Shown: piece after piece, positions 1 through 64,000 of the stretch
How positions within the stretch are numbered: the stretch's first letter is position 1
Layout of the letters: every line of letters begins with the position of its first letter
NCBI GenBank assembly: GCA_021202155.1
Contig: JAJQDP010000006.1
Coordinates: 124,001 to 188,000 of the forward strand
Origin: Oscillospiraceae bacterium
GTDB taxonomy: Bacteria; Bacillota; Clostridia; Oscillospirales; Ruminococcaceae
Direction: 5' to 3'
DNA: 64,000 bases
Position numbers and translations under genes: made by a program
Notes under the pieces: generated by a model
Seen by the model: the letters and a program-made list of their open reading frames with translations, nothing else
The model's database searches: none
What the model was told of the DNA's origin: nothing

Positions 1-461
1 GTCTGCTCACTTTCGGCAAAGTATTGAGTGATGTCCTCGGCAATTTCACCGCTTACGAGAGCTGTCTGACCAATGTATGGCTCTTTCAAGCCCAAGTCCT
101 TTATTACAGAAAGAGTTCCGTCGCTTCCGACTGCTCCTCCTACATCAAGCTTTCCGTCCGGTCTCAGAGGGATTTCGACGATGTTATTGTCGCAGTAGCA
201 CTTTACGTTGCCGAGATAATCGGAGACCGCTGTCAGGCTTCCTATTGGTCCTGAGCCATTTATTCTGAGAGTTACGCTGTCGCCCTTGTCCTTAAGACCG
301 AAGCCAACAAGAGATGTTCCCATCGCAAGTCTACCTAACGCCGCAGTCACTACAGCGGAGGTCTTGTGAATTTTCTCTATTTCAGAGACGATGTCTGTCC
401 CGTCGATGGCGGAGCAGACAACTGACGCGTCTTTTGAAATTGTTCTTACTATTCTTCCCAT
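1..461 (-). CDS. hslO: Hsp33 redox-regulated chaperone, N-terminal part (cut by window edge)
   Basis: Cytosolic holdase chaperone that is switched on by oxidative unfolding. Reading back from ATG at 461, the product begins MGRIVRTISKDASVVC and runs about 153 residues of the Hsp33 N-terminal core, including the stretches GRLAMGTSLVGFGLKDKGDSV and LDVGGAVGSDGTL. The C-terminal zinc-binding redox switch (CxC...CxxC) lies beyond position 1 and cannot be checked. AAGGAAG sits just before the ATG. The gene starts 19 bases after the methyltransferase ends, so it is probably the last gene of the yerC-like operon. Identification rests on the core sequence and is firm; completeness cannot be judged. 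Confidence 0.9.
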   Translation of the reverse strand, partial: MGRIVRTISKDASVVCSAIDGTDIVSEIEKIHKTSAVVTAALGRLAMGTSLVGFGLKDKGDSVTLRINGSGPIGSLTAVSDYLGNVKCYCDNNIVEIPLRPDGKLDVGGAVGSDGTLSVIKDLGLKEPYIGQTALVSGEIAEDITQYFAESEQ

Positions 462-480
462 TTGTATCTTCCTTATTTTC

Positions 481-1230
481 TTAAAGCTTTCCCGCAACTA
501 TGAGCACTCTGTCAGAGGTTTTCTTAGGAGGCTTATAGCCGATTCCGTCATAGATTTCGACAGGAACAAGCCCGGACTTCATGAGCATACCAAAAATCTT
601 CATAACAGGGTAAGCTCTTTCTCTGAATGACTCGGTGAAACGGCTGTTTTTGCCATCATTTGTATTCACAAAGAAGTCGAGAGTTATAAGTACGCTCTCA
701 TCGCTTTGCCTGTAATCATTCTGCCAGCCGAGGTAGACATCATCTGTGTCAAAGATAAAGCAATTGTTCCCGAGAGTGTTTCTGTGCTTGTAAACTGTAT
801 TCACGTCAAAGACAAATATGCCACCATGCCTGAGGTTCTTTGACACCCTCGAAAAGGTTCTTTCAACAGCTTCGGCTGAATTCAGATGGTTGATGCCGTC
901 AAGAGTTGATATGATAACGTCGGCTTTGCGTAGCAAAGAAAAGCTTGTCATGTCCTGACAGACAAATGAAGCCTTCTTTCCAGCATCTCTTAGCTTTTTC
1001 TCAGCTATAGTCAGCATTTCAACGGAACGGTCGATGCCGGTTACTTTGTAGCCCTTGTCAGCCAGGAGCATATCAAGAGAACCGGTTCCACAACCGAGGT
1101 CTACTACGAAACCACGCTTCTTATGCCTGTTCAAAACTATGTTGTCGATTCTGTCGGCATAAGAAGAATAGCTCACATTTTTAGTGAACCTGTCGTAGTA
1201 GTCGGCAAAAATGCCGTAGCTATCTGTCAC
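481..1230 (-). CDS. Class I SAM-dependent methyltransferase
   Basis: A 249-residue Rossmann-type methyltransferase of unknown substrate. The SAM-binding motif I, VVDLGCGTG, is at residues 42-50, with an acidic motif II (GIDRS) about 20 residues later and DVIISTLDGINHL in the motif IV position. The start is GTG at 1230, with AAGGAAG seven bases upstream, and it overlaps the stop of the upstream regulator by four bases (GTGA), which implies translational coupling. hslO follows after 19 bases. The fold is clear; nothing in the sequence identifies the molecule methylated. Confidence 0.85.
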   Translation of the reverse strand: MTDSYGIFADYYDRFTKNVSYSSYADRIDNIVLNRHKKRGFVVDLGCGTGSLDMLLADKGYKVTGIDRSVEMLTIAEKKLRDAGKKASFVCQDMTSFSLLRKADVIISTLDGINHLNSAEAVERTFSRVSKNLRHGGIFVFDVNTVYKHRNTLGNNCFIFDTDDVYLGWQNDYRQSDESVLITLDFFVNTNDGKNSRFTESFRERAYPVMKIFGMLMKSGLVPVEIYDGIGYKPPKKTSDRVLIVAGKL

Positions 1231-1535
1231 TGCTCGTCTTCCTTATCGTTTTCCTTGAGCCTTTCAAGAGCTATGTCGTATCCGCCTACTCCGTAGTTGA
1301 TGGAACGGTTGACACGGCTGATTGTTGCAGTTGAAGCACTTGTAGCGGTAACGATGTCGGCATAGATGTGACCTTCTCTGAGCATCTTCGCGACCTCAAA
1401 ACGCTGAGCAAGAGTGTCGACTTCGATAGCGGTGCAAAGGTCAGCCAAAAACTTTTCGCATTCATCACGGGTTTCGAGAGTAAGAATTGCAGCGTAGAGA
1501 TCTTCGATATGCTTCTGATTGGATTTCGGATTCAT
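1227..1535 (-). CDS. YerC/YecD-type TrpR-like DNA-binding protein
   Basis: A 102-residue, all-helical protein of the TrpR/YerC/YecD family. A helix-turn-helix is visible near residues 55-78 (AKMLREGHIYADIVTATSA then STATISRVNRSI), which is the pattern of this family. It is presumably a cytosolic transcriptional regulator; the family ligand and targets are not settled, and nothing here shows tryptophan binding. AAAGGTGATAAC precedes the ATG, and a TTTACT-17-TAAAAT promoter lies at 1593-1621. It is the first gene of a three-gene operon with the methyltransferase and hslO. Confidence 0.85.
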   Translation of the reverse strand: MNPKSNQKHIEDLYAAILTLETRDECEKFLADLCTAIEVDTLAQRFEVAKMLREGHIYADIVTATSASTATISRVNRSINYGVGGYDIALERLKENDKEDEQ

Positions 1536-1592
1536 GTTATCACCTTTTCAATATCATGTTCAAAATTTCGGATTTGTATTCCGTACAAATAC

Positions 1593-1621
1593 ATTTTAAC
1601 ATATTGAATGTAAAAAGTAAA
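1593..1621 (-). promoter_or_regulatory. Promoter of the yerC-like/methyltransferase/hslO operon
   Basis: On the minus strand TTTACT (1616-1621) and TAAAAT (1593-1598) are separated by 17 bases, a SigA-type promoter about 60 bases before the yerC-like ATG. Confidence 0.65.
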
Positions 1622-1665
1622 GACCTAAGTAAGTATATTTGTGAAAGATTGACGAAATTTTTGCC

Positions 1666-2253
1666 TCAATCCTCCGTGACTTCTTTGATAACTTCCCTGA
1701 TTTCCTCTGTCCCCTCTCCTGAGAGTGCAGAAAACGGTATTACAGTTATTTCTGAAAAGCATGGGATTTCATCCTTAAGAGCTTCAAGCCTTGCGGCTCT
1801 TTCTGATTTGTTCAGCTTATCTGACTTTGTCAGGACAATGCAGAACGGGAGCTCGGTGTCAATAAGGAAGTTTATCATGGTTATGTCGTCGGCTGACGGC
1901 GGATGACGCATGTCAACAAGCGAGAAAACAATGCCTATGTCGCGCTCGGGATCGGACAGATAATTTGAAATAAGATTATTCCACCTTGCCTTCTCCGACT
2001 TTGAGACCTTGGCATAACCGTATCCGGGAAGGTCTACAAAGTAAATCTCCCCGAGACGGTAGAAGTTTATCGTTCTTGTCTTTCCCGGCTCTGAACTGAC
2101 GCGCGCAAGTGACTTTCTTGCGAAAATCTTATTGATAAGAGACGACTTCCCGACATTTGACCGTCCGACAAAGACAATTTCAGTCTTTTCTGGCTTGGGT
2201 AACTGCTCAAACGTCCCGTATGCCGCATAGAACTCAGCGTTATCGAACCGCAT
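1666..2253 (-). CDS. engB: Ribosome biogenesis GTPase EngB/YsxC
   Basis: Small TRAFAC-class GTPase needed for late 50S assembly. In the 195-residue form the G1 loop GRSNVGKS is at 30-37, G3 DLPGYGY at about 74-80, G4 TKSD and G5 SALSGEG near the C-terminus. I chose the ATG at 2253 rather than the upstream in-frame start at 2283: it gives the usual family length, has GGGGGTG ten bases upstream, and overlaps the lon stop by only 14 bases. Lon followed by EngB is a common clostridial and bacillar arrangement, so the pair is probably co-transcribed. Confidence 0.93.
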   Translation of the reverse strand: MRFDNAEFYAAYGTFEQLPKPEKTEIVFVGRSNVGKSSLINKIFARKSLARVSSEPGKTRTINFYRLGEIYFVDLPGYGYAKVSKSEKARWNNLISNYLSDPERDIGIVFSLVDMRHPPSADDITMINFLIDTELPFCIVLTKSDKLNKSERAARLEALKDEIPCFSEITVIPFSALSGEGTEEIREVIKEVTED

Positions 2254-4660
2254 CAAGCCGCACCCCCACTGGAGTTTTCTCAACCTGCTTGAAAGATACT
2301 GGATTTATGGGAAGCCTCTGCTCGCTTTGTTCGTGAATCAGTGCGACATCAAGGACGTCCTCAATAGTTTCAGCAAACACAAACTCCAAGCCCTGCTTGA
2401 CCTTTTCGTCTACTTCTTCCAAGTCGGGTCTATTGGCGGCTGGAATGACAACCGTTCTGATTCCGGCTTTGTACGCCGCCATTGTCTTTTCACGCAGACC
2501 GCCTATCGCTAAAACTTTGCCTCTGAGTGTGATTTCTCCGGTCATTGCTACGTCTGAGCGAACCTTGAGACCTGAAAGCTCGGAGATGATGCCGGTGGCG
2601 AGCGTTACTCCAGCAGATGGTCCATCCTTCGGAACTGCGCCCTCGGGTGCGTGAATGTGAATATCGCGCTTCTGGTAGAAGTCGCTGTCGATGCCATACT
2701 TATCCGCAACGCTTCTTGTACATGTAACAGCTATCTTCGCGCTTTCCTTCATGACGTCGCCTAATGAGCCGGTCAGTTCTATTGCACCCTTGCCAGGAAC
2801 GGACAGAACCTCGAGCGGCATGAGAGTCCCTCCGACAGATGTCCACGCAAGACCGTTGACCTCGCCAACCTGGGACTTATCGGATTTCAGGTCGCTAAGA
2901 TATTTTCTTGCGCCGAGATATTTCTCAACAGTTTCTGGCGAAACGGTGACTCTATGAGACTCACCAGTGACGATTTCTTTTGCGGCTTTACGGCAGATTG
3001 TTGCCAGTAGCCTTTCAAGGTTTCTGACGCCGGCTTCTCTTGTATAGTAGTCGATGAGCTCATAGAGTGCCGCATCGGTGAAGCGAATCTTGTTGCCGTT
3101 AAGACCATTCTGCTTAACCTGCTTCGGGACAAGGTGGCGTCTGGCTATCTCGAACTTTTCCTCGCGGGTGTAGCTTGGAAGTTCAATAACATCCATTCTG
3201 TCAAGAAGCGGAGGTGAGATTGTATCGATATTATTTGCTGTTGTTACAAATATCGCGTGGGACAAATCGAACGGAAGCTCAATATAGTGATCTCTGAATT
3301 CCTTGTTCTGCTCGCTGTCGAGTACTTCAAGCATCGCACTTGCGGGGTCTCCCCTGAAGTCGTTCGCCATCTTGTCTATCTCATCAAGAAGAATCAGCGG
3401 ATTACTTGAACCGGCTTGCTTTACAGCCGAGATGATTCTTCCTGGCATCGAGCCTATGTAAGTCTTCCTGTGACCGCGGATGTCCGCTTCATCCTTGACT
3501 CCGCCGAGTGAGACCCTTACATACTTCCTTCCGAGTGCGTTCGCAATTGACTTTCCAATTGAAGTCTTTCCAACGCCTGGAGGTCCGACAAGGCAGATAA
3601 TCTGACCCTTGACGTCGCTGTTGAGTGCTCTTACCGACAGAAGCTCTAAGATTCTCTCCTTGACCTTTTTCAAGCCATAGTGGTCTTTGTCAAGCTGAGC
3701 GGAGACTTTTTCAATGTCAAGGTTATCCTCGGTTTCAACGTTCCACGGAAGCTCTAAAACGGTGTCAAGATAGCTTCTTATAACAGCCGCTTCTTGAGAG
3801 CCATAGGGCATCTTCATCAGCCTTTCAGCCTCGGAAATAAGCTTTTCAGTGCATTCCTCGTTGAGCTTGAGGTTGTATATTTTCTCAGCGTACTCCTCCG
3901 CCTCTTCGTCAAAGTCCTCGGTTTCACCGAGCTCGTCTTTTATAATCCGGAGCTCTTCTCTGAGGTAATACTCCCTCTGTCCCTTCTCCATTGCCTCGCT
4001 TACCTTGGTGTGAATATCATTTTCGATAGACAGAACCTGAGTCTCACGCGTGAGAAGTGCCAGCGTAATCGACAGCTTTTCGCTGAGGGTGTTTGCCTCT
4101 AATATCTGCTGACGGTCTTCCGTTAACAGTGGAATATTGAACACGATATTCTCAAAGAGAACAGTTGGGTCGTCAGCGTCTAAAACAGCGTGTCTGAGCT
4201 CATCAGGCATTCTTGGAACGACTGAGCAGTAAGCCTCGAAAGCCGCTTTTACAACGCGACAGAACGCATCAAGCTCTTCCTCAGGGATTTTATCCTTGGC
4301 GTAGTTCTTCATCGGCTTGACAACTACATTTACGGTGTTACCATCGTCGATGTATTCCAAAAGCTTAGCCCTGTATAAGCCTTCCACCCGAACCCGCGAT
4401 GCTCCTTCGCTCAGATTTATAATCTGCTTTATCTCGCAGACAGTACCGACTGAGTACACATCCTTTTCTGCCGGGTCAGAGACATTTATATCCTTCTGAG
4501 CAGTCATAAAGATAAGCCTCTCGCCAAGCATAGCCTCTCTGAGAGCCGCAACAGACTTTGGTCTCATTACATCAAATTTAAGTGCCATGTGTGGCATAAC
4601 TATAAAGTCCCTTGTCGGAACACATGGCAAGCTCATCTGAGTGTTTCTTGTAAGTGCCAT
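2240..4660 (-). CDS. lon: ATP-dependent protease Lon
   Basis: Cytosolic AAA+ serine protease for damaged and regulatory proteins. The 806 residues hold the N-terminal substrate domain (SLPCVPTRDFIVMPHMAL), Walker A GPPGVGKT at 359-366, Walker B LLDEID at 424-429, and the proteolytic Ser-Lys dyad: PKDGPSAG with Ser682 and GGLREK with Lys725. TAAGGAG lies just before the ATG. Its promoter at 4785-4813 overlaps a perfect 18-base inverted repeat, a possible operator; no CIRCE or CtsR heptad was seen. engB overlaps the 3' end by 14 bases. Confidence 0.97.
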   Translation of the reverse strand: MALTRNTQMSLPCVPTRDFIVMPHMALKFDVMRPKSVAALREAMLGERLIFMTAQKDINVSDPAEKDVYSVGTVCEIKQIINLSEGASRVRVEGLYRAKLLEYIDDGNTVNVVVKPMKNYAKDKIPEEELDAFCRVVKAAFEAYCSVVPRMPDELRHAVLDADDPTVLFENIVFNIPLLTEDRQQILEANTLSEKLSITLALLTRETQVLSIENDIHTKVSEAMEKGQREYYLREELRIIKDELGETEDFDEEAEEYAEKIYNLKLNEECTEKLISEAERLMKMPYGSQEAAVIRSYLDTVLELPWNVETEDNLDIEKVSAQLDKDHYGLKKVKERILELLSVRALNSDVKGQIICLVGPPGVGKTSIGKSIANALGRKYVRVSLGGVKDEADIRGHRKTYIGSMPGRIISAVKQAGSSNPLILLDEIDKMANDFRGDPASAMLEVLDSEQNKEFRDHYIELPFDLSHAIFVTTANNIDTISPPLLDRMDVIELPSYTREEKFEIARRHLVPKQVKQNGLNGNKIRFTDAALYELIDYYTREAGVRNLERLLATICRKAAKEIVTGESHRVTVSPETVEKYLGARKYLSDLKSDKSQVGEVNGLAWTSVGGTLMPLEVLSVPGKGAIELTGSLGDVMKESAKIAVTCTRSVADKYGIDSDFYQKRDIHIHAPEGAVPKDGPSAGVTLATGIISELSGLKVRSDVAMTGEITLRGKVLAIGGLREKTMAAYKAGIRTVVIPAANRPDLEEVDEKVKQGLEFVFAETIEDVLDVALIHEQSEQRLPINPVSFKQVEKTPVGVRLDAVR

Positions 4661-4784
4661 TAACTTTCTCCTTATCAGTCAAAGATGCAGATTCGCAAGA
4701 TTAGCGAAATCGCAATATAGTATTTCATAATTATTCAAGAGCAATATGTCCCGTAGCTTATACGGTATATTCACTGCTTGTCCT

Positions 4785-4813
4785 ATTATAACAAAAAGCT
4801 TTCCTATTTGCAA
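4785..4813 (-). promoter_or_regulatory. lon promoter
   Basis: Minus-strand TTGCAA (4808-4813), 17-base spacer, TATAAT (4785-4790). The predicted leader to lon is about 115 bases and holds only short hairpins, such as CCGTA/TACGG. Confidence 0.75.
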
Positions 4814-4822
4814 TAGCAAATA
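4805..4822. repeat. 18-base inverted repeat over the lon -35 box
   Basis: TATTTGC-AATA-GCAAATA, a perfect palindrome with 7-base arms covering the -35 hexamer of the lon promoter. The position suits a repressor operator; the protein is unknown. Confidence 0.5.
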
Positions 4823-4883
4823 AAGGTACAAAATGTGACAATTGTATGGTCGTGATTTTGGAGAGAAATTGCAGAAAAAAGCC

Positions 4884-4912
4884 TTGACAAATTTAATCCG
4901 GTGTGCTATTAT
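4884..4912 (+). promoter_or_regulatory. Promoter of tRNA-Arg(ACG)
   Basis: TTGACA (4884-4889), 17 bases, TATTAT (4907-4912), ending 32 bases before the mature tRNA. Confidence 0.8.
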
Positions 4913-4944
4913 ATCTAACTGTGAGCGGGATACCGCTTGCAAAT

Positions 4945-5020
4945 GCGCCCGTAGCTCAGTGGATAGAGTGCCCGGCTACGAACCGGTAGGTCGTGGGTTC
5001 GAATCCCCCCGGGCGCGCCA
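4945..5020 (+). tRNA. tRNA-Arg (anticodon ACG)
   Basis: A 76-base cloverleaf: acceptor GCGCCCG pairs with CGGGCGC, discriminator G and encoded CCA follow, the anticodon loop is CTACGAA and the T-loop TTCGAAT. It decodes CGN codons after A34 deamination. The top pair of the anticodon stem (C27/T43) is a mismatch. A near-perfect terminator follows directly. Confidence 0.95.
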
Positions 5021-5047
5021 ACCTCCGAATTTTCGGAGGTTATTTTT
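5021..5047 (+). terminator. Terminator of tRNA-Arg(ACG)
   Basis: ACCTCCGA / TCGGAGGT stem with a short loop, then TATTTTTT; it begins immediately after CCA. Confidence 0.85.
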
Positions 5048-5093
5048 TGCGTGAAATTTCACTCTTTGCTTCATTTGTCCCCGCAATCCCCTA

Positions 5094-5122
5094 TTGACAA
5101 ACTCCCAAGAATGTGATATATT
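5094..5122 (+). promoter_or_regulatory. Promoter of the leader ORF / CNNM gene
   Basis: TTGACA (5094-5099), 17 bases, TATATT (5117-5122). It precedes a roughly 220-base leader that holds a small ORF and a terminator-like hairpin before the CNNM gene. Confidence 0.75.
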
Positions 5123-5183
5123 TATCGCAGTTGGTTTGCTATGCGAGGATTCCGACGAATATTTATTAGGAGTGTGAGACTTG

Positions 5184-5270
5184 ATGGATGACAGTTCCGA
5201 TGGGGATTGTGACCACAATACTGATTATATAACCGCATCTTGTGCCGTTTTAAACAGAATGATTGAGTAG
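5184..5270 (+). CDS. Possible 28-residue leader peptide
   Basis: A short ORF translated as MDDSSDGDCDHNTDYITASC and ending VLNRMIE, with AGGAG 11 bases upstream. It lies between a consensus promoter (5094-5122) and a hairpin with a T-run (5293-5308), upstream of the CNNM-type gene. It is acidic and has no run of a single regulatory codon, so classical amino-acid attenuation is not evident. It could be a small protein gene, a leader ORF, or chance. No family recognised. Confidence 0.35.
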   Translation: MDDSSDGDCDHNTDYITASCAVLNRMIE

Positions 5271-5292
5271 GTATGGTCTTCACAACGTAGTG

Positions 5293-5308
5293 AAAGGCTG
5301 TGCCTTTT
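5293..5308 (+). terminator. Short terminator-like hairpin in the CNNM leader
   Basis: AAAGGC-TGT-GCCTTTTT, a 6-bp stem followed by Ts, between the leader ORF and the CNNM start with no second promoter visible after it. It may act as an attenuator. Confidence 0.45.
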
Positions 5309-5349
5309 TGTGTTTCTTACTGTTTTTACGAAAGGATCTTATACTAATC

Positions 5350-6681
5350 ATGGTTCAGGCAATTATATTGCAAATTTTACTTATAGCGTTCAACTCAGTA
5401 TTTTCCTGTGCCGAAATCGCTGTTATTTCTATGAACGACGCCAAGCTCAAGCAGATGGCTCAGGAGGGCGACAAACGGGCGAAAAAGCTTCTTGCGCTCA
5501 CCGAGGAGCCGTCGAAGTTCTTAGCTACAATTCAGGTTGCTATAACTCTGGCGAGCCTGCTCGGCGGTGCGTTTGCGGCTGACAACTTCGCAGATCCGCT
5601 CACAGAGCTTCTTATCAGCGTAGGGCTTCCTGTTTCAAGAAGCGTTGTCTACCCGGTGATACTCATAATCATAACGCTGCTACTCACCTATTTCAGCATA
5701 GTTTTCGGCGAGCTTGTTCCAAAGAGACTTGCTATGAAGAAGACTGAGCAGATAGCTCTTGGGCTGTCGGGGATAATGTATGTCATGTCGAAGATATGCG
5801 CGCCACTGGTCTGGTTGCTCACAAAATCCACTAATGCTGTTTTGAAGCTTCTTGGAATCGACCCTGACAGTGACGACGATGTTGTTACTGAGGAAGAAAT
5901 CAAGCTGATGCTTGCCGAGGGCAACGAACAGGGCACCATCATGGAAGAAGAAAGCGAGCTTATCAATAATGTTTTCGACTTCACAGACACATCAGTTGAG
6001 CAGGTCAGCACCCGCAGAAGAGACGTAATCTTCCTCTATATTGAAGACGGCGATGAAGCCTGGGAAAAGACTATTGTGGAGAGCCGACATACATACTACC
6101 CTGTATGTCAGGACTCGCCCGATAATGTAGTCGGAATTCTTGATACAAAGGACTATTTCCGCTCTGACAACAGAAGTATCGGATACATGATGGAACATGC
6201 AGTCAATAAGCCTTACTTTGTTCCGGAGGAAATGAGAGCGAATGCGTTGTTCGCCGAGATGAAGAAAACGAGAAATTATTTCGCTGTTGTTTTGGATGAA
6301 TACGGCGGGATGTCTGGAATAGTGACTCTTCACGACCTTATCGAAGAGCTTGTCGGCGAGCTTGAGGAGGAAGAAGCTCCTCCAAAGCCGGACGATATTG
6401 CCGAGGTTGATGAGGAAACCTGGTGCATCCAGGGCTGTGCTGAGCTTGAAGAGGTTGAGGAAGCTCTTGGAGTTACCCTCCCCACCGATACTTTCGACAC
6501 CTTCAGCGGCTTCATATGCGAGATTATAAGCCGTGTCCCCGAAGAGGGCGAAAGCTTTGAGTGCGAGTCCTGTGGCTTGGCCATCGAGGTCAAGAACGTC
6601 AAGGACCATATGATAGATTATGCCATCGTCAGGAAACTTCCTCCTGAGCCCGAAGAGGACGAGGACGAAGATAAAGAATAA
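5350..6681 (+). CDS. CNNM/CorC (hemolysin C) family membrane protein
   Basis: Polytopic membrane protein of the DUF21-CBS-CorC/HlyC family, linked to magnesium or other divalent cation efflux. The 443 residues show a DUF21 transmembrane domain (residues 1 to about 160, with segments such as VVYPVILIIITLLLTYFSIV), a linker with EEEIKLMLAEG, paired CBS-like domains (VESRHTYYPVCQ; YFAVVLDEYGGMSGIVTLHD) and an acidic CorC-type C-terminus ending EEDEDEDKE. I chose the ATG at 5350 because the longer frame begins at a TTG without a ribosome site and adds a non-family tail; AAAGGA lies about 14 bases before it. A leader with a possible attenuator precedes it and a strong terminator follows. Confidence 0.88.
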   Translation: MVQAIILQILLIAFNSVFSCAEIAVISMNDAKLKQMAQEGDKRAKKLLALTEEPSKFLATIQVAITLASLLGGAFAADNFADPLTELLISVGLPVSRSVVYPVILIIITLLLTYFSIVFGELVPKRLAMKKTEQIALGLSGIMYVMSKICAPLVWLLTKSTNAVLKLLGIDPDSDDDVVTEEEIKLMLAEGNEQGTIMEEESELINNVFDFTDTSVEQVSTRRRDVIFLYIEDGDEAWEKTIVESRHTYYPVCQDSPDNVVGILDTKDYFRSDNRSIGYMMEHAVNKPYFVPEEMRANALFAEMKKTRNYFAVVLDEYGGMSGIVTLHDLIEELVGELEEEEAPPKPDDIAEVDEETWCIQGCAELEEVEEALGVTLPTDTFDTFSGFICEIISRVPEEGESFECESCGLAIEVKNVKDHMIDYAIVRKLPPEPEEDEDEDKE

Positions 6682-6691
6682 AGCATACAAG

Positions 6692-6725
6692 GAAGGCTTT
6701 GCCGGGTTGGCAGAGCCTTCTTTTT
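6692..6725 (+). terminator. Terminator of the CNNM gene
   Basis: GAAGGCTTTGCC / GGCAGAGCCTTC stem, 5-base loop, TTTTT; it starts 11 bases after the stop. Confidence 0.85.
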
Positions 6726-6728
6726 ACG

Positions 6729-6757
6729 AAAAAATAAAAATCCTCTTTCGAGGATTT
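6729..6757 (-). terminator. Terminator of tRNA-Ala(CGC)
   Basis: On the minus strand AAATCCTC-GAAA-GAGGATTT then TTATTTTTT, directly after the tRNA. Confidence 0.8.
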
Positions 6758-6758
6758 A

Positions 6759-6834
6759 TGGTGGACCCGATGGGACTTGAACCCACGCTCTCCGCGTTGC
6801 GAACGCGGCGCTTTACCAACTAAGCCACGAGCCC
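6759..6834 (-). tRNA. tRNA-Ala (anticodon CGC)
   Basis: A 76-base cloverleaf: acceptor GGGCTCG pairs with CGGGTCC and holds the G3-U70 wobble that marks alanine tRNAs. The anticodon loop is TTCGCAA, discriminator A and CCA are encoded, and the T-loop is TTCAAGT. It reads GCG codons. Promoter at 6850-6878. Confidence 0.95.
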
Positions 6835-6849
6835 GAATCAACGAGATTT

Positions 6850-6878
6850 ATTTTATCCCTAATTGCTCCGTTTGTCAA
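6850..6878 (-). promoter_or_regulatory. Promoter of tRNA-Ala(CGC)
   Basis: Minus-strand TTGACA (6873-6878), 17 bases, TAAAAT (6850-6855). Confidence 0.8.
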
Positions 6879-6915
6879 GACGTTTTCAAGATTTTTTTCT
6901 CGTTGAGGTGATTTT

Positions 6916-8136
6916 TTAAGTTTCCGAGCCTTCAGGCAATCTGTCAACGGTTTCTGATACCGGAGATGATTCCTCCTCTTCCCCACTTGTTCCGCCGTTT
7001 CTCTTCTCTAAATCAGTTTTGATCAGCTTGTAGATCGCTGAGAAGAGCGGAACGCAGATTAACATTCCGGGGATTCCGAAGAGCCCTCCGCCAACACTGA
7101 CTGCCGCCAGCACCCACACAGATGGAAGCCCTATCGACTTGCCAACTATCTTTGGATAGATGAAGTAGTTGTCAACAAACTGGAGAACCAGAATAAAGAG
7201 AACGAATATTACCGCCTGGATGGGATTCACGGTAAGAATCATAAACGCTCCTATTATTGTTCCTATCCATGCGCCAACAATCGGGATAAGGGCAGTAAGA
7301 CCGATAAGTGCACCAATCATCGTCGGATATGGGAGACCTAAAATCAGCATTCCTATTGTACAGAGAGTTCCCAAAAGAAGTGCCTCTGTGCACTGAACGA
7401 CTATGTAGCCGTGGTAGCTCTCGTTGAGAGTGCCCAAAACATAGTAGACTCTTTCGTGCCACTTGGGCTTGAGATATGTCTCGGAAAGCTTTCCGAGCTG
7501 ACCTAAAATCTTGTCTTTTGCTGAAAGGAAGTAGACCGAAAATACTATTCCAACTAAAGCCGTTGACAAAACCGATACTACAGTAGGAGCAACGCTTGTG
7601 ACAGTGTCTACAGTTCCCTGAATATCGCTGATAACGTCGGTGATGCTCGTCGAAAGAAGTGAGATGATGCCGATAATACTGCTTACACTTGAGGCAATTT
7701 CGTTCCAATTTATCCATTCAAGCCATTCTATGATGCTGTCGGGCAGTAGTCCGATAATTGTTTTATTTTCAAGAATTGAAAGAACAAGCGACGGAAGCTG
7801 GTCTATAAATGTCTTTATACATGACACAAACTGCGGAATTACGAGCAGGAGCACAAGAACGATAACGAGAATTATAGTCAGGTATCCCAAAAGCATACAG
7901 ACCGGTCTGCGGCACTTTGCCACTGCCTTTTTCTCACTGTTCGGAAAATAGTGCTTTTCATAAAAGCTCATTGGGATATTCACTATGTATGCAATTATTA
8001 GTCCTACGATAAGTGGATTTAACGCATTCATGGCGATACCAAGAGCGGCAAATATGCTGTCGATGAAGTGAATAATCAAAAATAGTATGACTGCACTCAC
8101 AACAGCTTTGAAGCAGGTTTTCCAGTCGAGTTTCAT
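6916..8136 (-). CDS. AI-2E family (PerM-like) transporter
   Basis: Integral membrane protein of 406 residues with about eight transmembrane segments and the late family block of Gly/Pro-rich helices (LGLPYPTMIGALIGLTALIP, VVGKSIGLPSVWVLAAVSVG, GIPGMLICVPL). Family members move small molecules, ions or peptides; AI-2 transport is only one assignment and is not shown here. The ATG at 8136 is preferred because AAAGGAG lies eight bases upstream. It is divergent from the TetR-type gene, and the palindrome GGACAA-N10-TTGTCC (8158-8179) sits just upstream of its ribosome site, so that regulator probably controls it. The C-terminus is acidic. Confidence 0.88.
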   Translation of the reverse strand: MKLDWKTCFKAVVSAVILFLIIHFIDSIFAALGIAMNALNPLIVGLIIAYIVNIPMSFYEKHYFPNSEKKAVAKCRRPVCMLLGYLTIILVIVLVLLLVIPQFVSCIKTFIDQLPSLVLSILENKTIIGLLPDSIIEWLEWINWNEIASSVSSIIGIISLLSTSITDVISDIQGTVDTVTSVAPTVVSVLSTALVGIVFSVYFLSAKDKILGQLGKLSETYLKPKWHERVYYVLGTLNESYHGYIVVQCTEALLLGTLCTIGMLILGLPYPTMIGALIGLTALIPIVGAWIGTIIGAFMILTVNPIQAVIFVLFILVLQFVDNYFIYPKIVGKSIGLPSVWVLAAVSVGGGLFGIPGMLICVPLFSAIYKLIKTDLEKRNGGTSGEEEESSPVSETVDRLPEGSET

Positions 8137-8157
8137 ACAAATTCTCCTTTGTTGTTT

Positions 8158-8179
8158 GGACAAATATCATCGATTGTCC
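8158..8179. promoter_or_regulatory. Putative TetR operator, copy 1
   Basis: GGACAA-N10-TTGTCC, 22 bases, between the divergent exporter and tetR-like genes. The same arms, spacing and flanking ATA/TC bases recur at 10770-10791. Confidence 0.55.
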
Positions 8180-8201
8180 ATAGTTTGTGTGAATGTTACA
8201 C

Positions 8202-8230
8202 TTGAAAAATTGTCGATTTTTTTGTACAAT
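8202..8230 (+). promoter_or_regulatory. Promoter of the TetR-type regulator
   Basis: TTGAAA (8202-8207), 17 bases, TACAAT (8225-8230). Putative operator copy 1 ends 22 bases upstream of the -35 box. Confidence 0.65.
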
Positions 8231-8274
8231 AGTATTGTTGCTTTCATAGAAGGACATCGAAGGGAGGAATGAAA

Positions 8275-8799
8275 GTGGCTGACTCAAATATAACCAAACG
8301 TGCTCTCGCGTCTGCTTTGAAAGAACTGATGACCGAAGAGCCTTTCTCTAAAATAAGCGTAGCAGGCATATGTGAACGATGCGGCATTAACCGAAAGAGC
8401 TTTTACTATCATTTCAAGGACAAGTATGACCTTGTAAACTGGATTTTTGATTCCGAATTTTTGCTCATTGTCAGGGACAATTCCGCAAAGACAAGTTGGG
8501 AGCTTTTCGACGCCCTTTGTCATTATCTTTACGATAATCGAAAATTCTATAAACCAGCTCTTCAGATAGAGGGTCAGAACTCATTTTCCGATCACTTCAG
8601 GGAAATGTTAAGAGTTTCACTTCGTTCGAGCCTTGGTCTTCTTGGCGAGTATGAGGATTTCCAGCTTAACTTCTATTCCGATGCCCTTGTGTGCACCATA
8701 GAAAGGTGGCTCACATCAAAGAAATGTGACGCTCCGGATGAATTCCTGAAGAAAATCGCTTCCTGTGCCAACGGCTTCAGAAAAGTTTCTTCCTCCTGA
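8275..8799 (+). CDS. TetR/AcrR-type transcriptional regulator
   Basis: A 174-residue one-component regulator. The N-terminal HTH is typical of the DhaS-like TetR branch: ALKELMTEEPFSKISVAGIC then RCGINRKSFYYHFKDKYDL. The C-terminal two-thirds is a helical ligand or dimer domain of unknown specificity. The GTG at 8275 is chosen over the ATG at 8269 because GGGAGG ends only one base before that ATG but seven bases before the GTG. It is divergent from the AI-2E-type exporter with a palindrome between them, and is followed by a terminator that reaches into the convergent patatin gene. Likely a repressor of itself and neighbours (inference). Confidence 0.85.
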   Translation: MADSNITKRALASALKELMTEEPFSKISVAGICERCGINRKSFYYHFKDKYDLVNWIFDSEFLLIVRDNSAKTSWELFDALCHYLYDNRKFYKPALQIEGQNSFSDHFREMLRVSLRSSLGLLGEYEDFQLNFYSDALVCTIERWLTSKKCDAPDEFLKKIASCANGFRKVSSS

Positions 8800-8812
8800 A
8801 AACTGAATACTT

Positions 8813-8851
8813 CCCGCCGTTCAGGAAAGTCCTAAGAACGACGGGATTTTT
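8813..8851 (+). terminator. Terminator of the tetR-like gene, embedded in the patatin 3' end
   Basis: CCCGCCGTTC / GAACGACGGG with one mismatch, then ATTTTTT. Its right arm and T-run lie within the convergent patatin reading frame. Confidence 0.75.
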
Positions 8852-9666
8852 TCTGCATCTCTGAGTCCCTTTTGATAAAGCTCATCAAGAGGCTCTTTTT
8901 CTTTTGTGAGAGTGTCCACTCCGCACGTATCGTCAGGAGCAAGAATGAGAACCTTGCCCTCGGCTTCAAGCTCTTTTGCGGTTTCGAGCTCTGCATTATA
9001 GTGGTCTGCCCTGCCGCCGATCCTCTCGGCTGAGACGGGATACTGCTTTCTGATTCTCTTTGCAATTGCAATGTCACGCTTTGGAAGCCTCAGAACATCG
9101 CGTGGCTTGCTAAGGATGAGTACAACCTTTTCACAACCCATAGATATAGCCTTTTCAACCGGCACCGGGTCGCCAAGAGCTCCATCAAAGTACGGTTCAC
9201 CATCAACATAGTACGGCTTGTTGACGTACGGAATCGAGCAGGAAGCTTTCACTATGTCAAGATTGTCCTGGCTCACATAGTCCTTTGTGAAGTACTTTGT
9301 ATCACCTGTTATCGCGTTTTCTGCAACAACAAGCAGATCTGTAGGATTTTTGAGCATTGCTTCAAAGTCAAAAGGGCATTCACCGCCAGCGTTGCTGAGC
9401 TTGCCATAGATATAATCCATGTCTATGTACGAGCCATTCTTCAGAAGATTAGAAAGGCTCATTGCTTCTTTCCTGTGGTTGTAATCGGTGTAGAACTTGT
9501 AGTTTCTACCCTTTTGTCCTGCAAGAAAAGTGCAGATATTTGCAGCACCGGCTGAAACTCCGATTCCGAGGTCAAAGCTTATGTTATGCTCCATGCAGTA
9601 GTCCATAACTCCGCAGGCATAGATTCCTCTCATACCGCCGCCGACATCAACAATTCCCGTTTTCAT
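8821..9666 (-). CDS. Patatin-like phospholipase family protein
   Basis: A 281-residue cytosolic or membrane-associated serine acyl hydrolase. The oxyanion loop GGGMRG is at 9-14, the nucleophile elbow GVSAG carries Ser38, and the catalytic-dyad Asp is in YFDGALGDP (Asp161), so all key residues are present. Patatin-fold enzymes cleave acyl chains from phospho- or glycolipids. The ATG at 9666, with AGAGGGAA upstream, is preferred to the TTG at 9684. It follows the cluster-less radical-SAM-like gene by 26 bases on the same strand and shares its unusual GAAAGAGGG ribosome site, so the two are probably one operon. Confidence 0.9.
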   Translation of the reverse strand: MKTGIVDVGGGMRGIYACGVMDYCMEHNISFDLGIGVSAGAANICTFLAGQKGRNYKFYTDYNHRKEAMSLSNLLKNGSYIDMDYIYGKLSNAGGECPFDFEAMLKNPTDLLVVAENAITGDTKYFTKDYVSQDNLDIVKASCSIPYVNKPYYVDGEPYFDGALGDPVPVEKAISMGCEKVVLILSKPRDVLRLPKRDIAIAKRIRKQYPVSAERIGGRADHYNAELETAKELEAEGKVLILAPDDTCGVDTLTKEKEPLDELYQKGLRDAEKIPSFLGLS

Positions 9667-9692
9667 ATGATTTCCCTCTTTCAACTATCATA

Positions 9693-10703
9693 TCATTTGG
9701 TAGCCTTAGGATAGCACTTTTCAAAAATCTCTGCAAGAGTCCAATTCCTGAAATTGCACTCAGCTCCTGAATTTACAGCGGAAATAAGTCTCCCCGACTC
9801 GTCGAAAACAGCAATGCAGGCGTCATCGGAGATGATTTCATCAATCATCCTTGCAGTTCCCGAAAATTCCATTGGAACACTGGCGGCAGTTCTTGTATCC
9901 CTGAGCTTTGATGATTCAGTGTATACATCATTATAACCAGAATAATCGTCGTCGGATTTAACGAAGAATGTCAGTATGGGATGAAGTTCGTCAGCAACAT
10001 TCAGAAGTTCATTACATGCAGGTTTTTCATCGGAATTGTATTCATACCAGATGGAATACAAAGCCTTATCACTTCTCAGATGTTCGCATAATTGTTGAGC
10101 ATTTTCGGAATACTTGACACACAGCATCATGTTTTTGATCTCACCAGCTTGTTCCAATATCCCATTTTGTATGTTTTCAGCATCTGAGAAAAGGATAAAT
10201 GCACATTCTGATTCATTGTCAAAAAGTTCTGTAATTGTCACAGGAATCTCAGAGCAGAAGAAGACATACGTATAAATTCCAAGTTTCTTTCCCTGCCTGA
10301 TTGCTTCGGAATATGCTTCTTCTGAGAATGACGTGTTGTCAATATAGAAAATTATAGACCACGGAATGTTATAGCCACGTTCTTTTTCAAGATTTCTGAT
10401 AGTTCTTGCACCAGCGGTGAAGCTGTTGTAGCCGGTATTCATCCCGAATTTCAGGATATTTGCTGTTCCCACATTTTTGATTGCATCGTGAATGAGTGCA
10501 TAATAAGGGCTGTTTTCATCTTCAAGCATTGAGTGAGCTATGCTTAAAAAATGCTTTTGGAATCTTCCCGCAGAAAGAGCAAGTGCCAGGTCTACAAGAT
10601 TTCTTGACTCTCTGTCTGGATTATCCCGCATGTCCTCAAGCTTTTTTCCGACATATGCTTCGATAATAGATTTTGCGTTGTTTTGAGTTACATTCTGTTC
10701 CAT
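9693..10703 (-). CDS. Radical-SAM-like paralogue lacking the Fe-S cluster motif
   Basis: A 336-residue protein that I match only to its divergent neighbour. Both have a helical N-domain, then YNIPWSII (111-118) versus CNIPWAIL (102-109), then QGKKLGIYTYVFF versus QGKDLGCYMYIYT, and a matching C-terminal LISAVNSGAECNF / DVEPCVFIHYSNV zone. Between PW and QGK it has about 22 residues against 40 in the neighbour; the missing part is the CxxxCxxC loop, and the GGEP motif is SEIP. It therefore cannot bind the usual cluster and may be a partner or regulatory subunit. The ATG at 10703 has AGAGGG upstream. The operator at 10770 abuts its promoter. Confidence 0.6.
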   Translation of the reverse strand: MEQNVTQNNAKSIIEAYVGKKLEDMRDNPDRESRNLVDLALALSAGRFQKHFLSIAHSMLEDENSPYYALIHDAIKNVGTANILKFGMNTGYNSFTAGARTIRNLEKERGYNIPWSIIFYIDNTSFSEEAYSEAIRQGKKLGIYTYVFFCSEIPVTITELFDNESECAFILFSDAENIQNGILEQAGEIKNMMLCVKYSENAQQLCEHLRSDKALYSIWYEYNSDEKPACNELLNVADELHPILTFFVKSDDDYSGYNDVYTESSKLRDTRTAASVPMEFSGTARMIDEIISDDACIAVFDESGRLISAVNSGAECNFRNWTLAEIFEKCYPKATK

Positions 10704-10739
10704 AAGAAACCCTCTTTCAAACAAAATTCAGACGTACTA

Positions 10740-10768
10740 ATTATAAACTGCCATCGATTTTTTAAACA
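10740..10768 (-). promoter_or_regulatory. Promoter of the cluster-less radical-SAM-like/patatin operon
   Basis: Minus-strand TATAAT (10740-10745) with a weak TGTTTA -35 (10763-10768) at 17 bases. Operator copy 2 begins two bases further upstream. Confidence 0.55.
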
Positions 10769-10769
10769 C

Positions 10770-10791
10770 GGACAAATAATCTGTTTTGTCC
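10770..10791. promoter_or_regulatory. Putative TetR operator, copy 2
   Basis: GGACAA-N10-TTGTCC with the same 22-base size as the site at 8158-8179, in the divergent region between the two radical-SAM-type genes. Confidence 0.55.
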
Positions 10792-10933
10792 AGAAAGGTA
10801 ACACTTTTTTCTGCGGTCTTATTTTTCCACACTTTATGATTCCGTGTCCAATGACATTTTTCTCTGCCTGATTTAAAATGAAGAAAAGAAAGCGGAGAAA
10901 TATACTCTGCAGTAACGAAAGGACAGATTTAGT

Positions 10934-12292
10934 ATGAAGAAAAATCTTCTTAAGAATTTCGGAATCAAGCAGGCATTCAACTATCTCGAAAAAAATCCTG
11001 AAGAAAACATTCCGAAGCTAATCAATATGCTCGAAAAGAGCTATAGCGGGGACACGTTTCAAAAGCAGATAGCAATTGTAAAGAAATCGGTTGAAGCCAA
11101 GGACAACTGGTATCAGCTTATGATGAAAATATATGAGCTTGACCCGGGCGTCAGAAAAGCAGTTTTCGAGAATCTTCTTCTCAACGACAGTATAAACGGT
11201 TATGTTTACCAGCAGGAAATGTCTAAGAAGTATAACTGTAACATCCCATGGGCGATTCTTTTAGACCCTACGTCTGCCTGCAATCTTCACTGCACAGGCT
11301 GTTGGGCGGCAGAGTATGGCAATAAGCTTAACTTAAGCTTTGAGACCATAGATTCTATCGTCAAGCAGGGCAAAGACCTTGGTTGCTACATGTATATCTA
11401 CACCGGCGGCGAGCCGATGGTCAGAAAGAACGACCTTATAAAAATCTGTGAGATGAACCCTGACTGCGAGTTTTTGGCGTTCACAAACGGAACGCTTATC
11501 GATGAGGACTTCTGCAAGGAAATGCTCAGAGTCAAGAACTTTGTTCCAGCTATAAGCCTTGAAGGCTTTGAGGACGCAAACGACTCAAGAAGAGGCGAAG
11601 GCGTATATGACAAGGTTCACAACGCTATGAGACTTCTCAATGAAAATAAGCTTCCGTTCGGAATTTCTGCCTGCTATACATCGCACAACTGCGACGACAT
11701 TACAAGCGAAGAGTTCTTTGACATGATTATCGACGCGGGAGCACTCTTTATCTGGTTCTTCCATTACATGCCGGTAGGAAACGATGCAGTAGCCGAACTT
11801 CTTCCCTCTCCTGAACAGCGCGAGAAGGTTCTAAGAAGAATCAGAGAGTATCGTAGCTCCAAGGCAATATTCAGCATCGACTTCCAGAACGATGCACAGT
11901 ACATCGGCGGATGCATTGCAGGTGGCAGGAAGTATCTCCACATCAACGCCAAAGGCGATGTTGAACCCTGCGTATTCATCCACTATTCAAATGTCAATAT
12001 CCACGACTGCACTCTTCTTGATGCACTGAGGAGTCCCCTCTTCCAGGCATATCACGACAATCAGCCGTTTAATGATAACATGTTGAGACCTTGCCCGATG
12101 CTCGAAAATCCTGAAAAGCTGAGAGCCATGGTCAAGGAAACAAAGGCAAGGAACACCGACTATCAGAGTATTGAGAGTGCGGATCACCTTTGCGACAAGT
12201 GTGAAAGCTACGCCGAAAACTGGAAGCCCACTGCTGATAAGCTTTGGGATGAAATCCAGCAGAAAAAGGCGGAGGCAAACTCCAAGAATTGA
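10934..12292 (+). CDS. Radical SAM enzyme with SPASM-like C-terminus
   Basis: A 452-residue enzyme expected to cleave SAM to a 5'-deoxyadenosyl radical. A helical N-domain (1-100) precedes the core. Cluster motif CNLHCTGC has Cys116, Cys120 and Cys123, and the SAM-binding GGEP is at about 158-161. The C-terminal part carries further Cys groups (YIGGC, EPCVF, RPCPM, LCDKC) like a SPASM or twitch auxiliary-cluster domain. Substrate is unknown: no precursor peptide is visible nearby, which argues against RiPP maturation. The divergent paralogue, patatin and TetR regulator make lipid or membrane modification a guess. AAAGGA precedes the ATG and a terminator follows. Confidence 0.85.
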   Translation: MKKNLLKNFGIKQAFNYLEKNPEENIPKLINMLEKSYSGDTFQKQIAIVKKSVEAKDNWYQLMMKIYELDPGVRKAVFENLLLNDSINGYVYQQEMSKKYNCNIPWAILLDPTSACNLHCTGCWAAEYGNKLNLSFETIDSIVKQGKDLGCYMYIYTGGEPMVRKNDLIKICEMNPDCEFLAFTNGTLIDEDFCKEMLRVKNFVPAISLEGFEDANDSRRGEGVYDKVHNAMRLLNENKLPFGISACYTSHNCDDITSEEFFDMIIDAGALFIWFFHYMPVGNDAVAELLPSPEQREKVLRRIREYRSSKAIFSIDFQNDAQYIGGCIAGGRKYLHINAKGDVEPCVFIHYSNVNIHDCTLLDALRSPLFQAYHDNQPFNDNMLRPCPMLENPEKLRAMVKETKARNTDYQSIESADHLCDKCESYAENWKPTADKLWDEIQQKKAEANSKN

Positions 12293-12370
12293 GCACACTT
12301 TACTTAATATTTAGCCAGCACCACTTTCAATCATATTCTTTCCTTAGGCGGCTAACCCGAGCCGCAAAAT

Positions 12371-12405
12371 ATCGGAGTCGTATCAAAGCGGCTCCGATGT
12401 TTTTT
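12371..12405 (+). terminator. Terminator of the radical SAM gene
   Basis: ATCGGAGTCG / CGGCTCCGAT stem, then GTTTTTTG. It also lies just past the stop of the convergent permease gene. Confidence 0.75.
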
Positions 12406-12416
12406 GCTATTAATTT

Positions 12417-14006
12417 TTACTCGACCGACTTCAGTGATTCTGCCATGTCGATGGCGGAAATCTTCTTTCGCAGTATCAGGTCTGTTACTATTGCGAATAG
12501 AATTACCAACAGAACTGTGAAGACAAAGCTTATCGGGCTTATTACAACCTTGAATGAGACCATGTCGACTTTTATCTGCGACATAACGAATGCGTGGAGG
12601 AGGACTCCCAGCGGCAAGCCTATCACAATCCCCATAAGCGTCAGGACAATGTTTTCGCGGAAAACGTAATCGTTCGTTTCGCTCTTATGGAAACCGATGA
12701 CCTTGATAGTGGCAATTTCCCTTGCACGTTCAGATATGTTGATGTTTCCGAGATTGAACATTACTATGAAAGCAAGCGCGGCGGCACAGATGAGAATCAG
12801 TGCGACGACATAATTGAGGCTCTGCATCATGTTGTCTATCATCTGTCTTGTGTCGTTTACAACGGTTACGGCTGAAATTCCGTCCATGTTCAGAAGTGTT
12901 GCAGAAACACTGTAATGGTCTGCATCATCAGTAAGTCTGAGCATCAGCGTTTCAGGCTCATACTCTTCTCCAAATATGTCTTCATACGCTTCACCGGTCA
13001 TGTAGATGTAGTGTTGTACGTAGTTTTCTACGAGCCCGGAGACGGTGGCTTCTGCCATTTCTCCGTCAGTTGTGTAAACTGTTATGCTATCGCCTACATC
13101 GACATCGAGCATCGATGCAAGCTTTTCGGAGACAAGAACTCCTCCATCGGTAGGAAGCGATACCTCTTCTTCATCAAGATGAAGACTTATAACATCGCTG
13201 AATGAATCATCATCAGAAACAATATAGTATGCAGTTTTGTAGACGTCGTTAGCACTTACGTCGGTCGAATATGACATCGAGATTGCCTGTGCTTCAATTA
13301 CATCAGATAATTCATCAGAAACATTGGAGATTTCGTCTTCGGTAATTTCATCTGAGAATGTCACTGAAATATCATAGGTTAGTATGTCGTCAAACTGGAA
13401 GTTTCCGAGATTTGCAACTGAATCATTAATTCCGAATCCGGTTAGCAGGAGTGCGGTACATCCAGCTACACCCATGAGCATCATTATCATACGCTTTTTG
13501 AACCTGAAGATATTGCGAAGCGTTACCTTGTGCATAAACTTAAGCCGAGACCAGATTGGTGTTATCCTCTCAAGCCAGATTCTCTTTCCGGCGGCAGGAG
13601 TCTTTGGTCTTATCAGGTCAGCCGGCGGGCATTTAAGTGCACCACGGCATGATACTACAGTAGTTCCGACTGAGCATACAAGTGAAATTGCAAGCGAAAC
13701 AAGGAAGTATGCGGGGCTGAATATGTAGATAAAGCCTTCGATATTATAAAGCATTGTATATGCTTTCAGAATTACAAGTGGGAAGAGGAAGGTCCCTAAG
13801 AAATATCCCGCAACAGAGCCGATTATAGCTGCACCACCGGAGTAGATAACATACTTTGCGAGTACTGCTCCCTTGCTGTAGCCGAGTGCACTCATGATTC
13901 CTATCTGTGTGCGTTCGTCGTCTATCATTCTTGTCATGGTGGTTGAGCAAACAAGTGCGGCAATCAGGAAGAAGAATATAGGAAGGAATCTTGCGACGTT
14001 ACTCAC
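12417..14006 (-). CDS. FtsX/MacB-type ABC permease, C-terminal fragment (frameshifted)
   Basis: The second half of a large permease: 529 residues with an FtsX block at the N-terminus (FLPIFFFLIAALVCSTTMTRM, DERTQIGIMSALGYSKG), an extracellular middle and a second FtsX block at the C-terminus (INISERAREIATIKVIGFHK, FRENIVLTLMGIVIGLPLG). The frame is open upstream of the nominal GTG start through K-G-Y-V-T-F-E-S-D-S, which is the natural continuation of the upstream fragment. Adding one A near 14036-14044 (minus strand AGAAGG to AGAAAGG) would fuse both into a protein of about 1,000 residues, the family's usual size. Either a real mutation or a homopolymer read error. Confidence 0.8.
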   Translation of the reverse strand: MSNVARFLPIFFFLIAALVCSTTMTRMIDDERTQIGIMSALGYSKGAVLAKYVIYSGGAAIIGSVAGYFLGTFLFPLVILKAYTMLYNIEGFIYIFSPAYFLVSLAISLVCSVGTTVVSCRGALKCPPADLIRPKTPAAGKRIWLERITPIWSRLKFMHKVTLRNIFRFKKRMIMMLMGVAGCTALLLTGFGINDSVANLGNFQFDDILTYDISVTFSDEITEDEISNVSDELSDVIEAQAISMSYSTDVSANDVYKTAYYIVSDDDSFSDVISLHLDEEEVSLPTDGGVLVSEKLASMLDVDVGDSITVYTTDGEMAEATVSGLVENYVQHYIYMTGEAYEDIFGEEYEPETLMLRLTDDADHYSVSATLLNMDGISAVTVVNDTRQMIDNMMQSLNYVVALILICAAALAFIVMFNLGNINISERAREIATIKVIGFHKSETNDYVFRENIVLTLMGIVIGLPLGVLLHAFVMSQIKVDMVSFKVVISPISFVFTVLLVILFAIVTDLILRKKISAIDMAESLKSVE

Positions 14007-14008
14007 AA

Positions 14009-15457
14009 TCAGCGAATCACTCTCGAATGTGACGTAACCCTTCTTGTGAAGACATAGAGTGTCGGCTCTTCAAGGTCATCAAGCTCAGCTCTTGCGTCAG
14101 CTATTTCCGTCTCTGCATCGGCAATTTCTTCTTCAAATTCCGCGACACCATCTTCATATTCAGCAAGACCGTCGTAATATTCAGTCCAGCCGTCTTCTAA
14201 TTCTATCAGACCGGATTCATAGTCAGCCAAGCCATCTTCATACTGCTGTTTAGCTTCTTCTATCTCCGAGAGACCGTTCTCATAGTCTGCAAGCGACGAG
14301 TGGTAAGCTTCCCAGCTTGCGTCCAGAGTTGCTCTTGCGGCGTTGTACTGGACTAATCCGGCGTTGTACTCTTCTTCTCCGACTCCATATGCTTCGACGA
14401 GGGCTTTTGCCTCTTCAAGCGTAACCAACTGCTCTGAAAGCGTTTCCTCAGCGGCGTTTAGTTCCTCAAGAGCATCATCAAGCTGGATTTTGGCGTCAGT
14501 AAGTTCAGCTTCTGCTTCTTCAATTGCTGTCAGTGCATCATCGAGCTCGATTTTAGCGTCAGCGAGCTCTGTTTCGCCGTCAGTCAATTCGACAAGAGCG
14601 TCTTGTAATTCCGCCCACGCATCGTCAAGCTCCTGCTGGGCTTCTGCTCTGCTCTCCTCAAGCTCCGCCTCTGCATCTGCAATTTCAGATTCTGCATCAG
14701 CAACTGTTTCAGCAAACCTTGTGTTGATAATTATATCTGTTTCATCCTCGACAAGCTCAGAGAACGAATCAATCATGTCGTTATACTCGTCGGTGTATGG
14801 GTCGTACTTCTCAGTGCTTGTGACATACACTTCGGTATAGTACTCGCTGTCGAAGCCCTCCTCGGGAATGATTATAAAGGCGGTTATGCTTCCGCTTCCA
14901 AGAGATGTTGTGCCTCTTGAGATGTCAAGATATAACGGCGAACGGCAGATTCCGACTATGGTGTACTCTGTATATGTAAATGTATCGAGAGTGTCGTCAT
15001 CATTGCTGTCTGAAAGAACTATAGTAGTGCCGATGTCGTCCTCCGAGAACACCTGGCTGTCGGCAAGGCATTCATTTGCGGCTTCTGGCAACCTGCCTGA
15101 GACAAGCTGTGGTTCATTGACGCCACTTGTCAGCATCATGGCGTGATACACAAGCTCCTCGCCGCTACTGTCCGAGATAAAATCTGCATTTATCGAGCCG
15201 ACCGCGGTTTCAACTCCATCAATCTGGGATATTTGCTCAATATCTTCATCTTCAAAGCCGATTGTTGAGATAAGCCTCAAATCGTAGAGCTTGGTTTCAT
15301 CTAAGTAATCAAACTCAACTGCAAGCATCACCGAACGGGTCTGCCTGAGTCCTGAAAAGAAAGCGACTCCAAGCATGATGATAAGAAGTATAGCAATAAA
15401 TCTGCCCATACTTCCGGTTATGCTTCTTTTTACGTTTTTACTGTAAGCTTTTTTCAT
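14009..15457 (-). CDS. FtsX/MacB-type ABC permease, N-terminal fragment (frameshifted)
   Basis: The first half of the same permease: 482 residues with one transmembrane segment near the start (FIAILLIIMLGVAFFSGL), a MacB-type extracellular domain, and a long acidic coiled coil from about residue 255 to 470 (repeats such as AEAELEESRAEAQQELDDA). Such coiled coils occur in large FtsX permeases where the periplasmic or surface domain forms a stalk. The last ten residues are out of frame and end at TGA. Nine bases separate it from its ATPase gene upstream. If the frameshift is real, the exporter is likely inactive. Confidence 0.8.
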   Translation of the reverse strand: MKKAYSKNVKRSITGSMGRFIAILLIIMLGVAFFSGLRQTRSVMLAVEFDYLDETKLYDLRLISTIGFEDEDIEQISQIDGVETAVGSINADFISDSSGEELVYHAMMLTSGVNEPQLVSGRLPEAANECLADSQVFSEDDIGTTIVLSDSNDDDTLDTFTYTEYTIVGICRSPLYLDISRGTTSLGSGSITAFIIIPEEGFDSEYYTEVYVTSTEKYDPYTDEYNDMIDSFSELVEDETDIIINTRFAETVADAESEIADAEAELEESRAEAQQELDDAWAELQDALVELTDGETELADAKIELDDALTAIEEAEAELTDAKIQLDDALEELNAAEETLSEQLVTLEEAKALVEAYGVGEEEYNAGLVQYNAARATLDASWEAYHSSLADYENGLSEIEEAKQQYEDGLADYESGLIELEDGWTEYYDGLAEYEDGVAEFEEEIADAETEIADARAELDDLEEPTLYVFTRRVTSHSRVIR

Positions 15458-15466
15458 AGAACCGCA

Positions 15467-16171
15467 TCACCACTCAATATTCTCGACAGGAACGATATGG
15501 TCGTTCATCTTTACCGAATGAATGGTTCCGCTTTTGACGCGGATGATTCTGTCCGCCATCGCAGAGAGCGCGGAGTTGTGCGTGATAATGACAACTGTCA
15601 TGCCATCATTTCTACAGCAGTCCTGCAAAAGCTTCAGAATAGATTTTCCGGTCTCGTAATCGAGCGCACCTGTTGGCTCGTCACAGAGAAGAAGCTTTGG
15701 TTTCTTTGCGAGCGCACGTGCTATCGAGACTCTCTGCTGTTCGCCGCCTGAGAGCTGTGCCGGGAAGTTGTCGAGCCTGTGAGAAAGTCCGACTGCCGTC
15801 AGAGCTTCTTTGGCGGGAATCGGATCTTTACATAATTGCGAAGCTATCTCTACGTTCTCTAGTGCAGTAAGATTCGGTATCAGGTTGTAGAACTGAAATA
15901 CAAACCCTATGTCGTGACGGCGATAGTTGACGAGGTCGTCTTTTTTGAGACTTCCAACATCATTTCCGTCCATTATTACCTTTCCGCTTGTAAGGGTGTC
16001 CATTCCGCCGAGGATGTTGAGAAGCGTGGTTTTCCCTGCTCCCGATTCGCCCACTATTACGCAGACTTCTCCTTTTTCAATCTTGAAGCTTGCCTCAGAA
16101 AGTGCCTTAACTTCGACATCACCTGTCTTGTATATCTTTGTTACCTTGTCAAATTCAATAAATGAGTTCAC
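15467..16171 (-). CDS. MacB-like ABC transporter ATP-binding protein
   Basis: A 234-residue ABC ATPase: Walker [10 protein letters not shown], signature LSGGEQQR, Walker [13 protein letters not shown], switch histidine in VIITHNSA. It pairs with the split FtsX-type permease downstream to form an exporter or mechanotransducer. The GTG at 16171 has AGGAG seven bases upstream and matches the family start better than the upstream ATG at 16186. A palindrome, AAAGATA-GATT-TATCTTT, lies in its promoter spacer, so a dedicated repressor or activator probably exists; none is encoded next to it. Confidence 0.9.
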
Positions 16172-16201
16172 TATATCACTCCTCATAATTCTGTCAATGA
16201 C

Positions 16202-16230
16202 ATTGTAACAAAGATAGATTTATCTTTCAT
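16202..16230 (-). promoter_or_regulatory. Promoter with palindromic spacer for the MacB-like exporter
   Basis: Minus-strand ATGAAA (16225-16230), 17 bases, TACAAT (16202-16207). A perfect inverted repeat AAAGATA-GATT-TATCTTT (16210-16227) fills the spacer. Confidence 0.5.
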
Positions 16231-16329
16231 GAATGTATTGTGTGAGGGTGATGAAATAGTAAATACAACTAATACAATTTCATTCGGAATGTCGATTTCA
16301 AATAATTTTCGGATTTCCTTGAAAAACTA

Positions 16330-16358
16330 TTGACAGAAGACAGCGCATGTGATATAAT
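16330..16358 (+). promoter_or_regulatory. cysK promoter
   Basis: TTGACA (16330-16335), 17 bases, TATAAT (16353-16358); the leader of about 48 bases ends in AAAGGAGG. Confidence 0.85.
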
Positions 16359-16412
16359 TCCTACAATGCTGATAGGTTTTAACTCAGTAAAAACAACAAA
16401 GGAGGATATTTT

Positions 16413-17342
16413 ATGACAGTATACAACAGCATTACAGACCTTGTGGGAGGTACTCCCCTGCTTAGGCTCAACAACTATTTGAAGTCAGATAAGTTTTGTG
16501 CAGACATCTTAGTGAAGCTTGAGTATCTCAATCCCGCCGGAAGCGTTAAGGACAGAATAGCTAAGGCTATGATTGATAATGCTGAGGCATATGGCGATTT
16601 GAAAGAAGGCTCAGTTATCATAGAGCCTACAAGTGGCAATACCGGAATCGGTCTTGCAGCGATAGCGGCATCAAAGGGCTACAGGATAATTCTCACAATG
16701 CCTGAAACGATGAGCGTTGAAAGGAGAAGCCTTCTTAAAGCTTATGGCGCAGAAATTGTCCTTACCGATGGCTCAAAAGGCATGAAGGGTGCAATTGAGA
16801 AAGCTAACGAGCTTGCGGCGTCGATTCCGAACAGTTATATTCCTGGACAGTTTGTGAACCCAGCGAACCCGACTGCTCACTTTGAGACAACCGGTCCTGA
16901 GATATGGAACGATACCGACGGAAAGGTCGATATGTTCGTCGCAGGAGTCGGCACTGGCGGAACTGTCAGCGGCGTTGGAAAGTATCTCAAGAGCAGAAAT
17001 CCTGATGTCAAGGTTGTTGCAGTTGAACCGGCTGGCTCCCCTGTTCTCTCAACGGGCGTTGCAGGAAAACACGGTCTTCAAGGAATCGGTGCAGGATTCG
17101 TTCCCGACACTCTTGATACCGGAATCTATGACGAGATTATCACAATCAAGGAAGAAGAGGCATATACAACCGGAAGAAAGCTTGCAAGAAGTGAGGGACT
17201 CCTGGTCGGAATCACATCCGGTGCTGCGGTTTATGCCGCATCTATCTTGGCAAAGCGTCCAGAAAATGAGGGCAAGGTGATTGTTGCGCTTCTCCCTGAC
17301 ACCGGTGACAGATACCTGTCAACTCCGATGTTTGCAGAATAA
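16413..17342 (+). CDS. cysK: Cysteine synthase (O-acetylserine sulfhydrylase)
   Basis: PLP-dependent fold-type II enzyme that joins sulfide to O-acetylserine to make cysteine. In 309 residues the PLP lysine is Lys46 in NPAGSVKDR, the substrate loop TSGNTG is at 74-79 and the phosphate-binding GTGGT near 180. The length and the C-terminal segment match CysK rather than CBS, which would be longer. It has a consensus promoter and its own terminator, and it faces an Rrf2/CymR-like gene; in Bacillus CymR works with CysK to sense cysteine supply. Confidence 0.95.
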   Translation: MTVYNSITDLVGGTPLLRLNNYLKSDKFCADILVKLEYLNPAGSVKDRIAKAMIDNAEAYGDLKEGSVIIEPTSGNTGIGLAAIAASKGYRIILTMPETMSVERRSLLKAYGAEIVLTDGSKGMKGAIEKANELAASIPNSYIPGQFVNPANPTAHFETTGPEIWNDTDGKVDMFVAGVGTGGTVSGVGKYLKSRNPDVKVVAVEPAGSPVLSTGVAGKHGLQGIGAGFVPDTLDTGIYDEIITIKEEEAYTTGRKLARSEGLLVGITSGAAVYAASILAKRPENEGKVIVALLPDTGDRYLSTPMFAE

Positions 17343-17346
17343 AATC

Positions 17347-17378
17347 AAAACCGTCTGTCTTGATGACAGGCGGTTTTC
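17347..17378. terminator. Shared terminator between cysK and the Rrf2-type regulator
   Basis: AAAACCGTCTGTC / GACAGGCGGTTTT hairpin with A-rich and T-rich arms, able to work in both directions between convergent genes. Confidence 0.75.
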
Positions 17379-17380
17379 TG

Positions 17381-17797
17381 TCACAATTCAGCGTGATTAT
17401 CGATGATGTCCTGCAGTGTGATGCTATCAAGATAGTCGGTTATGGCTTTATATAATCCCTGCCAGATAGGAAGAGTTGGGCATATGTCTCTACGACGGCA
17501 TTCTACCGGGTCACATTCGAGGCAAGTGACCGGTGCAAGACTGCCCTCGGTAAGTCTTAGAATCTCTCCAACTGTGTACTTATCTGGCGTTCTGGAAAGC
17601 CGGTAGCCGCCCTGGTAGCCGCGATTGGTTCTAAGTATATCTGAGCCGTTGAATGCCGGGACTATCTGCTCAAGATATTTTTTCGATATATCCTGTCTTT
17701 CAGCGATGTCTTTGAGTGAAACGTAGCCGTCGCACTGATTCTCGGCGAGGTCAACGAGCATCCTAAGGGCATATCTGCCTTTTGTCGATATTTTCAT
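17381..17797 (-). CDS. Rrf2 family regulator (CymR/IscR-like)
   Basis: A 138-residue winged-helix repressor beginning MKISTKGRYALRMLVDLA, the hallmark start of Rrf2 proteins. The recognition region reads DIAERQDISKKYLEQIVPAF. Three cysteines at CLECDPVECRRRDIC, in the position where IscR binds its Fe-S cluster, suggest possible cluster or thiol sensing; CymR itself lacks them. The ATG at 17797 has AGGTGG upstream. Convergence with cysK favours a role in cysteine or Fe-S control, but the target is inferred. Confidence 0.88.
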   Translation of the reverse strand: MKISTKGRYALRMLVDLAENQCDGYVSLKDIAERQDISKKYLEQIVPAFNGSDILRTNRGYQGGYRLSRTPDKYTVGEILRLTEGSLAPVTCLECDPVECRRRDICPTLPIWQGLYKAITDYLDSITLQDIIDNHAEL

Positions 17798-17828
17798 AGT
17801 CAGTACCACCTGTATTTTCGATACTCTA

Positions 17829-17857
17829 ATAATAACATATATTCAGTAGGTTTTCAA
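17829..17857 (-). promoter_or_regulatory. Promoter of the Rrf2-type regulator
   Basis: Minus-strand TTGAAA (17852-17857), 17 bases, TATTAT (17829-17834). Confidence 0.65.
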
Positions 17858-17890
17858 TCGCTTTTTTCAGGAAAATTCAATGGAAATAGA

Positions 17891-17923
17891 TTGCCGCACG
17901 GAGTAGATGGCTTCGTGCGGCAA
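17891..17923 (-). terminator. Hairpin after the ABC permease operon
   Basis: TTGCCGCACG / CGTGCGGCAA, a 10-bp perfect stem with a 13-base loop, 41 bases past the permease stop. The T-run is poor, so it may be a weak terminator or a 3' stabiliser. Confidence 0.45.
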
Positions 17924-17964
17924 ACATATATGGATAGAGGTACTGACCTAACTGGCAAAAAATA

Positions 17965-19377
17965 TTATTCGTTCTTGATGGCTTCGAGGGCTGACAGCCT
18001 TGTCGCCCTGATCGCGGGGTAAAGTCCTGAAACTATACCTACTGCAATCGCCAGGAGCACTGCTACACCGTCCAGCCATGGCGGGATTACTGAGAGTGCG
18101 GAGGTTGATGCGTCTATTCCGAGCATGGACATTCCGCCTGCGCTTGCAAGATAGTTCACAGCCGCAGAAGCTCCATAGCTGAACACAACACCTAAAACTC
18201 CTCCGACAGCACCGATTATACCGGCTTCAATCAGGAACATGCTTCTTATATCAGAAAGCTTGCACCCGAGAACCTTCATAATGCCTATCTCTCTGGTTCT
18301 TTCGTAGATGGACATTACCATCGTGTTGGCGATACTGATAGCCGCCACAATGAACGCAACTACGCCGATTGCTCCCAATATAGCTCTTAAGAACTTCGTC
18401 TGATCCTGAAGCTGGGTGAGATACTCCATCGAAGAATAGGTTTCATATCCCATCTCATTGAGCTTGGCTTCCACGCCCTGAACATACTTTGAATCTTCAA
18501 CCAGAACGATAGCCTGATCGTAGATATTCTGACGATTGTCAGCGGTGCTTTCTCTGTCATCTGGGGTGTAATCGTAGCCGTAATACTTGGCTTGGTTTTC
18601 TTCAAATTCATCGGTGAGAGCGAAGACTCCTCCTACGTCCATATAAACGCTTGAATCATAGTCACCATTGCCATCTGATACAAGTATACCAACGCAATTA
18701 GCTTCAATCAGTTCAATCTTTGGTTTCGAAGTATCAACCGCACTTTCACCATACGACCAATACCAAGTAAATTGATAAGTGTGGTTGCTCCCTACCGGAT
18801 TAAAGGGCAGTTCGTCTTCTTCGGTAATTGTTTTCCACCAGATTTCGTCTTCCTCACGCATGGTATAGAAGTAAAACGGCATGGCATAAGTCATTACGAA
18901 GTTTGTCGTTCCAATATCACTTTCATCAAGAAGTCTGCCATAGAGTATTTCAAAACCCATATCAGCCATGGAAGCGGCGTCTATGCCTATAATCGACATC
19001 GAAGAGCACTTTTCGGTGTTGTCCATTATCAGGTAGCCCCAATAGTAGTAGTATGGTGTTACAACCTGGACATGGTCAATCTCGCTTATTTCCTCGATGG
19101 CTATGTTGTCAAGAACTGTATTCGATTCTGTATAGACGTATGTGCCACTGTCTTCGTCGTACTGATACGAGCCGCCATAAGAATAGATAGTTATCTGCTT
19201 AAGGTTTGAATAGGAGCTTATCTGATCTTCAAAGCCCTTGTTCATACCGATGCCAATCGAAAGCATTATAACGACTGCCGCCGTGCCAATTACAACACCC
19301 AAGACGGTGAGCATACTTCTTGCTTTACGCCTTAAGAAGTTGGAAAAGGCAAATCTAATTATATCCGTTTTTCTCAT
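17965..19377 (-). CDS. MacB/FtsX-type ABC transporter permease
   Basis: A 470-residue permease with the MacB layout: one transmembrane helix after a basic start (RRKARSMLTVLGVVIGTAAVVIM), a large extracytoplasmic domain rich in Tyr and acidic residues (about 45-320), then three C-terminal helices (AILGAIGVVAFIVAAISIAN; EAGIIGAVGGVLGVVFSYG; LLAIAVGIVSGLYPAIRATR). The FtsX motif ERTREIGIMKVLGCKLSDIR is intact. AGGAGGG precedes the ATG. It is last in an operon with an ATPase and a secreted adhesion-like protein, so the three probably form one surface complex. Confidence 0.9.
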   Translation of the reverse strand: MRKTDIIRFAFSNFLRRKARSMLTVLGVVIGTAAVVIMLSIGIGMNKGFEDQISSYSNLKQITIYSYGGSYQYDEDSGTYVYTESNTVLDNIAIEEISEIDHVQVVTPYYYYWGYLIMDNTEKCSSMSIIGIDAASMADMGFEILYGRLLDESDIGTTNFVMTYAMPFYFYTMREEDEIWWKTITEEDELPFNPVGSNHTYQFTWYWSYGESAVDTSKPKIELIEANCVGILVSDGNGDYDSSVYMDVGGVFALTDEFEENQAKYYGYDYTPDDRESTADNRQNIYDQAIVLVEDSKYVQGVEAKLNEMGYETYSSMEYLTQLQDQTKFLRAILGAIGVVAFIVAAISIANTMVMSIYERTREIGIMKVLGCKLSDIRSMFLIEAGIIGAVGGVLGVVFSYGASAAVNYLASAGGMSMLGIDASTSALSVIPPWLDGVAVLLAIAVGIVSGLYPAIRATRLSALEAIKNE

Positions 19378-19412
19378 AATCAGTCATCCCTCCTTATAGG
19401 GAAAAGCGGAAT

Positions 19413-21263
19413 TTATTCATCATCGTCGTCATCATCAAGACCGTCAAGAAGTGCCTTCTTTTTCTTGTTCCTGATAACTGCAACCACAATAACTATAATC
19501 ACGACAACGACAATGCCTGCGCCGACGCCAATGGCAATCTTTGCAAAGTTACTCAGGCTACCTTCAGTGACGTTGTTTCCGCTTGTATCAACAGTGAAAT
19601 CGTCGTCGAAGTAGTAGTCATCGCCCCAGTATTCACTATCATCGAAGTAGGTAGTTTCCTGCTCTTCACAGATGAGGACATCGAACTCGTATTCAAGAGT
19701 ATGTTCTGCACCCGATTCATCCTCAAATGAGAAGGTGAGAATTGCAGTCTTGGTCTCCCCTACTGCATCAGGGTCATTAGCGTAAATCATTCCGCTGAAA
19801 TAGTCATAGCTCGATGCACTGAGGGTGCCATAGTATTCGGTTGCCATGTAGAAGTCTCCGCCGACACCAATTGTAAGGCTACTCATTGCGGTTTTCGACT
19901 TATTGAAGAACTGGAAGTAGATGTTGCAACCCTGGGAGCCATAGCATTCCGTCGGAGGCTCCCACTCCATCAGTTCAAACTTGATAGCCTGAGAGACCTG
20001 CAGGTTGATTGTAATCGAATTACTGCTTGCGGAGTAGCTTGTGCCGTTGTCATATTCAAAGTCGTATCTTAGAGTTATCGGATATGTACCTGCACCGGCA
20101 GTAGCACTGGTTCTGAGTGCGATTGAATATTCCATCTCGCCATCTGTAGGGATTTCTTCTGTGTAGAAAGAGGTTGTGCCGTCGATTGCAGAGAAGATAT
20201 TGGTGCTCGTTGTAGAGTTGCTACTGCTTGCTGTTTCAACGTCGACAGTCATGTTCTTGATAGCCTTGTCGTGGCTTGTGTTTCTTAACGTGAAGGTAAG
20301 AGTAAACTCCTCGCCAGATTCAACTGTGTCGACATCAAGGGTGTAGCCGGAAACAATAACCTTCGGCTCAAGAGACTTTTCGGTAGTGGTTTCGGTTGTA
20401 TCAGACTTCTCGGTAGCTCTTAAGTAGATGTTGAAGGTCTCTGTGTACGTGTTGCCACTGATGTCTGAATAAGTAACCGTTGCCTGTAGCGTGTGCTGAG
20501 CGGATGGATATTCCGGGAATACTACAGGGAACGATGCGGTTATAGTGCCACCGCCCTGAACTGTTCCGCAGTCTACAGTGTCGGTATATGTATTGAGAAC
20601 CAAGCCACCAAGGCTTGAGAGAACGACCTTGACGTTATTTGCGGTGTAGTTGGTGTTGTTTGTGAATTCGAGTGTGAGCTTTGTCGAGAGATTCGACTTG
20701 CCCTTGCCCTCAGGAATAGAAGCATTTGTCATCTTGAAACTCGGTGAATCGCTTTCCTCATCAAGGGTGACCTCAGAGGACTCCACATCGATATTGAAGG
20801 TTCTTGAATCGGAGACTGTCGAACCGGTTGACGAAGTGCAGGTTACTGTGAGGGTAACCTGATACCTGCCAGATTCAAGTGAGCTATCAGAGAGAACTGT
20901 TACTGAGTTGTAGCCACTGTGGAGCTCCTGTTCGGCTAAGTACCCGGAGAAGCTGAAACCTGTTCCAGAGATTGAAGCTGTGACCTGAGCGGTCGAATCC
21001 CAAGTTGCATAGCTGTATGAGCCATAGGTGTACTCATAGTTCAGCGTGGCATTGCTTGCGACTGTAAATCCGATTGTGAAGGTGTCACCTGCATTTATCG
21101 ACTGACTGCTCACTGTAGGATTCTGAATGCTAACCCCGTAGGTAGTTGTTACTGTGGGAGTTGTGTTTGTGGGAGTATCGGTTTCACTATCTGCGATAAC
21201 TCCCAACGGAAGAATACTCATTACGAGTAAAAGGCTCAGCATTATGCTTATTATCTTTTTCAT
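19413..21263 (-). CDS. Secreted, tail-anchored CARDB-like protein of an ABC operon
   Basis: A 616-residue extracytoplasmic protein: signal peptide (1-24, KKIISIMLSLLLVMSILPLG), a series of beta-sandwich domains with CARDB/COG1361-like phrases (LTLEFTNNTNYTANNVKVVL; EEFTLTFTLRNTSHDKAIKN; CNIYFQFFNKSKTAMSSLTI), then one transmembrane helix near 575-600 (IGVGAGIVVVVIIVIVVAVI) and a short Lys/Asp tail. No catalytic motif is visible. It lies between an ATPase and a MacB-type permease with ribosome site AAAGGACAA, and so is likely a surface partner of that exporter, as an adaptor, receptor or stalk. The partner role is inferred from order alone. Confidence 0.75.
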   Translation of the reverse strand: MKKIISIMLSLLLVMSILPLGVIADSETDTPTNTTPTVTTTYGVSIQNPTVSSQSINAGDTFTIGFTVASNATLNYEYTYGSYSYATWDSTAQVTASISGTGFSFSGYLAEQELHSGYNSVTVLSDSSLESGRYQVTLTVTCTSSTGSTVSDSRTFNIDVESSEVTLDEESDSPSFKMTNASIPEGKGKSNLSTKLTLEFTNNTNYTANNVKVVLSSLGGLVLNTYTDTVDCGTVQGGGTITASFPVVFPEYPSAQHTLQATVTYSDISGNTYTETFNIYLRATEKSDTTETTTEKSLEPKVIVSGYTLDVDTVESGEEFTLTFTLRNTSHDKAIKNMTVDVETASSSNSTTSTNIFSAIDGTTSFYTEEIPTDGEMEYSIALRTSATAGAGTYPITLRYDFEYDNGTSYSASSNSITINLQVSQAIKFELMEWEPPTECYGSQGCNIYFQFFNKSKTAMSSLTIGVGGDFYMATEYYGTLSASSYDYFSGMIYANDPDAVGETKTAILTFSFEDESGAEHTLEYEFDVLICEEQETTYFDDSEYWGDDYYFDDDFTVDTSGNNVTEGSLSNFAKIAIGVGAGIVVVVIIVIVVAVIRNKKKKALLDGLDDDDDDE

Positions 21264-21287
21264 GATGAATTGTCCTTTCTTTGCTTA

Positions 21288-22235
21288 CTATACTGACTCT
21301 GCAGCCTTGATTATTTCAGAGGCTTCCTCGGAACCAACTGCTATCTGTTTTGAACGGTTATCCTCGACTTCAGATATTACTCCGTCGGTAATGTGGTAAA
21401 TCTTATCGGCATAAGCCGCAATTTCAACATCGTGGGTTACTATGACTAAGGTCTGGTGATTCTCCCTTGACATCGAGACCATCATTTCCATTACTTCTAT
21501 GGTGGTTCTTGTGTCAAGATTTCCTGTAGGCTCGTCGGCGAATACTATCTTTGGCTTTGCAACAAATGCTCTTGCGATTCCGACGCGCTGTTGCTGTCCG
21601 CCGGACATCTGGGTGGGTTTGTGCTTCATTCTCTTTCCAAGACCTACGAGCTTAAGCATATCCTTTGCTCGCTTAGTTCTGACCTTTCGTTTGACTCCTG
21701 CAAACGCTAAAGGCATACTCACATTGTCAATGGCGTTCTGAGTTGGCAAGAGATTATACGACTGGAACACAAAACCCATGTTCTTCTGCCGGAAGACTGC
21801 AAGCTTGCGCTCGCTCATCTTGTCCACTCGTTCACCGAAAATTGTGACTGAGCCTTTTGTTGGCTTCTCAAGCCCTGCCATCAGGTTCAGAAGTGTCGAT
21901 TTGCCGGAGCCAGAGGTTCCTAAGAGGCAGACAATTTCATCTTCATAAATAGTAAGATTTACATTATATAGAGCTCTCACCTTTTCTTTTCCAATCACGA
22001 ATATCTTTGAAAGGTTGTCTATGATGATTGCCGGCTTCTTGTCCTGCTCTGACTTCATAGTTCCTGGCTTTTCTTCCGCGTTTATCTGCTTGATTGCCTG
22101 TTCGGAAACCTTATCAGGCGTCTGAGAAGTTACCTCACGCAGATTAAAGTTGAATTCAGTGTTGTCATTATGTATCACATCCTCCGGAGGAGAAGTATTA
22201 TTTTCCGGTGGACAGGTAACTGTTTCATTATTCAT
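21288..22235 (-). CDS. ABC transporter ATP-binding protein with N-terminal extension
   Basis: A 315-residue LolD/MacB-type ATPase: Walker [10 protein letters not shown], signature MSGGQQQR, Walker [13 protein letters not shown], switch VIVTHDVE. Before the ABC domain there is an unusual polar extension of about 65 residues ([20 protein letters not shown] and onward) not found in standard members; its role is unknown. It leads an operon with the CARDB-like protein and the permease. Its promoter (22271-22299) has ATTAAGAT direct repeats 13 bases upstream, which suggests control by a response regulator. Confidence 0.9.
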
Positions 22236-22270
22236 CCATTCTGCCTCGCTTTCTTCCTAAGCTGTCTTAT

Positions 22271-22299
22271 ATTATAAGATATTTTCCTGTTTATTTCAA
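22271..22299 (-). promoter_or_regulatory. Promoter of the ABC/CARDB operon
   Basis: Minus-strand TTGAAA (22294-22299), 17 bases, TATAAT (22271-22276). Confidence 0.75.
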
Positions 22300-22312
22300 G
22301 ATTCAAAGAGCA

Positions 22313-22331
22313 ATCTTAATGAAATCTTAAT
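22313..22331 (-). promoter_or_regulatory. Direct repeat, possible response-regulator box
   Basis: Minus strand ATTAAGAT-TTC-ATTAAGAT: two 8-base copies with an 11-base period, 13 bases upstream of the -35 box. OmpR/PhoP-type regulators bind sites of this form. Confidence 0.5.
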
Positions 22332-22423
22332 AATTGAGTGTAGCTAAGTTTTGCTGTTTTCACATCTTAATACTAATACACATCAGCCGCCTCGATTATT
22401 GCATCCCGAGGAAAATTTTTTGC

Positions 22424-22454
22424 AAAAAAATCAGCCGTTTTTTAGGCGGCTGAT
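22424..22454 (-). terminator. Terminator of the GH30 gene
   Basis: Minus-strand TCAGCCG / CGGCTGA stem followed by TTTTTTT, a few bases past the stop. Confidence 0.8.
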
Positions 22455-22460
22455 TATGAA

Positions 22461-24080
22461 TTATTCTTCTGTGTTGTTGTCCTCTGGAGCCTTCCCTTCG
22501 GGAACTGCTTTCTTCTTCCTTATAGGAATTACAACTGCTATCACAACGATAGCTATTACAGCTACAACCACAACTGAAAACGCTACAATCAGCGCAACGT
22601 TGACATTACTGCTTGATGGAGTCTTCACGAAAGGATTGACTGTCTTCTCGGTTGCAACCTCGACATAATCCGGGCTAGCGGGCATATCGATAACGAATGT
22701 AGTTACACTCTGTGCCGGAATATAGTTCCTCACTTCCGAATAGGAAACCTCGTTCCAGTAGGAATACTTGAAGCGGTTCTCGTTTCCAATTGTCTGATAG
22801 CCGAATGAATCGGTTATTGTGGCATCCCCGAAATCAAAGGTTATCTCGTCGTCCTCATCGGTGTTGTTTACTGCTATGATTACGAGTCTTGAATCATCAG
22901 GAGCTTTGAATGCGACAATTGTCGAGCTTGAGTCATTCTCTACGTCAACGCGTTTATATCCATTCTTGACGTACTTTGAGAAATGCATCATTATGTAATG
23001 GTTACCGTTTCTTGAGATTTCGGCGTTCTCGCTGGAACTGCTGACCTCAATAAGGCAGTTACCGGTGTCGGCAATCCATACACCGTTCCAGTAGAGATAC
23101 GCGCTGATTCCCTCGTAGATAAACTCATTCGCCATCTTTTCGGCGTGGTTGATGTATTCGTTATAGTACCACTCAGTCTGCCAGAGAGTATAGTCGCCAT
23201 AGTAGAGGTCGGCTACATCTGAATAGGACGACGGCGTGTTCTGGCTTCCATAGAGATGGTGCGCTATTACTTCAAAGGTGTCTGCTCCGCCATTTTCGAT
23301 GAGAGGTGTGATGTAAGCTTCAAGCCTTGAAGCTGTATCAGCCATTACCTCAGCACCGGTTATACTTGGAGCGTATTCACCGAAGGCCTCCTGAAATGCT
23401 TCATATACGGCAAGGTGAGCCTTCCAGTAGGCGCAGTGGTATTCGTCCTCCTCTGCTCCGAAATAAAAGCCTGCTTCATCACGGGCGTTGCCGTTTTCAT
23501 CCTGCTGTAAGCCCTGTAGCTCGGTTTCGTTGGAGATTGAGAAATAGTCAACCGGGATTCCTGCATCAAAGAAGAGCTGAACAGATTCTACACAGAACTG
23601 AGCGAGCTCATCATACATATACTCTCCGTTTTCATCCTTTGCAAGAGTGTAGTATGTGTAGCCGTTGTCGTCTAACTCTGTGAATGCTACAAAGTCGAGG
23701 TCTCGGTCATACTGCCCCCAGCTTGTAACCAAAACTATAGGCTCTATTCCCCTCTCCAATGCGGCAGAATAGTAGGAATAGTACGCCTGATAGCCATCAA
23801 GGGCGTTCTGATACTCGTCTCCGACGTGGTTGAGATCTCTGAATCTTAAGATGTTGAACTCGGTGTCGCAGAAAATCCAATCATAGCCGGTCTCAGCGTT
23901 GACATTGGTTGTAAGCCAGTCACCATACCAGGTGTAGGATGCACCGAAGCCGTCGATTGTCTGGTATGTTGAATCCATATCGATTGTGACGACGGTATCA
24001 GCAATTGCTTCAACACATAGTACAGAAAGCGACATTGCTATAACTATAATGAGTGAGATAAACTTGGCTACTTTTCGCAT
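22461..24080 (-). CDS. GH30 family glycoside hydrolase, secreted and membrane-anchored
   Basis: A 539-residue extracellular enzyme. A signal peptide (1-27) leads into the GH30 start motif QTIDGFGAS (40-48), a TIM barrel with acid/base Glu185 in SISNETE and nucleophile Glu303 in WQTEWYY, then a beta-domain. A C-terminal transmembrane helix (about 494-516, VALIVAFSVVVVAVIAIVVI) and a Lys-rich stop hold it on the cell surface. GH30 members cut xylan, glucuronoxylan or beta-1,6-glucan; subfamily is not settled, though xylanase action fits the GH39 and GH3 genes elsewhere in the window. GGGAGGT precedes the ATG and a TTGACA-18-TAAAAT promoter lies upstream. Confidence 0.85.
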   Translation of the reverse strand: MRKVAKFISLIIVIAMSLSVLCVEAIADTVVTIDMDSTYQTIDGFGASYTWYGDWLTTNVNAETGYDWIFCDTEFNILRFRDLNHVGDEYQNALDGYQAYYSYYSAALERGIEPIVLVTSWGQYDRDLDFVAFTELDDNGYTYYTLAKDENGEYMYDELAQFCVESVQLFFDAGIPVDYFSISNETELQGLQQDENGNARDEAGFYFGAEEDEYHCAYWKAHLAVYEAFQEAFGEYAPSITGAEVMADTASRLEAYITPLIENGGADTFEVIAHHLYGSQNTPSSYSDVADLYYGDYTLWQTEWYYNEYINHAEKMANEFIYEGISAYLYWNGVWIADTGNCLIEVSSSSENAEISRNGNHYIMMHFSKYVKNGYKRVDVENDSSSTIVAFKAPDDSRLVIIAVNNTDEDDEITFDFGDATITDSFGYQTIGNENRFKYSYWNEVSYSEVRNYIPAQSVTTFVIDMPASPDYVEVATEKTVNPFVKTPSSSNVNVALIVAFSVVVVAVIAIVVIAVVIPIRKKKAVPEGKAPEDNNTEE

Positions 24081-24116
24081 ATAAAGACCTCCCGAAATTA
24101 AAGCTTCACTATTATT

Positions 24117-24146
24117 ATTTTAGCATATCGTGACGTATTATGTCAA
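24117..24146 (-). promoter_or_regulatory. Promoter of the GH30 gene
   Basis: Minus-strand TTGACA (24141-24146), 18 bases, TAAAAT (24117-24122). Confidence 0.7.
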
Positions 24147-24180
24147 TTACGAAAGCTGAGATGATTATTGATATATCCTG

Positions 24181-24219
24181 AGAAAGAAAAATCGCCGGTT
24201 ATTACCGGCGGTCTTTCTT
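24181..24219 (-). terminator. Terminator of the NCS2 permease gene
   Basis: Minus-strand CGCCGGT-AATA-ACCGGCG followed by ATTTTTC. Confidence 0.8.
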
Positions 24220-24238
24220 AAAAGTATGGAAAGGTGGA

Positions 24239-25666
24239 TTATGCTACAACAAAGAATTTGATGAGGAAGATGACTGAAATCACTATCGTCAGCCATGAGA
24301 CTTCCTTGAACTTTCCGGTGCAGAGCTTGATTACGGTGTAGGTGATGAGACCCAAGCCGATTGAGTGACCGATAGAACCGGTTATCGGCATACCGATAAG
24401 CATGATTGCCGCAGGAGCAAGCTGTGAGAAGTCGCTGAAGTCAAGATTCTTGAGTCCGGAGAGCATCAGGATTCCGACATAGATGAGCGCCGAAGAAGTA
24501 GCGGCGGCAGGAATGATTGCGGCAATAGGAGCTAAGAAGATGCACGCCAAGAAGAGAATACCGGCTGTAAGTGCGGTAAGACCTGTTCTTCCTCCTGCCT
24601 CAACGCCGGATGCGGATTCAACGAAGGTGGTAACGGTTGAAGTACCGGTAACGGAGCCTACAAGAGTACCAACTGAGTCTGCAACGAGTGCTTCCTTCAT
24701 CTGAGGCATGTTGCCGTTTTCGTCAACCATACCGGCTCTTGAAGCTGTTCCTACAAGAGTTCCGATGGTATCGAACATATCAATCATGCAGAATGTGATG
24801 ATAAGTGTGATTGCTGTGAACCAGCCGATATTGAAGAAGGTTGCGAAGTCAAACTTGAATAGAGTTGTCTCAGCCATGTCTCCGAATGCGGGAAGGAATG
24901 AAGCGGTTGAGAGGCTTGCAAATGGATTAGTTCCCAGGAAAATAGCCTCCCCTGCCCAGTATACAACCGAGCCGATGAGCATACCTAAGAGCACGTTAGC
25001 TTTGATACCATAGTGCTCGAGTATAATCATTGCGAAGAGACCGATGAACATAGTTACTACAGTGAGAACCATTGTGGGATAAGCGGTGTCACCAACCATT
25101 GAATCCCTGAGAACAGAAGGAGTAAGAGAACCAAAGAAGTTGCTGAATACATAGTAGCAGTTACCGGCATCATCATAGACTCCTACGTTTGAGCCGAAGC
25201 CGATGTTGAGGAGCATAAGTCCGATTGCGGGAGCGATTGCAGTTCTTACGCCTACAGGAATTGCCTGAACTATCTTCTCTCTGATTTTGAAGATAGAGAG
25301 CACGAGGAAAACGACGCCCTCAATCAGGATTATGCAGAGAGCCGCCTGGAATGCCTGGAGATACTCACATCCTAACAAGGTCACGATATTGGCTACTACA
25401 ACAGCGAAGAAACTGTTCAGACCCATACCGGGAGCCATTGCAAAAGGCTTGTTCGCCAAGAACGCCATACAGATGGTACCGATTCCGGAAGCTATGCACG
25501 TAGCGAGGAATACGCCGTTCCAGAGTGCACTTCCGGTGTCCCAGTTCGTCAGCAGATTAGGGTTCAGTGCGATGATATATGCCATCGTCATGAACGTAGT
25601 CAAGCCGGCGAGGATTTCGGTCTTAACTGTTGTGCCGTTCTCCTTGAGCTTAAAAAGTTTTTCCAT
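24239..25666 (-). CDS. NCS2 family purine permease (AzgA/PbuG-like)
   Basis: A 475-residue membrane transporter with the AzgA-branch features: NGTTVKTEILAGLTTFMTMA at the start, FAMAPGMGLNSFFA, and the DMFDTIGTLVG segment. Such proteins import hypoxanthine, guanine or adenine by proton symport. The ATG at 25666, after AAAGGATTGATAAAC, gives the family start; the longer frame adds a non-homologous 22 residues. No purine riboswitch was found in the leader; instead three CGATGA repeats at an 11-base period lie just after the promoter (25744-25771). Confidence 0.9.
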   Translation of the reverse strand: MEKLFKLKENGTTVKTEILAGLTTFMTMAYIIALNPNLLTNWDTGSALWNGVFLATCIASGIGTICMAFLANKPFAMAPGMGLNSFFAVVVANIVTLLGCEYLQAFQAALCIILIEGVVFLVLSIFKIREKIVQAIPVGVRTAIAPAIGLMLLNIGFGSNVGVYDDAGNCYYVFSNFFGSLTPSVLRDSMVGDTAYPTMVLTVVTMFIGLFAMIILEHYGIKANVLLGMLIGSVVYWAGEAIFLGTNPFASLSTASFLPAFGDMAETTLFKFDFATFFNIGWFTAITLIITFCMIDMFDTIGTLVGTASRAGMVDENGNMPQMKEALVADSVGTLVGSVTGTSTVTTFVESASGVEAGGRTGLTALTAGILFLACIFLAPIAAIIPAAATSSALIYVGILMLSGLKNLDFSDFSQLAPAAIMLIGMPITGSIGHSIGLGLITYTVIKLCTGKFKEVSWLTIVISVIFLIKFFVVA

Positions 25667-25743
25667 GTTTATCAATCCTTTCGGTTTTGCAAGAAAGTTT
25701 TTGTAGCTTCCATGCTTTTGTTGACGAATCAATCACCCGCCAG

Positions 25744-25771
25744 TCATCGACTATTCATCGTGCGGTCATCG
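25744..25771 (-). repeat. Three phased CGATGA repeats in the purine permease leader
   Basis: TCATCG on the plus strand at 25744, 25755 and 25766: three copies exactly 11 bases apart, the outer two extended to GTCATCGACT. They begin about 17 bases downstream of the -10 box. Confidence 0.55.
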
Positions 25772-25787
25772 ACTTATCACACAATAT

Positions 25788-25816
25788 ATAGTACACGATA
25801 GAAATACAAATGTCAA
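25788..25816 (-). promoter_or_regulatory. Promoter of the NCS2 permease gene
   Basis: Minus-strand TTGACA (25811-25816), 17 bases, TACTAT (25788-25793). Confidence 0.75.
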
Positions 25817-25913
25817 CAGGTTGGGGACGATTTTGATAAATATTTTGAAATAGAAATTTTGGACATTCAAGCTTTTTCTTTTGTTCATTATTACCACAAT
25901 CGCATATCTTGTA

Positions 25914-25942
25914 TTGCAATTTCTTTCTTTCCATGTTATAAT
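25914..25942 (+). promoter_or_regulatory. Promoter of the small membrane protein / dehydrogenase / proBA run
   Basis: TTGCAA (25914-25919), 17 bases, TATAAT (25937-25942). With the divergent permease promoter it accounts for the 340-base gap 25667-26006; nothing else was seen there. Confidence 0.7.
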
Positions 25943-26006
25943 ACAATAAATACGCCACGATACTATTGCGTGTGCCAAACACATCAACGAAAGGTGAACA
26001 TGTACC

Positions 26007-26441
26007 ATGAATATTGCATTGACCGCGGAGCTCCAATCAAGATTTGCCCCTCTTCCAAAGAATATACACATCTTCTTTTGCATAATTGCAACAATCGTCT
26101 TCCTTGCTCTTTATATCAGAAAGCACAGGATAGTTGATTTTCTCTGGCTTTTCGTCTGTGACCTGCCACTGATTCTGCAGTTTTACGCTGATTCAACCAC
26201 TGCGGCTGTCATCGGAGTATGCGAGGTTATCCTCCTGGTTGCGATTTTTGTCTTCTGGCTACAGGACAGAAAAGCTGCAAAGAATCAGGCTCAGGATGAT
26301 TCCGAATCTAAGGACGACAGCGGAGATGCCGACGACCTTAAGGACGTCGAGCAGGCTGTAAAGGTCGAACGTTCAAAGCTTGCCGGTAATGAAGCGGATG
26401 ATAATGTGATTTCGCAGGCGTTTGACGGCTTCAATCCCTGA
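26007..26441 (+). CDS. Small membrane protein of unknown function
   Basis: 144 residues, not recognised. Three hydrophobic segments (IHIFFCIIATIVFLALYI; IVDFLWLFVCDLPLILQFYA; AVIGVCEVILLVAIFVFWLQ) are followed by a charged cytosolic tail rich in Asp, Glu and Lys (DDSESKDDSGDADDLKDVEQ). AAAGGTG lies ten bases upstream and a strong promoter about 65 bases upstream. The dehydrogenase gene starts 10 bases after the stop, so it heads that operon. No function is proposed. Confidence 0.7.
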   Translation: MNIALTAELQSRFAPLPKNIHIFFCIIATIVFLALYIRKHRIVDFLWLFVCDLPLILQFYADSTTAAVIGVCEVILLVAIFVFWLQDRKAAKNQAQDDSESKDDSGDADDLKDVEQAVKVERSKLAGNEADDNVISQAFDGFNP

Positions 26442-26451
26442 GGAGGTCACT

Positions 26452-27408
26452 ATGGCAAGAGCTGTTATTTTGGACGCAGACACTGTTACAAGCGGCGATG
26501 TTTCACTTGAACCGCTTACTTCTCTTGTGGAAACTACAGTTTATGGCTACACCGAGCAGTGCGAAATTAAAAAAAATATTGGCGACGCTGAAATAGTACT
26601 GACTAACAAGTGCAGAATCACTGAGGAGGTGTTTGAGGCATGTCCGAATCTCAAGTTCATCGGGCTGTTCGCTACCGGTTACAACAACATTGAAATTGAT
26701 GCCGCCAAGAGACACGGCTGTGTCGTTGCAAATGTTCCCGGATATTCATCAGATGCTGTCGCTCAGCATACTTTTGCTCTTATACTCAACCACTTTTCAA
26801 AGATTCACGAGTACAGTAGCTATGTGCAGAATGGCGGCTGGTGTAAATCCAAGCTGTTCACGCACTTCGATATTCCTCTGAATGAACTTTCCGGCAAGAC
26901 TATCGGAATAATCGGCTATGGTGCAATTGGCAGGTCAGTAGCAAAGATTGCGCTGGCTTTCAATATGAGGGTTCTTGTATATACGAGAACTGCTCCAAAT
27001 GATTGCGACGGCATAACTGTTTGCGGACTTTCGGAACTTCTGAAGAATTCGGATATAGTTACACTCCACTGCCCTCTCAATGACGGCACAAAGGAACTTA
27101 TCAACGTAGATACCATTTCTATGATGAAGTCGACTGCGCTCTTGGTAAATACTTCCCGAGGCGGAGTCATTAACGAAAACGACCTCGCGGAGGCTTTGAA
27201 GTCCGGAAAAATCTCATCAGCGGCTATTGATGTTCTCACAGAAGAGCCTATATCTCCTGATTGCCCGCTTCTTGGACTCCCGAATTGTGTGATCACTCCT
27301 CACGTTGCATGGGCACCGATCGAGACGAGAATGAGGCTTATTGATCTCGTTGCTGCTAACATCAGGGCATATCTTGATGGAAGCCCAATCAATAATGTCG
27401 CAGGATAA
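26452..27408 (+). CDS. D-2-hydroxyacid dehydrogenase
   Basis: A 318-residue NAD-dependent oxidoreductase interconverting a 2-oxoacid and a D-2-hydroxyacid. The nucleotide-binding GYGAIG is at 155-160, and the catalytic set is complete: Arg236 in NTSRGGVI, Glu265 in TEEP, His284 in TPHVAWA. The layout matches glycerate dehydrogenase/hydroxypyruvate reductase-like members, but substrate cannot be read from sequence. The ATG at 26452, with GAGGAGGT just upstream, is preferred to the longer frame. proB follows after 24 bases. Confidence 0.9.
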   Translation: MARAVILDADTVTSGDVSLEPLTSLVETTVYGYTEQCEIKKNIGDAEIVLTNKCRITEEVFEACPNLKFIGLFATGYNNIEIDAAKRHGCVVANVPGYSSDAVAQHTFALILNHFSKIHEYSSYVQNGGWCKSKLFTHFDIPLNELSGKTIGIIGYGAIGRSVAKIALAFNMRVLVYTRTAPNDCDGITVCGLSELLKNSDIVTLHCPLNDGTKELINVDTISMMKSTALLVNTSRGGVINENDLAEALKSGKISSAAIDVLTEEPISPDCPLLGLPNCVITPHVAWAPIETRMRLIDLVAANIRAYLDGSPINNVAG

Positions 27409-27432
27409 TTTAAAGTAAAGGTTTGGTACTAC

Positions 27433-28221
27433 ATGGAAGATAAACTTAAGCGCGTTGTTATAAAAGTCGGCACATCTACCCTCACCCATCCTTCTGGTCA
27501 GCTAAATATCCGCCATGTCGAGGAGCTTGTGAAGGTCATCTCGGATATAAAAAATTCCGGAGTTGAGATTGTTTTGGTCTCATCAGGTGCCATAGGCTTG
27601 GGCGTGGCAAGGCTTGGACTTAAGGAAAGACCCAAAGATACTCCGACAAAGCAGGCTTGTGCCGCTGTCGGGCAGTGTGAGCTGATGAATATCTATGAGA
27701 AGTATTTCAATGAATACGGAATTATCGCCGCGCAGGTACTGCTTACAAAGTTCGTCCTGACAGATGAGAGAAAAGAAAACGTCATAAATTCTCTTGGGAA
27801 GGTTCTTGAATTCGGTGCTATCCCGATTGTAAATGAAAACGATGTTGTGGCTATCGACGAGTTGGAGCTCGAGGTCGGAGAAAACGATTCTCTTGCGGCG
27901 ATGGTGGCTATTCTCACTAAAGCTGACACTTTAATTATAATGTCTGACATTGACGGACTCTATGAATCTGATCCGAAAATAAATAGCAATGCCAGGCTGA
28001 TCAATAAAATCACGGAGATTTCGGATGATTTACTCATAATGGCAGGTGGCTCTGCATCAGGACTCGGCACCGGAGGCATGGCAACCAAGCTGAGAGCGGC
28101 AAAGCTCGCCATGAGTGAAAATATAGATATGATGATTATTAACGGCAAGCGTCCCGCAAATTTATACGACGTATTCGACAGCAAACAGATAGGTACTCTG
28201 TTTACTACAGATAAGGAGTGA
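27433..28221 (+). CDS. proB: Glutamate 5-kinase
   Basis: First enzyme of proline synthesis: phosphorylates the gamma-carboxyl of glutamate. The 262 residues form the amino-acid kinase fold (VVIKVGTSTLTHPSG; VSSGAIGLG; NENDVVAIDELE; SDIDGLYESDP; GTGGMATKLRAAK) and stop before the C-terminal PUA domain, giving the short version common in many Firmicutes. AAAGG lies upstream of the ATG. The stop sits six bases before the proA ATG, so the two are coupled. Confidence 0.95.
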   Translation: MEDKLKRVVIKVGTSTLTHPSGQLNIRHVEELVKVISDIKNSGVEIVLVSSGAIGLGVARLGLKERPKDTPTKQACAAVGQCELMNIYEKYFNEYGIIAAQVLLTKFVLTDERKENVINSLGKVLEFGAIPIVNENDVVAIDELELEVGENDSLAAMVAILTKADTLIIMSDIDGLYESDPKINSNARLINKITEISDDLLIMAGGSASGLGTGGMATKLRAAKLAMSENIDMMIINGKRPANLYDVFDSKQIGTLFTTDKE

Positions 28222-28226
28222 TGATT

Positions 28227-29474
28227 ATGACTGATTTTGAAACCATTGGCTTGAACGCCTTAGAGGCGAAGAAGGAGCTTTCCTGCTCTTCTGTAACACT
28301 CAGAAATTTGGCACTAATGCTCATTGCTGATTCTCTTGAGAAGCACAAGCGCGAGATTTTGGAGCAGAACAGAATCGATGTCAAGACCGCTGAAAAGGCG
28401 GGTATGAGCGACACCATGACCGACCGGCTTTATCTCAACGAGAAACGTATTTTGGGAATTGCTGATGGAGTAAGAAAGGTTGCGGCACTCCCCGATCCCG
28501 TCGGAATTATAGAAGGTGGCGAGACAAGACCGAATGGTCTTAAGATAACCAAGATAAGTGTGCCGATGGGCGTTATCGGAATCATTTACGAGTCAAGACC
28601 GAATGTAACGGTTGATGCAGGAGTTCTCTGCCTTAAAAGCGGCAATGCAGTTATACTGAGAGGAGGCAAGGAAGCCATCTATACTAACACCATACTTGCT
28701 ACAATCATGCGCGATGCAGTCGCGGAAGCAGGTCTCCCTATCGACTCAGTCCAGCTCGTCGAGGACACCTCTCGCAAAACATCTGAGCAGATGATGAAGG
28801 CGAATGGCGTTATCGATCTGCTTATCCCGAGGGGTGGAGCTGGGCTCATAAATGCTGTTGTTCAGAATGCCACCGTTCCCGTCATTCAGACCGGCACCGG
28901 AAACTGCCACATCTATGTTGATTCTTCTGCAAGTATTCCCATGGCAGTTGACATTGTAGATAATGCCAAGACCTCTCGCCCGTCTGTCTGCAACGCCGCA
29001 GAGACTCTTCTTGTCCACAAGGACATTGCGGAGGATTTCCTTCCCGCTCTCAAGAAGAGACTTGATAAGTCCAAAGTTGAGCTCAGGGGCTGTGAACTGA
29101 CAAAGATGATTTTAGGAAATTCGGTTGTTACTGCTACAGAAGAGGACTACGAAAAGGAATTTTTAGACTACATTCTTGCTGTCAAGGTTGTTGACAACAT
29201 CTTTGAAGCGATTGAGCATATCCAGAAGTATTCCTCCGGGCACTCCGAATGCATTGTCACAGAAAGCGTTTCTGCCGCCGAGGAGTTCCAGAAGAGAATC
29301 GATGCCGCCGCAGTTTATGTCAACGCATCTACGAGATTTACTGACGGCTACGAATTCGGTCTCGGAGCAGAAATAGGAATCTCCACCCAGAAGCTCCACG
29401 CAAGAGGACCTATGGGGCTACGCGAGATAACGACATACAAATACATCATAACCGGAAATGGACAGATAAGATAA
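28227..29474 (+). CDS. proA: Gamma-glutamyl phosphate reductase
   Basis: Second enzyme of proline synthesis: NADPH reduction of glutamyl-5-phosphate. The 415 residues show the ALDH-like fold with VIGIIYESRPNVTVD, LIPRGGAGLI and the catalytic cysteine in SRPSVCNAAETLL. The ATG at 28227 is eight bases after AAGGAG and is preferred to the GTG and ATG at 28218 and 28221, which overlap the ribosome site and the proB stop. A charged membrane-protein gene follows 16 bases later. Confidence 0.95.
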   Translation: MTDFETIGLNALEAKKELSCSSVTLRNLALMLIADSLEKHKREILEQNRIDVKTAEKAGMSDTMTDRLYLNEKRILGIADGVRKVAALPDPVGIIEGGETRPNGLKITKISVPMGVIGIIYESRPNVTVDAGVLCLKSGNAVILRGGKEAIYTNTILATIMRDAVAEAGLPIDSVQLVEDTSRKTSEQMMKANGVIDLLIPRGGAGLINAVVQNATVPVIQTGTGNCHIYVDSSASIPMAVDIVDNAKTSRPSVCNAAETLLVHKDIAEDFLPALKKRLDKSKVELRGCELTKMILGNSVVTATEEDYEKEFLDYILAVKVVDNIFEAIEHIQKYSSGHSECIVTESVSAAEEFQKRIDAAAVYVNASTRFTDGYEFGLGAEIGISTQKLHARGPMGLREITTYKYIITGNGQIR

Positions 29475-29490
29475 ATAGCTGAGGTTGATT

Positions 29491-30468
29491 ATGGCTACAG
29501 ATACTGAAAACAAAAAAGAAGAGATACTTGAGAGTACTGATTCTCAGACCGTTACTGACGACCTTACCAGCCTTGCTGATGCCGCGGGAATTATTGAGAC
29601 GATTCCTGAGGAAAAGCCGGTTGAGCAGTCGCCTGAATCGGACAAGACTGATGGCAGTAAGAAATCACGCAGAAAGAAGAAGCTCAAGGAGATTTCTGAG
29701 AACGCTGAGAAGGAGCGCAAAGAGCTTGATGAGCAGGTCAAGGAGATTCTGGACGACGCTCTTGACGAGGACACAGAGAGCCTTGGCGTTTCTGAGGACT
29801 CCGACGAGACTTCTGCCGTCAACATCAGCCTTTCGCAGATTCTGACAGCTATTTTTGGATTGGTTGTGCTGGGTTTTGCGATATTCGGTATCGTAACTGC
29901 TGTTATCGATTACCGTGCATATGTAGAATCGAAGAACGATAACTCACAGCTTATAAACTCCCTTGAGAGGCTTGTCCTTCCTCTTTCAGCGGCTGACGTC
30001 CCTTCATTCGAGAGCACGTCGCTTCTCAATCAGGACGTAATTATCACTGCGGCTTGCTGGGATGTCATCCTGAATCCTTCTTCGACATATACTTCTGAAA
30101 ACGGCTACTACTCTATCTCCTACTTTGAGATTGATTCAAGAATTATAAAGCTTTTTGGCTCGGGGCTGAGCTATACTCACGGAACAGTCGGCGACGAAGA
30201 GCTGAGCTTTGAGTATGACTCAGACACGGGAATGTACTCCATTCCTGTAAGCCCACGCTCGATGGCTTACTATGCTGTTGTCCAGGATATTGAAGCCACT
30301 GATGATGGTTACACGATAGAGATCGCATACTATATGCCGATTAATGAGTGGACTTCAACAGAAAACTCACCCGAAAAAATTATGACCTGCACGGTCACTG
30401 GCTCAGGACTCAGCTACACTATTTCCTCGCTACAGGTAAGCGAAATCATAAGCGGTACAGGTCTCTGA
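29491..30468 (+). CDS. Single-pass membrane protein with charged N-terminal domain, unknown function
   Basis: 325 residues, not recognised. The first 110 are very polar with a Lys/Glu-rich predicted coiled coil (SRRKKKLKEISENAEKERKE); one transmembrane helix follows (about 112-135, LTAIFGLVVLGFAIFGIVTA); the remaining 190 residues look like a folded outside domain with many Ser, Thr and Tyr. This is a type II topology without a cleaved signal. GAGGTTGATT precedes the ATG at 29491. It is the last gene of the proBA run and is followed by a terminator. Confidence 0.65.
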   Translation: MATDTENKKEEILESTDSQTVTDDLTSLADAAGIIETIPEEKPVEQSPESDKTDGSKKSRRKKKLKEISENAEKERKELDEQVKEILDDALDEDTESLGVSEDSDETSAVNISLSQILTAIFGLVVLGFAIFGIVTAVIDYRAYVESKNDNSQLINSLERLVLPLSAADVPSFESTSLLNQDVIITAACWDVILNPSSTYTSENGYYSISYFEIDSRIIKLFGSGLSYTHGTVGDEELSFEYDSDTGMYSIPVSPRSMAYYAVVQDIEATDDGYTIEIAYYMPINEWTSTENSPEKIMTCTVTGSGLSYTISSLQVSEIISGTGL

Positions 30469-30482
30469 TAAGATTTCAACGA

Positions 30483-30511
30483 AAAGTCGCAGTTTTCACT
30501 GCGGCTTATTT
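30483..30511. terminator. Bidirectional terminator
   Basis: AAGTCGCAG / CTGCGGCTT hairpin with A-rich and T-rich flanks between convergent genes. Confidence 0.75.
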
Positions 30512-31499
30512 ATTCGGATGAGGCTATCTCTACTTCCGCGAAATAGAAGCATATAATATCTTTATAACTATACCCCTCTTCTGCCATTTTGTTTCCGCCG
30601 TATTGTGAGAGCCCGACAAGATGTCCGCTCCCGGAAACGCTGAAGGTGAACCTGTCGAATTCGTTTGAGTATGACACCGTGAACCTTGCCGACGGAAGAT
30701 TGAGCCATGAGGCAAGCTGTCTGCCGGTAATTGTTATGTCCCCAGCAATAGTGACTTCTGTAACATAACCGGTTTCAGTCGTTTCAGTTATCACAATCCA
30801 TTCGGAAGGGTCGCCTAAAAGCGTGATGCTTTCATTCTGAGTGGTAATTCTTGCGAAGATCTCGTCAGGGGTATAGTAGAGCTCTGTCATATAATCACTG
30901 TCATATTCACTTTCGACGCTAATAAGATATGGAACATCTTTGCCTAAAACAATGAATGCACTTTCACTTATCCCTCCGTTTGAAACGCAGTAAGCCGGTG
31001 CTATCAGACTTCCGCTATAGGTGACATACTCCCCTTCAACTTCCTTCACTGCTTGTCTGACTTTATCAATATAATCAGACTCAGACACAAGCCTCACATA
31101 CTTATTTGTGTCTGTGCTAATATCACAGCCGTAAAGCTCCGTTGTTGGTGCAGATTCTTCTTCAAGACGTCTGCCCAAAATATATGTGTACATGAGAACA
31201 GCCTGAGCCTTGATGAGCTCATCTTCTGCGTCCATCTGGAGTGTTCCAAGAACTGAGTATGTGAGGTAGTCCTCTATTGAGAGCGTTATCACCGATCCTG
31301 TGGTCACGTCATATACACGAACCTCTTCAATCAGCGGGTATGTCTTAGCTTCTGTATTCTGAGAGAGAACTGGCACTGCTTCTTCCTCTGTCTGAAAGAA
31401 ATGTGCTGTTCCCTCAGAGATTAGTATAGATATGACCGGAAATGCTACCAGTGCTATTGTAACAAATATGAGCCCTCTGAGTACATTTTTCACATCCAT
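30510..31499 (-). CDS. SpoIID/LytB domain protein
   Basis: About 330 residues: a membrane anchor (VLRGLIFVTIALVAFPVISI), then a SpoIID domain with LSIEDYLTYSVLGTLQ, IKAQAVLMYTYILGR and the C-terminal GHLVGLSQYGGNKMAEEGYS. SpoIID is a lytic transglycosylase that thins septal peptidoglycan during engulfment; other members act in the cell wall generally. The nominal first 47 residues lack a ribosome site and are dropped. ATG 31499 and GTG 31493 both remain possible: AAAGG is three bases from the first and nine from the second. No spoIIQ or spoIIID gene is nearby, so a sporulation role is not certain. Confidence 0.8.
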   Translation of the reverse strand: MDVKNVLRGLIFVTIALVAFPVISILISEGTAHFFQTEEEAVPVLSQNTEAKTYPLIEEVRVYDVTTGSVITLSIEDYLTYSVLGTLQMDAEDELIKAQAVLMYTYILGRRLEEESAPTTELYGCDISTDTNKYVRLVSESDYIDKVRQAVKEVEGEYVTYSGSLIAPAYCVSNGGISESAFIVLGKDVPYLISVESEYDSDYMTELYYTPDEIFARITTQNESITLLGDPSEWIVITETTETGYVTEVTIAGDITITGRQLASWLNLPSARFTVSYSNEFDRFTFSVSGSGHLVGLSQYGGNKMAEEGYSYKDIICFYFAEVEIASSE

Positions 31500-31597
31500 C
31501 AGCCTTTCAAACTTAATAATATGAGAATAGCACTGATTGGGTGAGCATATTGTCGAAGCATGTATGGAGTGTACGAGAAATAATTTGGCTTTGAGTA

Positions 31598-31626
31598 TTG
31601 ATTTTTTTAAGCTCATGATGTATAAT
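31598..31626 (+). promoter_or_regulatory. Promoter of tRNA-Arg(CCT)
   Basis: TTGATT (31598-31603), 17 bases, TATAAT (31621-31626). Confidence 0.7.
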
Positions 31627-31649
31627 GTCATGGTGTTCAAGTTTTGCGT

Positions 31650-31726
31650 GTTTCCGTAGCTCAGCTGGATAGAGCGACCGCCTCCTAAGCGGTAGGTCGG
31701 GTGTTCAAATCACCTCGGAAACGCCA
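31650..31726 (+). tRNA. tRNA-Arg (anticodon CCT)
   Basis: A 77-base cloverleaf: acceptor GTTTCCG pairs with CGGAAAC, discriminator G and CCA are encoded, anticodon loop CTCCTAA, T-loop TTCAAAT. It reads AGG codons. A promoter and a terminator flank it, so it is a single-gene unit. Confidence 0.95.
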
Positions 31727-31734
31727 CAAAGTAA

Positions 31735-31771
31735 AACCGCCGAAGTTTGTAACCTCGGCGGCTTTCTTTAT
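31735..31771 (+). terminator. Terminator of tRNA-Arg(CCT)
   Basis: CCGCCGA / TCGGCGG stem with an 11-base loop, then CTTTCTTT. Confidence 0.7.
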
Positions 31772-31888
31772 GGTACGACATATAAACGTGACAATCTGTT
31801 TTCAACTGACGGATGCTGGCAACATCGTTTAAAGAGATAATATCAGATTCAGAACAGCTTGTCAACCGATTTTCAGGAATTGAAAATT

Positions 31889-32827
31889 TCAGGAGAGATA
31901 TTCGTCAATCAGCTTCTGGATGTGCCCTGCAAGTGTCGGCGAAACCCTGATATACTTTGACATTACATTCGCAAGTTCGAGCGAGCCATAGGCAAGCTTC
32001 TTGGCTTCCTCTAAGTCACCTTCTTTGTTTCTCCTTGCCAACGACCAGGCACAATTATACATTGTCAATGGATATGTTTCCTCAAGACCAGTGTATTTAT
32101 GCCAGTCCAAGCCGTCATGGCAGACGGAAATGCACTCGTCATAGCGTCCCGCAAGACCGAGCATCTTTGAAAGGTTATAACATAGATGAGTCAGTTGCCC
32201 TGCTGAATACATCTTATCATCGACGTAGGTTTCCAAGAAGTTCTTGACGTGATAGTAGATTCTGATCGCCGTCTCAGATTGCTCAAGCTCATAATACGTT
32301 ATTGCTATGTGCCCAAGAATCTGATGCTCCATGTTTGTCATATATGCAGGCAGATTGTCGGGAGTGTAATTCACTGCGGTCATTCTGAGAGCATTTTCAA
32401 GACGACATTGCTCATCTTCGACCGTAATCTTACCGTCACGCCGTGAAAGCTCGGTTTCTATAGTAAGAAGTCTCTGCTCGTTAGCAAGGGATATTTTGTG
32501 ACCATCGTTGTTTATTCTTGTACGGGTTTCGGCTAATATTCTCCACGCTTCTTCCCTGTCGCCAAAGCAATTCGCCTGATTGGCTCTACGTATCATCTGC
32601 CTGACTGAATAATCGTCCTCGCTGATGATCTCGTTCAAGGAATCAGCAGACATTCCCAACCGCTCAAAAAGGCTGGGAATGTAGCTCTTTTCACGATTTC
32701 CTGCTTTTCCGTTTTCGATTCTTGAGAGTGAAGCGATACTGCAGATTCCTGAGCAAAGCTCCTCCTGAGTGCATTTTTTCTCCTTGCGGCGACTCTTGAT
32801 GAGATTTCCAACCGCTAATTTATCCAT
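31889..32827 (-). CDS. XRE-family regulator with TPR-like C-terminal domain
   Basis: A 312-residue cytosolic regulator. The XRE helix-turn-helix is at about 8-45 (LIKSRRKEKKCTQEELCSGI then SIASLSRIENGK), and the rest is helical with TPR-type repeats (EHQILGHIAITYYELEQSET; LTHLCYNLSKMLGLAGRYDE; AWSLARRNKEGDLEEAKKLA). The layout resembles RNPP/Rgg-type peptide-sensing regulators, but no pheromone precursor is visible nearby. It starts 24 bases after ychF on the same strand with GGAGAAAT upstream, so it may share the trpS-ychF transcript. Confidence 0.8.
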   Translation of the reverse strand: MDKLAVGNLIKSRRKEKKCTQEELCSGICSIASLSRIENGKAGNREKSYIPSLFERLGMSADSLNEIISEDDYSVRQMIRRANQANCFGDREEAWRILAETRTRINNDGHKISLANEQRLLTIETELSRRDGKITVEDEQCRLENALRMTAVNYTPDNLPAYMTNMEHQILGHIAITYYELEQSETAIRIYYHVKNFLETYVDDKMYSAGQLTHLCYNLSKMLGLAGRYDECISVCHDGLDWHKYTGLEETYPLTMYNCAWSLARRNKEGDLEEAKKLAYGSLELANVMSKYIRVSPTLAGHIQKLIDEYLS

Positions 32828-32851
32828 ATCTTTATTTCTCCATATCTTTAA

Positions 32852-33946
32852 TCAGACATTGAACCTGAACAGGACAACATCACCGTCCTGCATGACGTAT
32901 TCTTTTCCTTCTGAGCGGATAAGTCCCTTCTCCTTTGCGGCAACCATGCTTCCGCAGGCTTCCAAGTCACTGAAAGCGATTACCTCGGCTCTTATGAAGC
33001 CGCGCTCAAAGTCGGTATGAATCTTTCCAGCCGCCTGAGGAGCTTTGGTGCCCTTCTTTATTGTCCAGGCTCTGCATTCGTCCTTTCCGGCAGTCAGGAA
33101 CGATATGAGTCCCAAGAGCGAATAGCCTTCTTTAATGACTCTGTTAAGACCGGAGACCTCCAAGCCCAAATCCTCAAGGAAGAGCTGTCTGTCCTCCTCG
33201 GACATGTCGGAAAGCTCGGCTTCGATCTCTGCGCAAATTGGGAGAACCGCTGAGTGTTCAGCCTCGGCAATTTCCTTTACAGTGAGATAGTGCTTTGATG
33301 TGTTTATATCCGCTCTGAAATCATCCTCTGATAGATTTGCCGCATAGATGACAGGCTTCTGCGAAAGAAGCGGAGTTGAGCGAATCATCTCCCTTTCGTC
33401 ATCGGTGAATGAATAGCTTCTTGCAGGCTTGCCGTCTGTGAGATGAGCAAGCAACCCCTCGGTCATGTCAATATCCGCCTGATACTTCTTGTCGCCCTTG
33501 ACCATCTTTTTAGCTTTATCAAGCCTGCGCTCCAGAACTTCAATGTCAGCAAAAATCAGCTCCAAATCGATAGTCTCAATATCGCGTTTCGGGTCGACCG
33601 AGCCTTCAACGTGGATGATGTCGTCCGACTCAAAGCATCTGACAACGTGGATGATGGCATCACATTCGCGGATGTTAGCTAAGAACTTGTTTCCGAGTCC
33701 TTCGCCCTTTGATGCGCCCTTGACGAGTCCTGCTATATCGACAAATTCGAGAGTTGCAGGGGTGAACTTTGTCGGGTTATACATCTTCGCAAGCTTGTCA
33801 AGCCTTTCATCGGGAACGCTTACAACTCCGACATTCGGCTCTATCGTGCAAAAGGGATAGTTTGCCGACTCGGCACCCGCATTCGTGAGTGCGTTGAATA
33901 GAGTACTCTTTCCTACGTTAGGAAGTCCTACCATGCCTAATTTCAT
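32852..33946 (-). CDS. ychF: Redox-responsive P-loop ATPase YchF
   Basis: Obg-related, ribosome-associated ATPase of 364 residues. G1 GLPNVGKST is at 7-15, G3 DIAGLVKGA follows, and G4 is replaced by NLSE (AANLSEDDF), the change that gives YchF its ATP preference. The C-terminal TGS-like domain includes the family ending VLFRFNV. It plays a role in translation and stress response in other bacteria. It lies 23 bases downstream of trpS and 24 bases before the XRE/TPR gene. Confidence 0.95.
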
Positions 33947-33969
33947 GATATATATTACCTGCCTTTTTA

Positions 33970-34980
33970 TTATCTGTAGTCAACGAAGCCGACCTTGCGA
34001 GAAGCCTTGGTTAAAATCTTGTTTGAAAGCCTGAAAGCGCGCTGTGCGCCATCAGTGTAGCATTGCTTAAGATATGCCTTGTCGGCGATGAGCTTTGCAT
34101 ATTCGGTTCTGACCGGCTCTAAGCTGTCGGCAACTGCCTCACCAACAGCAAGCTTGAAATCACCGTAGCCCTTGCCGGAGAATTCACTTTCAATCTCTTC
34201 CATATCCTTTCCTGTCACGCAGGAATAGATGGTCATAAGATTGTTGATTCCATCCTTGCCCTCAGCGTATCTGACCTCAGTTTCACTGTCAGTTACTGCT
34301 CGCTTGAACTTGCGGATGATGGTGTCCTTGTCATCCAAGATGAGAATGCAGGCGTTTGGGTTGTCGTCAGACTTAGACATCTTCTTTGTCGGGTCCTGGA
34401 GGCTCTTGATTCTGGCACCGGTTTTCGGAATGTAGGCATCCGGAACAGTGAACATGTCGCCGTAACGCTGATTGAATCTCACGGCTATATTTCTCGCAAG
34501 CTCAAGGTGCTGTTTTTGGTCTTCACCTATCGGAACTAAGTCAGCGTTGTAGACCAAAATATCAGCAGCCATGAGAACAGGATAAGTGAAAAGACCTGCG
34601 TTGACGTCGTCAGGGTGCTTCTGCGACTTGTCTTTGAACTGTGTCATACGGGTAAGCTCGCCAAACTGAGTACAGCAGGAAAGTATCCAACTGAGCTGTG
34701 CATGGTTCGGATTGTGGCTCTGAATGAAGACTATCGATTTTTCCGGGTCAAGTCCGCAAGCCAAGAGAAGTGCATAGCACTCGATGGTTTGTTTGCGGAA
34801 GGTTACAGGGTCACGCTTGACTGTGAGCGCGTGTTCATCTACTATTGAGTAGATGCAATTGTACTCATCCTGAAGTGGTCCCCAGTTTTTGATTGCACCC
34901 AAGTAGTTTCCAAGAGTGAACACGCCGGTTGGCTGTATTCCGCTGAATATTACTTTTTTTGCTTCGCTTGATTCTGCCAT
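33970..34980 (-). CDS. trpS: Tryptophanyl-tRNA synthetase
   Basis: Class Ic aminoacyl-tRNA synthetase of 336 residues charging tRNA-Trp. The HIGH-type motif is PTGVFTLGNYLGA near the N-terminus, and KMSKS is exact in KKMSKSDDNPNA. The ATG at 34980 follows GGAGGAAATAATA. There is no T-box in the 31-base gap upstream, so control must come from the promoter of the DUF4353 gene (36837-36865) or an internal one. Confidence 0.95.
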   Translation of the reverse strand: MAESSEAKKVIFSGIQPTGVFTLGNYLGAIKNWGPLQDEYNCIYSIVDEHALTVKRDPVTFRKQTIECYALLLACGLDPEKSIVFIQSHNPNHAQLSWILSCCTQFGELTRMTQFKDKSQKHPDDVNAGLFTYPVLMAADILVYNADLVPIGEDQKQHLELARNIAVRFNQRYGDMFTVPDAYIPKTGARIKSLQDPTKKMSKSDDNPNACILILDDKDTIIRKFKRAVTDSETEVRYAEGKDGINNLMTIYSCVTGKDMEEIESEFSGKGYGDFKLAVGEAVADSLEPVRTEYAKLIADKAYLKQCYTDGAQRAFRLSNKILTKASRKVGFVDYR

Positions 34981-35011
34981 TATTATTTCCTCCATGTATG
35001 TTATTTGTATA

Positions 35012-36787
35012 CTATCCGTAGATTGTCAAACCGTCGGAAACGGTAAGTGTCAGCTCGTTTCCTCCGGAATAGGTTCCTCCGGTGCAGATGTTGTCAATAC
35101 TTTCGCCGTTCTTATAGCTTCCTCCGTAGCTGATGGTTACTGTCTCACCAGTCGTGAGCGTTGAGGACGAGAACAGGACATTTTCAACCGGCTTTGTAGT
35201 CTTGAAGACGAATTCCTCGCTTCCGCAGGAAATCCTGATATAAGAGCCGGTGGAAACCGCGCTTGCGAACGAGACTGAGATTGTATTCTGGGAAGCTGAG
35301 CTCGGATTCTTGGCTGTTGATGCGTAGCCGAGCATAAGGACTGTTCCGCCATCAATGGTGAAGTTATTAACATACTTGAGTCCGCCGTCGGAATTGCCGT
35401 TTACTATGACAGTACCGCCACTAATTATGATGTCGCCCTTGGAGTCGATAGTGTCGTCGTTTGAGCTCACATAGACATAGCCGCCGGTGATGCTGACATT
35501 TCCGTCGGTTCCGTCTTCATTGGACGAATTTACAGCGTTTGACTTGGCGTTGATATAGACTGTTCCGTCACTGATGGTGACGTTCTCGCCCTCCAAGCCT
35601 TCGCTCGATGTTGAGATTACAACCGTTCCGCCGGTTATGGTTACAGAACTGTCGCTATGGACGGCATCATCACCTGATGAAAGATTCAGAACGCCATCAG
35701 AAATCGTAATATTCCCTGCCGCGTGGATTGAGTCGTCCGCACTGTCGATAACTATGCTCCCACCTTCTATTGAGACTGTTCCCTGAACACACTTGAGTCC
35801 CTTTGCACTGTCCGCTGTTGTCTCGTATGCTCCGCCGGCTGTTATCATACTGATTGAGCAGTTGGAAACTGTGATTCCGGTCTCAGCTTGCACACCGTCG
35901 TTTCCGGCGACAAGAGTGATATTGGAATCCGTGAAGGTGGCGTAGCCAAGAGTTGCGTCTGTGTCGTTTGTAGACCTGAGCGCATCCTTTCCTGCAGTGA
36001 CATTCACGGTAGAATTCTGAATTGTAAGGCTGTCCTTGCCGTTGATTCCGTTTCCGGTTGCATTTACCGTTACATTTGTGTTTATAATCTTCAATGTATC
36101 CTTACCGATGATTCCGGCGGCATAATTGCCGTTTACGATAAGAGTACCAGTGCCTCTGATTATCAGGTCGTCCTTAGCAAATATCGCCGCATTGGGCTCT
36201 TCAGATGCTGAGTCACAGAAGGAAAGTGAGAAGTCATAGCTTGAACCGTCTGAAATGGTATTCTCTGTATCGCCATTAAGTAAAATTGTGCACGTTCCGG
36301 CTTTGTAGACGTAGATAGCTGAGCCATTCGAGCAGGTGATATTTGCACCGTTCAGGATAAGTACTACATTCTGGTTGACCGCGTTGACGATTATTCTACC
36401 GTCGTCAAGAGTTCCTGTGAATTCATAAGTACCCTCGCGGGTTATGATTATATCCTTGTCCTCAAGAGTTACTCCCGATTCGTCGCCTGATACGCTCACG
36501 GACGAGCCTGAGAGAGTAATGACTGTATCTCCGCTTTCATTGGTGGTCTGAACTGCCTGGGTAGCATCAGCGAGCAAGTTTTCGTTCAGGAGAACTTTGT
36601 AAGTGCCGGTACCATCAGTATCTCCGTCAACCGTCGATACATCTTCCGAACTCAGTATTCCCTCAACAACGTCGCTTCCACCAAGGTCAAGAATCCACAA
36701 AACTGCTACAATAAGTACTGCGAGAATTATAACTATAATAACAATCGTTCCAGCAATGGACTTGTTATTGGACTTTTTCTTAGACAT
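35012..36787 (-). CDS. Carbohydrate-binding beta-helix protein (DUF4353, Cthe_2159-like)
   Basis: A 591-residue surface protein. A basic start and one transmembrane helix (about 13-35, GTIVIIVIILAVLIVAVLWI) anchor it, followed by a long repetitive right-handed beta-helix with rungs such as GTLIVNGNYAAGIIGKDTLK, ISDGVLNLSSGDDAVHSDSS and ISGGTVIVNGNSDGGLKYVN. The founding member Cthe_2159 of Clostridium thermocellum binds cellulose and pectin-type acids with calcium. The ATG at 36787 is eight bases after AAAGGAG. It is first in a run with trpS and ychF, an odd pairing of surface and housekeeping genes. Confidence 0.82.
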   Translation of the reverse strand: MSKKKSNNKSIAGTIVIIVIILAVLIVAVLWILDLGGSDVVEGILSSEDVSTVDGDTDGTGTYKVLLNENLLADATQAVQTTNESGDTVITLSGSSVSVSGDESGVTLEDKDIIITREGTYEFTGTLDDGRIIVNAVNQNVVLILNGANITCSNGSAIYVYKAGTCTILLNGDTENTISDGSSYDFSLSFCDSASEEPNAAIFAKDDLIIRGTGTLIVNGNYAAGIIGKDTLKIINTNVTVNATGNGINGKDSLTIQNSTVNVTAGKDALRSTNDTDATLGYATFTDSNITLVAGNDGVQAETGITVSNCSISMITAGGAYETTADSAKGLKCVQGTVSIEGGSIVIDSADDSIHAAGNITISDGVLNLSSGDDAVHSDSSVTITGGTVVISTSSEGLEGENVTISDGTVYINAKSNAVNSSNEDGTDGNVSITGGYVYVSSNDDTIDSKGDIIISGGTVIVNGNSDGGLKYVNNFTIDGGTVLMLGYASTAKNPSSASQNTISVSFASAVSTGSYIRISCGSEEFVFKTTKPVENVLFSSSTLTTGETVTISYGGSYKNGESIDNICTGGTYSGGNELTLTVSDGLTIYG

Positions 36788-36836
36788 TCTATACACTCCT
36801 TTGAAGTATGTCGCAATTTCTGATTTCTTACAATGT

Positions 36837-36865
36837 ATTATACCTTTTATTTTCTCAAGCGTCAA
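36837..36865 (-). promoter_or_regulatory. Promoter of the DUF4353 gene
   Basis: Minus-strand TTGACG (36860-36865), 17 bases, TATAAT (36837-36842). A TTAAGA-N5-TTACAA box (36880-36896) ends 14 bases upstream of the -35. Confidence 0.75.
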
Positions 36866-36910
36866 CCTCAAATCGCAGATTGTAACCTCTTCTTAATCTT
36901 TTTTCTCACG

Positions 36911-36933
36911 AAAAAGCCCTGCCTGAGGCAGGG
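36911..36933 (-). terminator. Terminator of the ttcA-like operon
   Basis: Minus-strand CCCTGCC-TCA-GGCAGGG then CTTTTTC, directly after the stop. Confidence 0.8.
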
Positions 36934-37815
36934 TCAATCGTAGGATTCCGGCTCATTGCTGAGAAAAACCGGTTTGTCGGATAGGTTTTCGTATATCTCG
37001 TTAAAGTCGTATAGTTTTCCCTTCGTCTTGTAGCCTACCATCGTGTCGAGGCAGACGCTTTGAATACTGTTGAAAATGCTCTTGCAGACCCGTGGGTTGT
37101 CCTTCTGAAGACGCTTAAGAAGATTTTTGACCTCCAGCCGCTTTGAGTTGCTTTCACATTCCGCACAGTTTTCTGTGAACCGGCAGGCACACTGAATGAA
37201 TTCGAGATTATTGTACTGCTTCCAGGCGATAATGTCGTCCTCGTGGACGCAGTAGAGTGGTCTTATAAGTTGCATTCCCTCGAAATTCTTTGAGTGAACC
37301 TTTGGAGGCATCGCCTGAAGCTGGGAGCTATAAAACATGCTCATTACAGTCGTTTCGACAACGTCGTTGAAGTGGTGTCCAAGTGCTATCTTGTTACAGC
37401 CAAACTCTTTTGCCTTGTTGTAGAGGTGACCGCGCCGCATCCTTGCGCAGAGATAACACGGATTGCGATAGGTATTATTCGCAATCTGAAAGATGTTTGT
37501 CTCAAAAATAGTTATCGGGATATTAAGAAGCTCGGCATTTTCCTCAATTTTGCGGCAATTGAGCTCGTTGTAGCCAGGGTCCATTACAAGAAATATGAGT
37601 TCAAACGGAACTTCACTGTGACGCTGTAGAATCTGCAGTAGCTTCGCCATAAGCATTGAATCCTTGCCGCCCGAAATACACGCGGCTATCTTGTCACCGG
37701 CTTCTATTAGCTTATAATCCCGCACAGCAGTCATAAAAGGACTCCAGATGTCGCTCGAAAACTTGGTCTGGATGCTCCGCTCTATTTCCTGATATGGCAA
37801 TAAAACTTTAGCCAT
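36934..37815 (-). CDS. TtcA-like tRNA thiolation enzyme (PP-loop ATPase)
   Basis: A 293-residue cytosolic PP-loop enzyme. The ATP-pyrophosphatase loop SGGKDS is at 48-53, and the paired cysteines of NPCYLC (Cys120, Cys123) with a further CRFTENCAEC group fit the Fe-S-dependent TtcA/TtuA branch. TtcA makes 2-thiocytidine at position 32 of tRNAs. Its ATG overlaps the mnmA stop by one base (TAATG), which puts two tRNA sulfur-transfer enzymes in one operon. Exact tRNA and position are inferred. Confidence 0.82.
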   Translation of the reverse strand: MAKVLLPYQEIERSIQTKFSSDIWSPFMTAVRDYKLIEAGDKIAACISGGKDSMLMAKLLQILQRHSEVPFELIFLVMDPGYNELNCRKIEENAELLNIPITIFETNIFQIANNTYRNPCYLCARMRRGHLYNKAKEFGCNKIALGHHFNDVVETTVMSMFYSSQLQAMPPKVHSKNFEGMQLIRPLYCVHEDDIIAWKQYNNLEFIQCACRFTENCAECESNSKRLEVKNLLKRLQKDNPRVCKSIFNSIQSVCLDTMVGYKTKGKLYDFNEIYENLSDKPVFLSNEPESYD

Positions 37816-38948
37816 TATTTCTTCTCTCCTATTGCCTCCATAATTGTTCCGCCGCCTACAACTATATCTCCCTGATACAAAACCACAGCTTGTCCCTTGG
37901 TGACTGCCCTTTGCGGCTCATCGAAATCAAGTCTGAATCTGCCATTTTCAAAAGGCACAACTTCTGCCGGGAATTCCTTCTGGCGGTATCTTGTCTTCGC
38001 AGTGACGCGAAGTGGTTTGGTGAGCTTTTCAATCGCAATCCAGTTTACATCGTCAGCTATAAGACCGGTGCTGTAGAGCATGTTTTCCGTTCCAACATAG
38101 ACAATGTTATTTTCCATGTCCTTGTCAAGAACATATACCGGCTCACTATAGGATATGCCCAAGCCTCGTCTCTGACCTATGGTGTAACCGACTGCGCCGT
38201 GATGCTTTCCGGCAAGCTTGCCATCAATGAATTTGAAATCTCCCTCAGGATAGTTCTTTCCGGTATAACTCTCCATAAAAGCTTCATAATCGCCGTCAGG
38301 AACGAAGCAGATGTCCTGGCTGTCGTGCTTGTGTGCATTCAAGAAGCCTTCTTGCTCAGCCAAAGCTCTTACCTCGGACTTTGTCATCTCGCCAAGAGGG
38401 AATTTGATGTGTTCGAGTTGATTCTGAGTAAGAGAGTACAGGACATAGCTCTGGTCTTTTGCGGCATCAACTGCTTTTTTGAGGAGAAATCTGCCGTCGC
38501 GCTTTTCGATTCTCGCATAGTGACCGGTACAGATGTAGAAGAGTCCCCTTCTCTTGGCAAATTCAATCAGCTTGCCGAACTTCATGTATCTGTTGCAGTC
38601 GATGCAGGGATTTGGAGTTCCGCCAGCCTCGTAAGTTCTGATAAATTTCTCTATAATCTTCTCATTGAAGTCTGCTGTATAGTTGACAACTTCAAACGGA
38701 ATACCAAGCCTCAGCGCACAGTCCTCGGCATCTTCAAAATCTTTTTCGGAACAGCAGGTGTGAAGCCCGCTTGAATCGTTCTCGTGGTCATAAAGACGCA
38801 TTGTCGTGCCGTGGCAATTGTAGCCTGAAGATTTCATGAGAAATGCCGCAACTGAGCTGTCGACTCCGCCGCTCATGGCTATCAAGACACCGTTTCTGTC
38901 AAGCTCTACCTGTTCAACACTCCGAAAAATTATATCAGTATTTCTCAT
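37815..38948 (-). CDS. mnmA: tRNA-specific 2-thiouridylase MnmA
   Basis: Makes 2-thiouridine at position 34 of Lys, Glu and Gln tRNAs. The 377 residues show PP-loop SGGVDSS, the catalytic cysteine in NPCIDCNRYMKF and the second in HDSQDICFVPDGDYE, plus the C-terminal KTRYRQ and ACTR-like domain. I chose the ATG at 38948; the GTG at 38960 is the alternative. Either start overlaps the end of the HD-domain gene (14 or 26 bases), so the genes are coupled. ttcA-like follows with a one-base overlap. Confidence 0.93.
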   Translation of the reverse strand: MRNTDIIFRSVEQVELDRNGVLIAMSGGVDSSVAAFLMKSSGYNCHGTTMRLYDHENDSSGLHTCCSEKDFEDAEDCALRLGIPFEVVNYTADFNEKIIEKFIRTYEAGGTPNPCIDCNRYMKFGKLIEFAKRRGLFYICTGHYARIEKRDGRFLLKKAVDAAKDQSYVLYSLTQNQLEHIKFPLGEMTKSEVRALAEQEGFLNAHKHDSQDICFVPDGDYEAFMESYTGKNYPEGDFKFIDGKLAGKHHGAVGYTIGQRRGLGISYSEPVYVLDKDMENNIVYVGTENMLYSTGLIADDVNWIAIEKLTKPLRVTAKTRYRQKEFPAEVVPFENGRFRLDFDEPQRAVTKGQAVVLYQGDIVVGGGTIMEAIGEKK

Positions 38949-39513
38949 ACTCGCTCTCACAGCTTCTCATTGCTAAAATTGTCTTTTCAATAAGCTCATC
39001 AAGAGTCCAGCCGAGCATGTCTGCGCCGTTCTGGATAACTTCGCGTGAGCACCCTGCGGCGAAATTTAGAGTCTTGAACTTTTTCCTGACAGACTTGAGC
39101 TCTAAGTCCTGAACGCTCTTTGACGGTCTCATGATAGCGACTGCACCAATGAGACCTGTGAGCTCGTCGGTTGCATAGAGCACCTTCTCCATTTCATGTT
39201 CAGGCTTTATGTCAACTGTCAGTCCATAGCCGTGGCTTGCTGTTGCATGAATGATTCTCTCGTCCAGACCGCGTTCTCGCATTATCTCCTGGCTCTTGAT
39301 GCAGTGCTGGTCAGGGTACATCTCAAAATCGAGGTCGTGAAGAAGCCCGACTATTCCCCAGAGTTCAACCTCATCACCATAGCCGAGATTCTCCGCAAAG
39401 TATCTCATGACACCCTCGACTGTAACGGCGTGGCGGATGTGGAACGGCTCCTTATTGAATTCATTCAGGAGCTCCCAAGCCTCGGCTCTCGTGTAATTTA
39501 ATTTCTCATCCAT
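38935..39513 (-). CDS. HD-domain putative metal-dependent phosphohydrolase
   Basis: A 192-residue HD-fold protein. Metal ligands are visible as HIRHAVTVEG near residue 20, the HD pair in GLLHDLDFEMYP and a further His in IIHATASHGYGLTVD. Related proteins cleave nucleotides or phosphoesters; this substrate is unknown. The ATG at 39513 follows AAAGGAG at eight bases. It is first in the operon with mnmA and the ttcA-like gene, with a TTGACA-17-TATAAT promoter. Confidence 0.82.
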   Translation of the reverse strand: MDEKLNYTRAEAWELLNEFNKEPFHIRHAVTVEGVMRYFAENLGYGDEVELWGIVGLLHDLDFEMYPDQHCIKSQEIMRERGLDERIIHATASHGYGLTVDIKPEHEMEKVLYATDELTGLIGAVAIMRPSKSVQDLELKSVRKKFKTLNFAAGCSREVIQNGADMLGWTLDELIEKTILAMRSCESEYEKY

Positions 39514-39566
39514 ATCAGTTACTCCTTTATAAAACGAAAAACCTATCAAAAAAATAGACTTTAGAC

Positions 39567-39595
39567 ATTATAGCGCATATGCGGGATATTGTCAA
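39567..39595 (-). promoter_or_regulatory. Promoter of the HD-mnmA-ttcA operon
   Basis: Minus-strand TTGACA (39590-39595), 17 bases, TATAAT (39567-39572). Confidence 0.85.
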
Positions 39596-39607
39596 GAATC
39601 AAGGCGC

Positions 39608-39638
39608 AAAAAAGCGAGGCAGTTATGCTACCTCGCAT
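39608..39638 (-). terminator. Terminator of the DUF1538/P-II operon
   Basis: Minus-strand GCGAGG / CCTCGC stem with an 11-base loop then TTTTTT, just past the stop. Confidence 0.75.
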
Positions 39639-39646
39639 AGTTCATA

Positions 39647-40351
39647 TCAGGCAATTCCCGCAACGTTATCTACAGGCATTGAGACAAGTAGTCCCTTTGC
39701 AGGGGAATTCAAGCCGCAATTCTCGCCTATCGCTTTCATTATAGGAAGCTTGTCCTCCTGTGACGAAATGATCATGATTATCTCGCGCTCAGGCTGAACT
39801 GGAACTCCCCAGAATTCGTAGGTGTCCTCATTTACCGCTTCCCTTGCGTGAAGTACCGTTCCGCCGGTAGCTCCTGCTTCACGTGCGGCATCCATTACAT
39901 CTTCTGAGTAGCCTTGATTGACAATTGCCATGATTAAAGCGTGTCTTGGCTCTGGCATTTCGTACACATTCCTTTCTTTGCCTATAAGCTTTTCTGCGTC
40001 TTCGGCGTATTGTGAATTCAGTTTTTTAAGACGGTTGAGGAGCACTCCGCTCCCACCTGACAAAACAGTGCTGAATGCTATACCGCTGTTCGGAGTATTC
40101 AGTATCAGCTCTTTGTTGAGCTTCTGTAGCATTCTGTCGGACATCGGTTTCGGGAGAATACTGATAAGAATCATTTTGTCGATGTTTCCGAGACCTAAAA
40201 TCTCTTTAATCTCGCTGGTGGCTGTTCCCTTTCCGTGGAAGCGGTAGTAAAGAGGAATACCGCTCTGTTTGAAAAGAGAATTCGCCTTGTCAGCAAGCTT
40301 AGGGTTTGAGATTACAAATAACATTCTGAAAGCCAAACGGTCATTCTCCAT
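39647..40351 (-). CDS. Two-domain P-II-like signalling protein
   Basis: 234 residues, about twice a normal P-II protein (112). The second half is a recognisable P-II/GlnK-like domain (HALIMAIVNQGYSEDVMDAA; GATGGTVLHAREA; EREIIMIISSQEDKLPIMKA). The first half has the same outline but is degenerate (RMLFVISNPKLADKANSLFK ... GIAFSTVLSGGSG), so this is probably an internal duplication. P-II proteins sense ATP/ADP and 2-oxoglutarate and gate membrane transporters. It overlaps the DUF1538 gene by 11 bases with GAGGAGG inside that gene's end, so it is a likely dedicated regulator of it. Confidence 0.82.
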   Translation of the reverse strand: MENDRLAFRMLFVISNPKLADKANSLFKQSGIPLYYRFHGKGTATSEIKEILGLGNIDKMILISILPKPMSDRMLQKLNKELILNTPNSGIAFSTVLSGGSGVLLNRLKKLNSQYAEDAEKLIGKERNVYEMPEPRHALIMAIVNQGYSEDVMDAAREAGATGGTVLHAREAVNEDTYEFWGVPVQPEREIIMIISSQEDKLPIMKAIGENCGLNSPAKGLLVSMPVDNVAGIA

Positions 40352-41888
40352 CCCTTTCTACCTCCTCTAATTCTACTATCTCGTCGAAATCTTCAATAAC
40401 ATCCGGTTCTGTGATTGCCATTGCCGCCTTTTCTGCCTTTCTCTGCTTCAGCTTATACGAAAGTCCCATAAGCTGAACAGCTATAAGAGGTGTAAGAGCA
40501 ACGAGCGCAACCACGCCAAAAGCGTCAGTCATTATGTCTCCTCCGAGAGCCTCGCAGGCTCCTATGCTTAGTGGCAAAAGAAACGTACTGGTCATCGGTC
40601 CGCTGGCAACACCACCGGAGTCAAAGGCTATACCAACGAAAATATCCGGCACAAATCTTGACAGAACTATCGCTATAATATACCCAGGTATCAGAATATA
40701 TTGAATCGGTATTCCTAAGATTACTCTCAGCATCGAAAGCCCAACTGACACCGACACACCGATTGACATGCAGGTGTTCATGAGCTTGGCGGAAACTACA
40801 CCGTTTGTGACATCCGAAACCTGTTTGTTAAGAATCTGGATTGCGGGTTCTGCTTTGACTATGTAGTAACCTATAAGCATTCCGACTGGTACAAGAAGCC
40901 ATTTCATATTTGATGAAGCGAGATCCCTCCCGATGACCGTGCCTACTTGAGAGAAACCTACATTTACGCCGGTTAAGAATAGAACTAATCCAACGAAAGT
41001 ATAGACAAATCCAACGAGAATCTTTTTGATCTGTCTCTTACGGTAACGGTGGCTGATGAGCTGGAAGATTAAAAACATGCCAAGAATAGGCAGTATTGAA
41101 ATAATAACTTCTTTTATGTACTCAGGAATCGCAAACAGGAATTCTTTTGCAGCATCCTGAGTTGTGACTGCAGTTGAAAGCTCTGTTGATGCATATTCAG
41201 AGCCGGTCGGCTTATAAAAGATTCCCAAGATAAGGACGGCTATTATCGGTCCTACACTGGAAATTGCTACAAGACCGAAGCTGTCATCTGAAGCGTTCTT
41301 ATCGCTTCTTATCGATGCCATTCCGACGCCCATAGCCATTATGAACGGAACGGTAATAGGACCGGTTGTTACACCACCAGCATCAAACGAGACAGCCAAA
41401 AATTCTGACGGGACAAAGAACGAAAGAACTATAACTATTGCATATAGGACAAACAGGATATTTGAGAGCTTGACACGCCTGCCGATTCTCACTACCGCTA
41501 CTGAAAAAAGGCTTCCCATTCCTACAGCTACAGCCCAAATAAGGACTTGATTAGGAATTGATGGGACCTGATTCGCCAGAACCTGTAAATCAGGCTCAGC
41601 GAGAGTAATGATTGTGCCCATAACAAAGCTCGTCACCACTGCAATGACAGTTTTGCGAGACTTTGAAATCATAACGCCTATGCCCTCGCCAAGAGGCGTC
41701 ATAGCCATTTCAGCACCAAGCTGGAAGAAGCCCATGCCGACAATCAGCATGACAGCACCCGCCAAGAACATTACGAACGTTCCGAGCTCCACCGGTACTA
41801 AAACTATGCTCAATACAAGTACAATTATTGTTATAGGTAAGACAGAAGCAAACGCTTCCATCGTTTTTTCTTTAATCTTAGGGTTCAT
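40341..41888 (-). CDS. DUF1538 membrane protein with internal duplication
   Basis: A 515-residue integral membrane protein made of two similar halves: FDAGGVTTGPIT (168-179) matches FDSGGVASGPMT (422-433), and AEPDLQVLANQV (97-108) matches AEPAIQILNKQV (346-357). The paired Gly-rich re-entrant-like motifs suggest a transporter of inverted or tandem repeat type. The solute is unknown. Translational coupling to a P-II-like protein argues for gating by cell energy or nitrogen state, by analogy with AmtB-GlnK. A TTGACA-17-TATTAT promoter lies upstream; AAAGGG precedes the ATG. Confidence 0.85.
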   Translation of the reverse strand: MNPKIKEKTMEAFASVLPITIIVLVLSIVLVPVELGTFVMFLAGAVMLIVGMGFFQLGAEMAMTPLGEGIGVMISKSRKTVIAVVTSFVMGTIITLAEPDLQVLANQVPSIPNQVLIWAVAVGMGSLFSVAVVRIGRRVKLSNILFVLYAIVIVLSFFVPSEFLAVSFDAGGVTTGPITVPFIMAMGVGMASIRSDKNASDDSFGLVAISSVGPIIAVLILGIFYKPTGSEYASTELSTAVTTQDAAKEFLFAIPEYIKEVIISILPILGMFLIFQLISHRYRKRQIKKILVGFVYTFVGLVLFLTGVNVGFSQVGTVIGRDLASSNMKWLLVPVGMLIGYYIVKAEPAIQILNKQVSDVTNGVVSAKLMNTCMSIGVSVSVGLSMLRVILGIPIQYILIPGYIIAIVLSRFVPDIFVGIAFDSGGVASGPMTSTFLLPLSIGACEALGGDIMTDAFGVVALVALTPLIAVQLMGLSYKLKQRKAEKAAMAITEPDVIEDFDEIVELEEVERDGE

Positions 41889-41948
41889 TTATTCAGCCCT
41901 TTCGCTACTACTAAATCACCTTCTGGAACTGCAATATGTAATACAGTA

Positions 41949-41977
41949 ATAATACAGGACGAGACTGCTTTTGTCAA
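41949..41977 (-). promoter_or_regulatory. Promoter of the DUF1538/P-II operon
   Basis: Minus-strand TTGACA (41972-41977), 17 bases, TATTAT (41949-41954). Confidence 0.8.
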
Positions 41978-42043
41978 GGCGAATGCGGTAAACATTTTTT
42001 TAAAAATGGTGAGAGCGATTCTTATGATACCCGGTAATAATGC

Positions 42044-42072
42044 TTGACAAAATGTTGATTAGATGCTACACT
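42044..42072 (+). promoter_or_regulatory. Promoter of the GtrA-family gene
   Basis: TTGACA (42044-42049), 17 bases, TACACT (42067-42072). Confidence 0.7.
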
Positions 42073-42112
42073 TAAATCTAAAGTGACGATATATTAAGCG
42101 GGGCGAGAATTT

Positions 42113-42541
42113 ATGAAAACCAAAGAAGAAATAATCCGTGCATCGAAATTTGTGCTGTTCTCAATCAGTGCAGGTGTGATTCAGGTTATTGTGTTTACAA
42201 TTCTGAATGAGGGCTTCTCGCTGAATTACTGGGTGTGCTACTTAACAGCACTTGTGGCATCTGTGCTGTGGAACTTCACCTTCAACCGAAAATTCACATT
42301 CCGCTCTGCAAATAATATTCCGATAGCAATGGCGAAAGTAGCACTTTTCTATCTTGTATTCACTCCCCTTTCTACCATCGGAGGAAATGCTCTTGAAAGT
42401 GTCGGAGTCAATGAGTACATAGTTCTCGCCGTGTCGATGATACTGAACTTTGTACTGGAGTTTCTCTATGACAGATTCTTCGTGTTTGGAGACAGTATCG
42501 ACAGTGCAGTCAGTGAAAAAGAAATAAGAAAAACGAGGTAG
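42113..42541 (+). CDS. GtrA-like membrane protein
   Basis: A 142-residue membrane protein with four hydrophobic segments and the GtrA markers (FVLFSISAGVIQVIVFTIL; VLWNFTFNRKFTFRS; LEFLYDRFFVFGD). GtrA proteins are thought to flip lipid-linked sugars for cell-wall or surface glycosylation. No glycosyltransferase gene sits next to it, so its partner is unknown. It has its own promoter and a strong terminator that begins within its last codons. Confidence 0.85.
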   Translation: MKTKEEIIRASKFVLFSISAGVIQVIVFTILNEGFSLNYWVCYLTALVASVLWNFTFNRKFTFRSANNIPIAMAKVALFYLVFTPLSTIGGNALESVGVNEYIVLAVSMILNFVLEFLYDRFFVFGDSIDSAVSEKEIRKTR

Positions 42542-42563
42542 GTTTTTCCTGCCTCGTTTTTTT
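42531..42563. terminator. Bidirectional terminator between gtrA-like and GH3 genes
   Basis: AAACGAGGTAGG / CCTGCCTCGTTT stem with TTTTT loop, then TTTT; the two genes converge here. Confidence 0.85.
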
Positions 42564-42566
42564 ATA

Positions 42567-44768
42567 TCACTTTATCTTCTCATTAAGCTCAGATACGAAT
42601 CTGTCAAGCATATCGACGCTGAGGATTCCTCCGCTGAAGCCGACGAGCTTCGACAGCGGCAAGTCGATTGAAAGTGCGGATATGTCAAGCTTTAAATCTT
42701 CCGTGAGAAGTTTATTCAGGGCTTCTTTTGAGATTGGATTTGCATTGAGCTCGTAAACCCTTGAATCTGTTGTGAAGAAGGCTTTGCTTGTACGTGAGCT
42801 GTTGACCTTGACGGAAGCTATCAGCGGCAAGTCTCTTGATGACGGACCGACAAGAATCTTATAGACGGTGGTGTCAACCTGCCAGTCGTGAGATTCGACA
42901 TCATAGAAAGCGAAACTGCGCTTGTTAAGGGTCATTGTGACGGTCTTATCTTCTCCCGGTTCAAGAGAAATCTTCTTGAAGCCCTTGAGCTCCCTTACGG
43001 GTCTTGAGACAGACGGATAAGTAGGCTTTACATAGAGTTCGCATATCTCTTTTCCGGCGACACTGCCGGTATTTTTAACTTTGAAGCTGACTTCGAGGGT
43101 GTCATACTCGGAAATCTCAGATGCCGAGAGCTTTAAATCGCTGTACTCGAAATTGGTATAGCTTAAGCCGTAGCCAAACGGGTACATAACGTCAAGCTTT
43201 TTCTTGTCATAGTATCTGTAGCCAACGTATACGCCTTCTGAGTAGATTGCTGTGCCCTTTTCGGGGAAGCTGAGAGCTGTCGGGTTGTTCTCAAGCTTTA
43301 ACGCCCAGGTCTCGGAAAGCTTTCCGCAAGGGACTGCATCTCCAAACAGAAGATTTGCGCAAGCCTTTGCGACAGCCTGTCCGCCGGTATACATAGCTAA
43401 AATTGAATCGGCATTTTCGCTCCAATCCATTTCTACGGGTGAGCCCTGGAACAGGATTATTACAATCGGTTTCCCAAGTGCAGAAAGCCTGTTGAACAGG
43501 TCGATCTGATTACTTGGAAGCGACATAGTCCATCTGTCAAAGCCTTCGCTCTCCATTCTGAACGGCAGACCCATGCATATTACAATTTTATCGGCGTTTT
43601 CAGAGGCTGAAATAGCTTCTGAAACTAAATTATCGTCTGCGGAGTCATCTTCTGTTCTGAAGCCCTTTGAATAGGTGTAATCAATATTCTTTTCATCAAA
43701 TGCTTGCAGGAGATTTGAAACCTCGGTTGCATTTACACAGCTACTGCCGCCACCCTGATAGCGAATTTCCTCTGCAAATGCTCCAATGAGGGCTATCTTG
43801 TCAGACTTAGCGAGTGGAAGGATGCTATTATTGTTCTTGAGGAGAACCGCACTTTCTTCTGCGGCTTTCATGGCGAGCTCGTTGTGGGATGTCATATCAG
43901 TTTTATAATCAGCAATTCTGCCGGCAATTCCATTCTCTACGAGCTCAATTATTCTCAAGACGTTCTTGTCGAGCTCTTCAATAGAGAGCTTCCCTGTCTT
44001 TACAGCTTCGACTATCGCCGCATCTGCTGACGGAACGGGTCCGGGCATACGGATGTCGAGTCCGGCTTTGACTCCATCAACCGGCTCGTTTGCGGCTCCC
44101 CAGTCGGAAACGACAACGCCTTCATATCCCCAATCATCGCTGAGAACGTCGGTAAGAAGATACTTACTTTCCGAGCAGTAATCGCCGTTAAGCCTGTTGT
44201 ATGCGGACATTATCATCCAGGGCTTTGCTTCTTTTACTGCCTCTTCAAAGCATGAAAGGTACATCTCACGGAGGGTTCTCTCGTCGATAACAGCGTTGAC
44301 TGAAAATCTGTCAGTTTCCTGATTATTAGCGGCAAAGTGCTTGATGCAAGCTCCGACACCTTTTGACTGTACTCCTCTTATGTGCCCGGATGCCATCTTT
44401 GTAGCAAGAAGTGGGTCTTCCGAGAAGTATTCAAAGTTTCTGCCACAGAGAGGAGACCTCTTGATGTTGACGCCTGGTCCTAAGATAACCTGAACATCGT
44501 TTGCAAGGCATTCCTCGCCGAGGGCTTCACCAATCTTATAGATCAAGTCCTCATCCCAACTGTTTGCAACAGTCGCGCTTGACGGGAAGCAGGTTGCGGG
44601 AACTGTTCCGCCGTTTTCCTCTTTTCTCAAGCCATGAGGACCGTCGCTCATCATGATGCTTGCGAGTTTTCCTTCAACATCAACCGTTCTCCAGCAGTCC
44701 TTGCCGGACGTCAGAGATGCCTTTTCTTCAAGTGTGAGACTATTTAGTATTTCCATAGCTTTTGTCAT
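42567..44768 (-). CDS. GH3 family beta-glucosidase/beta-xylosidase
   Basis: A 733-residue glycosidase with no signal peptide, hence cytosolic. The GH3 barrel carries the nucleophile Asp222 in VVVSDWGA, with KHFAANNQE (143-151) and GPGVNIKRSPLCGRNFEYFS typical of the family. The alpha/beta sandwich (ALIGAFAEEIRYQGGGSS) and a C-terminal fibronectin-III-like domain (EVSFKVKNTGSVAGKEICEL) follow. It cuts terminal beta-linked glucose or xylose from imported oligosaccharides; the sugar cannot be fixed from sequence. GGAGG lies ten bases before the ATG and a TTGACA-17-TACAAT promoter upstream. Confidence 0.92.
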   Translation of the reverse strand: MTKAMEILNSLTLEEKASLTSGKDCWRTVDVEGKLASIMMSDGPHGLRKEENGGTVPATCFPSSATVANSWDEDLIYKIGEALGEECLANDVQVILGPGVNIKRSPLCGRNFEYFSEDPLLATKMASGHIRGVQSKGVGACIKHFAANNQETDRFSVNAVIDERTLREMYLSCFEEAVKEAKPWMIMSAYNRLNGDYCSESKYLLTDVLSDDWGYEGVVVSDWGAANEPVDGVKAGLDIRMPGPVPSADAAIVEAVKTGKLSIEELDKNVLRIIELVENGIAGRIADYKTDMTSHNELAMKAAEESAVLLKNNNSILPLAKSDKIALIGAFAEEIRYQGGGSSCVNATEVSNLLQAFDEKNIDYTYSKGFRTEDDSADDNLVSEAISASENADKIVICMGLPFRMESEGFDRWTMSLPSNQIDLFNRLSALGKPIVIILFQGSPVEMDWSENADSILAMYTGGQAVAKACANLLFGDAVPCGKLSETWALKLENNPTALSFPEKGTAIYSEGVYVGYRYYDKKKLDVMYPFGYGLSYTNFEYSDLKLSASEISEYDTLEVSFKVKNTGSVAGKEICELYVKPTYPSVSRPVRELKGFKKISLEPGEDKTVTMTLNKRSFAFYDVESHDWQVDTTVYKILVGPSSRDLPLIASVKVNSSRTSKAFFTTDSRVYELNANPISKEALNKLLTEDLKLDISALSIDLPLSKLVGFSGGILSVDMLDRFVSELNEKIK

Positions 44769-44813
44769 AATCGATAACCTCCGAGGGAGTAATTAAGACC
44801 GAAGTCAACGCCA

Positions 44814-44842
44814 ATTGTAGCATCAGAAAGCACCACTGTCAA
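44814..44842 (-). promoter_or_regulatory. Promoter of the GH3 gene
   Basis: Minus-strand TTGACA (44837-44842), 17 bases, TACAAT (44814-44819). Confidence 0.75.
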
Positions 44843-44846
44843 GATG

Positions 44847-45593
44847 CTATTTTGCGGCGGTGAAGAAAAATCTTCTGAACCTGAGAATAACCTTGCCGTC
44901 GCTCATTACGGGATAGATTTTCTTTGTTCTCTTTAGGATTTCGTTCTCGAACTCAATACCGTCGGCTTCGCTGAACTGTGCCAGATAAGGGCGGATATGA
45001 GTGCCTTTGACCCATTCCAGAAGTGCATCGTGATTTGGCAAATCATGATAATAGACCGTCTCCCAAATCTTAAAGTTATCCGAACAGCCGGACAGAATCT
45101 CATAATATTCATCGGGCTTAAGTGTCCATTGTCTTTCAAGATTTGATAGACTCATTTCTGAGACAACATCTCTTATAATTCTGAATAATGGCTCTTCCCC
45201 GTTCATCGGAATCTGTACGGCAAGTTTACCGCCGTCATTAAGCCTGCTCATGAGATATGGAATAAGCTCTTTATGATTGGGTATCCATTGCAAACATGCG
45301 TTTGAGAACAACAAGTCATATTTCTCTGAAATATCTCTTGCGTCGCCTGGTCTGAAATCTATATCTGGATAGGTTTTCTTTGCTTTGTCTATCATGTCCT
45401 GTGATGTATCTATGCCGGTAATCTGAGCATTCGGAAAAATCGACTTCAGCACTGCAGTACTGTTTCCTGGACCGCAACCAATGTCCAAAACCGTCTTTGG
45501 ATTTACGTCCGCAACCCTCTTAGCCAAATCAATCGCCGGCTGGGTTCTTTGAGCCTTGAATTTTAAATATTGGTCTGAATTCCATTCAAACAT
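44847..45593 (-). CDS. Tam-like SAM-dependent methyltransferase
   Basis: A 248-residue class I methyltransferase. Motif I is TVLDIGCGPGNST, then GIDTSQDMIDKAK and DLLFSNACLQWIPNHKELIP. The order and the N-terminal FEWNSDQYLKF resemble trans-aconitate 2-methyltransferase (WNPxxYLxF). Tam detoxifies trans-aconitate by methyl-ester formation; this assignment is by family likeness only. The ATG at 45593, after AAAGGACGATAAC, fits the family start. It is divergent from the GH39 gene. Confidence 0.8.
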   Translation of the reverse strand: MFEWNSDQYLKFKAQRTQPAIDLAKRVADVNPKTVLDIGCGPGNSTAVLKSIFPNAQITGIDTSQDMIDKAKKTYPDIDFRPGDARDISEKYDLLFSNACLQWIPNHKELIPYLMSRLNDGGKLAVQIPMNGEEPLFRIIRDVVSEMSLSNLERQWTLKPDEYYEILSGCSDNFKIWETVYYHDLPNHDALLEWVKGTHIRPYLAQFSEADGIEFENEILKRTKKIYPVMSDGKVILRFRRFFFTAAK

Positions 45594-45607
45594 GTTATCG
45601 TCCTTTC

Positions 45608-45637
45608 TTGACAGCTTGCCATCTTTCATGATATACT
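45608..45637 (+). promoter_or_regulatory. Promoter of the GH39 gene
   Basis: TTGACA (45608-45613), 18 bases, TATACT (45632-45637); GGGAGG lies just before the ATG. Confidence 0.7.
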
Positions 45638-45670
45638 GGTTTCACTTGGAATTATTATGGGAGGTCTATT

Positions 45671-47194
45671 ATGAAAACTGTAGACTATATAATTGACAGA
45701 AATGCGAGTGTGCCGTTCAACAATCAGGTTGATTTCTGCGTTGGTACCGGGCGGATGGGGCTTGCACTTCAGAGGCAATACTACGAGCAACTAAAGCTCG
45801 TCCAGGAGAAAATCGGCTTCAAGTACATTCGCGGGCACGGGCTTTTCTACGAGGATCTTGCCATCTACAACGAGTACATCGACGAGAACGGCGAGACTCA
45901 TGCTGAGTATAACTTCACCTATCTTGACGTTGTAATGGATATGTACAAGGAACTCGGGCTCAAGCCGTTTTTGGAGATTGGCTTCATGCCGAAAAAACTC
46001 GCCTCATCAGGCGAAGAGGTCGGCTTCTGGTGGAGGGCGAATGTCACTCCGCCAAAGTCATATAAGGGCTGGTGCGCGCTTGTCACCGCTACTGTAAGCC
46101 ATCTTGCAGATAGATATGGCTTGGAAGAGGTCAGGACCTGGTACTTTGAAATCTGGAATGAGCCGAACCTGAGAGGCTTCTGGAAGGATGCGGATTTAGA
46201 AAAGTACTGCGAGCTCTATAAGTATACTGTATCGGCTATCAAGGCTGTAAGCCCTGATTTACGTGTAGGTGGTCCCGCCATATGCGGAGTTGATGATGAG
46301 CGATGGATGAAAGAATTTCTCACATACACCAGTGAAAATAATATCCCACTTGATTTTATCACCAGGCATCACTACACTATTCACGTTCCCGAGACTGTCG
46401 GGCACTATCAGTACCCCGACATGATTGACCGTGAAAGTGCCGATATTACCGTCAGGAATACCCGTAAGATAGTCGACAGCTTTGGAAAGCATCGCGGCTT
46501 CGACATTCATCTTACAGAATTCAACACTTCCTATTCCCCTATTACTCCGCTTCATGATACCAACATGAACGCGGCGTATCTGGCGGGAATGCTTGCAGAG
46601 CTCGGAGATATTCATGCCTCCTACTCCTATTGGACATTCGGAGATGTCTTTGAGGAGCATGGCGTTCCTTTTACGCCCTTCCATGGTGGATTCGGACTTG
46701 TTGCAAACGGCTGTATTCCGAAGCCTACATTCCACACCTTTGCATTTTTCAAGAAGCTCACCGGCAGATGTATTCACCGTTCAAAAGAGCTTATTGTCAC
46801 CGAAGATAACGGCAAGATTTCCGGAGTCGCCTGGAACTCAGTCATCAATGATGAGCCTTTGGAGAACCTGAAAATCTCCGCCTCGCTCAACCTCCCCGAC
46901 GGCGAATACTGCATGGTTACAAAAACCGTCGATGAAGAAGTCTGTAACCCAAGAAAGCTCTGGCACGACATAGGCGAACCTGCAAATCCCACTCCCGAGC
47001 AAAATGACCTCCTGTGCTCAGCGGCTTATCCACTTGTCAAGTCACAGAGATTGACGGTAAAAGATGGCGTGATTGATATTGTGCTTAATCTCAGCCCAAA
47101 TGCTGTTGTGTATTTTGAAATATTCAATGCTCCAATCAAGCCGGACAGAGGGTTTGACTATGAGAGGATTAATAGGATTGTAAGATCGAAATAG
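45671..47194 (+). CDS. GH39 family beta-xylosidase
   Basis: A 507-residue glycosidase without a signal peptide. The barrel shows acid/base Glu164 in EIWNEPNL and nucleophile Glu283 in LTEFNTS, with IRGHGLFYEDL near residue 53 as in known GH39 xylosidases; a C-terminal beta-domain follows. It releases xylose from xylo-oligosaccharides in the cytosol, complementing the surface GH30 and cytosolic GH3 enzymes. It is a single-gene unit with its own promoter and terminator. Substrate is inferred from family. Confidence 0.9.
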   Translation: MKTVDYIIDRNASVPFNNQVDFCVGTGRMGLALQRQYYEQLKLVQEKIGFKYIRGHGLFYEDLAIYNEYIDENGETHAEYNFTYLDVVMDMYKELGLKPFLEIGFMPKKLASSGEEVGFWWRANVTPPKSYKGWCALVTATVSHLADRYGLEEVRTWYFEIWNEPNLRGFWKDADLEKYCELYKYTVSAIKAVSPDLRVGGPAICGVDDERWMKEFLTYTSENNIPLDFITRHHYTIHVPETVGHYQYPDMIDRESADITVRNTRKIVDSFGKHRGFDIHLTEFNTSYSPITPLHDTNMNAAYLAGMLAELGDIHASYSYWTFGDVFEEHGVPFTPFHGGFGLVANGCIPKPTFHTFAFFKKLTGRCIHRSKELIVTEDNGKISGVAWNSVINDEPLENLKISASLNLPDGEYCMVTKTVDEEVCNPRKLWHDIGEPANPTPEQNDLLCSAAYPLVKSQRLTVKDGVIDIVLNLSPNAVVYFEIFNAPIKPDRGFDYERINRIVRSK

Positions 47195-47200
47195 AAGTTT

Positions 47201-47229
47201 AAGGTTGTGCCAAACGGCACAACCTTTTA
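47201..47229. terminator. Bidirectional terminator after GH39
   Basis: AAGGTTGTGCC / GGCACAACCTT stem with an AAAC loop, then TT; it is shared by two convergent genes. Confidence 0.8.
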
Positions 47230-47862
47230 TGATCTAGATCTGCCACTATATTCGGCATTAAAGTCTTCCCACAAGTTCTTGCAGTACTTAATCCACTCTA
47301 CTTCATATCTGTCATGAGATATGATTCTTAGGTCATATGGTGAATTACAGCCTCTATTCATTGCATCATATGCATAAAAATTGATATATTCATCCGACTT
47401 AGTCGTAAACCCATATACATAGCTGAATTTTAGCTTCACTGCAAGGGCAAGCCTTGTGTGTCCATCAGCGGATATAAATTTATTTCCGCACTTGACAAGA
47501 GGAATAACAATATCTTCCGGCTTGTGCACAAAGCTTGCAACTGCTTTGACCTTGTTTTTGTCAATGAGAAATTGCGATGGTTGTATGTCCTTAATACTTA
47601 CTTTGAATAGAGATACAGGAGGATATTCGATAATCAGAGTTCCATCTTCTCTGTAAAACTTAGTTATGTGTTCAGCATAGAATCGAAACTCATCGGTGAG
47701 CCCCTTTGGGCATTCGTTTCCGGACATATGAACAACTGCGGAATCGGTGCTTATTATCTCAAAGCCGAATGGTTCGCCGTCAACAAGAAAAGCTCCGTGT
47801 TGCCTCAGAACGCTTTCAGAATATCTTTCATCGGCATAGTTATTGATTCTTTCGATTTTCAA
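47227..47862 (-). CDS. ParB-like domain protein of unknown function
   Basis: A 211-residue cytosolic protein. The central part looks like a ParB/Srx-type nucleotide-binding fold: VSIKDIQPSQFLIDKNKVKA, then IVIPLVKCGNKFISADGHTR, where DGHTR sits in the place of the ParB box G(H/N)xR. The N-terminal 80 residues and C-terminal 60 match nothing I know. There is no partition ParA, parS site or plasmid feature nearby, so a CTPase or nuclease-like housekeeping role is possible. It has its own TTGACA-17-TATAAT promoter. Confidence 0.6.
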   Translation of the reverse strand: MKIERINNYADERYSESVLRQHGAFLVDGEPFGFEIISTDSAVVHMSGNECPKGLTDEFRFYAEHITKFYREDGTLIIEYPPVSLFKVSIKDIQPSQFLIDKNKVKAVASFVHKPEDIVIPLVKCGNKFISADGHTRLALAVKLKFSYVYGFTTKSDEYINFYAYDAMNRGCNSPYDLRIISHDRYEVEWIKYCKNLWEDFNAEYSGRSRS

Positions 47863-47895
47863 GAATAATCACTCCTGCATAATGTATGTGAACTA

Positions 47896-47924
47896 ATTAT
47901 AAACATTCTTTCGGAAGTTGTCAA
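47896..47924 (-). promoter_or_regulatory. Promoter of the ParB-like gene
   Basis: Minus-strand TTGACA (47919-47924), 17 bases, TATAAT (47896-47901). Confidence 0.8.
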
Positions 47925-47936
47925 TATGAACACGTA

Positions 47937-47971
47937 TAAAAAATAAGACCGAGCTATCCCGCCCGGTCTTA
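47937..47971 (-). terminator. Terminator of the YlmC/YmxH gene
   Basis: Minus-strand AAGACCG / CGGTCTT stem, 12-base loop, then ATTTTTTA. Confidence 0.75.
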
Positions 47972-47975
47972 CTTA

Positions 47976-48299
47976 TTATGCAAATGCTGTTTGTGATTCG
48001 TTGTCATTAGGCTGTTTCCCTATGAAGCTCAGCCTTGGCTGTTGCTCCCGCCAGGAAAGCTTTTCATCAGATGAAATCAGGACTGTGTCTCGCCCAACTA
48101 AATCAATATCTGAGTATCTGATTATCATATCGCTGTCTCTTCCCAAGATGCCGAAAAGCCGAGGTCTCCCATAGACTATTACTGAGACGATGGAAGCGTC
48201 GTCGGTGTCTATTTCTATATCGCTGATTTTTCCAAGCATGGTGCCGGTCTTGGTCTCTATTATCTCCTTGTGCTTAAGCTCAGTCAATGTGCATTTCAT
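47976..48299 (-). CDS. YlmC/YmxH family PRC-barrel protein
   Basis: A 107-residue protein of the YlmC/YmxH family, small PRC-barrel proteins found in spore-forming Firmicutes. Features are LKHKEIIETKTGTMLGKISD at the N-terminus, the DIEIDTDDASIVSVIVYGRP core and MIIRYSDIDLVGRDTVLI. Exact role is unknown; some members are named sporulation proteins from co-expression. Its ribosome site GAGGTGAG (48305-48312) is partly inside the hairpin 48309-48333, so translation could be limited by RNA folding. Confidence 0.85.
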   Translation of the reverse strand: MKCTLTELKHKEIIETKTGTMLGKISDIEIDTDDASIVSVIVYGRPRLFGILGRDSDMIIRYSDIDLVGRDTVLISSDEKLSWREQQPRLSFIGKQPNDNESQTAFA

Positions 48300-48308
48300 A
48301 AAAACTCA

Positions 48309-48333
48309 CCTCAGTCAAATAATATGACTGAGG
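48309..48333 (-). promoter_or_regulatory. Hairpin covering the YlmC/YmxH ribosome binding site
   Basis: Minus-strand CCTCAGTCA-N7-TGACTGAGG: a 9-bp stem whose 3' arm holds GAGG of the Shine-Dalgarno, then TGAGTTTTT directly before the ATG. It can act as a terminator of the upstream gene and as a translation gate. Confidence 0.55.
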
Positions 48334-48361
48334 CGGGCGATTTAGTATTCCTGATTTCTGA

Positions 48362-49138
48362 TTACGAATTGGATGCTGAGGTCTGGCAACCGCAGGTGGC
48401 GTCCTCAAGGCTCTTCGGGAAGAATTCGTTTGACGGGAAACTGATCTTCTCAAACAGCTCGCAGGGACTTTCGGTGTTGGAAACACATTCCTTGCTTGGT
48501 ACTGAGTAGTCGTAAGACGGCACCATGATAGGAACAGTTCTTGCGAGAGAAACGATCGAGAAGACTCCGAGAGTTACATAGATAGCCTTTCTTGACGCTG
48601 ACAGAACGGCATTCTCCGTTGCAACATCCATGATGCAAGCCGGAGACGGTACTGCAACGAGGCGAATTCCAAGTACTATCGGGTCAGCAACTGCAAGAGT
48701 AGCCTTCGGCGGATTGCTATAACTACAGCCGGTGGCGGTTACTGCGCCGTTGTCGCTCGATGTAAAGTATTTCGTGCCTCCATCGCTTCCGTAGAGAATT
48801 ACCTTCTTGGTAAATGTAGCAGTTCCAGTGACGGTTTCAGCCGGTGAAGAAGCAGAAGCCGCAAGGTCGATTTCCACATTGAAGGTGTAAGTAATGTCTA
48901 CCGAGTAGAAGCCTTTATTGAACGGTATCGGCTCAACCGAGAAGTATACGCTCGTCACCTCGGCACATCTTGCCTTTGCGTAATTTGCCTCGTTCACAAG
49001 CTTAATCGACTCGAAATCTTGAAATGTGACTTCCAGATCCTCAAGGCAATCCCTATCGGAGCAACTGTCGAATATCCGCTGGGCTTCAATGGTTACCGCT
49101 TCCTTGAAGCCATATGGGTTAGATCCGAAATCAGCCAT
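48362..49138 (-). CDS. Conserved clostridial protein with Cys-rich ends
   Basis: A 258-residue protein with no named domain. It begins MADFGSNPYGFKEAV, has a RIFDSCSDRDCLEDLEV segment near residue 20, the phrase VEPIPFNKGFYSVDI, a beta-rich middle and a C-terminal ATCGCQTSASNS. I recall this pattern from many Clostridia as hypothetical proteins; a spore-coat or envelope role is only suspected, from the paired cysteines and the YlmC neighbour. GGAGGA lies before the ATG. The hairpin at 48309-48333 follows it. Confidence 0.7.
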   Translation of the reverse strand: MADFGSNPYGFKEAVTIEAQRIFDSCSDRDCLEDLEVTFQDFESIKLVNEANYAKARCAEVTSVYFSVEPIPFNKGFYSVDITYTFNVEIDLAASASSPAETVTGTATFTKKVILYGSDGGTKYFTSSDNGAVTATGCSYSNPPKATLAVADPIVLGIRLVAVPSPACIMDVATENAVLSASRKAIYVTLGVFSIVSLARTVPIMVPSYDYSVPSKECVSNTESPCELFEKISFPSNEFFPKSLEDATCGCQTSASNS

Positions 49139-49229
49139 TGTATATCCTCCTATTAAGTATTAAAGTTATGAAACTTCTCTACATATTATTCGGGTATACA
49201 GGTTTTAGTGACTGGCGATTTTGAATGCA

Positions 49230-49271
49230 TAAAAAGTATAGGGCGAGAGCCTATATGCCCTCGTCCTATAC
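49230..49271 (-). terminator. polC terminator
   Basis: Minus-strand long stem around TATAGGACGAGGGC / GCTCTCGCCCTATA, then CTTTTTAT. Confidence 0.75.
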
Positions 49272-49278
49272 TTATAAC

Positions 49279-52200
49279 TTAAAACAGTGTCATCTGCGAT
49301 TCAAGAGGCATGTCTCCGAACGCGCCGAGTGCTACAAGTGAGTCAATGGTGGTCTTTGAAACACCCGCCTGACTTCTGAACTCCTCAACCGTGATGAAGT
49401 TGCTGTTCTGCGCGCACTCATAGATGGCAAGTGCCGCGCTTTCGCCTACTCCGGCTACGGATACGAACGGCAATCTGATTTTCCCATCCTCAATCTGATA
49501 AATCTTATAATGAGACTTATGTATATCTACCGGAAGGAATTCGATTCCCCTGCAGAGAGCTTCGTTGATTATCATGAGAGTGTCAAGAACGCCGTCCTCC
49601 TTGTCGGTCCTGTCGCCCTTCTGACGGTACTCTTCAATCTTGTTCTTGGCGGCACGCTTGCCTCTGACAGCGGTTTCGGCATCAAAGTCTTCTCCACGAA
49701 CTGTGAAGATTGCCGCGTAGAATTCAAGAGGATAATGAACCTTGTACCAAGCCAGGCGTATAGCAGCAGTTACATATGCCGCGGCGTGAGCCTTCGGGAA
49801 CATGTATTTGATCTTCATGCAACTGTCGATGTACCATTCGGGGACATCGTGGTCGCGCATAGTCTGCTTCATCTCATCAGTAAGAAGCTTGGGAGCGTTG
49901 CCTTTTCTGACAATCTCCATTATCTTGAACGAAAGACTCGGGTCGATGCCGTGATAGATAAGATATGTCATGATACTGTCCCGCGTTCCTATAACCTGGT
50001 CGATGGTGCAAGTGCCGTTTTTGATAAGCTCAGAAGCGTTTCCGAGCCATACATCGGTTCCATGGGAAAGTCCGGAAATCTGAAGAAGATCTGAAAACGT
50101 TTTCGGCTTACATTCCTTAAGCATTCCCCGGACAAATCCAGTTCCCATTTCAGGAATTCCGAGTGTACCAGTGTTGCAGAATATCTCTTCTTCATTGACT
50201 CCCAACGCTTCAGGAGAAGTAAAGAGCGAATAAACAGCCGGGTCACTCATCGGGGTTTCGGTGATGACGTTGCCGGTCATGTCTTCAAGATACTTATAGA
50301 GCGTCGGAACATCGTGACCGAGTTCGTCAAGCTTTAAGATTGTATCGTGAAGAGAGTTGAAGTCAAAGTGCGTTGTTACAATATCAGAATCTACCTTTTC
50401 AGCGGGATGCTGGACGGGCGTGAAATCATAGACGTCGTACTCGCTCGGGATAACAACCATTCCTCCAGGGTGCTGACCGGTAGTTCTCTTTGTGCCGGTA
50501 CAGCCCTTTGCAAGTCTTTCAATTTCGGCAGTCGGGAGCTTAAGCCCCTTATTTTCTGTGTAACGCATAACATAGCCATAGGCGGTCTTGTCAGCAACTG
50601 TGGAAATAGTACCGGCTTTAAATACCTTGTCCGAACCGAATAGCTCTTCTGTGTACTTATGTGCGCTTGCCTGATAGTCGCCGGAGAAGTTTAAGTCAAT
50701 ATCAGGAGATTTGTCACCGTTGAAGCCCAAGAAGGTCTCGAACGGAATGTCATGACCATCACGGTGCATCGGTGTACCGCATTCAGGACAGTTCTTCTCG
50801 GGAAGGTCAAAGCCGGAACCAATTTCTCCGTGGGTAAAGAATTCAGAGTGCTTGCACTTCGGGCAGACATAGTGTGGAACCAAAGGATTGACCTCAGAAA
50901 TACCTGCCATTGATGCTACGAATGATGAACCAACCGAACCACGGGAGCCAACCTGATAGCCGTGCTCAACAGAGTTGGCGACGAGTCTCTTTGCAATTAC
51001 GTATAGAACCGCGAATCCGTGCTTGATGATGGAGTCGAGCTCCTTGTCAAGTCGCTTTGAAACGATTTCTGGAAGCGGGTCACCGTAAATCTCGCGAGCT
51101 CTTCTCTGACAGATTTCAACGAGCTCTTCATCTGCGCCGTCGATATGTGGAGTGAATGTACCCTTAGGGAAGGCTCTCAGCTCAGGATCGGTCATATCTG
51201 CAATGAGGTTAGAATTGGTTACAACGACCTCGTAAGCTTTTTCTTTGCCCAAGTACGCGAAATCCTTGAGCATTTCCTCTGTGGTCTTGAGATAAAGTGG
51301 AGATGGAACAGGTGAAGCGGGATGAGTAACCCCCGTCAGAATAGAACGGTAAATAGCGTCGGAGGCATCCAAGAAGTGGACATCACCGGTTGCTACAACC
51401 GGGATGGAGAGCTCTTCGCCAAGCTTGACAATTGTGCGGTTGAAGTTCTCAAGCTGTTCCTCGCTCGTGACACTGCCGTCATTCAACATGAATGCATTAT
51501 TCTCAATCGGCTGGATTTCGAGATAGTCATAGAAACGTGCAATCTCGCAGAGGTCGTCCCAAGATTTGCCCTGGAACACCGCTCTGTAAAGCTCTCCGCC
51601 CTCACATGCAGACCCAACAATGAGTCCTTCACGATGGGCTATCAGCTCAGATTTCGGGATTCTCGGAGTCTTATGATAGTATTTAAGGTTTGAGTCAGAT
51701 ATAAGCTTATAGAGATTCTTAAGTCCAACCTTATCCTTTGCGATTATTATCTGGTGGAATGTAGGAAACTTCGAGGTATCCGTTTTTGCAACTGCGGCGT
51801 TTACATCCTCTATTGTAAGGTCTTCGTTTTTCTCCATGAGGCGTTCAGAAAGCTTCATGAAGATTCCAGCGTTGACCTCGGCATCGTCACAGGCTCTGTG
51901 GTGGTGAAAATCTCCCAAGTTGAGATTCTTCGCGACGTAATCAAGGGTGAACTTGCCCAAGTGCGGAAGCATCGCTCTTGACATTGCGACAGTGTCTAAA
52001 TAGGAGAAGTCAAACTTTTTCCCACAACGCTTGACAGCGGTTTTTATGAATGACGTATCGAATGAAGCGTTATGAGCTATGAGAACCGGTGTATCTCCGC
52101 AGAACTTCATGAACTGGTCAAGTGCTTCATCTTCAAATGGCGCATCCGCTACCATGCTGTCGTTGATGCTTGTGAGCTCAGTGATACGCGACGGAATATG

Positions 52201-53637
52201 TCTGCCGGGATTGACGAATGTGTCCATTCTCTCTACAACCTGTAGATTTCTGACCCTTACAGCACCGATTTCGATTATCCTTTCGGTAACAGCCGAAAGT
52301 CCAGTGGTTTCAAGGTCGAATACTATGAATTCGTCGGTAAGCTTTCTCTGGTCGTGACCGAAATAGATATTCGTCTCGTCGTTGACCTGATAAGCCTCGA
52401 CTCCATAGATGACCTTGAAGTTTCCGCCCTCTTTTCTTATCTTGTCAACCTCATACATTGCATCCGGGAAGCCCTGAACAACTCCGTAGTCGGTGATTGC
52501 AATCGCAGGCATACCCCAGTTATAGGCGCGTCTTACTATCTCATTTGAGGGAGCAATGCCGTCCATGATGGACATGTTCGAGTGACAGTGGAGCTCGACT
52601 CGCTTTACAGGTGCATTGTCAGTTCTCTTTACTCTCTGAACAGAGCTGATGTCACGGGGTCTTATGTTAAGCTCGTTGTCATAAGTATCGAATTGGACAT
52701 CACCATTCACCAGTATTGTCATGCCGTTTTTAAGCATACCAAGAATAGCCTCGCCTTTGGCAGTGAGTTCTATGATTTTCAGGATAATTGAGCTCTTATA
52801 GTCTGTGACCTTTATAGTGATGATGACACGTTTGCCGTCTTTACTGTTTCGTGAATCTATGTTGAAAATATCACCTAAGATGGTAGTCTTGGTGTTGACA
52901 GCGGCATTATATACTTCCGGAACAGACGTAACCTCAACCTTGCCGGTTATCCGCTTGCCCATAATTACTGTTGCTTCGGGGAGAATGTCATCCGAGGGCG
53001 GATCAATCTTATATGTATCTGCTGGGATTGCACGCGATTTGTCCTTGTTAGAACTTGGAGCGGCAACCATACGCTCACTCACTATCTTATCAAGCTCAGC
53101 TTCACGAGATGGCGGAACATATTCGGGAATAGGGACGCTGTCCTCGGTAGGTGTCGAAGATGCCTCGGGCTCAGCCGCACCAGAAATCTCGACTGTCACA
53201 TTTCTTGAGAACCACGAGCTGATAATTTTAGGAAGTACATCGGTAACTCCGGCATTCTTTACAAAGGTCTCACCTGAATTCCTGAGATGAATCTTCAAAA
53301 CATCTCCATCAAGCTTATAGTCTGCACCATCGAAGAAACCATTTACCGGAAGACGCCTTTTGAGTTCAGAGATAACCGTTGGCATCATGTCAACTGTCAG
53401 CATGTCTGGCTCAAAACGAGGGCTTATATAGACCTCGTTAGTTCCAAGAGCGCGTTTGAGTCCATACTCAAACGCTTCAAGGTCTGCAGATGTGATATAG
53501 CATGAAAATTTGACCACTACAGCTACCTTTGTGTGGTCTTTGGAAAAGCCAAGCTTCTGAATTTCTCCCGATTTTATCGATTCGGGAATTATATTTCCGT
53601 ACGCGCTGAAAAATTCGCCTACTGTTTTAAACGCCAT
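49279..53637 (-). CDS. polC: DNA polymerase III alpha subunit, PolC type
   Basis: Replicative polymerase of low-GC Gram-positives, 1452 residues. In order: an N-terminal domain, an OB-fold (about 225-330), the first part of the PHP domain (HCHSN, His350-His352), an inserted DEDD 3'-5' exonuclease (DLETTG, Asp441 and Glu443), the rest of PHP, the zinc-finger [10 protein letters not shown] ... CPECGTPMH, the polymerase palm ([16 protein letters not shown]) and helix-hairpin-helix DNA-binding region. GGAAAGGTGTACA precedes the ATG. It ends the pyrH-to-ispG operon and is followed by a hairpin terminator. Confidence 0.97.
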
Positions 53638-53663
53638 TGTACACCTTTCCTTCGCCCCGCGAT

Positions 53664-54707
53664 TCAGAGCTTATCTATTTCACTGAGAAGCACCGTGAAC
53701 GCATCTCCCTCAGAATACTTCCCTATTATTTCGCCTTTCTTGAAGATGAGCACTGAGCCATCTCCTCCGGCTAAGCCGATGTCTGCTTCCTTTGCTTCGC
53801 CGGGACCGTTCACAGCACAGCCCATGACTGCTACAGTAATATCCTTGTCAACATCTGAAAGAGCCTTTTCGACCTTATTTGCAAGTGAAATCAAATCTAT
53901 CTTGGTTCTTCCGCATGTAGGGCAGGATACAAACTTTACTCCGCCTCTTAAATTAAGAGCTTTCAGGATGGAGATTCCGGCTTCAACCTCTTTTACAGGG
54001 TCGTCAGTAAGAGATACCCGAATGGTCTCCCCTATTCCGTCCGCCAAGAGTGAACCGATGCCGATTGAAGACTTGACGAGTCCCATATTATATGTACCGG
54101 CTTCTGTAACGCCTAAGTGGAGCGGATAATCGGTCATCTCACTCATGAGGCGATAAGCGGCTATATTACGCCTGACATCAGAAGACTTGATTGAGACTAC
54201 TATATCGTTGAAGTCGAATCTTTCCAAAAGCTCGATATGCTTCATGGCACTTTCGCAGAGGGCTTCGGGAGTCGGAGAGCCGTACTTTGCAAGGATTTCC
54301 TTCTCTAATGAGCCGGAATTGACACCAATTCTTATCGGAACATTATGGCTTCTGCAACAGTCAGCGACAGCCTTTACCTTTGCCATATCGCCGATATTGC
54401 CTGGGTTGATTCTTACTTTGTCTACGCCACGTTCACAAGCGGCAATTGCAAGCTTGTGGTTGAAATGAATGTCCGCAACCAAAGGAACACTCACTTCATT
54501 CTTTATGGCAGGAATAAGTTCAAGAGCTTCTTCGTTCGGAATAGAAGCCCTGATTATTTCACAGCCTGCTCTTTCGAGAGCTATTGCTTGCTTAACGCTT
54601 CCCTCTATATCATCAGCACGTGTGTTGAGCATCGACTGGACATAGATTCTACCGTCACCAAGGGTAAGATTTCCTATTTTAACTTTTCTGACAGACTTAT
54701 CAGCCAT
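53664..54707 (-). CDS. ispG: HMBPP synthase (4-hydroxy-3-methylbut-2-enyl diphosphate synthase)
   Basis: Fe-S enzyme of the non-mevalonate isoprenoid pathway, converting MEcPP to HMBPP. The 347 residues show a TIM barrel ([39 protein letters not shown]) and the C-terminal cluster ligands in [10 protein letters not shown] and [12 protein letters not shown]. The ATG at 54707 follows AAGGACTGAAAAGT. It is 14 bases after rseP and sits with dxr in the same operon, so two pathway steps are co-expressed. Confidence 0.96.
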
Positions 54708-54721
54708 ACTTTTCAGTCCTT

Positions 54722-55777
54722 CTAAAACAGCTTTATAATATCATTTACAGTGACTACGAGCATCAGAAGAAGAAGTGCAGCCATTCCGATGAAGTGCACC
54801 ATACCCTCGTGCTCCGGCTTGACTGGCTTTCTTCTGATTCCCTCAATTATTAGGAAAACAGCTCTTGAGCCGTCAAGTGCCGGTATCGGGAGAAGATTGA
54901 ATATTCCAACGTTGATTGTTATATACACGACAAACGTCATGAGTGTTTCAAGCATTTCGGAGATCGCGACGCCCTGGGAAGTGGTGCTGACAACCTCCCC
55001 TATCGCGTCAACTATCCCGACAGGTCCTGACAAATCGTTGATAGAGTATTTGCCCTTCAAAAGGTCTGCAAATGAAAGCCATATCATCCTTGAAACGGAG
55101 ACAACCTTCCTTGCTGAGTAGCTTACAACCGAGACGGGAGTTACTTTCTCACCGACCACCATGAAATCGATATAGAGAGTTGAGGAGCCGTCCTCGGCTA
55201 CTGCCGATTCAAATGTGACTCCTGAAAGGCTGACCTTCTCTCCGTCACGTACTACTACCATATCGAAAACTGCGTCTTCGTCAATCTGGAATTCATAGGA
55301 GATGTCGGTATCAGTAAATATTTTGCGCCCGTTAACCTCGACTATCTTATCGCCGACTTCAAGACCAGTCACATGTGAGGAAGCATCCTCTGTGTAAAAC
55401 TGGGCTACAGTTGTTGAGACTATTGCATCAGAACAGGCAGTGACAATGACTAATATCAGGAATCCAAGGACTATATTCATAACTGGACCTGCAAGGACGA
55501 CAAGAAGTCTCCGCCATACAGGTCTGTTCCGGAAAGCTCTTGGGTCTTCACTCGACTCGTCCTCGCCCTCCATTGAGACAAAACCTCCAATGGGAAGACA
55601 TCTGATGGAATATGCAGTCTCCTTTTTGCCCCAAGAGACTATCTTAGGTCCCATGCCGATAGAGAACTCGTTGACACGGATGCCCATAGCCTTCGCCATG
55701 CCAAAGTGACCGAGCTCGTGGATTATGATTATAACGCCGAATATGATAATTGCAACTAAGATATAAACTATGGTCAA
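54722..55777 (-). CDS. rseP: Site-2 intramembrane zinc metalloprotease RseP
   Basis: Membrane protease cutting anti-sigma factors and signal peptide remnants within the membrane. In the 351-residue form the zinc motif is HELGH (His20, Glu21, His24), followed by a PDZ domain (LEVGDKIVEVNGRK) and the third ligand in PIPALDGSRA near the C-terminus. I chose the TTG at 55777, nine bases after AAAGG; the upstream TTG at 55795 has no ribosome site. Position between dxr and ispG is a common Gram-positive order. Confidence 0.95.
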   Translation of the reverse strand: MTIVYILVAIIIFGVIIIIHELGHFGMAKAMGIRVNEFSIGMGPKIVSWGKKETAYSIRCLPIGGFVSMEGEDESSEDPRAFRNRPVWRRLLVVLAGPVMNIVLGFLILVIVTACSDAIVSTTVAQFYTEDASSHVTGLEVGDKIVEVNGRKIFTDTDISYEFQIDEDAVFDMVVVRDGEKVSLSGVTFESAVAEDGSSTLYIDFMVVGEKVTPVSVVSYSARKVVSVSRMIWLSFADLLKGKYSINDLSGPVGIVDAIGEVVSTTSQGVAISEMLETLMTFVVYITINVGIFNLLPIPALDGSRAVFLIIEGIRRKPVKPEHEGMVHFIGMAALLLLMLVVTVNDIIKLF

Positions 55778-55803
55778 GGTATCAATCCTTTCCAAGAAGA
55801 AAC

Positions 55804-56949
55804 TCAGTTTATCTTCTTTGAAACAAACTCTCTTGCTGACTTATCTGCTGATAGTACGTCGTCTAAGCTATTTACTGTCTTATGTTCGATTGTATTAAAC
55901 GCGCTTTCCGCGAGCCTTGCAATGTCGTTAAAACCAATTTTACCATTAAGAAAGCTTGCTACTGCCACTTCATTGGCGGCGTTTACAATTGCCGGTGCAG
56001 TAGTATCGGCGATTTCTGCGGCTTTTATGCAAAGCCCTAAGCACTTGAATGTCTCTATATCTGGCTTGAGGAAACTCAGAGTTCCGTAATCCGTAAGAGA
56101 CAGTCTCTTGACATTCGATTCTGGACGGTCAGGATAAAGAAGCGCGTACTGAATCGGGATTCTCATATCGGGAACACCGAGCTGAGCGATTATTGAGCCA
56201 TCGTTGAATTCAACTGCCGAATGAACCACGCTCTCTCTGTGAACCACTACTTCTATCTGCGACGGCTTGACATTGAAGAGCCACATCGCTTCCAAAAACT
56301 CAAATCCCTTATTCATGAGCGTCGAAGAATCTATCGTAATTTTTGCACCCATGTTCCAGTTCGGGTGCTTGAGAGCATCAGAGACTGTCATATGTTCAAG
56401 CTCGCTGAAGCTTTTACCGAAGAAAGGTCCGCCGGATGCTGTAAGTATTATTTTATGCAAATCTCTGCGATTTCCTGCCTCTAACGACTGAAATATAGCA
56501 GAGTGCTCGCTGTCAACAGGATATAGCTTAACTCCTTTTTGCTTGATAGCTTCGGTGACCAACATTCCACCTGCAACTAAGGTCTCTTTATTTGCAAGGG
56601 CGATGTCCTTTCCAGCGTTTATCGCCGCAAGAGTCGGCTCAAGCCCGACCATTCCGACGACTGAGTTGAGAACAATATCGCAATCGGGCTCACAAGACGC
56701 TTCACAGAGACCTTCCATTCCGGAAAGTACGGCTATACCGGTTTCCCTAAGCTCGTCTTTCAGTAAATCCTTATACTCACTGTCATAGATGCAGACAAGT
56801 CTCGGCTTGAATTCGAGAGCTTGCTCCGAAAGGAGCTTCCAGTTAGATTTAGCCGCAAGCGCAGTCACAGAAAGACCATGACGCTTTATTACGTCAAGAG
56901 ACTGGACTCCTATTGAGCCTGTGGAGCCTAACAGAGATACCTTCTTCAT
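55804..56949 (-). CDS. dxr: 1-deoxy-D-xylulose 5-phosphate reductoisomerase
   Basis: Second step of the non-mevalonate pathway: DXP to MEP with NADPH. The 381 residues carry the NADPH loop GSTGSIG (8-14), LANKETLVAGG, the metal ligands in PVDSEHSAIFQ and the flexible catalytic loop MNKGFEFLEAMWLF. GAGGTT lies before the ATG. It is 16 bases after cdsA and 9 bases before the rseP-coding region's longest frame. Confidence 0.97.
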   Translation of the reverse strand: MKKVSLLGSTGSIGVQSLDVIKRHGLSVTALAAKSNWKLLSEQALEFKPRLVCIYDSEYKDLLKDELRETGIAVLSGMEGLCEASCEPDCDIVLNSVVGMVGLEPTLAAINAGKDIALANKETLVAGGMLVTEAIKQKGVKLYPVDSEHSAIFQSLEAGNRRDLHKIILTASGGPFFGKSFSELEHMTVSDALKHPNWNMGAKITIDSSTLMNKGFEFLEAMWLFNVKPSQIEVVVHRESVVHSAVEFNDGSIIAQLGVPDMRIPIQYALLYPDRPESNVKRLSLTDYGTLSFLKPDIETFKCLGLCIKAAEIADTTAPAIVNAANEVAVASFLNGKIGFNDIARLAESAFNTIEHKTVNSLDDVLSADKSAREFVSKKIN

Positions 56950-56965
56950 CTATATCAACCTCAAA

Positions 56966-57790
56966 TCAGAATATACCGATGCTTGAAGCACAGAGTGCCA
57001 TGAACGGAGCTACAAACACTACGCTATCAAACCTGTCAAGTGCTCCACCGTGACCTGGGAAGAGGTTTCCGTAGTCCTTGACGTCACAGCGACGCTTGAT
57101 GACAGATGCAAAAAGATCGCCCATGACTCCTAAAAGTGCGCACCCAGCACCTAAAAGTGCCATAAGTATGTAGTTCACCTGTGCATCAGCAACAGTCACA
57201 TCTACAACAAGACCGAATATTACAAAGAGTATTACATCCGTGAGAATGCCTCCGACAAAGCCTTCTACTGTTTTCTTTGGGCTTATTTTCGGACAGAGTT
57301 TATGTTTTCCTAAGAAGGTTCCTGCGAAATATGCACCTGTGTCGTCAAGCCAGGCTCCGCAGAATGTCAGAATCAGAATCAGGAGTCCGAATTTCTCGCT
57401 TGAAGCTTCTATAACGCAAAGACTCGACATTGCGATCGAAATAAGAAGCGAGTAGAGTGCGACCGTCGAATAAACTCCGACATCGGTCTTTTCATAGCCG
57501 ATGAAGACGTCAAGAGCGTACATTACGATATATGCAAATATTACAGCCAAATATATGTACACGCAGTCTTCGCCGGTCAAAAATCTTACTGCAAGTGGGA
57601 AAAATATGGACAGGCAGAGGCTTCCTGCAAACAATATGCTCTTAATAAGCTTATTTGCACGGAAAAGCTCGAACATCATGATAGCCGTAAGTGCGGCGAC
57701 CGCTATATTCAAAACTATAGTGCTGTGGAAGCATAAGACAACTGCCAAAAGTGTAAGTGAAACCACAGCGGTTATAATTCTTGTTTTCAA
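56966..57790 (-). CDS. cdsA: Phosphatidate cytidylyltransferase
   Basis: Makes CDP-diacylglycerol from phosphatidic acid and CTP, the branch point of phospholipid synthesis. The 274-residue membrane protein has about eight helices and the signature GDLFASVIKRRCDVKDYGNL followed by FPGHGGALDRFDS. The start is TTG at 57790 after GGGGGTCTTAAA. It is 19 bases after uppS. Confidence 0.95.
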   Translation of the reverse strand: MKTRIITAVVSLTLLAVVLCFHSTIVLNIAVAALTAIMMFELFRANKLIKSILFAGSLCLSIFFPLAVRFLTGEDCVYIYLAVIFAYIVMYALDVFIGYEKTDVGVYSTVALYSLLISIAMSSLCVIEASSEKFGLLILILTFCGAWLDDTGAYFAGTFLGKHKLCPKISPKKTVEGFVGGILTDVILFVIFGLVVDVTVADAQVNYILMALLGAGCALLGVMGDLFASVIKRRCDVKDYGNLFPGHGGALDRFDSVVFVAPFMALCASSIGIF

Positions 57791-57809
57791 TTTAAGACCC
57801 CCAAAATCA

Positions 57810-58532
57810 TCAGTTCATCACTCCACCGAAGCGTCTGTCACGTGAGGTGTAGTTTTCAAGTGCTTTTACAAGCTCTTTTTTATCAAAATCGGGCCAGAGA
57901 GTCGGGCAGAAGTAAAATTCTGCATAGGCGCACTGCCATATCAGGAAGTTTGAGATTCTCTCTTCCCCGCCGGTTCTTATAAGCAAATCGACCGGAGGAA
58001 TGTCCTTCGTATCAAGGAACGAATTTACAAGCTCGGGTGTAATCTGATCTTCCGAAATATAGCCTTCTTTTGCAAGGGCTGAAATCTTCCTGACGGCTCT
58101 TGTTATCTCGTCATGTCCGCCATAATTGACGGCAATCAGGACTGTCAGACCGGTATTGTCCTTTGAACCCTCTTCATTTTCAGCCATTTTCTTCTGGAGA
58201 TTTTCACTCAGTCGGCTTCTGTCTCCGATAAATATAAGTCGTGCATTTTCGTCTGTATACTGCTTCAGAGTGTCGAGCTGTTCATCGAATAGATCCATCA
58301 GTCCTTTTACTTCATCGTCGGGGCGACTCCAGTTCTCAGTTGAGAAGGCATAGAAGGTCGCGTATTTGATACCGAGGTCTTTGCAGGCGCGTATAACTGT
58401 TTTGAGAGCCTTTGCGCCCTCACGGTGACCGTAGTTGCGGGGCATCAGACGCTTTTTTGCCCATCTGCCGTTGCCGTCCATGATAAAGGCAACGTGATCC
58501 GGTATCTTCAAATTCTTCATTTCATCTGCCAA
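57810..58532 (-). CDS. uppS: Isoprenyl transferase (undecaprenyl diphosphate synthase)
   Basis: Builds the C55 carrier lipid for cell-wall precursors by cis-addition of isoprene units. The 240 residues include the catalytic Asp19 in FIMDGNGRWA, the FSTENWSRP segment and RTGGEERISNFLIWQ with AEFYF. The start is either TTG at 58532, six bases after AGGGTGGG, or ATG at 58520 with no ribosome site; I chose TTG. A UUCG-capped hairpin lies between frr and this gene. Confidence 0.94.
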   Translation of the reverse strand: MADEMKNLKIPDHVAFIMDGNGRWAKKRLMPRNYGHREGAKALKTVIRACKDLGIKYATFYAFSTENWSRPDDEVKGLMDLFDEQLDTLKQYTDENARLIFIGDRSRLSENLQKKMAENEEGSKDNTGLTVLIAVNYGGHDEITRAVRKISALAKEGYISEDQITPELVNSFLDTKDIPPVDLLIRTGGEERISNFLIWQCAYAEFYFCPTLWPDFDKKELVKALENYTSRDRRFGGVMN

Positions 58533-58568
58533 GCTGAACCCACCCTAATTTTATTATCATTCAAGCAA

Positions 58569-58596
58569 ACAGTCTCACCCCGAAGGGTGAAACTGT
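58569..58596 (-). terminator. UUCG-capped hairpin between frr and uppS
   Basis: Minus-strand RNA ACAGUUUCACCC-UUCG-GGGUGAGACUGU, a 12-bp stem with one G-U pair, 20 bases past the frr stop. The T-run is weak, so partial termination or RNA protection is as likely. Confidence 0.5.
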
Positions 58597-58615
58597 CTGA
58601 GATATTAGCCTAAAA

Positions 58616-59170
58616 TCAAACAGAAAGAATTTCCTTCTCCTTGACTGCAACCTGTTCGTCAACAAGTGCAATGTATTTATCGGTAAGCTTCTGGATGTCC
58701 TTGTCAAAAAGCTTGACATCGTCCTCTGTTATGTCGCCGTTTTTCTTCATAGCCTTTATCTTATCGTTTGAGTCGCGTCTTATCGACCGAACCGCAACCT
58801 TGGAGTCCTCGCCAAGCTTTCTTATGTCCTTTGTCAGATCCTTACGACGTTCCTCGCTGAGCTGAGGGAATGTGAGGCGAATAACTGAACCATCATTAAT
58901 GGGGTTGATGCCTAAGTCACTCGCCTGGATTGCCTTCTCAATAGCCTTGAGTGAGGACTTGTCCCACGGCTGGATTACAAGGATTCTTGCGTCCTGAACC
59001 GAGATAGCCGCCATCTGATTGATGGGAGTCAGGGTTCCATAGTAGTCGACAGTGATCCTGTCCAAAACCGCCGGATTAGCTCTGCCGGCTCTTATTGCCG
59101 CGAAATCGGAGCCTAAAACCTTAAGGGTCTTCTCCATTTTGTCCTTAGCGTTATTCAATACTTCTTTCAT
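58616..59170 (-). CDS. frr: Ribosome recycling factor
   Basis: Splits the post-termination ribosome together with EF-G. The 184 residues are the full family length and include KVLGSDFAAIRAGRANPAVL, the QPWDKSSLKAIEKAI turn and VRSIRRDSNDKIK of domain I. It starts 22 bases after pyrH ends, in the classic pyrH-frr-uppS-cdsA order. Confidence 0.97.
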   Translation of the reverse strand: MKEVLNNAKDKMEKTLKVLGSDFAAIRAGRANPAVLDRITVDYYGTLTPINQMAAISVQDARILVIQPWDKSSLKAIEKAIQASDLGINPINDGSVIRLTFPQLSEERRKDLTKDIRKLGEDSKVAVRSIRRDSNDKIKAMKKNGDITEDDVKLFDKDIQKLTDKYIALVDEQVAVKEKEILSV

Positions 59171-59192
59171 CAGAATTCATTCCTTTCAGTTG

Positions 59193-59897
59193 TCAATATA
59201 ATATTGTTCCGACATTCTCACCCATAATTGCATCATAGATATTGTCGGGATTTTCAAGATTAAATACGATTACGGGTATCTCGTTTTCCTTGCACATTGA
59301 AGCGGCTGTCGCGTCCATTACTCCAAGATGCTTAGAAACCACATCGTCAAGGTCAAGCTTATCATACTTGACGGCGTCGGAATACTTATGGGGATCCTTG
59401 TCATACACACCGTCGACCATTGTGGCTTTAAGCATGACATCAGCCTCAATTTCAGCGGCTCTCAGCGATGACGCAGTGTCGGTCGAGAAGAACGGGCTTC
59501 CGGTTCCACAGCCGAAAATTACTATTCTCCCTTTTTCGAGATGCCTTACAGCCTTGTTTCTTATATACGGCTCAGCAATCTGGCGCATTTCGATGGCTGT
59601 CTGGACTCTTACCTCTGCTCCCAAGGCTTCAAGGCTGTCGGCAACCGCCAAAGCATTCATCGCCGTTGCGAGCATACCGATATGGTCGGCTCTTGTTCTG
59701 TCCATCGCGCCGCTTGAACGTCCGCGCCAGAAATTGCCGCCTCCGACGACTATTCCTATCTGAACTCCGGCATCATAGCACCTCTTGACACTTTGGCAAA
59801 TGTTCCCGATCGTGTCGAAATCAAGTCCGGTCTTCTTGTCACCTGCAAGAGCTTCTCCGCTCAGCTTCAAAAGGACACGTTTATACTTCGGCTCCAT
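59193..59897 (-). CDS. pyrH: UMP kinase
   Basis: Phosphorylates UMP to UDP in pyrimidine synthesis; hexameric amino-acid-kinase fold. In 234 residues: [37 protein letters not shown] and [15 protein letters not shown]. The ATG at 59897, after GGAGAGTGC, gives the family length; the longer frame adds 16 unrelated residues. It is first in the operon reaching polC, with promoter TTTACT-17-TAAAAT at 59968-59996. Confidence 0.96.
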
Positions 59898-59967
59898 AAA
59901 CAGCACTCTCCATTTGTAGTATTTTGTTTCGCATACGGCAAGCAAGTCACCGCTAACCGCTTATCTA

Positions 59968-59996
59968 ATTTTACCCTAAATTCGCGCCAAAGTAAA
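59968..59996 (-). promoter_or_regulatory. Promoter of the pyrH-to-polC operon
   Basis: Minus-strand TTTACT (59991-59996), 17 bases, TAAAAT (59968-59973). Confidence 0.7.
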
Positions 59997-60026
59997 TAGC
60001 TTTCACGCAAATCTCACGAATAAATT

Positions 60027-61010
60027 TTATTCTGTTCTGACGGGTCTGAGCATAAGCTCATTAATCGCAACTCTTGGCGATTTTCCCTCGAACAGTACCT
60101 TATTGACTTCGGCAGTTATCGGCATATCAACACCATATTTCTTTGCAAGCTCCAATGTGGCTTTGGCGCAGGCATAGCCCTCGACAGTACCAATCTGTCT
60201 GACAGCCTCCTCGGGTTCTACTCCCTGACCGATAAGAAGTCCGGCGCGATAGTTGCGGGAATGCATACTTGTGCAGGTCACAACCAAGTCTCCAAGTCCT
60301 GCAAGACCGCTGAATGTGTCCGGTCTCGCACCCATTGCAACACCGAGACGAGTAATCTCACTCAGCCCTCTTGTCATGAGTGCCGCTTTTGTGTTGTCGC
60401 CATAGCCAAGACCGCCTACAACGCCAGAGCAGAGAGCAATTACATTCTTTACAGCTCCTCCGACTTCACAGCCGATGACATCATTATTGACATAGAGTCT
60501 TAAAACATCATCAGAAAAGCTTGACTGAATCAGCTTTGCGGCTTCCTCGTCTTCAGAAGCTACCGCTACAGCAGTCGGCATTCCCCTGCCCAATTCCTCT
60601 GCATGGGACGGACCAGAAAGAACAGCGATTCTATTGTCCGGAAAGACTTCACGGATAACCTCACTCATGCGCTTGAGAGTTCCATCTTCGAGACCCTTGG
60701 CACTGCTTACGATTATGGCGTTTCTATCAATATATGGCTTAGCCTGTTCACAGACAGAACGGACAAATTTGGATGGGATTCCTACTACAACTATGTCCCT
60801 TCCTGAAGCGCAGGATATGTCCTCACAGAGGTTAACAGACTTCGGAATCTGTACTCCCGGGAGCTTAGCTCTGAGCTCTCCGGTTCTTCTTATCGTGTCA
60901 AGCTCGTCCTTGAATGCGCTCCAGACTGTTACTTCGTGACCAAGTCGTGAGGAGGTGCACGCAAGCGCAAGTCCCCAGCCTCCTGAGCCTAAAATTGTGA
61001 TGCTTGTCAC
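60027..61010 (-). CDS. gpsA: Glycerol-3-phosphate dehydrogenase (NAD(P)+)
   Basis: Makes sn-glycerol-3-phosphate for phospholipids from dihydroxyacetone phosphate. The 327 residues have the dinucleotide loop GSGGWGLAL, VSSAKGLEDGT, and the catalytic lysine region GAVKNVIALCSGVVGGLGYG. The GTG at 61010 is eight bases after GGGGAG and overlaps the plsY stop by four bases (GTGA); the GTG at 61025 is less likely. With plsY it supplies the first acyl acceptor step. Confidence 0.96.
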   Translation of the reverse strand: MTSITILGSGGWGLALACTSSRLGHEVTVWSAFKDELDTIRRTGELRAKLPGVQIPKSVNLCEDISCASGRDIVVVGIPSKFVRSVCEQAKPYIDRNAIIVSSAKGLEDGTLKRMSEVIREVFPDNRIAVLSGPSHAEELGRGMPTAVAVASEDEEAAKLIQSSFSDDVLRLYVNNDVIGCEVGGAVKNVIALCSGVVGGLGYGDNTKAALMTRGLSEITRLGVAMGARPDTFSGLAGLGDLVVTCTSMHSRNYRAGLLIGQGVEPEEAVRQIGTVEGYACAKATLELAKKYGVDMPITAEVNKVLFEGKSPRVAINELMLRPVRTE

Positions 61011-61681
61011 TTGTTTTCTCCCCACTTTCTGAATGTAAATTTACTTTCGGTATGATTCCTTAATCTTTGGATATTGGGATAGTGCCTTACGAAGCAGAAG
61101 ATCCCCATCGCCAAAGCTATACAGACGTGAACCAAGGTATAGAGATTGACTCCCCCGAACATTATAAGGTCAGCCAAAATATAGCATATAGGATATACAA
61201 CACAGCAAGAAATTGAGCTTAGGGATACATATCTTGTTGTAATGAACACTACGAGGAACACAATAACCGCAAAGAGAAATACAAGCGGATTTATGCAGAT
61301 GGTGCATACGGCCGCGATAAGTATTCCCTTTCCACCCTTGAAGCCATAGAATATCGGGAAGCAGTGTCCCATCACGGCAAACATAGATGCTATCATGCAA
61401 GCGGTGACAACACTGTGCTCTTCCGCTGAGAAAAGTCCCGACCAGAAGAGAGCGGCTTCAGTTCCAAAGACAACTATAAGACCCTTAAGAACGTCTATAA
61501 TCAGTGTCAATGCGGCACTGATACCGCCGAATGTTCGATAAACATTGGTGAGTCCCGCGTTATGGCTTCCGAAATCACGAATATCCTGTCTCTTTATGAT
61601 GCTGACAGAAATTATAGCGGAATTAAGGCTTCCTATCAGATAAGAAACAACCGCAACTGCAAGTAAAGCTAAATAGTACAA
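61007..61681 (-). CDS. plsY: Glycerol-3-phosphate acyltransferase PlsY
   Basis: Membrane acyltransferase using acyl-phosphate to acylate glycerol-3-phosphate. The 224 residues carry the family motifs YLIGSLNSAIIS, DIRDFGSHNAGLTNVYRTFG and HCFPIFYGFKGGKGIL. The start is TTG at 61681, eight bases after GGGAG. It lies 14 bases after der and is coupled to gpsA by a GTGA overlap. Confidence 0.96.
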   Translation of the reverse strand: MYYLALLAVAVVSYLIGSLNSAIISVSIIKRQDIRDFGSHNAGLTNVYRTFGGISAALTLIIDVLKGLIVVFGTEAALFWSGLFSAEEHSVVTACMIASMFAVMGHCFPIFYGFKGGKGILIAAVCTICINPLVFLFAVIVFLVVFITTRYVSLSSISCCVVYPICYILADLIMFGGVNLYTLVHVCIALAMGIFCFVRHYPNIQRLRNHTESKFTFRKWGENK

Positions 61682-61695
61682 TGTGTCAGCTCCCG

Positions 61696-63027
61696 TTACT
61701 TAGTGTCTGTGGCATCTCTTTCGCGCACGATAATGCGAATCGGTGTCCCCTCGAGTCCTCCAAAAGTGTCTCTTATCTGGTTCTCCAAATATCTGCGATA
61801 TGAGAAGTGGAACAGCTCCGCTGAGTTTACGAACATTACAAACGTCGGCGGATTGGTTGAGGGCTGAGTCATGTAGTATATTTTCAGGCGTTTACCCTTG
61901 TCAGACGGTGGCTGGACTCTGTTGACGGAGTAAGCTAAGATGTCGTTGAGCTTGCCTGTGGATATTCTCATTGAATTATTTGCGTAAACGCGATTGATGA
62001 GCTCAAACAGCTTGTCAACCCTTTGTCCTGTCTTTGCCGAGATGAATATGAACGGGACATAGTCCATAAAGCTGAGCTTCTCCTTCAGGTTATCGGAGAA
62101 CTCCTTCATGGTGTTGGTATCTTTTTCAATTATATCCCACTTGTTGACGGCAACTATGCAAGCTTTGCCCTGCTCATGAGCATAGCCGGCAACCTTGGAA
62201 TCCTGTTCGGTGAAGCCTACGGATGCATCTATGACAATAACGGCGACGTCGGCGTCATCAACCGCCATATAGGCTCTCAGGACGCTGTAGTGCTCGATAT
62301 TCTCGTATACTTTCGACTTCTTTCTCATGCCGGCGGTATCTACGAAGGTGTATTTACCCCATTCGTTTTCAACCTCCGCATCTGTTGCATCTCTGGTAGT
62401 TCCGGCGATGTCGGAGACTATAGCTCTCTCCTCGCCGGCGATTCTGTTGATAATTGAAGACTTACCGACATTCGGCTTGCCGATTACGGCTACGCGAATG
62501 CTGTCCTTGTCCTCGTTTTCATCACTTACAGGAAGGTTCTCTAAAACTCTGTCCAAGAGGTCGCCAGTTCCATAGCCATGAACAGAGGAAACCTCGACAG
62601 GGTCACCAAGACCCAAATTATAGAACTCATAGAATTCCGGCTCGGGTGGTCCGAGTCTGTCGCACTTATTGACGCAGAGAACAATGGGCTTTCCCGACTT
62701 CTGGAGCATTGATGCCACTTCATAATCGTTTGCAGTAACACCAGAGCGTATGTCTGTTACAAGAATTATAACAGAAGCCTTATCAATTGCAATCTGAGCC
62801 TGACGTCTCATCTGGATGAGTATTGTATCGGTTGTCTTAGGCTCGATTCCTCCTGTGTCTACAAGCATAAATTCACGGGTGCGCCACTCGCACTTTGAGT
62901 AGATTCTGTCTCTTGTGACACCGGGCGTGTCGTCGACTATCGAAAGTCTCCTGCCTATGAGTTTATTGAATAATGTGGATTTTCCTACATTTGGTCGCCC
63001 CACAACGGCGACAATCGGCAAAGCCAT
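61696..63027 (-). CDS. der: Ribosome-associated GTPase Der (EngA)
   Basis: Double-domain GTPase for 50S assembly, 443 residues. The two G domains begin GRPNVGKST (9-17) and GKPNVGKSS (about 184-192), each with its DTxG and NKxD motifs (VDTGGIEPKT and NKCD; VDTAGMRKKS and NKWD), followed by a KH-like C-terminal domain (LKIYYMTQPSTNPPTFVMFV). GGAGG lies before the ATG. It heads the der-plsY-gpsA group; spoIVA, often next in Clostridia, is absent here. Confidence 0.97.
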   Translation of the reverse strand: MALPIVAVVGRPNVGKSTLFNKLIGRRLSIVDDTPGVTRDRIYSKCEWRTREFMLVDTGGIEPKTTDTILIQMRRQAQIAIDKASVIILVTDIRSGVTANDYEVASMLQKSGKPIVLCVNKCDRLGPPEPEFYEFYNLGLGDPVEVSSVHGYGTGDLLDRVLENLPVSDENEDKDSIRVAVIGKPNVGKSSIINRIAGEERAIVSDIAGTTRDATDAEVENEWGKYTFVDTAGMRKKSKVYENIEHYSVLRAYMAVDDADVAVIVIDASVGFTEQDSKVAGYAHEQGKACIVAVNKWDIIEKDTNTMKEFSDNLKEKLSFMDYVPFIFISAKTGQRVDKLFELINRVYANNSMRISTGKLNDILAYSVNRVQPPSDKGKRLKIYYMTQPSTNPPTFVMFVNSAELFHFSYRRYLENQIRDTFGGLEGTPIRIIVRERDATDTK

Positions 63028-63071
63028 GCTCCGCCTCCTTAATAGTAATCAGATATAATGGGTAGAAGTAT

Positions 63072-63109
63072 TAAAAAATCAGAGAAGGAATCTCTCCTTC
63101 TCTGATTTT
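63072..63109 (-). terminator. Terminator of the yceD-rpmF operon
   Basis: Minus-strand ATCAGAGAAGGA / TCCTTCTCTGAT long stem, then TTTTTT. Confidence 0.85.
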
Positions 63110-63135
63110 GAAGAAGACAAAGCTTCGTTTAAAGA

Positions 63136-63318
63136 CTATGCTTCCTTCTCGATAACCATGGTACCCTTATAGTAGCCGCAGTTACTGCAAACCTTGTGCG
63201 GCGAGGTCAAAGCACCGCAGTTGGAGCACCTTGAAAGTGCAGGAGCTTCAAGCTTCCATACGCTCGAACGTCTTTTGTCTCTTCTTGCTTTGGAGACTTT
63301 TCTCTTCGGTACTGCCAT
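63136..63318 (-). CDS. rpmF: 50S ribosomal protein L32
   Basis: A 60-residue ribosomal protein: MAVPKRKVSKARRDKRRSS at the start and a zinc ribbon with two CxxC pairs (CSNCGALTSPHKVCSNCGYY). This is the zinc-binding form of L32. The ATG at 63318 follows GGAGGAGG. It is the second gene of the yceD-rpmF operon. Confidence 0.97.
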   Translation of the reverse strand: MAVPKRKVSKARRDKRRSSVWKLEAPALSRCSNCGALTSPHKVCSNCGYYKGTMVIEKEA

Positions 63319-63375
63319 TTTCAGCACCTCCTCCTTGACGAATTATGACATAGCTACTTCGCGACGCTACTGTGA

Positions 63376-63846
63376 TTATTGGTCACTTTCGCATCCGCAA
63401 TCACCGTCATTGAGATTTTTGCCGCATGTCGGGCAGATACCCAGGCAATCTTCGCAGCAAAGAATTTTAGTCGGCATTGAAAGCAGCAAATCTGAGATAG
63501 CTAACTCGTTTAAATCAAGAGTTTCGCCGGAGCAGTAGACATACTCATCATCGTCGGGGAGATTTTCGTTGTCCTCGTCGCCTCTTACAAGGATGTGAGT
63601 ATAATCCTGATTATACCGGCGGGTGAATTCAGCCGAGCATCGATCACAAACATGGGAAACAGTGTAGTCAAGATTGTAGCTGAGTGTTACAATTCCTGCT
63701 CTGCAGACTGTCTTTCCTCTCAGGGTTACAGGAGTAATAAATTCTCCCACGCCTTTGTACTTGTCCATTTCGCTCACGGAGATGTCAGTTTCGACAGGAC
63801 GTTCTCCGTCCTCCCCGTCAAATAGCGGCTTAAGCTTCAACAGCAC
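63376..63846 (-). CDS. YceD/DUF177 family protein
   Basis: A 156-residue protein of the DUF177 family that commonly precedes rpmF and is needed for 23S rRNA or ribosome homeostasis in several bacteria. A first Cys pair is in SHVCDRCSAEF; the C-terminal CCEDCLGICPTCGKNLNDGD carries several more CxxC-type groups, consistent with zinc binding. The start is GTG at 63846, six bases after GAGG. Its strong promoter is at 63871-63899. Confidence 0.9.
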   Translation of the reverse strand: MLLKLKPLFDGEDGERPVETDISVSEMDKYKGVGEFITPVTLRGKTVCRAGIVTLSYNLDYTVSHVCDRCSAEFTRRYNQDYTHILVRGDEDNENLPDDDEYVYCSGETLDLNELAISDLLLSMPTKILCCEDCLGICPTCGKNLNDGDCGCESDQ

Positions 63847-63870
63847 ATTACACCTCAGAATATCACAAAC

Positions 63871-63899
63871 ATTATACTTTAGCGAGAGCAGAATGTCAA
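63871..63899 (-). promoter_or_regulatory. Promoter of the yceD-rpmF operon
   Basis: Minus-strand TTGACA (63894-63899), 17 bases, TATAAT (63871-63876), a full consensus. Confidence 0.85.
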
Positions 63900-63942
63900 T
63901 ACTTTTGAAAAATTTTGCTTCTACTCCCGAAAACAGACTTCA

Positions 63943-63973
63943 TCTCCGCCGCAAAAACAGTTTACGGCGGAGA
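63943..63973. repeat. Inverted repeat at the window end
   Basis: TCTCCGCCG / CGGCGGAGA, a 9-bp stem with a 13-base loop. Probably a terminator for a gene beyond the window, though no T-run follows on the minus strand. Confidence 0.4.
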
Positions 63974-64000
63974 AGCTTACTTACAAAGAATCAGTGCTCG

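Follow-up and report, generated by a model that had tools for sequence, protein, structure and literature searches.

Introduction

DhaQ, encoded in the dha operon of Lactococcus lactis, is a non-catalytic paralogue of DhaK and acts as the co-activator of DhaS. A table in PMC8952416 names DhaQ as coactivator and DhaS as activator. FasR (SPV_0647) of Streptococcus pneumoniae has a TetR-like fold resembling 4MK6/2IU5, controls fatty acid saturation and adjoins fakB3 (PMC12647141); no pseudo-radical-SAM protein is mentioned for FasR in the excerpted text of that paper. Among the matches listed from the open-licence literature, there was no prior description of a radical-SAM pseudo-enzyme associated with a TetR regulator.

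Here we analyse a window, the whole stretch of 64,000 nucleotides taken from contig JAJQDP010000006.1 of an Oscillospiraceae bacterium (Table 1), in which a DhaS-like TetR lies near PS, a clusterless radical-SAM/SPASM paralogue of the adjacent intact enzyme RS. As with DhaQ and DhaS, a DhaS-family TetR is accompanied by a non-catalytic protein paralogous to an enzyme encoded nearby, RS being the presumed regulated pathway enzyme, and the layout of the palindrome matches what we take to be that of the DhaS operator. The locus differs in that PS is a radical SAM paralogue and not a DhaK paralogue, that PS is convergent with TetR and in a separate operon, and that contact between the two proteins is here a prediction. 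The window TetR also falls outside the DhaS equivalog family proper, scoring 126.3 bits against TIGR02366, under the cut-off of 129; its PDB matches include 4mk6 (E 3.4e-20) and 2iu5 (DhaS; E 2.1e-14), and by these and by TetR_C_8 its kinship to the DhaS type is clear.

Table 1. Features of the PS/RS locus, in window coordinates
Feature	Position	Strand	Details
AI-2E family membrane protein	6916-8136	-	AI-2E_transport 5.5e-45; start taken at internal ATG
Palindrome, second copy, GGACAAATATCATCGATTGTCC	8158-8179		TetR/AI-2E divergent intergenic region
DhaS-like TetR	8269-8799	+	176 aa; TetR_C_8 6e-15, TetR_N 9.8e-10; convergent with PS
Patatin-like phospholipase	8821-9669	-	282 aa; Patatin 4.8e-20, DUF6363 2.5e-11
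PS, clusterless radical-SAM/SPASM paralogue	9693-10703	-	336 aa from ATG
Palindrome GGACAAATAATCTGTTTTGTCC (GGACA-N12-TGTCC)	10770-10791		between the divergent PS and RS; proposed operator of TetR
RS, intact radical SAM/SPASM enzyme	10934-12292	+	452 aa; CxxxCxxC at residues 116-123

PS is a paralogue of RS without its cofactor sites

PS and RS stand head to head across 230 bp, with the coordinates and lengths that the first-pass annotation had given correctly; an upstream TTG, as an alternative start, would lengthen PS to 343 aa. BLASTP aligns the two proteins with an E value of 2e-8 and 42 identities in 193 columns (22%). Profile-profile alignment of 13 PS with 25 RS sequences gives a probability of 99.94 and an E value of 3.9e-37 over PS 1-331 and RS 2-373, a span that brings NIPW and QGKxLGxY into register together with the helical domain at the N terminus and the zone at the C terminus, confirming the correspondence first drawn through the helical domain, NIPW and QGKxLGxYxY. 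The AF2 model of PS is a confident radical-SAM-like barrel (pLDDT 88, pTM 0.89) and not an unrelated fold, and radical SAM proteins are the top VIA matches; GDGT-MAS is not among the 50 matches listed for PS, an absence that carries no evidential weight. With the homology to RS, the model and the VIA matches give PS the partial (beta/alpha)6 barrel and the common descent of PF04055, and BLASTP, the profile-profile match and the predicted fold together rule out a chance resemblance. A scan of the genome contigs with PS alone as query gave no match.

The features of PF04055 that PS does not carry are those of the cofactors. The interval from NIPW to QGK is 17 residues shorter in PS (W115-Y131, versus W106-I139 in RS), against the 18 or so first estimated, and the CxxxCxxC expected after strand 1 sits in the gap; the three cluster cysteines are missing in 25/25 aligned PS sequences. 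Nor does the motif generally reappear elsewhere: among 88 different PS domains taken from the loci retrieved for this count, a CX3CX2C string turns up in only one, where it stands at residue 234 in a match of 288 residues, far from the barrel entry. GGEP is among the named SAM-binding motifs; it is scrambled in PS, as the first-pass annotation had seen, and the SAM-site residues S208/E210 and P280-G282 of RS are not conserved. The SPASM cysteines (RS 327/346/387/420) and a C-terminal extension of about 80 residues are gone as well. The loss is thus wider than 'exactly' the cluster loop, as had been proposed, and the C-terminal SPASM-like match holds for the fold zone only, without conserved SPASM cysteines. 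Structural residues are retained despite the lost sites. In PS, known ligands of a catalytic [4Fe-4S] cluster or of SAM are wholly absent, which sets it apart from the SPASM enzymes SkfB, SuiB and anSME with their Fe-S ligands. The haloarchaeal family TIGR04347 is likewise named a pseudo-SAM/SPASM family and is weakly matched by RS, but 25 PS members gave no hit to its model or to the rest of NCBIfam (E<=0.01).

RS is an intact radical SAM/SPASM enzyme, with CxxxCxxC, GGEP and SPASM-type cysteines. Residues C116, C120, C123, C327, C346 and C387 and the GGEP motif are invariant in 43/43 sequences and C420 in 42/43, both Pfam Radical_SAM and SPASM score above cut-off, and the N-terminal helical domain is the same as in PS. 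Lipid-type neighbours suggest Mss (membrane-spanning lipid synthase) as a candidate identity, which we treat as a lead; in structure comparison RS is closer to peptide-type SPASM enzymes. A role as RiPP maturase was set aside: in the window, neither the gap separating PS from RS nor the DNA immediately following RS holds a likely small ORF or precursor peptide, the one 31-aa ORF being a chance one.

DegV proteins bind fatty acids, and MCRA is an oleate hydratase. DegV genes lie near 12/42 PS/RS pairs, as fakB3 lies beside FasR. The patatin gene comes right after PS in the same orientation, between TetR and PS in this genus, and is found near PS/RS in 11 of the 42 pair loci; the AI-2E gene, divergent from TetR across the second palindrome, is near six. 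Further neighbours are a P-type cation ATPase and VTT-domain proteins.

PS is maintained and follows one TetR clade

PS orthologues occur in 11/31 genomes of the genus, this genome included, and relatives are also present in other families; Lachnoclostridium phytofermentans and Catenibacillus scindens are among the species with PS that can be cultured. PS evolves under purifying selection, with a median dN/dS of 0.075 over 55 pairs (in the RS rows of that run some genomes stand twice, L113-L116 repeating contigs that carry G handles and L010 and L014 both coming from G008). Spread and dN/dS rule out a decaying pseudogene, and with the barrel fold they support the earlier view of PS as a maintained pseudo-enzyme.

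The TetR tree (70 rows, labelled by locus) contains one clade, with support of 100/99, in which 39/41 rows are PS-linked. The PS-link label changes four times on this tree, versus a shuffled mean of 22.0, and none of 500 shuffles is as low, although this permutation, like our Fisher tests, ignores kinship. The clade model, built from 14 of the clade rows, was applied with a line at 200 bits that was chosen after seeing the scores (206-312 for the 41 clade rows, 29-193 for the 29 others). A clade TetR is present in 22 of the 31 family genomes with PS versus 3 of the 266 without it (Fisher p 4e-23, uncorrected for kinship). Where PS occurs without RS, a clade TetR is present in 10/13 genomes, and where RS occurs without PS, in 0/16, so the clade follows PS rather than RS. 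TetR lies within 3 kb of PS in 35/43 loci with PS and RS and in 7/18 PS-only loci, and is convergent with PS in every one of these 42 loci (L157 included). PS distances also co-vary with those of TetR beyond RS, with a partial r of 0.63 over 35 loci and 0.60 over 28 loci, the smaller run re-using the trees of the larger.

The association has exceptions. In nine of the 31 PS genomes no TetR reaches the clade line: three have a more distant relative at 186-192 bits (G093, G193, G304), four a lower-scoring one or none (G081, G300, G091, G096), and the remaining two are G166 and G179. TetR_C_8 has at least five matches in 5/9 genomes. Eleven PS genomes have no near TetR at the PS locus, and six of them carry a clade TetR on another contig. 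Such a TetR is missing within 3 kb in 11/18 PS-only loci, and a contig edge lies at or near PS on the TetR side in only two of these (L073, L081). Conversely, two clade TetRs (L117, L176) lie beside RS in genomes without PS at E<=1e-35; with the three family genomes that have the clade but not PS, they suggest that this TetR may function without PS.

A shared palindrome marks the PS/RS and TetR promoters

The 22-bp palindrome is most likely the operator of the DhaS-like TetR. Its exact form has 64 sites in 1.86 Mb of loci, compared with 20 for the next-best permuted half-site and 1 to 6 for other gaps. Allowing at most one mismatch, it is found upstream of PS in 30/42 loci holding both genes, where control gaps give 0-3, and in 7/18 PS-only loci, and upstream of TetR in 23/37 loci (control gaps 0-2) versus 1/32 among RS-only loci. 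It also occurs at RS in 15/61 RS-only loci, versus 1-8 for control gaps, and the site is therefore not wholly specific. The shared palindrome and the TetR linkage lay outside the observations of the first-pass annotation.

Discussion

PS lacks the cofactor parts of its fold and travels with one regulator, and so may be an enzyme fold turned sensor. The best explanation, to which we would give roughly even weight for and against, is by analogy with DhaQ and DhaS that PS acts with the DhaS-like TetR as a co-regulator that senses a ligand. PS, which shares with RS the N-terminal helical domain and the barrel but has lost the known cluster and SAM ligands, would belong to the regulon of a TetR usually encoded beside it and acting at GGACA-N12-TGTCC in the PS/RS and TetR promoters. 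In the most likely mechanism the inherited barrel would still bind a pathway substrate or product, probably of fatty-acyl or membrane-lipid type, and PS would relay this signal to TetR through direct contact. PS, patatin and RS would then be switched together, by activation or by repression, promoter scans being compatible with either.

The first-pass annotation had instead suggested that PS might partner the enzyme, as scaffold, substrate presenter or antagonist, and a heterodimer in which a non-catalytic PS stabilises RS, presents substrate to it or restrains it would account for a real association. The two genes are adjacent in 42/121 loci (37 head to head, 4 tandem, 1 convergent), although these loci are not independent, several coming from one genus and L089/L151, like L086/L178, sharing identical RS and the length of the contig. 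RS is found in 18 of the 31 PS genomes among 297 family genomes, far above chance expectation (Fisher p 7e-12, kinship ignored), PS and RS distances co-vary once TetR is controlled for (partial r 0.46 and 0.44), and the shared helical domain would suit such a pair. Yet an RS orthologue is absent from the remaining 13 PS genomes, 11 of them at least 90% complete, and of the 50 genomes from which the RS-only named loci come, 39 give no PS match at E<=1e-35, with PS elsewhere in the other 11 (scan of the named genomes for radical SAM proteins, best 80 matches used). PS linkage, labelled by locus, switches 13 times across the RS tree, a quick-method tree of 103 rows that differ from those of the TetR tree, and PS co-occurs with the TetR clade at a Jaccard index of 0.65, versus 0.38 with RS. 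These observations weaken the partner idea, and we consider it unlikely.

PS might also be a plain target of TetR: a protein with a ligand-binding or buffering role in the response to membrane or lipid stress, making no contact with either TetR or RS. The palindrome upstream of PS, in both-gene and PS-only loci alike, would be expected of such a protein, and patatin, DegV, P-type ATPase and VTT-domain neighbours fit the setting; co-retention of a regulator and its target gene would give the same pattern without PS-TetR contact. A plain target, however, would not have to co-vary with TetR beyond RS, and the clade is missing from all 16 genomes with RS alone; we hold this reading to be rather improbable. 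That PS has some other enzymatic activity, its barrel re-purposed for SAM-independent chemistry, could draw on the conserved polar residues in the barrel or at its edge (Y131, R210, Y216, Y222, R268), but the residues conserved in PS and not in RS lie mostly in the N-terminal helical domain, outside the barrel, and we regard such an activity as very improbable.

Extended across gut Clostridia, the co-regulator reading would make a stripped radical-SAM/SPASM fold a ligand sensor that, with a DhaS-like TetR, controls lipid genes and the catalytic paralogue of the fold via GGACA-N12-TGTCC, and TetR_C_8 regulators may generally obtain ligand specificity from a pseudo-enzyme partner; we advance this wider proposal tentatively, as somewhat more likely to fail than to hold. 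It raises the general question of whether pseudo-enzyme partners supply the signal to which DhaS-like TetR regulators respond. If true, PS, kept in many species and retained with its regulator more faithfully than with RS, would show a route from an anaerobic enzyme to a sensor. RS is widespread in gut Clostridia, and the finding offers a testable handle, in the form of an operator, a regulator and a ligand, on this enzyme.

Results

PS, the clusterless radical-SAM/SPASM paralogue, and RS, the intact radical SAM/SPASM enzyme, stand head to head in the window, with 230 bp between their start sides. RS carries the Pfam domains Radical_SAM (2e-17) and SPASM (1.1e-4); the window PS matched neither database, Pfam or NCBIfam, at a threshold of E ≤ 1, nor did its relatives in Pfam at E ≤ 0.1 (13 members) or NCBIfam at E ≤ 0.01 (25 members). 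BLASTP aligned PS with RS at 22% identity (E 2e-8), and profile-profile comparison placed PS 1-331 on RS 2-373 (probability 99.94, E 3.9e-37), confirming the first-pass observation of a clusterless radical-SAM paralogue beside an intact enzyme. The accompanying claim that PS lost exactly its cluster-binding loop holds for the three cluster cysteines, which are gaps in 25/25 PS in a joint alignment with 43 RS, but understates the loss, because the same alignment shows no conservation in PS of GGEP, S208, E210, P280-G282 or SPASM cysteines 327, 346, 387 and 420, and PS lacks about 80 residues present at the RS C-terminus. Among 180 RS columns conserved in ≥95% of rows, 17 keep the same residue in ≥80% of PS, including P29, N89, N93, G98, P114, W115, G138, G142, Y144, F169, Y222, R268 and G304. 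PS also has its own signature, chiefly in the N-terminal domain (R31, R34, Q49, F52, S65, Y67, G87, G91, Y92, R103). A CX3CX2C string occurs in one of 88 distinct PS domain sequences (locus L070, residue 234 of a 288-residue match).

Coordinates of the features in the window
Feature	Position	Strand	Detail
TetR (DhaS-like regulator)	8269-8799	plus	176 aa
PS	9693-10703	minus	336 aa
RS	10934-12292	plus	452 aa
Palindrome, TetR upstream copy	8158-8179		exact site
Palindrome, PS/RS intergenic copy	10770-10791		exact site

PS is a maintained protein. The window's own genome holds one PS copy, a second, weak match being RS. PS occurs in 11/31 genomes of the genus, the other ten copies being 78–81% identical. 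From 55 pairs among 11 PS sequences, the median dN/dS was 0.075; the RS set of 13 sequences, in which some genomes appear twice, gave 0.024 from 73/78 usable pairs. Both values are rough because dS is near saturation. An order-wide search returned matches at E ≤ 1e-25 in 26/394 genomes, of which four were RS-type frames (473–505 aa) and the remainder include six other families; named carriers include Lachnospiraceae and one Christensenellaceae record. Two loci with an intact RS have an altered PS, cut down to 194 aa in L138 (7111-7695) and continuing into a longer frame in L124 (6184-7761), possibly through decay or sequence error. In two genus relatives (L003, 2771-3999; L012, 2731-4002), the RS frame next to an open PS is split into two overlapping frames, by either assembly errors or real frameshifts.

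We compared 121 loci: the window, 40 genome regions and the best 80 named loci found with RS. PS adjoins RS in 42 (37 divergent, 4 tandem, 1 convergent), occurs without RS in 18 and lies apart from it in one (L157); RS occurs without PS in 60. A DhaS-like TetR lies ≤3 kb from PS in 35/43 loci with both genes and in 7/18 PS-only loci, convergent with PS in all 42. This adjacency is not expected by chance, since TetR_C_8 genes number 2 to at least 5 per genome among the matches listed for nine PS genomes (first-look candidates, 5 to 15 each). Pfam searches with one member of each identify the other recurrent neighbours as AI-2E family, VTT-domain, patatin, DegV and P-type cation ATPase proteins and, beside RS without PS, as MCRA, S-adenosylmethionine synthetase and DUF308. 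The row TetR-MCRA-RS-SAM synthetase-DUF308 is frequent at the latter loci (L086, L088, L091, L175, L178, L183, L189), L175 lacking TetR and L189 lacking SAM synthetase in the stretch seen. Many family genomes, most of them lacking RS, contain a shorter RS relative (frames of ~350–410 aa, 30–36% identity; G045, G049, G073, G084, G119, G216 and others). An RS close to those of Clostridia appears in a record labelled Fretibacterium (Synergistota; L145), reflecting either horizontal transfer or a binning error.

PS follows one TetR clade more closely than it follows RS. The tree built from the 70 nearby TetRs has a clade (support 100/99) in which 39 of 41 rows are PS-linked. The PS-linkage label changes 4 times on this tree (≥3 forced; shuffled mean 22.0) and 13 times on the RS tree of 103 rows (≥8 forced; shuffled mean 32.6), with 0/500 shuffles as low in either case. 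Outside the clade are the TetRs of L078, L079 and L080, which are linked to distant PS; inside it, but without PS, are those of L117 and L176, whose genomes have no PS match at E ≤ 1e-35. A model built from 14 clade TetRs scored the clade at 206–312 bits (41 rows) vs 29–193 for the others (29 rows). With the line at 200 bits, 25/297 family genomes hold a clade TetR: 22 of the 31 with PS and 3 of the 266 without (G018, G089, G307). G018 belongs to the window's own genus. With RS presence set at ≥50% identity, 18 family genomes have both PS and RS, 13 PS only and 16 RS only; clade TetR is present in 10/13 PS-only vs 0/16 RS-only genomes. Completeness is ≥90% in 11 of the 13 PS-only genomes, and when the 13 were re-searched with an RS profile, 12 yielded nothing at all or nothing beyond PS itself and weak generic matches, and G294 yielded a distant 366-aa protein. 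Where no TetR lies near PS (11 genomes), six carry a clade TetR on another contig (254–289 bits); the other five comprise G093 (186 bits), three with lower matches and G096 with none. Among 50 genomes of RS-only named loci (60 RS-only loci in all), 39 have no PS match at E ≤ 1e-35 and 11 carry PS elsewhere.

The promoter regions carry a shared palindrome, GGACA-N12-TGTCC, found by genus alignments in the PS/RS intergenic region and upstream of TetR; we take it to agree with the DhaS operator. One mismatch allowed, the window holds a third site, three such matches being not unusual (18/100 shuffles). The 2.25-Mb own genome has three exact palindromes, two being the window sites, and none of the reversed control pattern; the third lies on another contig (G000:C23:8140-8161, L195). 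The loci, 1.86 Mb in total, contain 64 exact palindromes, vs 20 for the next of 30 half-site letter permutations and 1–6 for spacer gaps of 8–11 and 13–16. Allowing ≤1 mismatch, in loci with both genes the palindrome lies upstream of PS in 30/42 (control gaps 0–3), of RS in 32/42 (0–4; largely the same intergenic regions) and of TetR in 23/37 (0–2). PS-only loci have it upstream of PS in 7/18 (0–1) and of TetR in 4/7 (0–1), and RS-only loci upstream of RS in 15/61 (1–8) and of TetR in 1/32 (0–1). By these counts, the palindrome marks the PS-TetR module mainly, not wholly. A P-type cation-transporting ATPase lies near PS/TetR in 8/42 pairs and 6/18 PS-only loci. In L093, L095, L097, L104, L107, L110 and L127 the palindrome is close to the 5' end of the ATPase gene, which may therefore belong to the same regulon.

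Discussion

The arrangement resembles DhaS/DhaQ, in which a DhaS-like TetR likewise stands alongside a non-catalytic enzyme paralogue; a table entry gives DhaQ as coactivator of the DhaKLM operon (PMC8952416). The nearest PDB entries to the window TetR are 4mk6 and then DhaS 2iu5, but it misses the DhaS equivalog cut-off (126.3 bits, below 129). By this analogy, the likeliest mechanism is one in which the barrel inherited by PS would bind a pathway substrate or product, and PS would relay the signal to TetR. The RS-only gene row with MCRA (oleate hydratase), SAM synthetase and DUF308 suggests that the substrates of RS are fatty acids or membrane lipids. Together with an S. pneumoniae TetR of similar fold, described as controlling fatty acid saturation (PMC12647141), the lipid-type neighbours in general suggest a fatty-acyl or membrane-lipid compound as the PS ligand.

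The main rival reading is PS as a subunit of the enzyme RS. It keeps that place because the two genes are often neighbours and PS also shows co-occurrence and co-variation with RS. Over 35 loci, PS distances correlate with RS distances given TetR (partial r 0.46, 0/2000 permutations) and with TetR distances given RS (0.63, 0/2000), and RS distances with TetR distances given PS (0.26, 50/2000); with seven rows dropped, the values are 0.44 (1/2000), 0.60 (0/2000) and 0.24 (66/2000), respectively. The first-pass interpretation of PS as a maintained pseudo-enzyme and possible partner of RS is supported in part. The existence of a clusterless radical SAM paralogue is not the surprise; the surprise is that PS keeps a more faithful association with a regulator and its palindrome than with RS.
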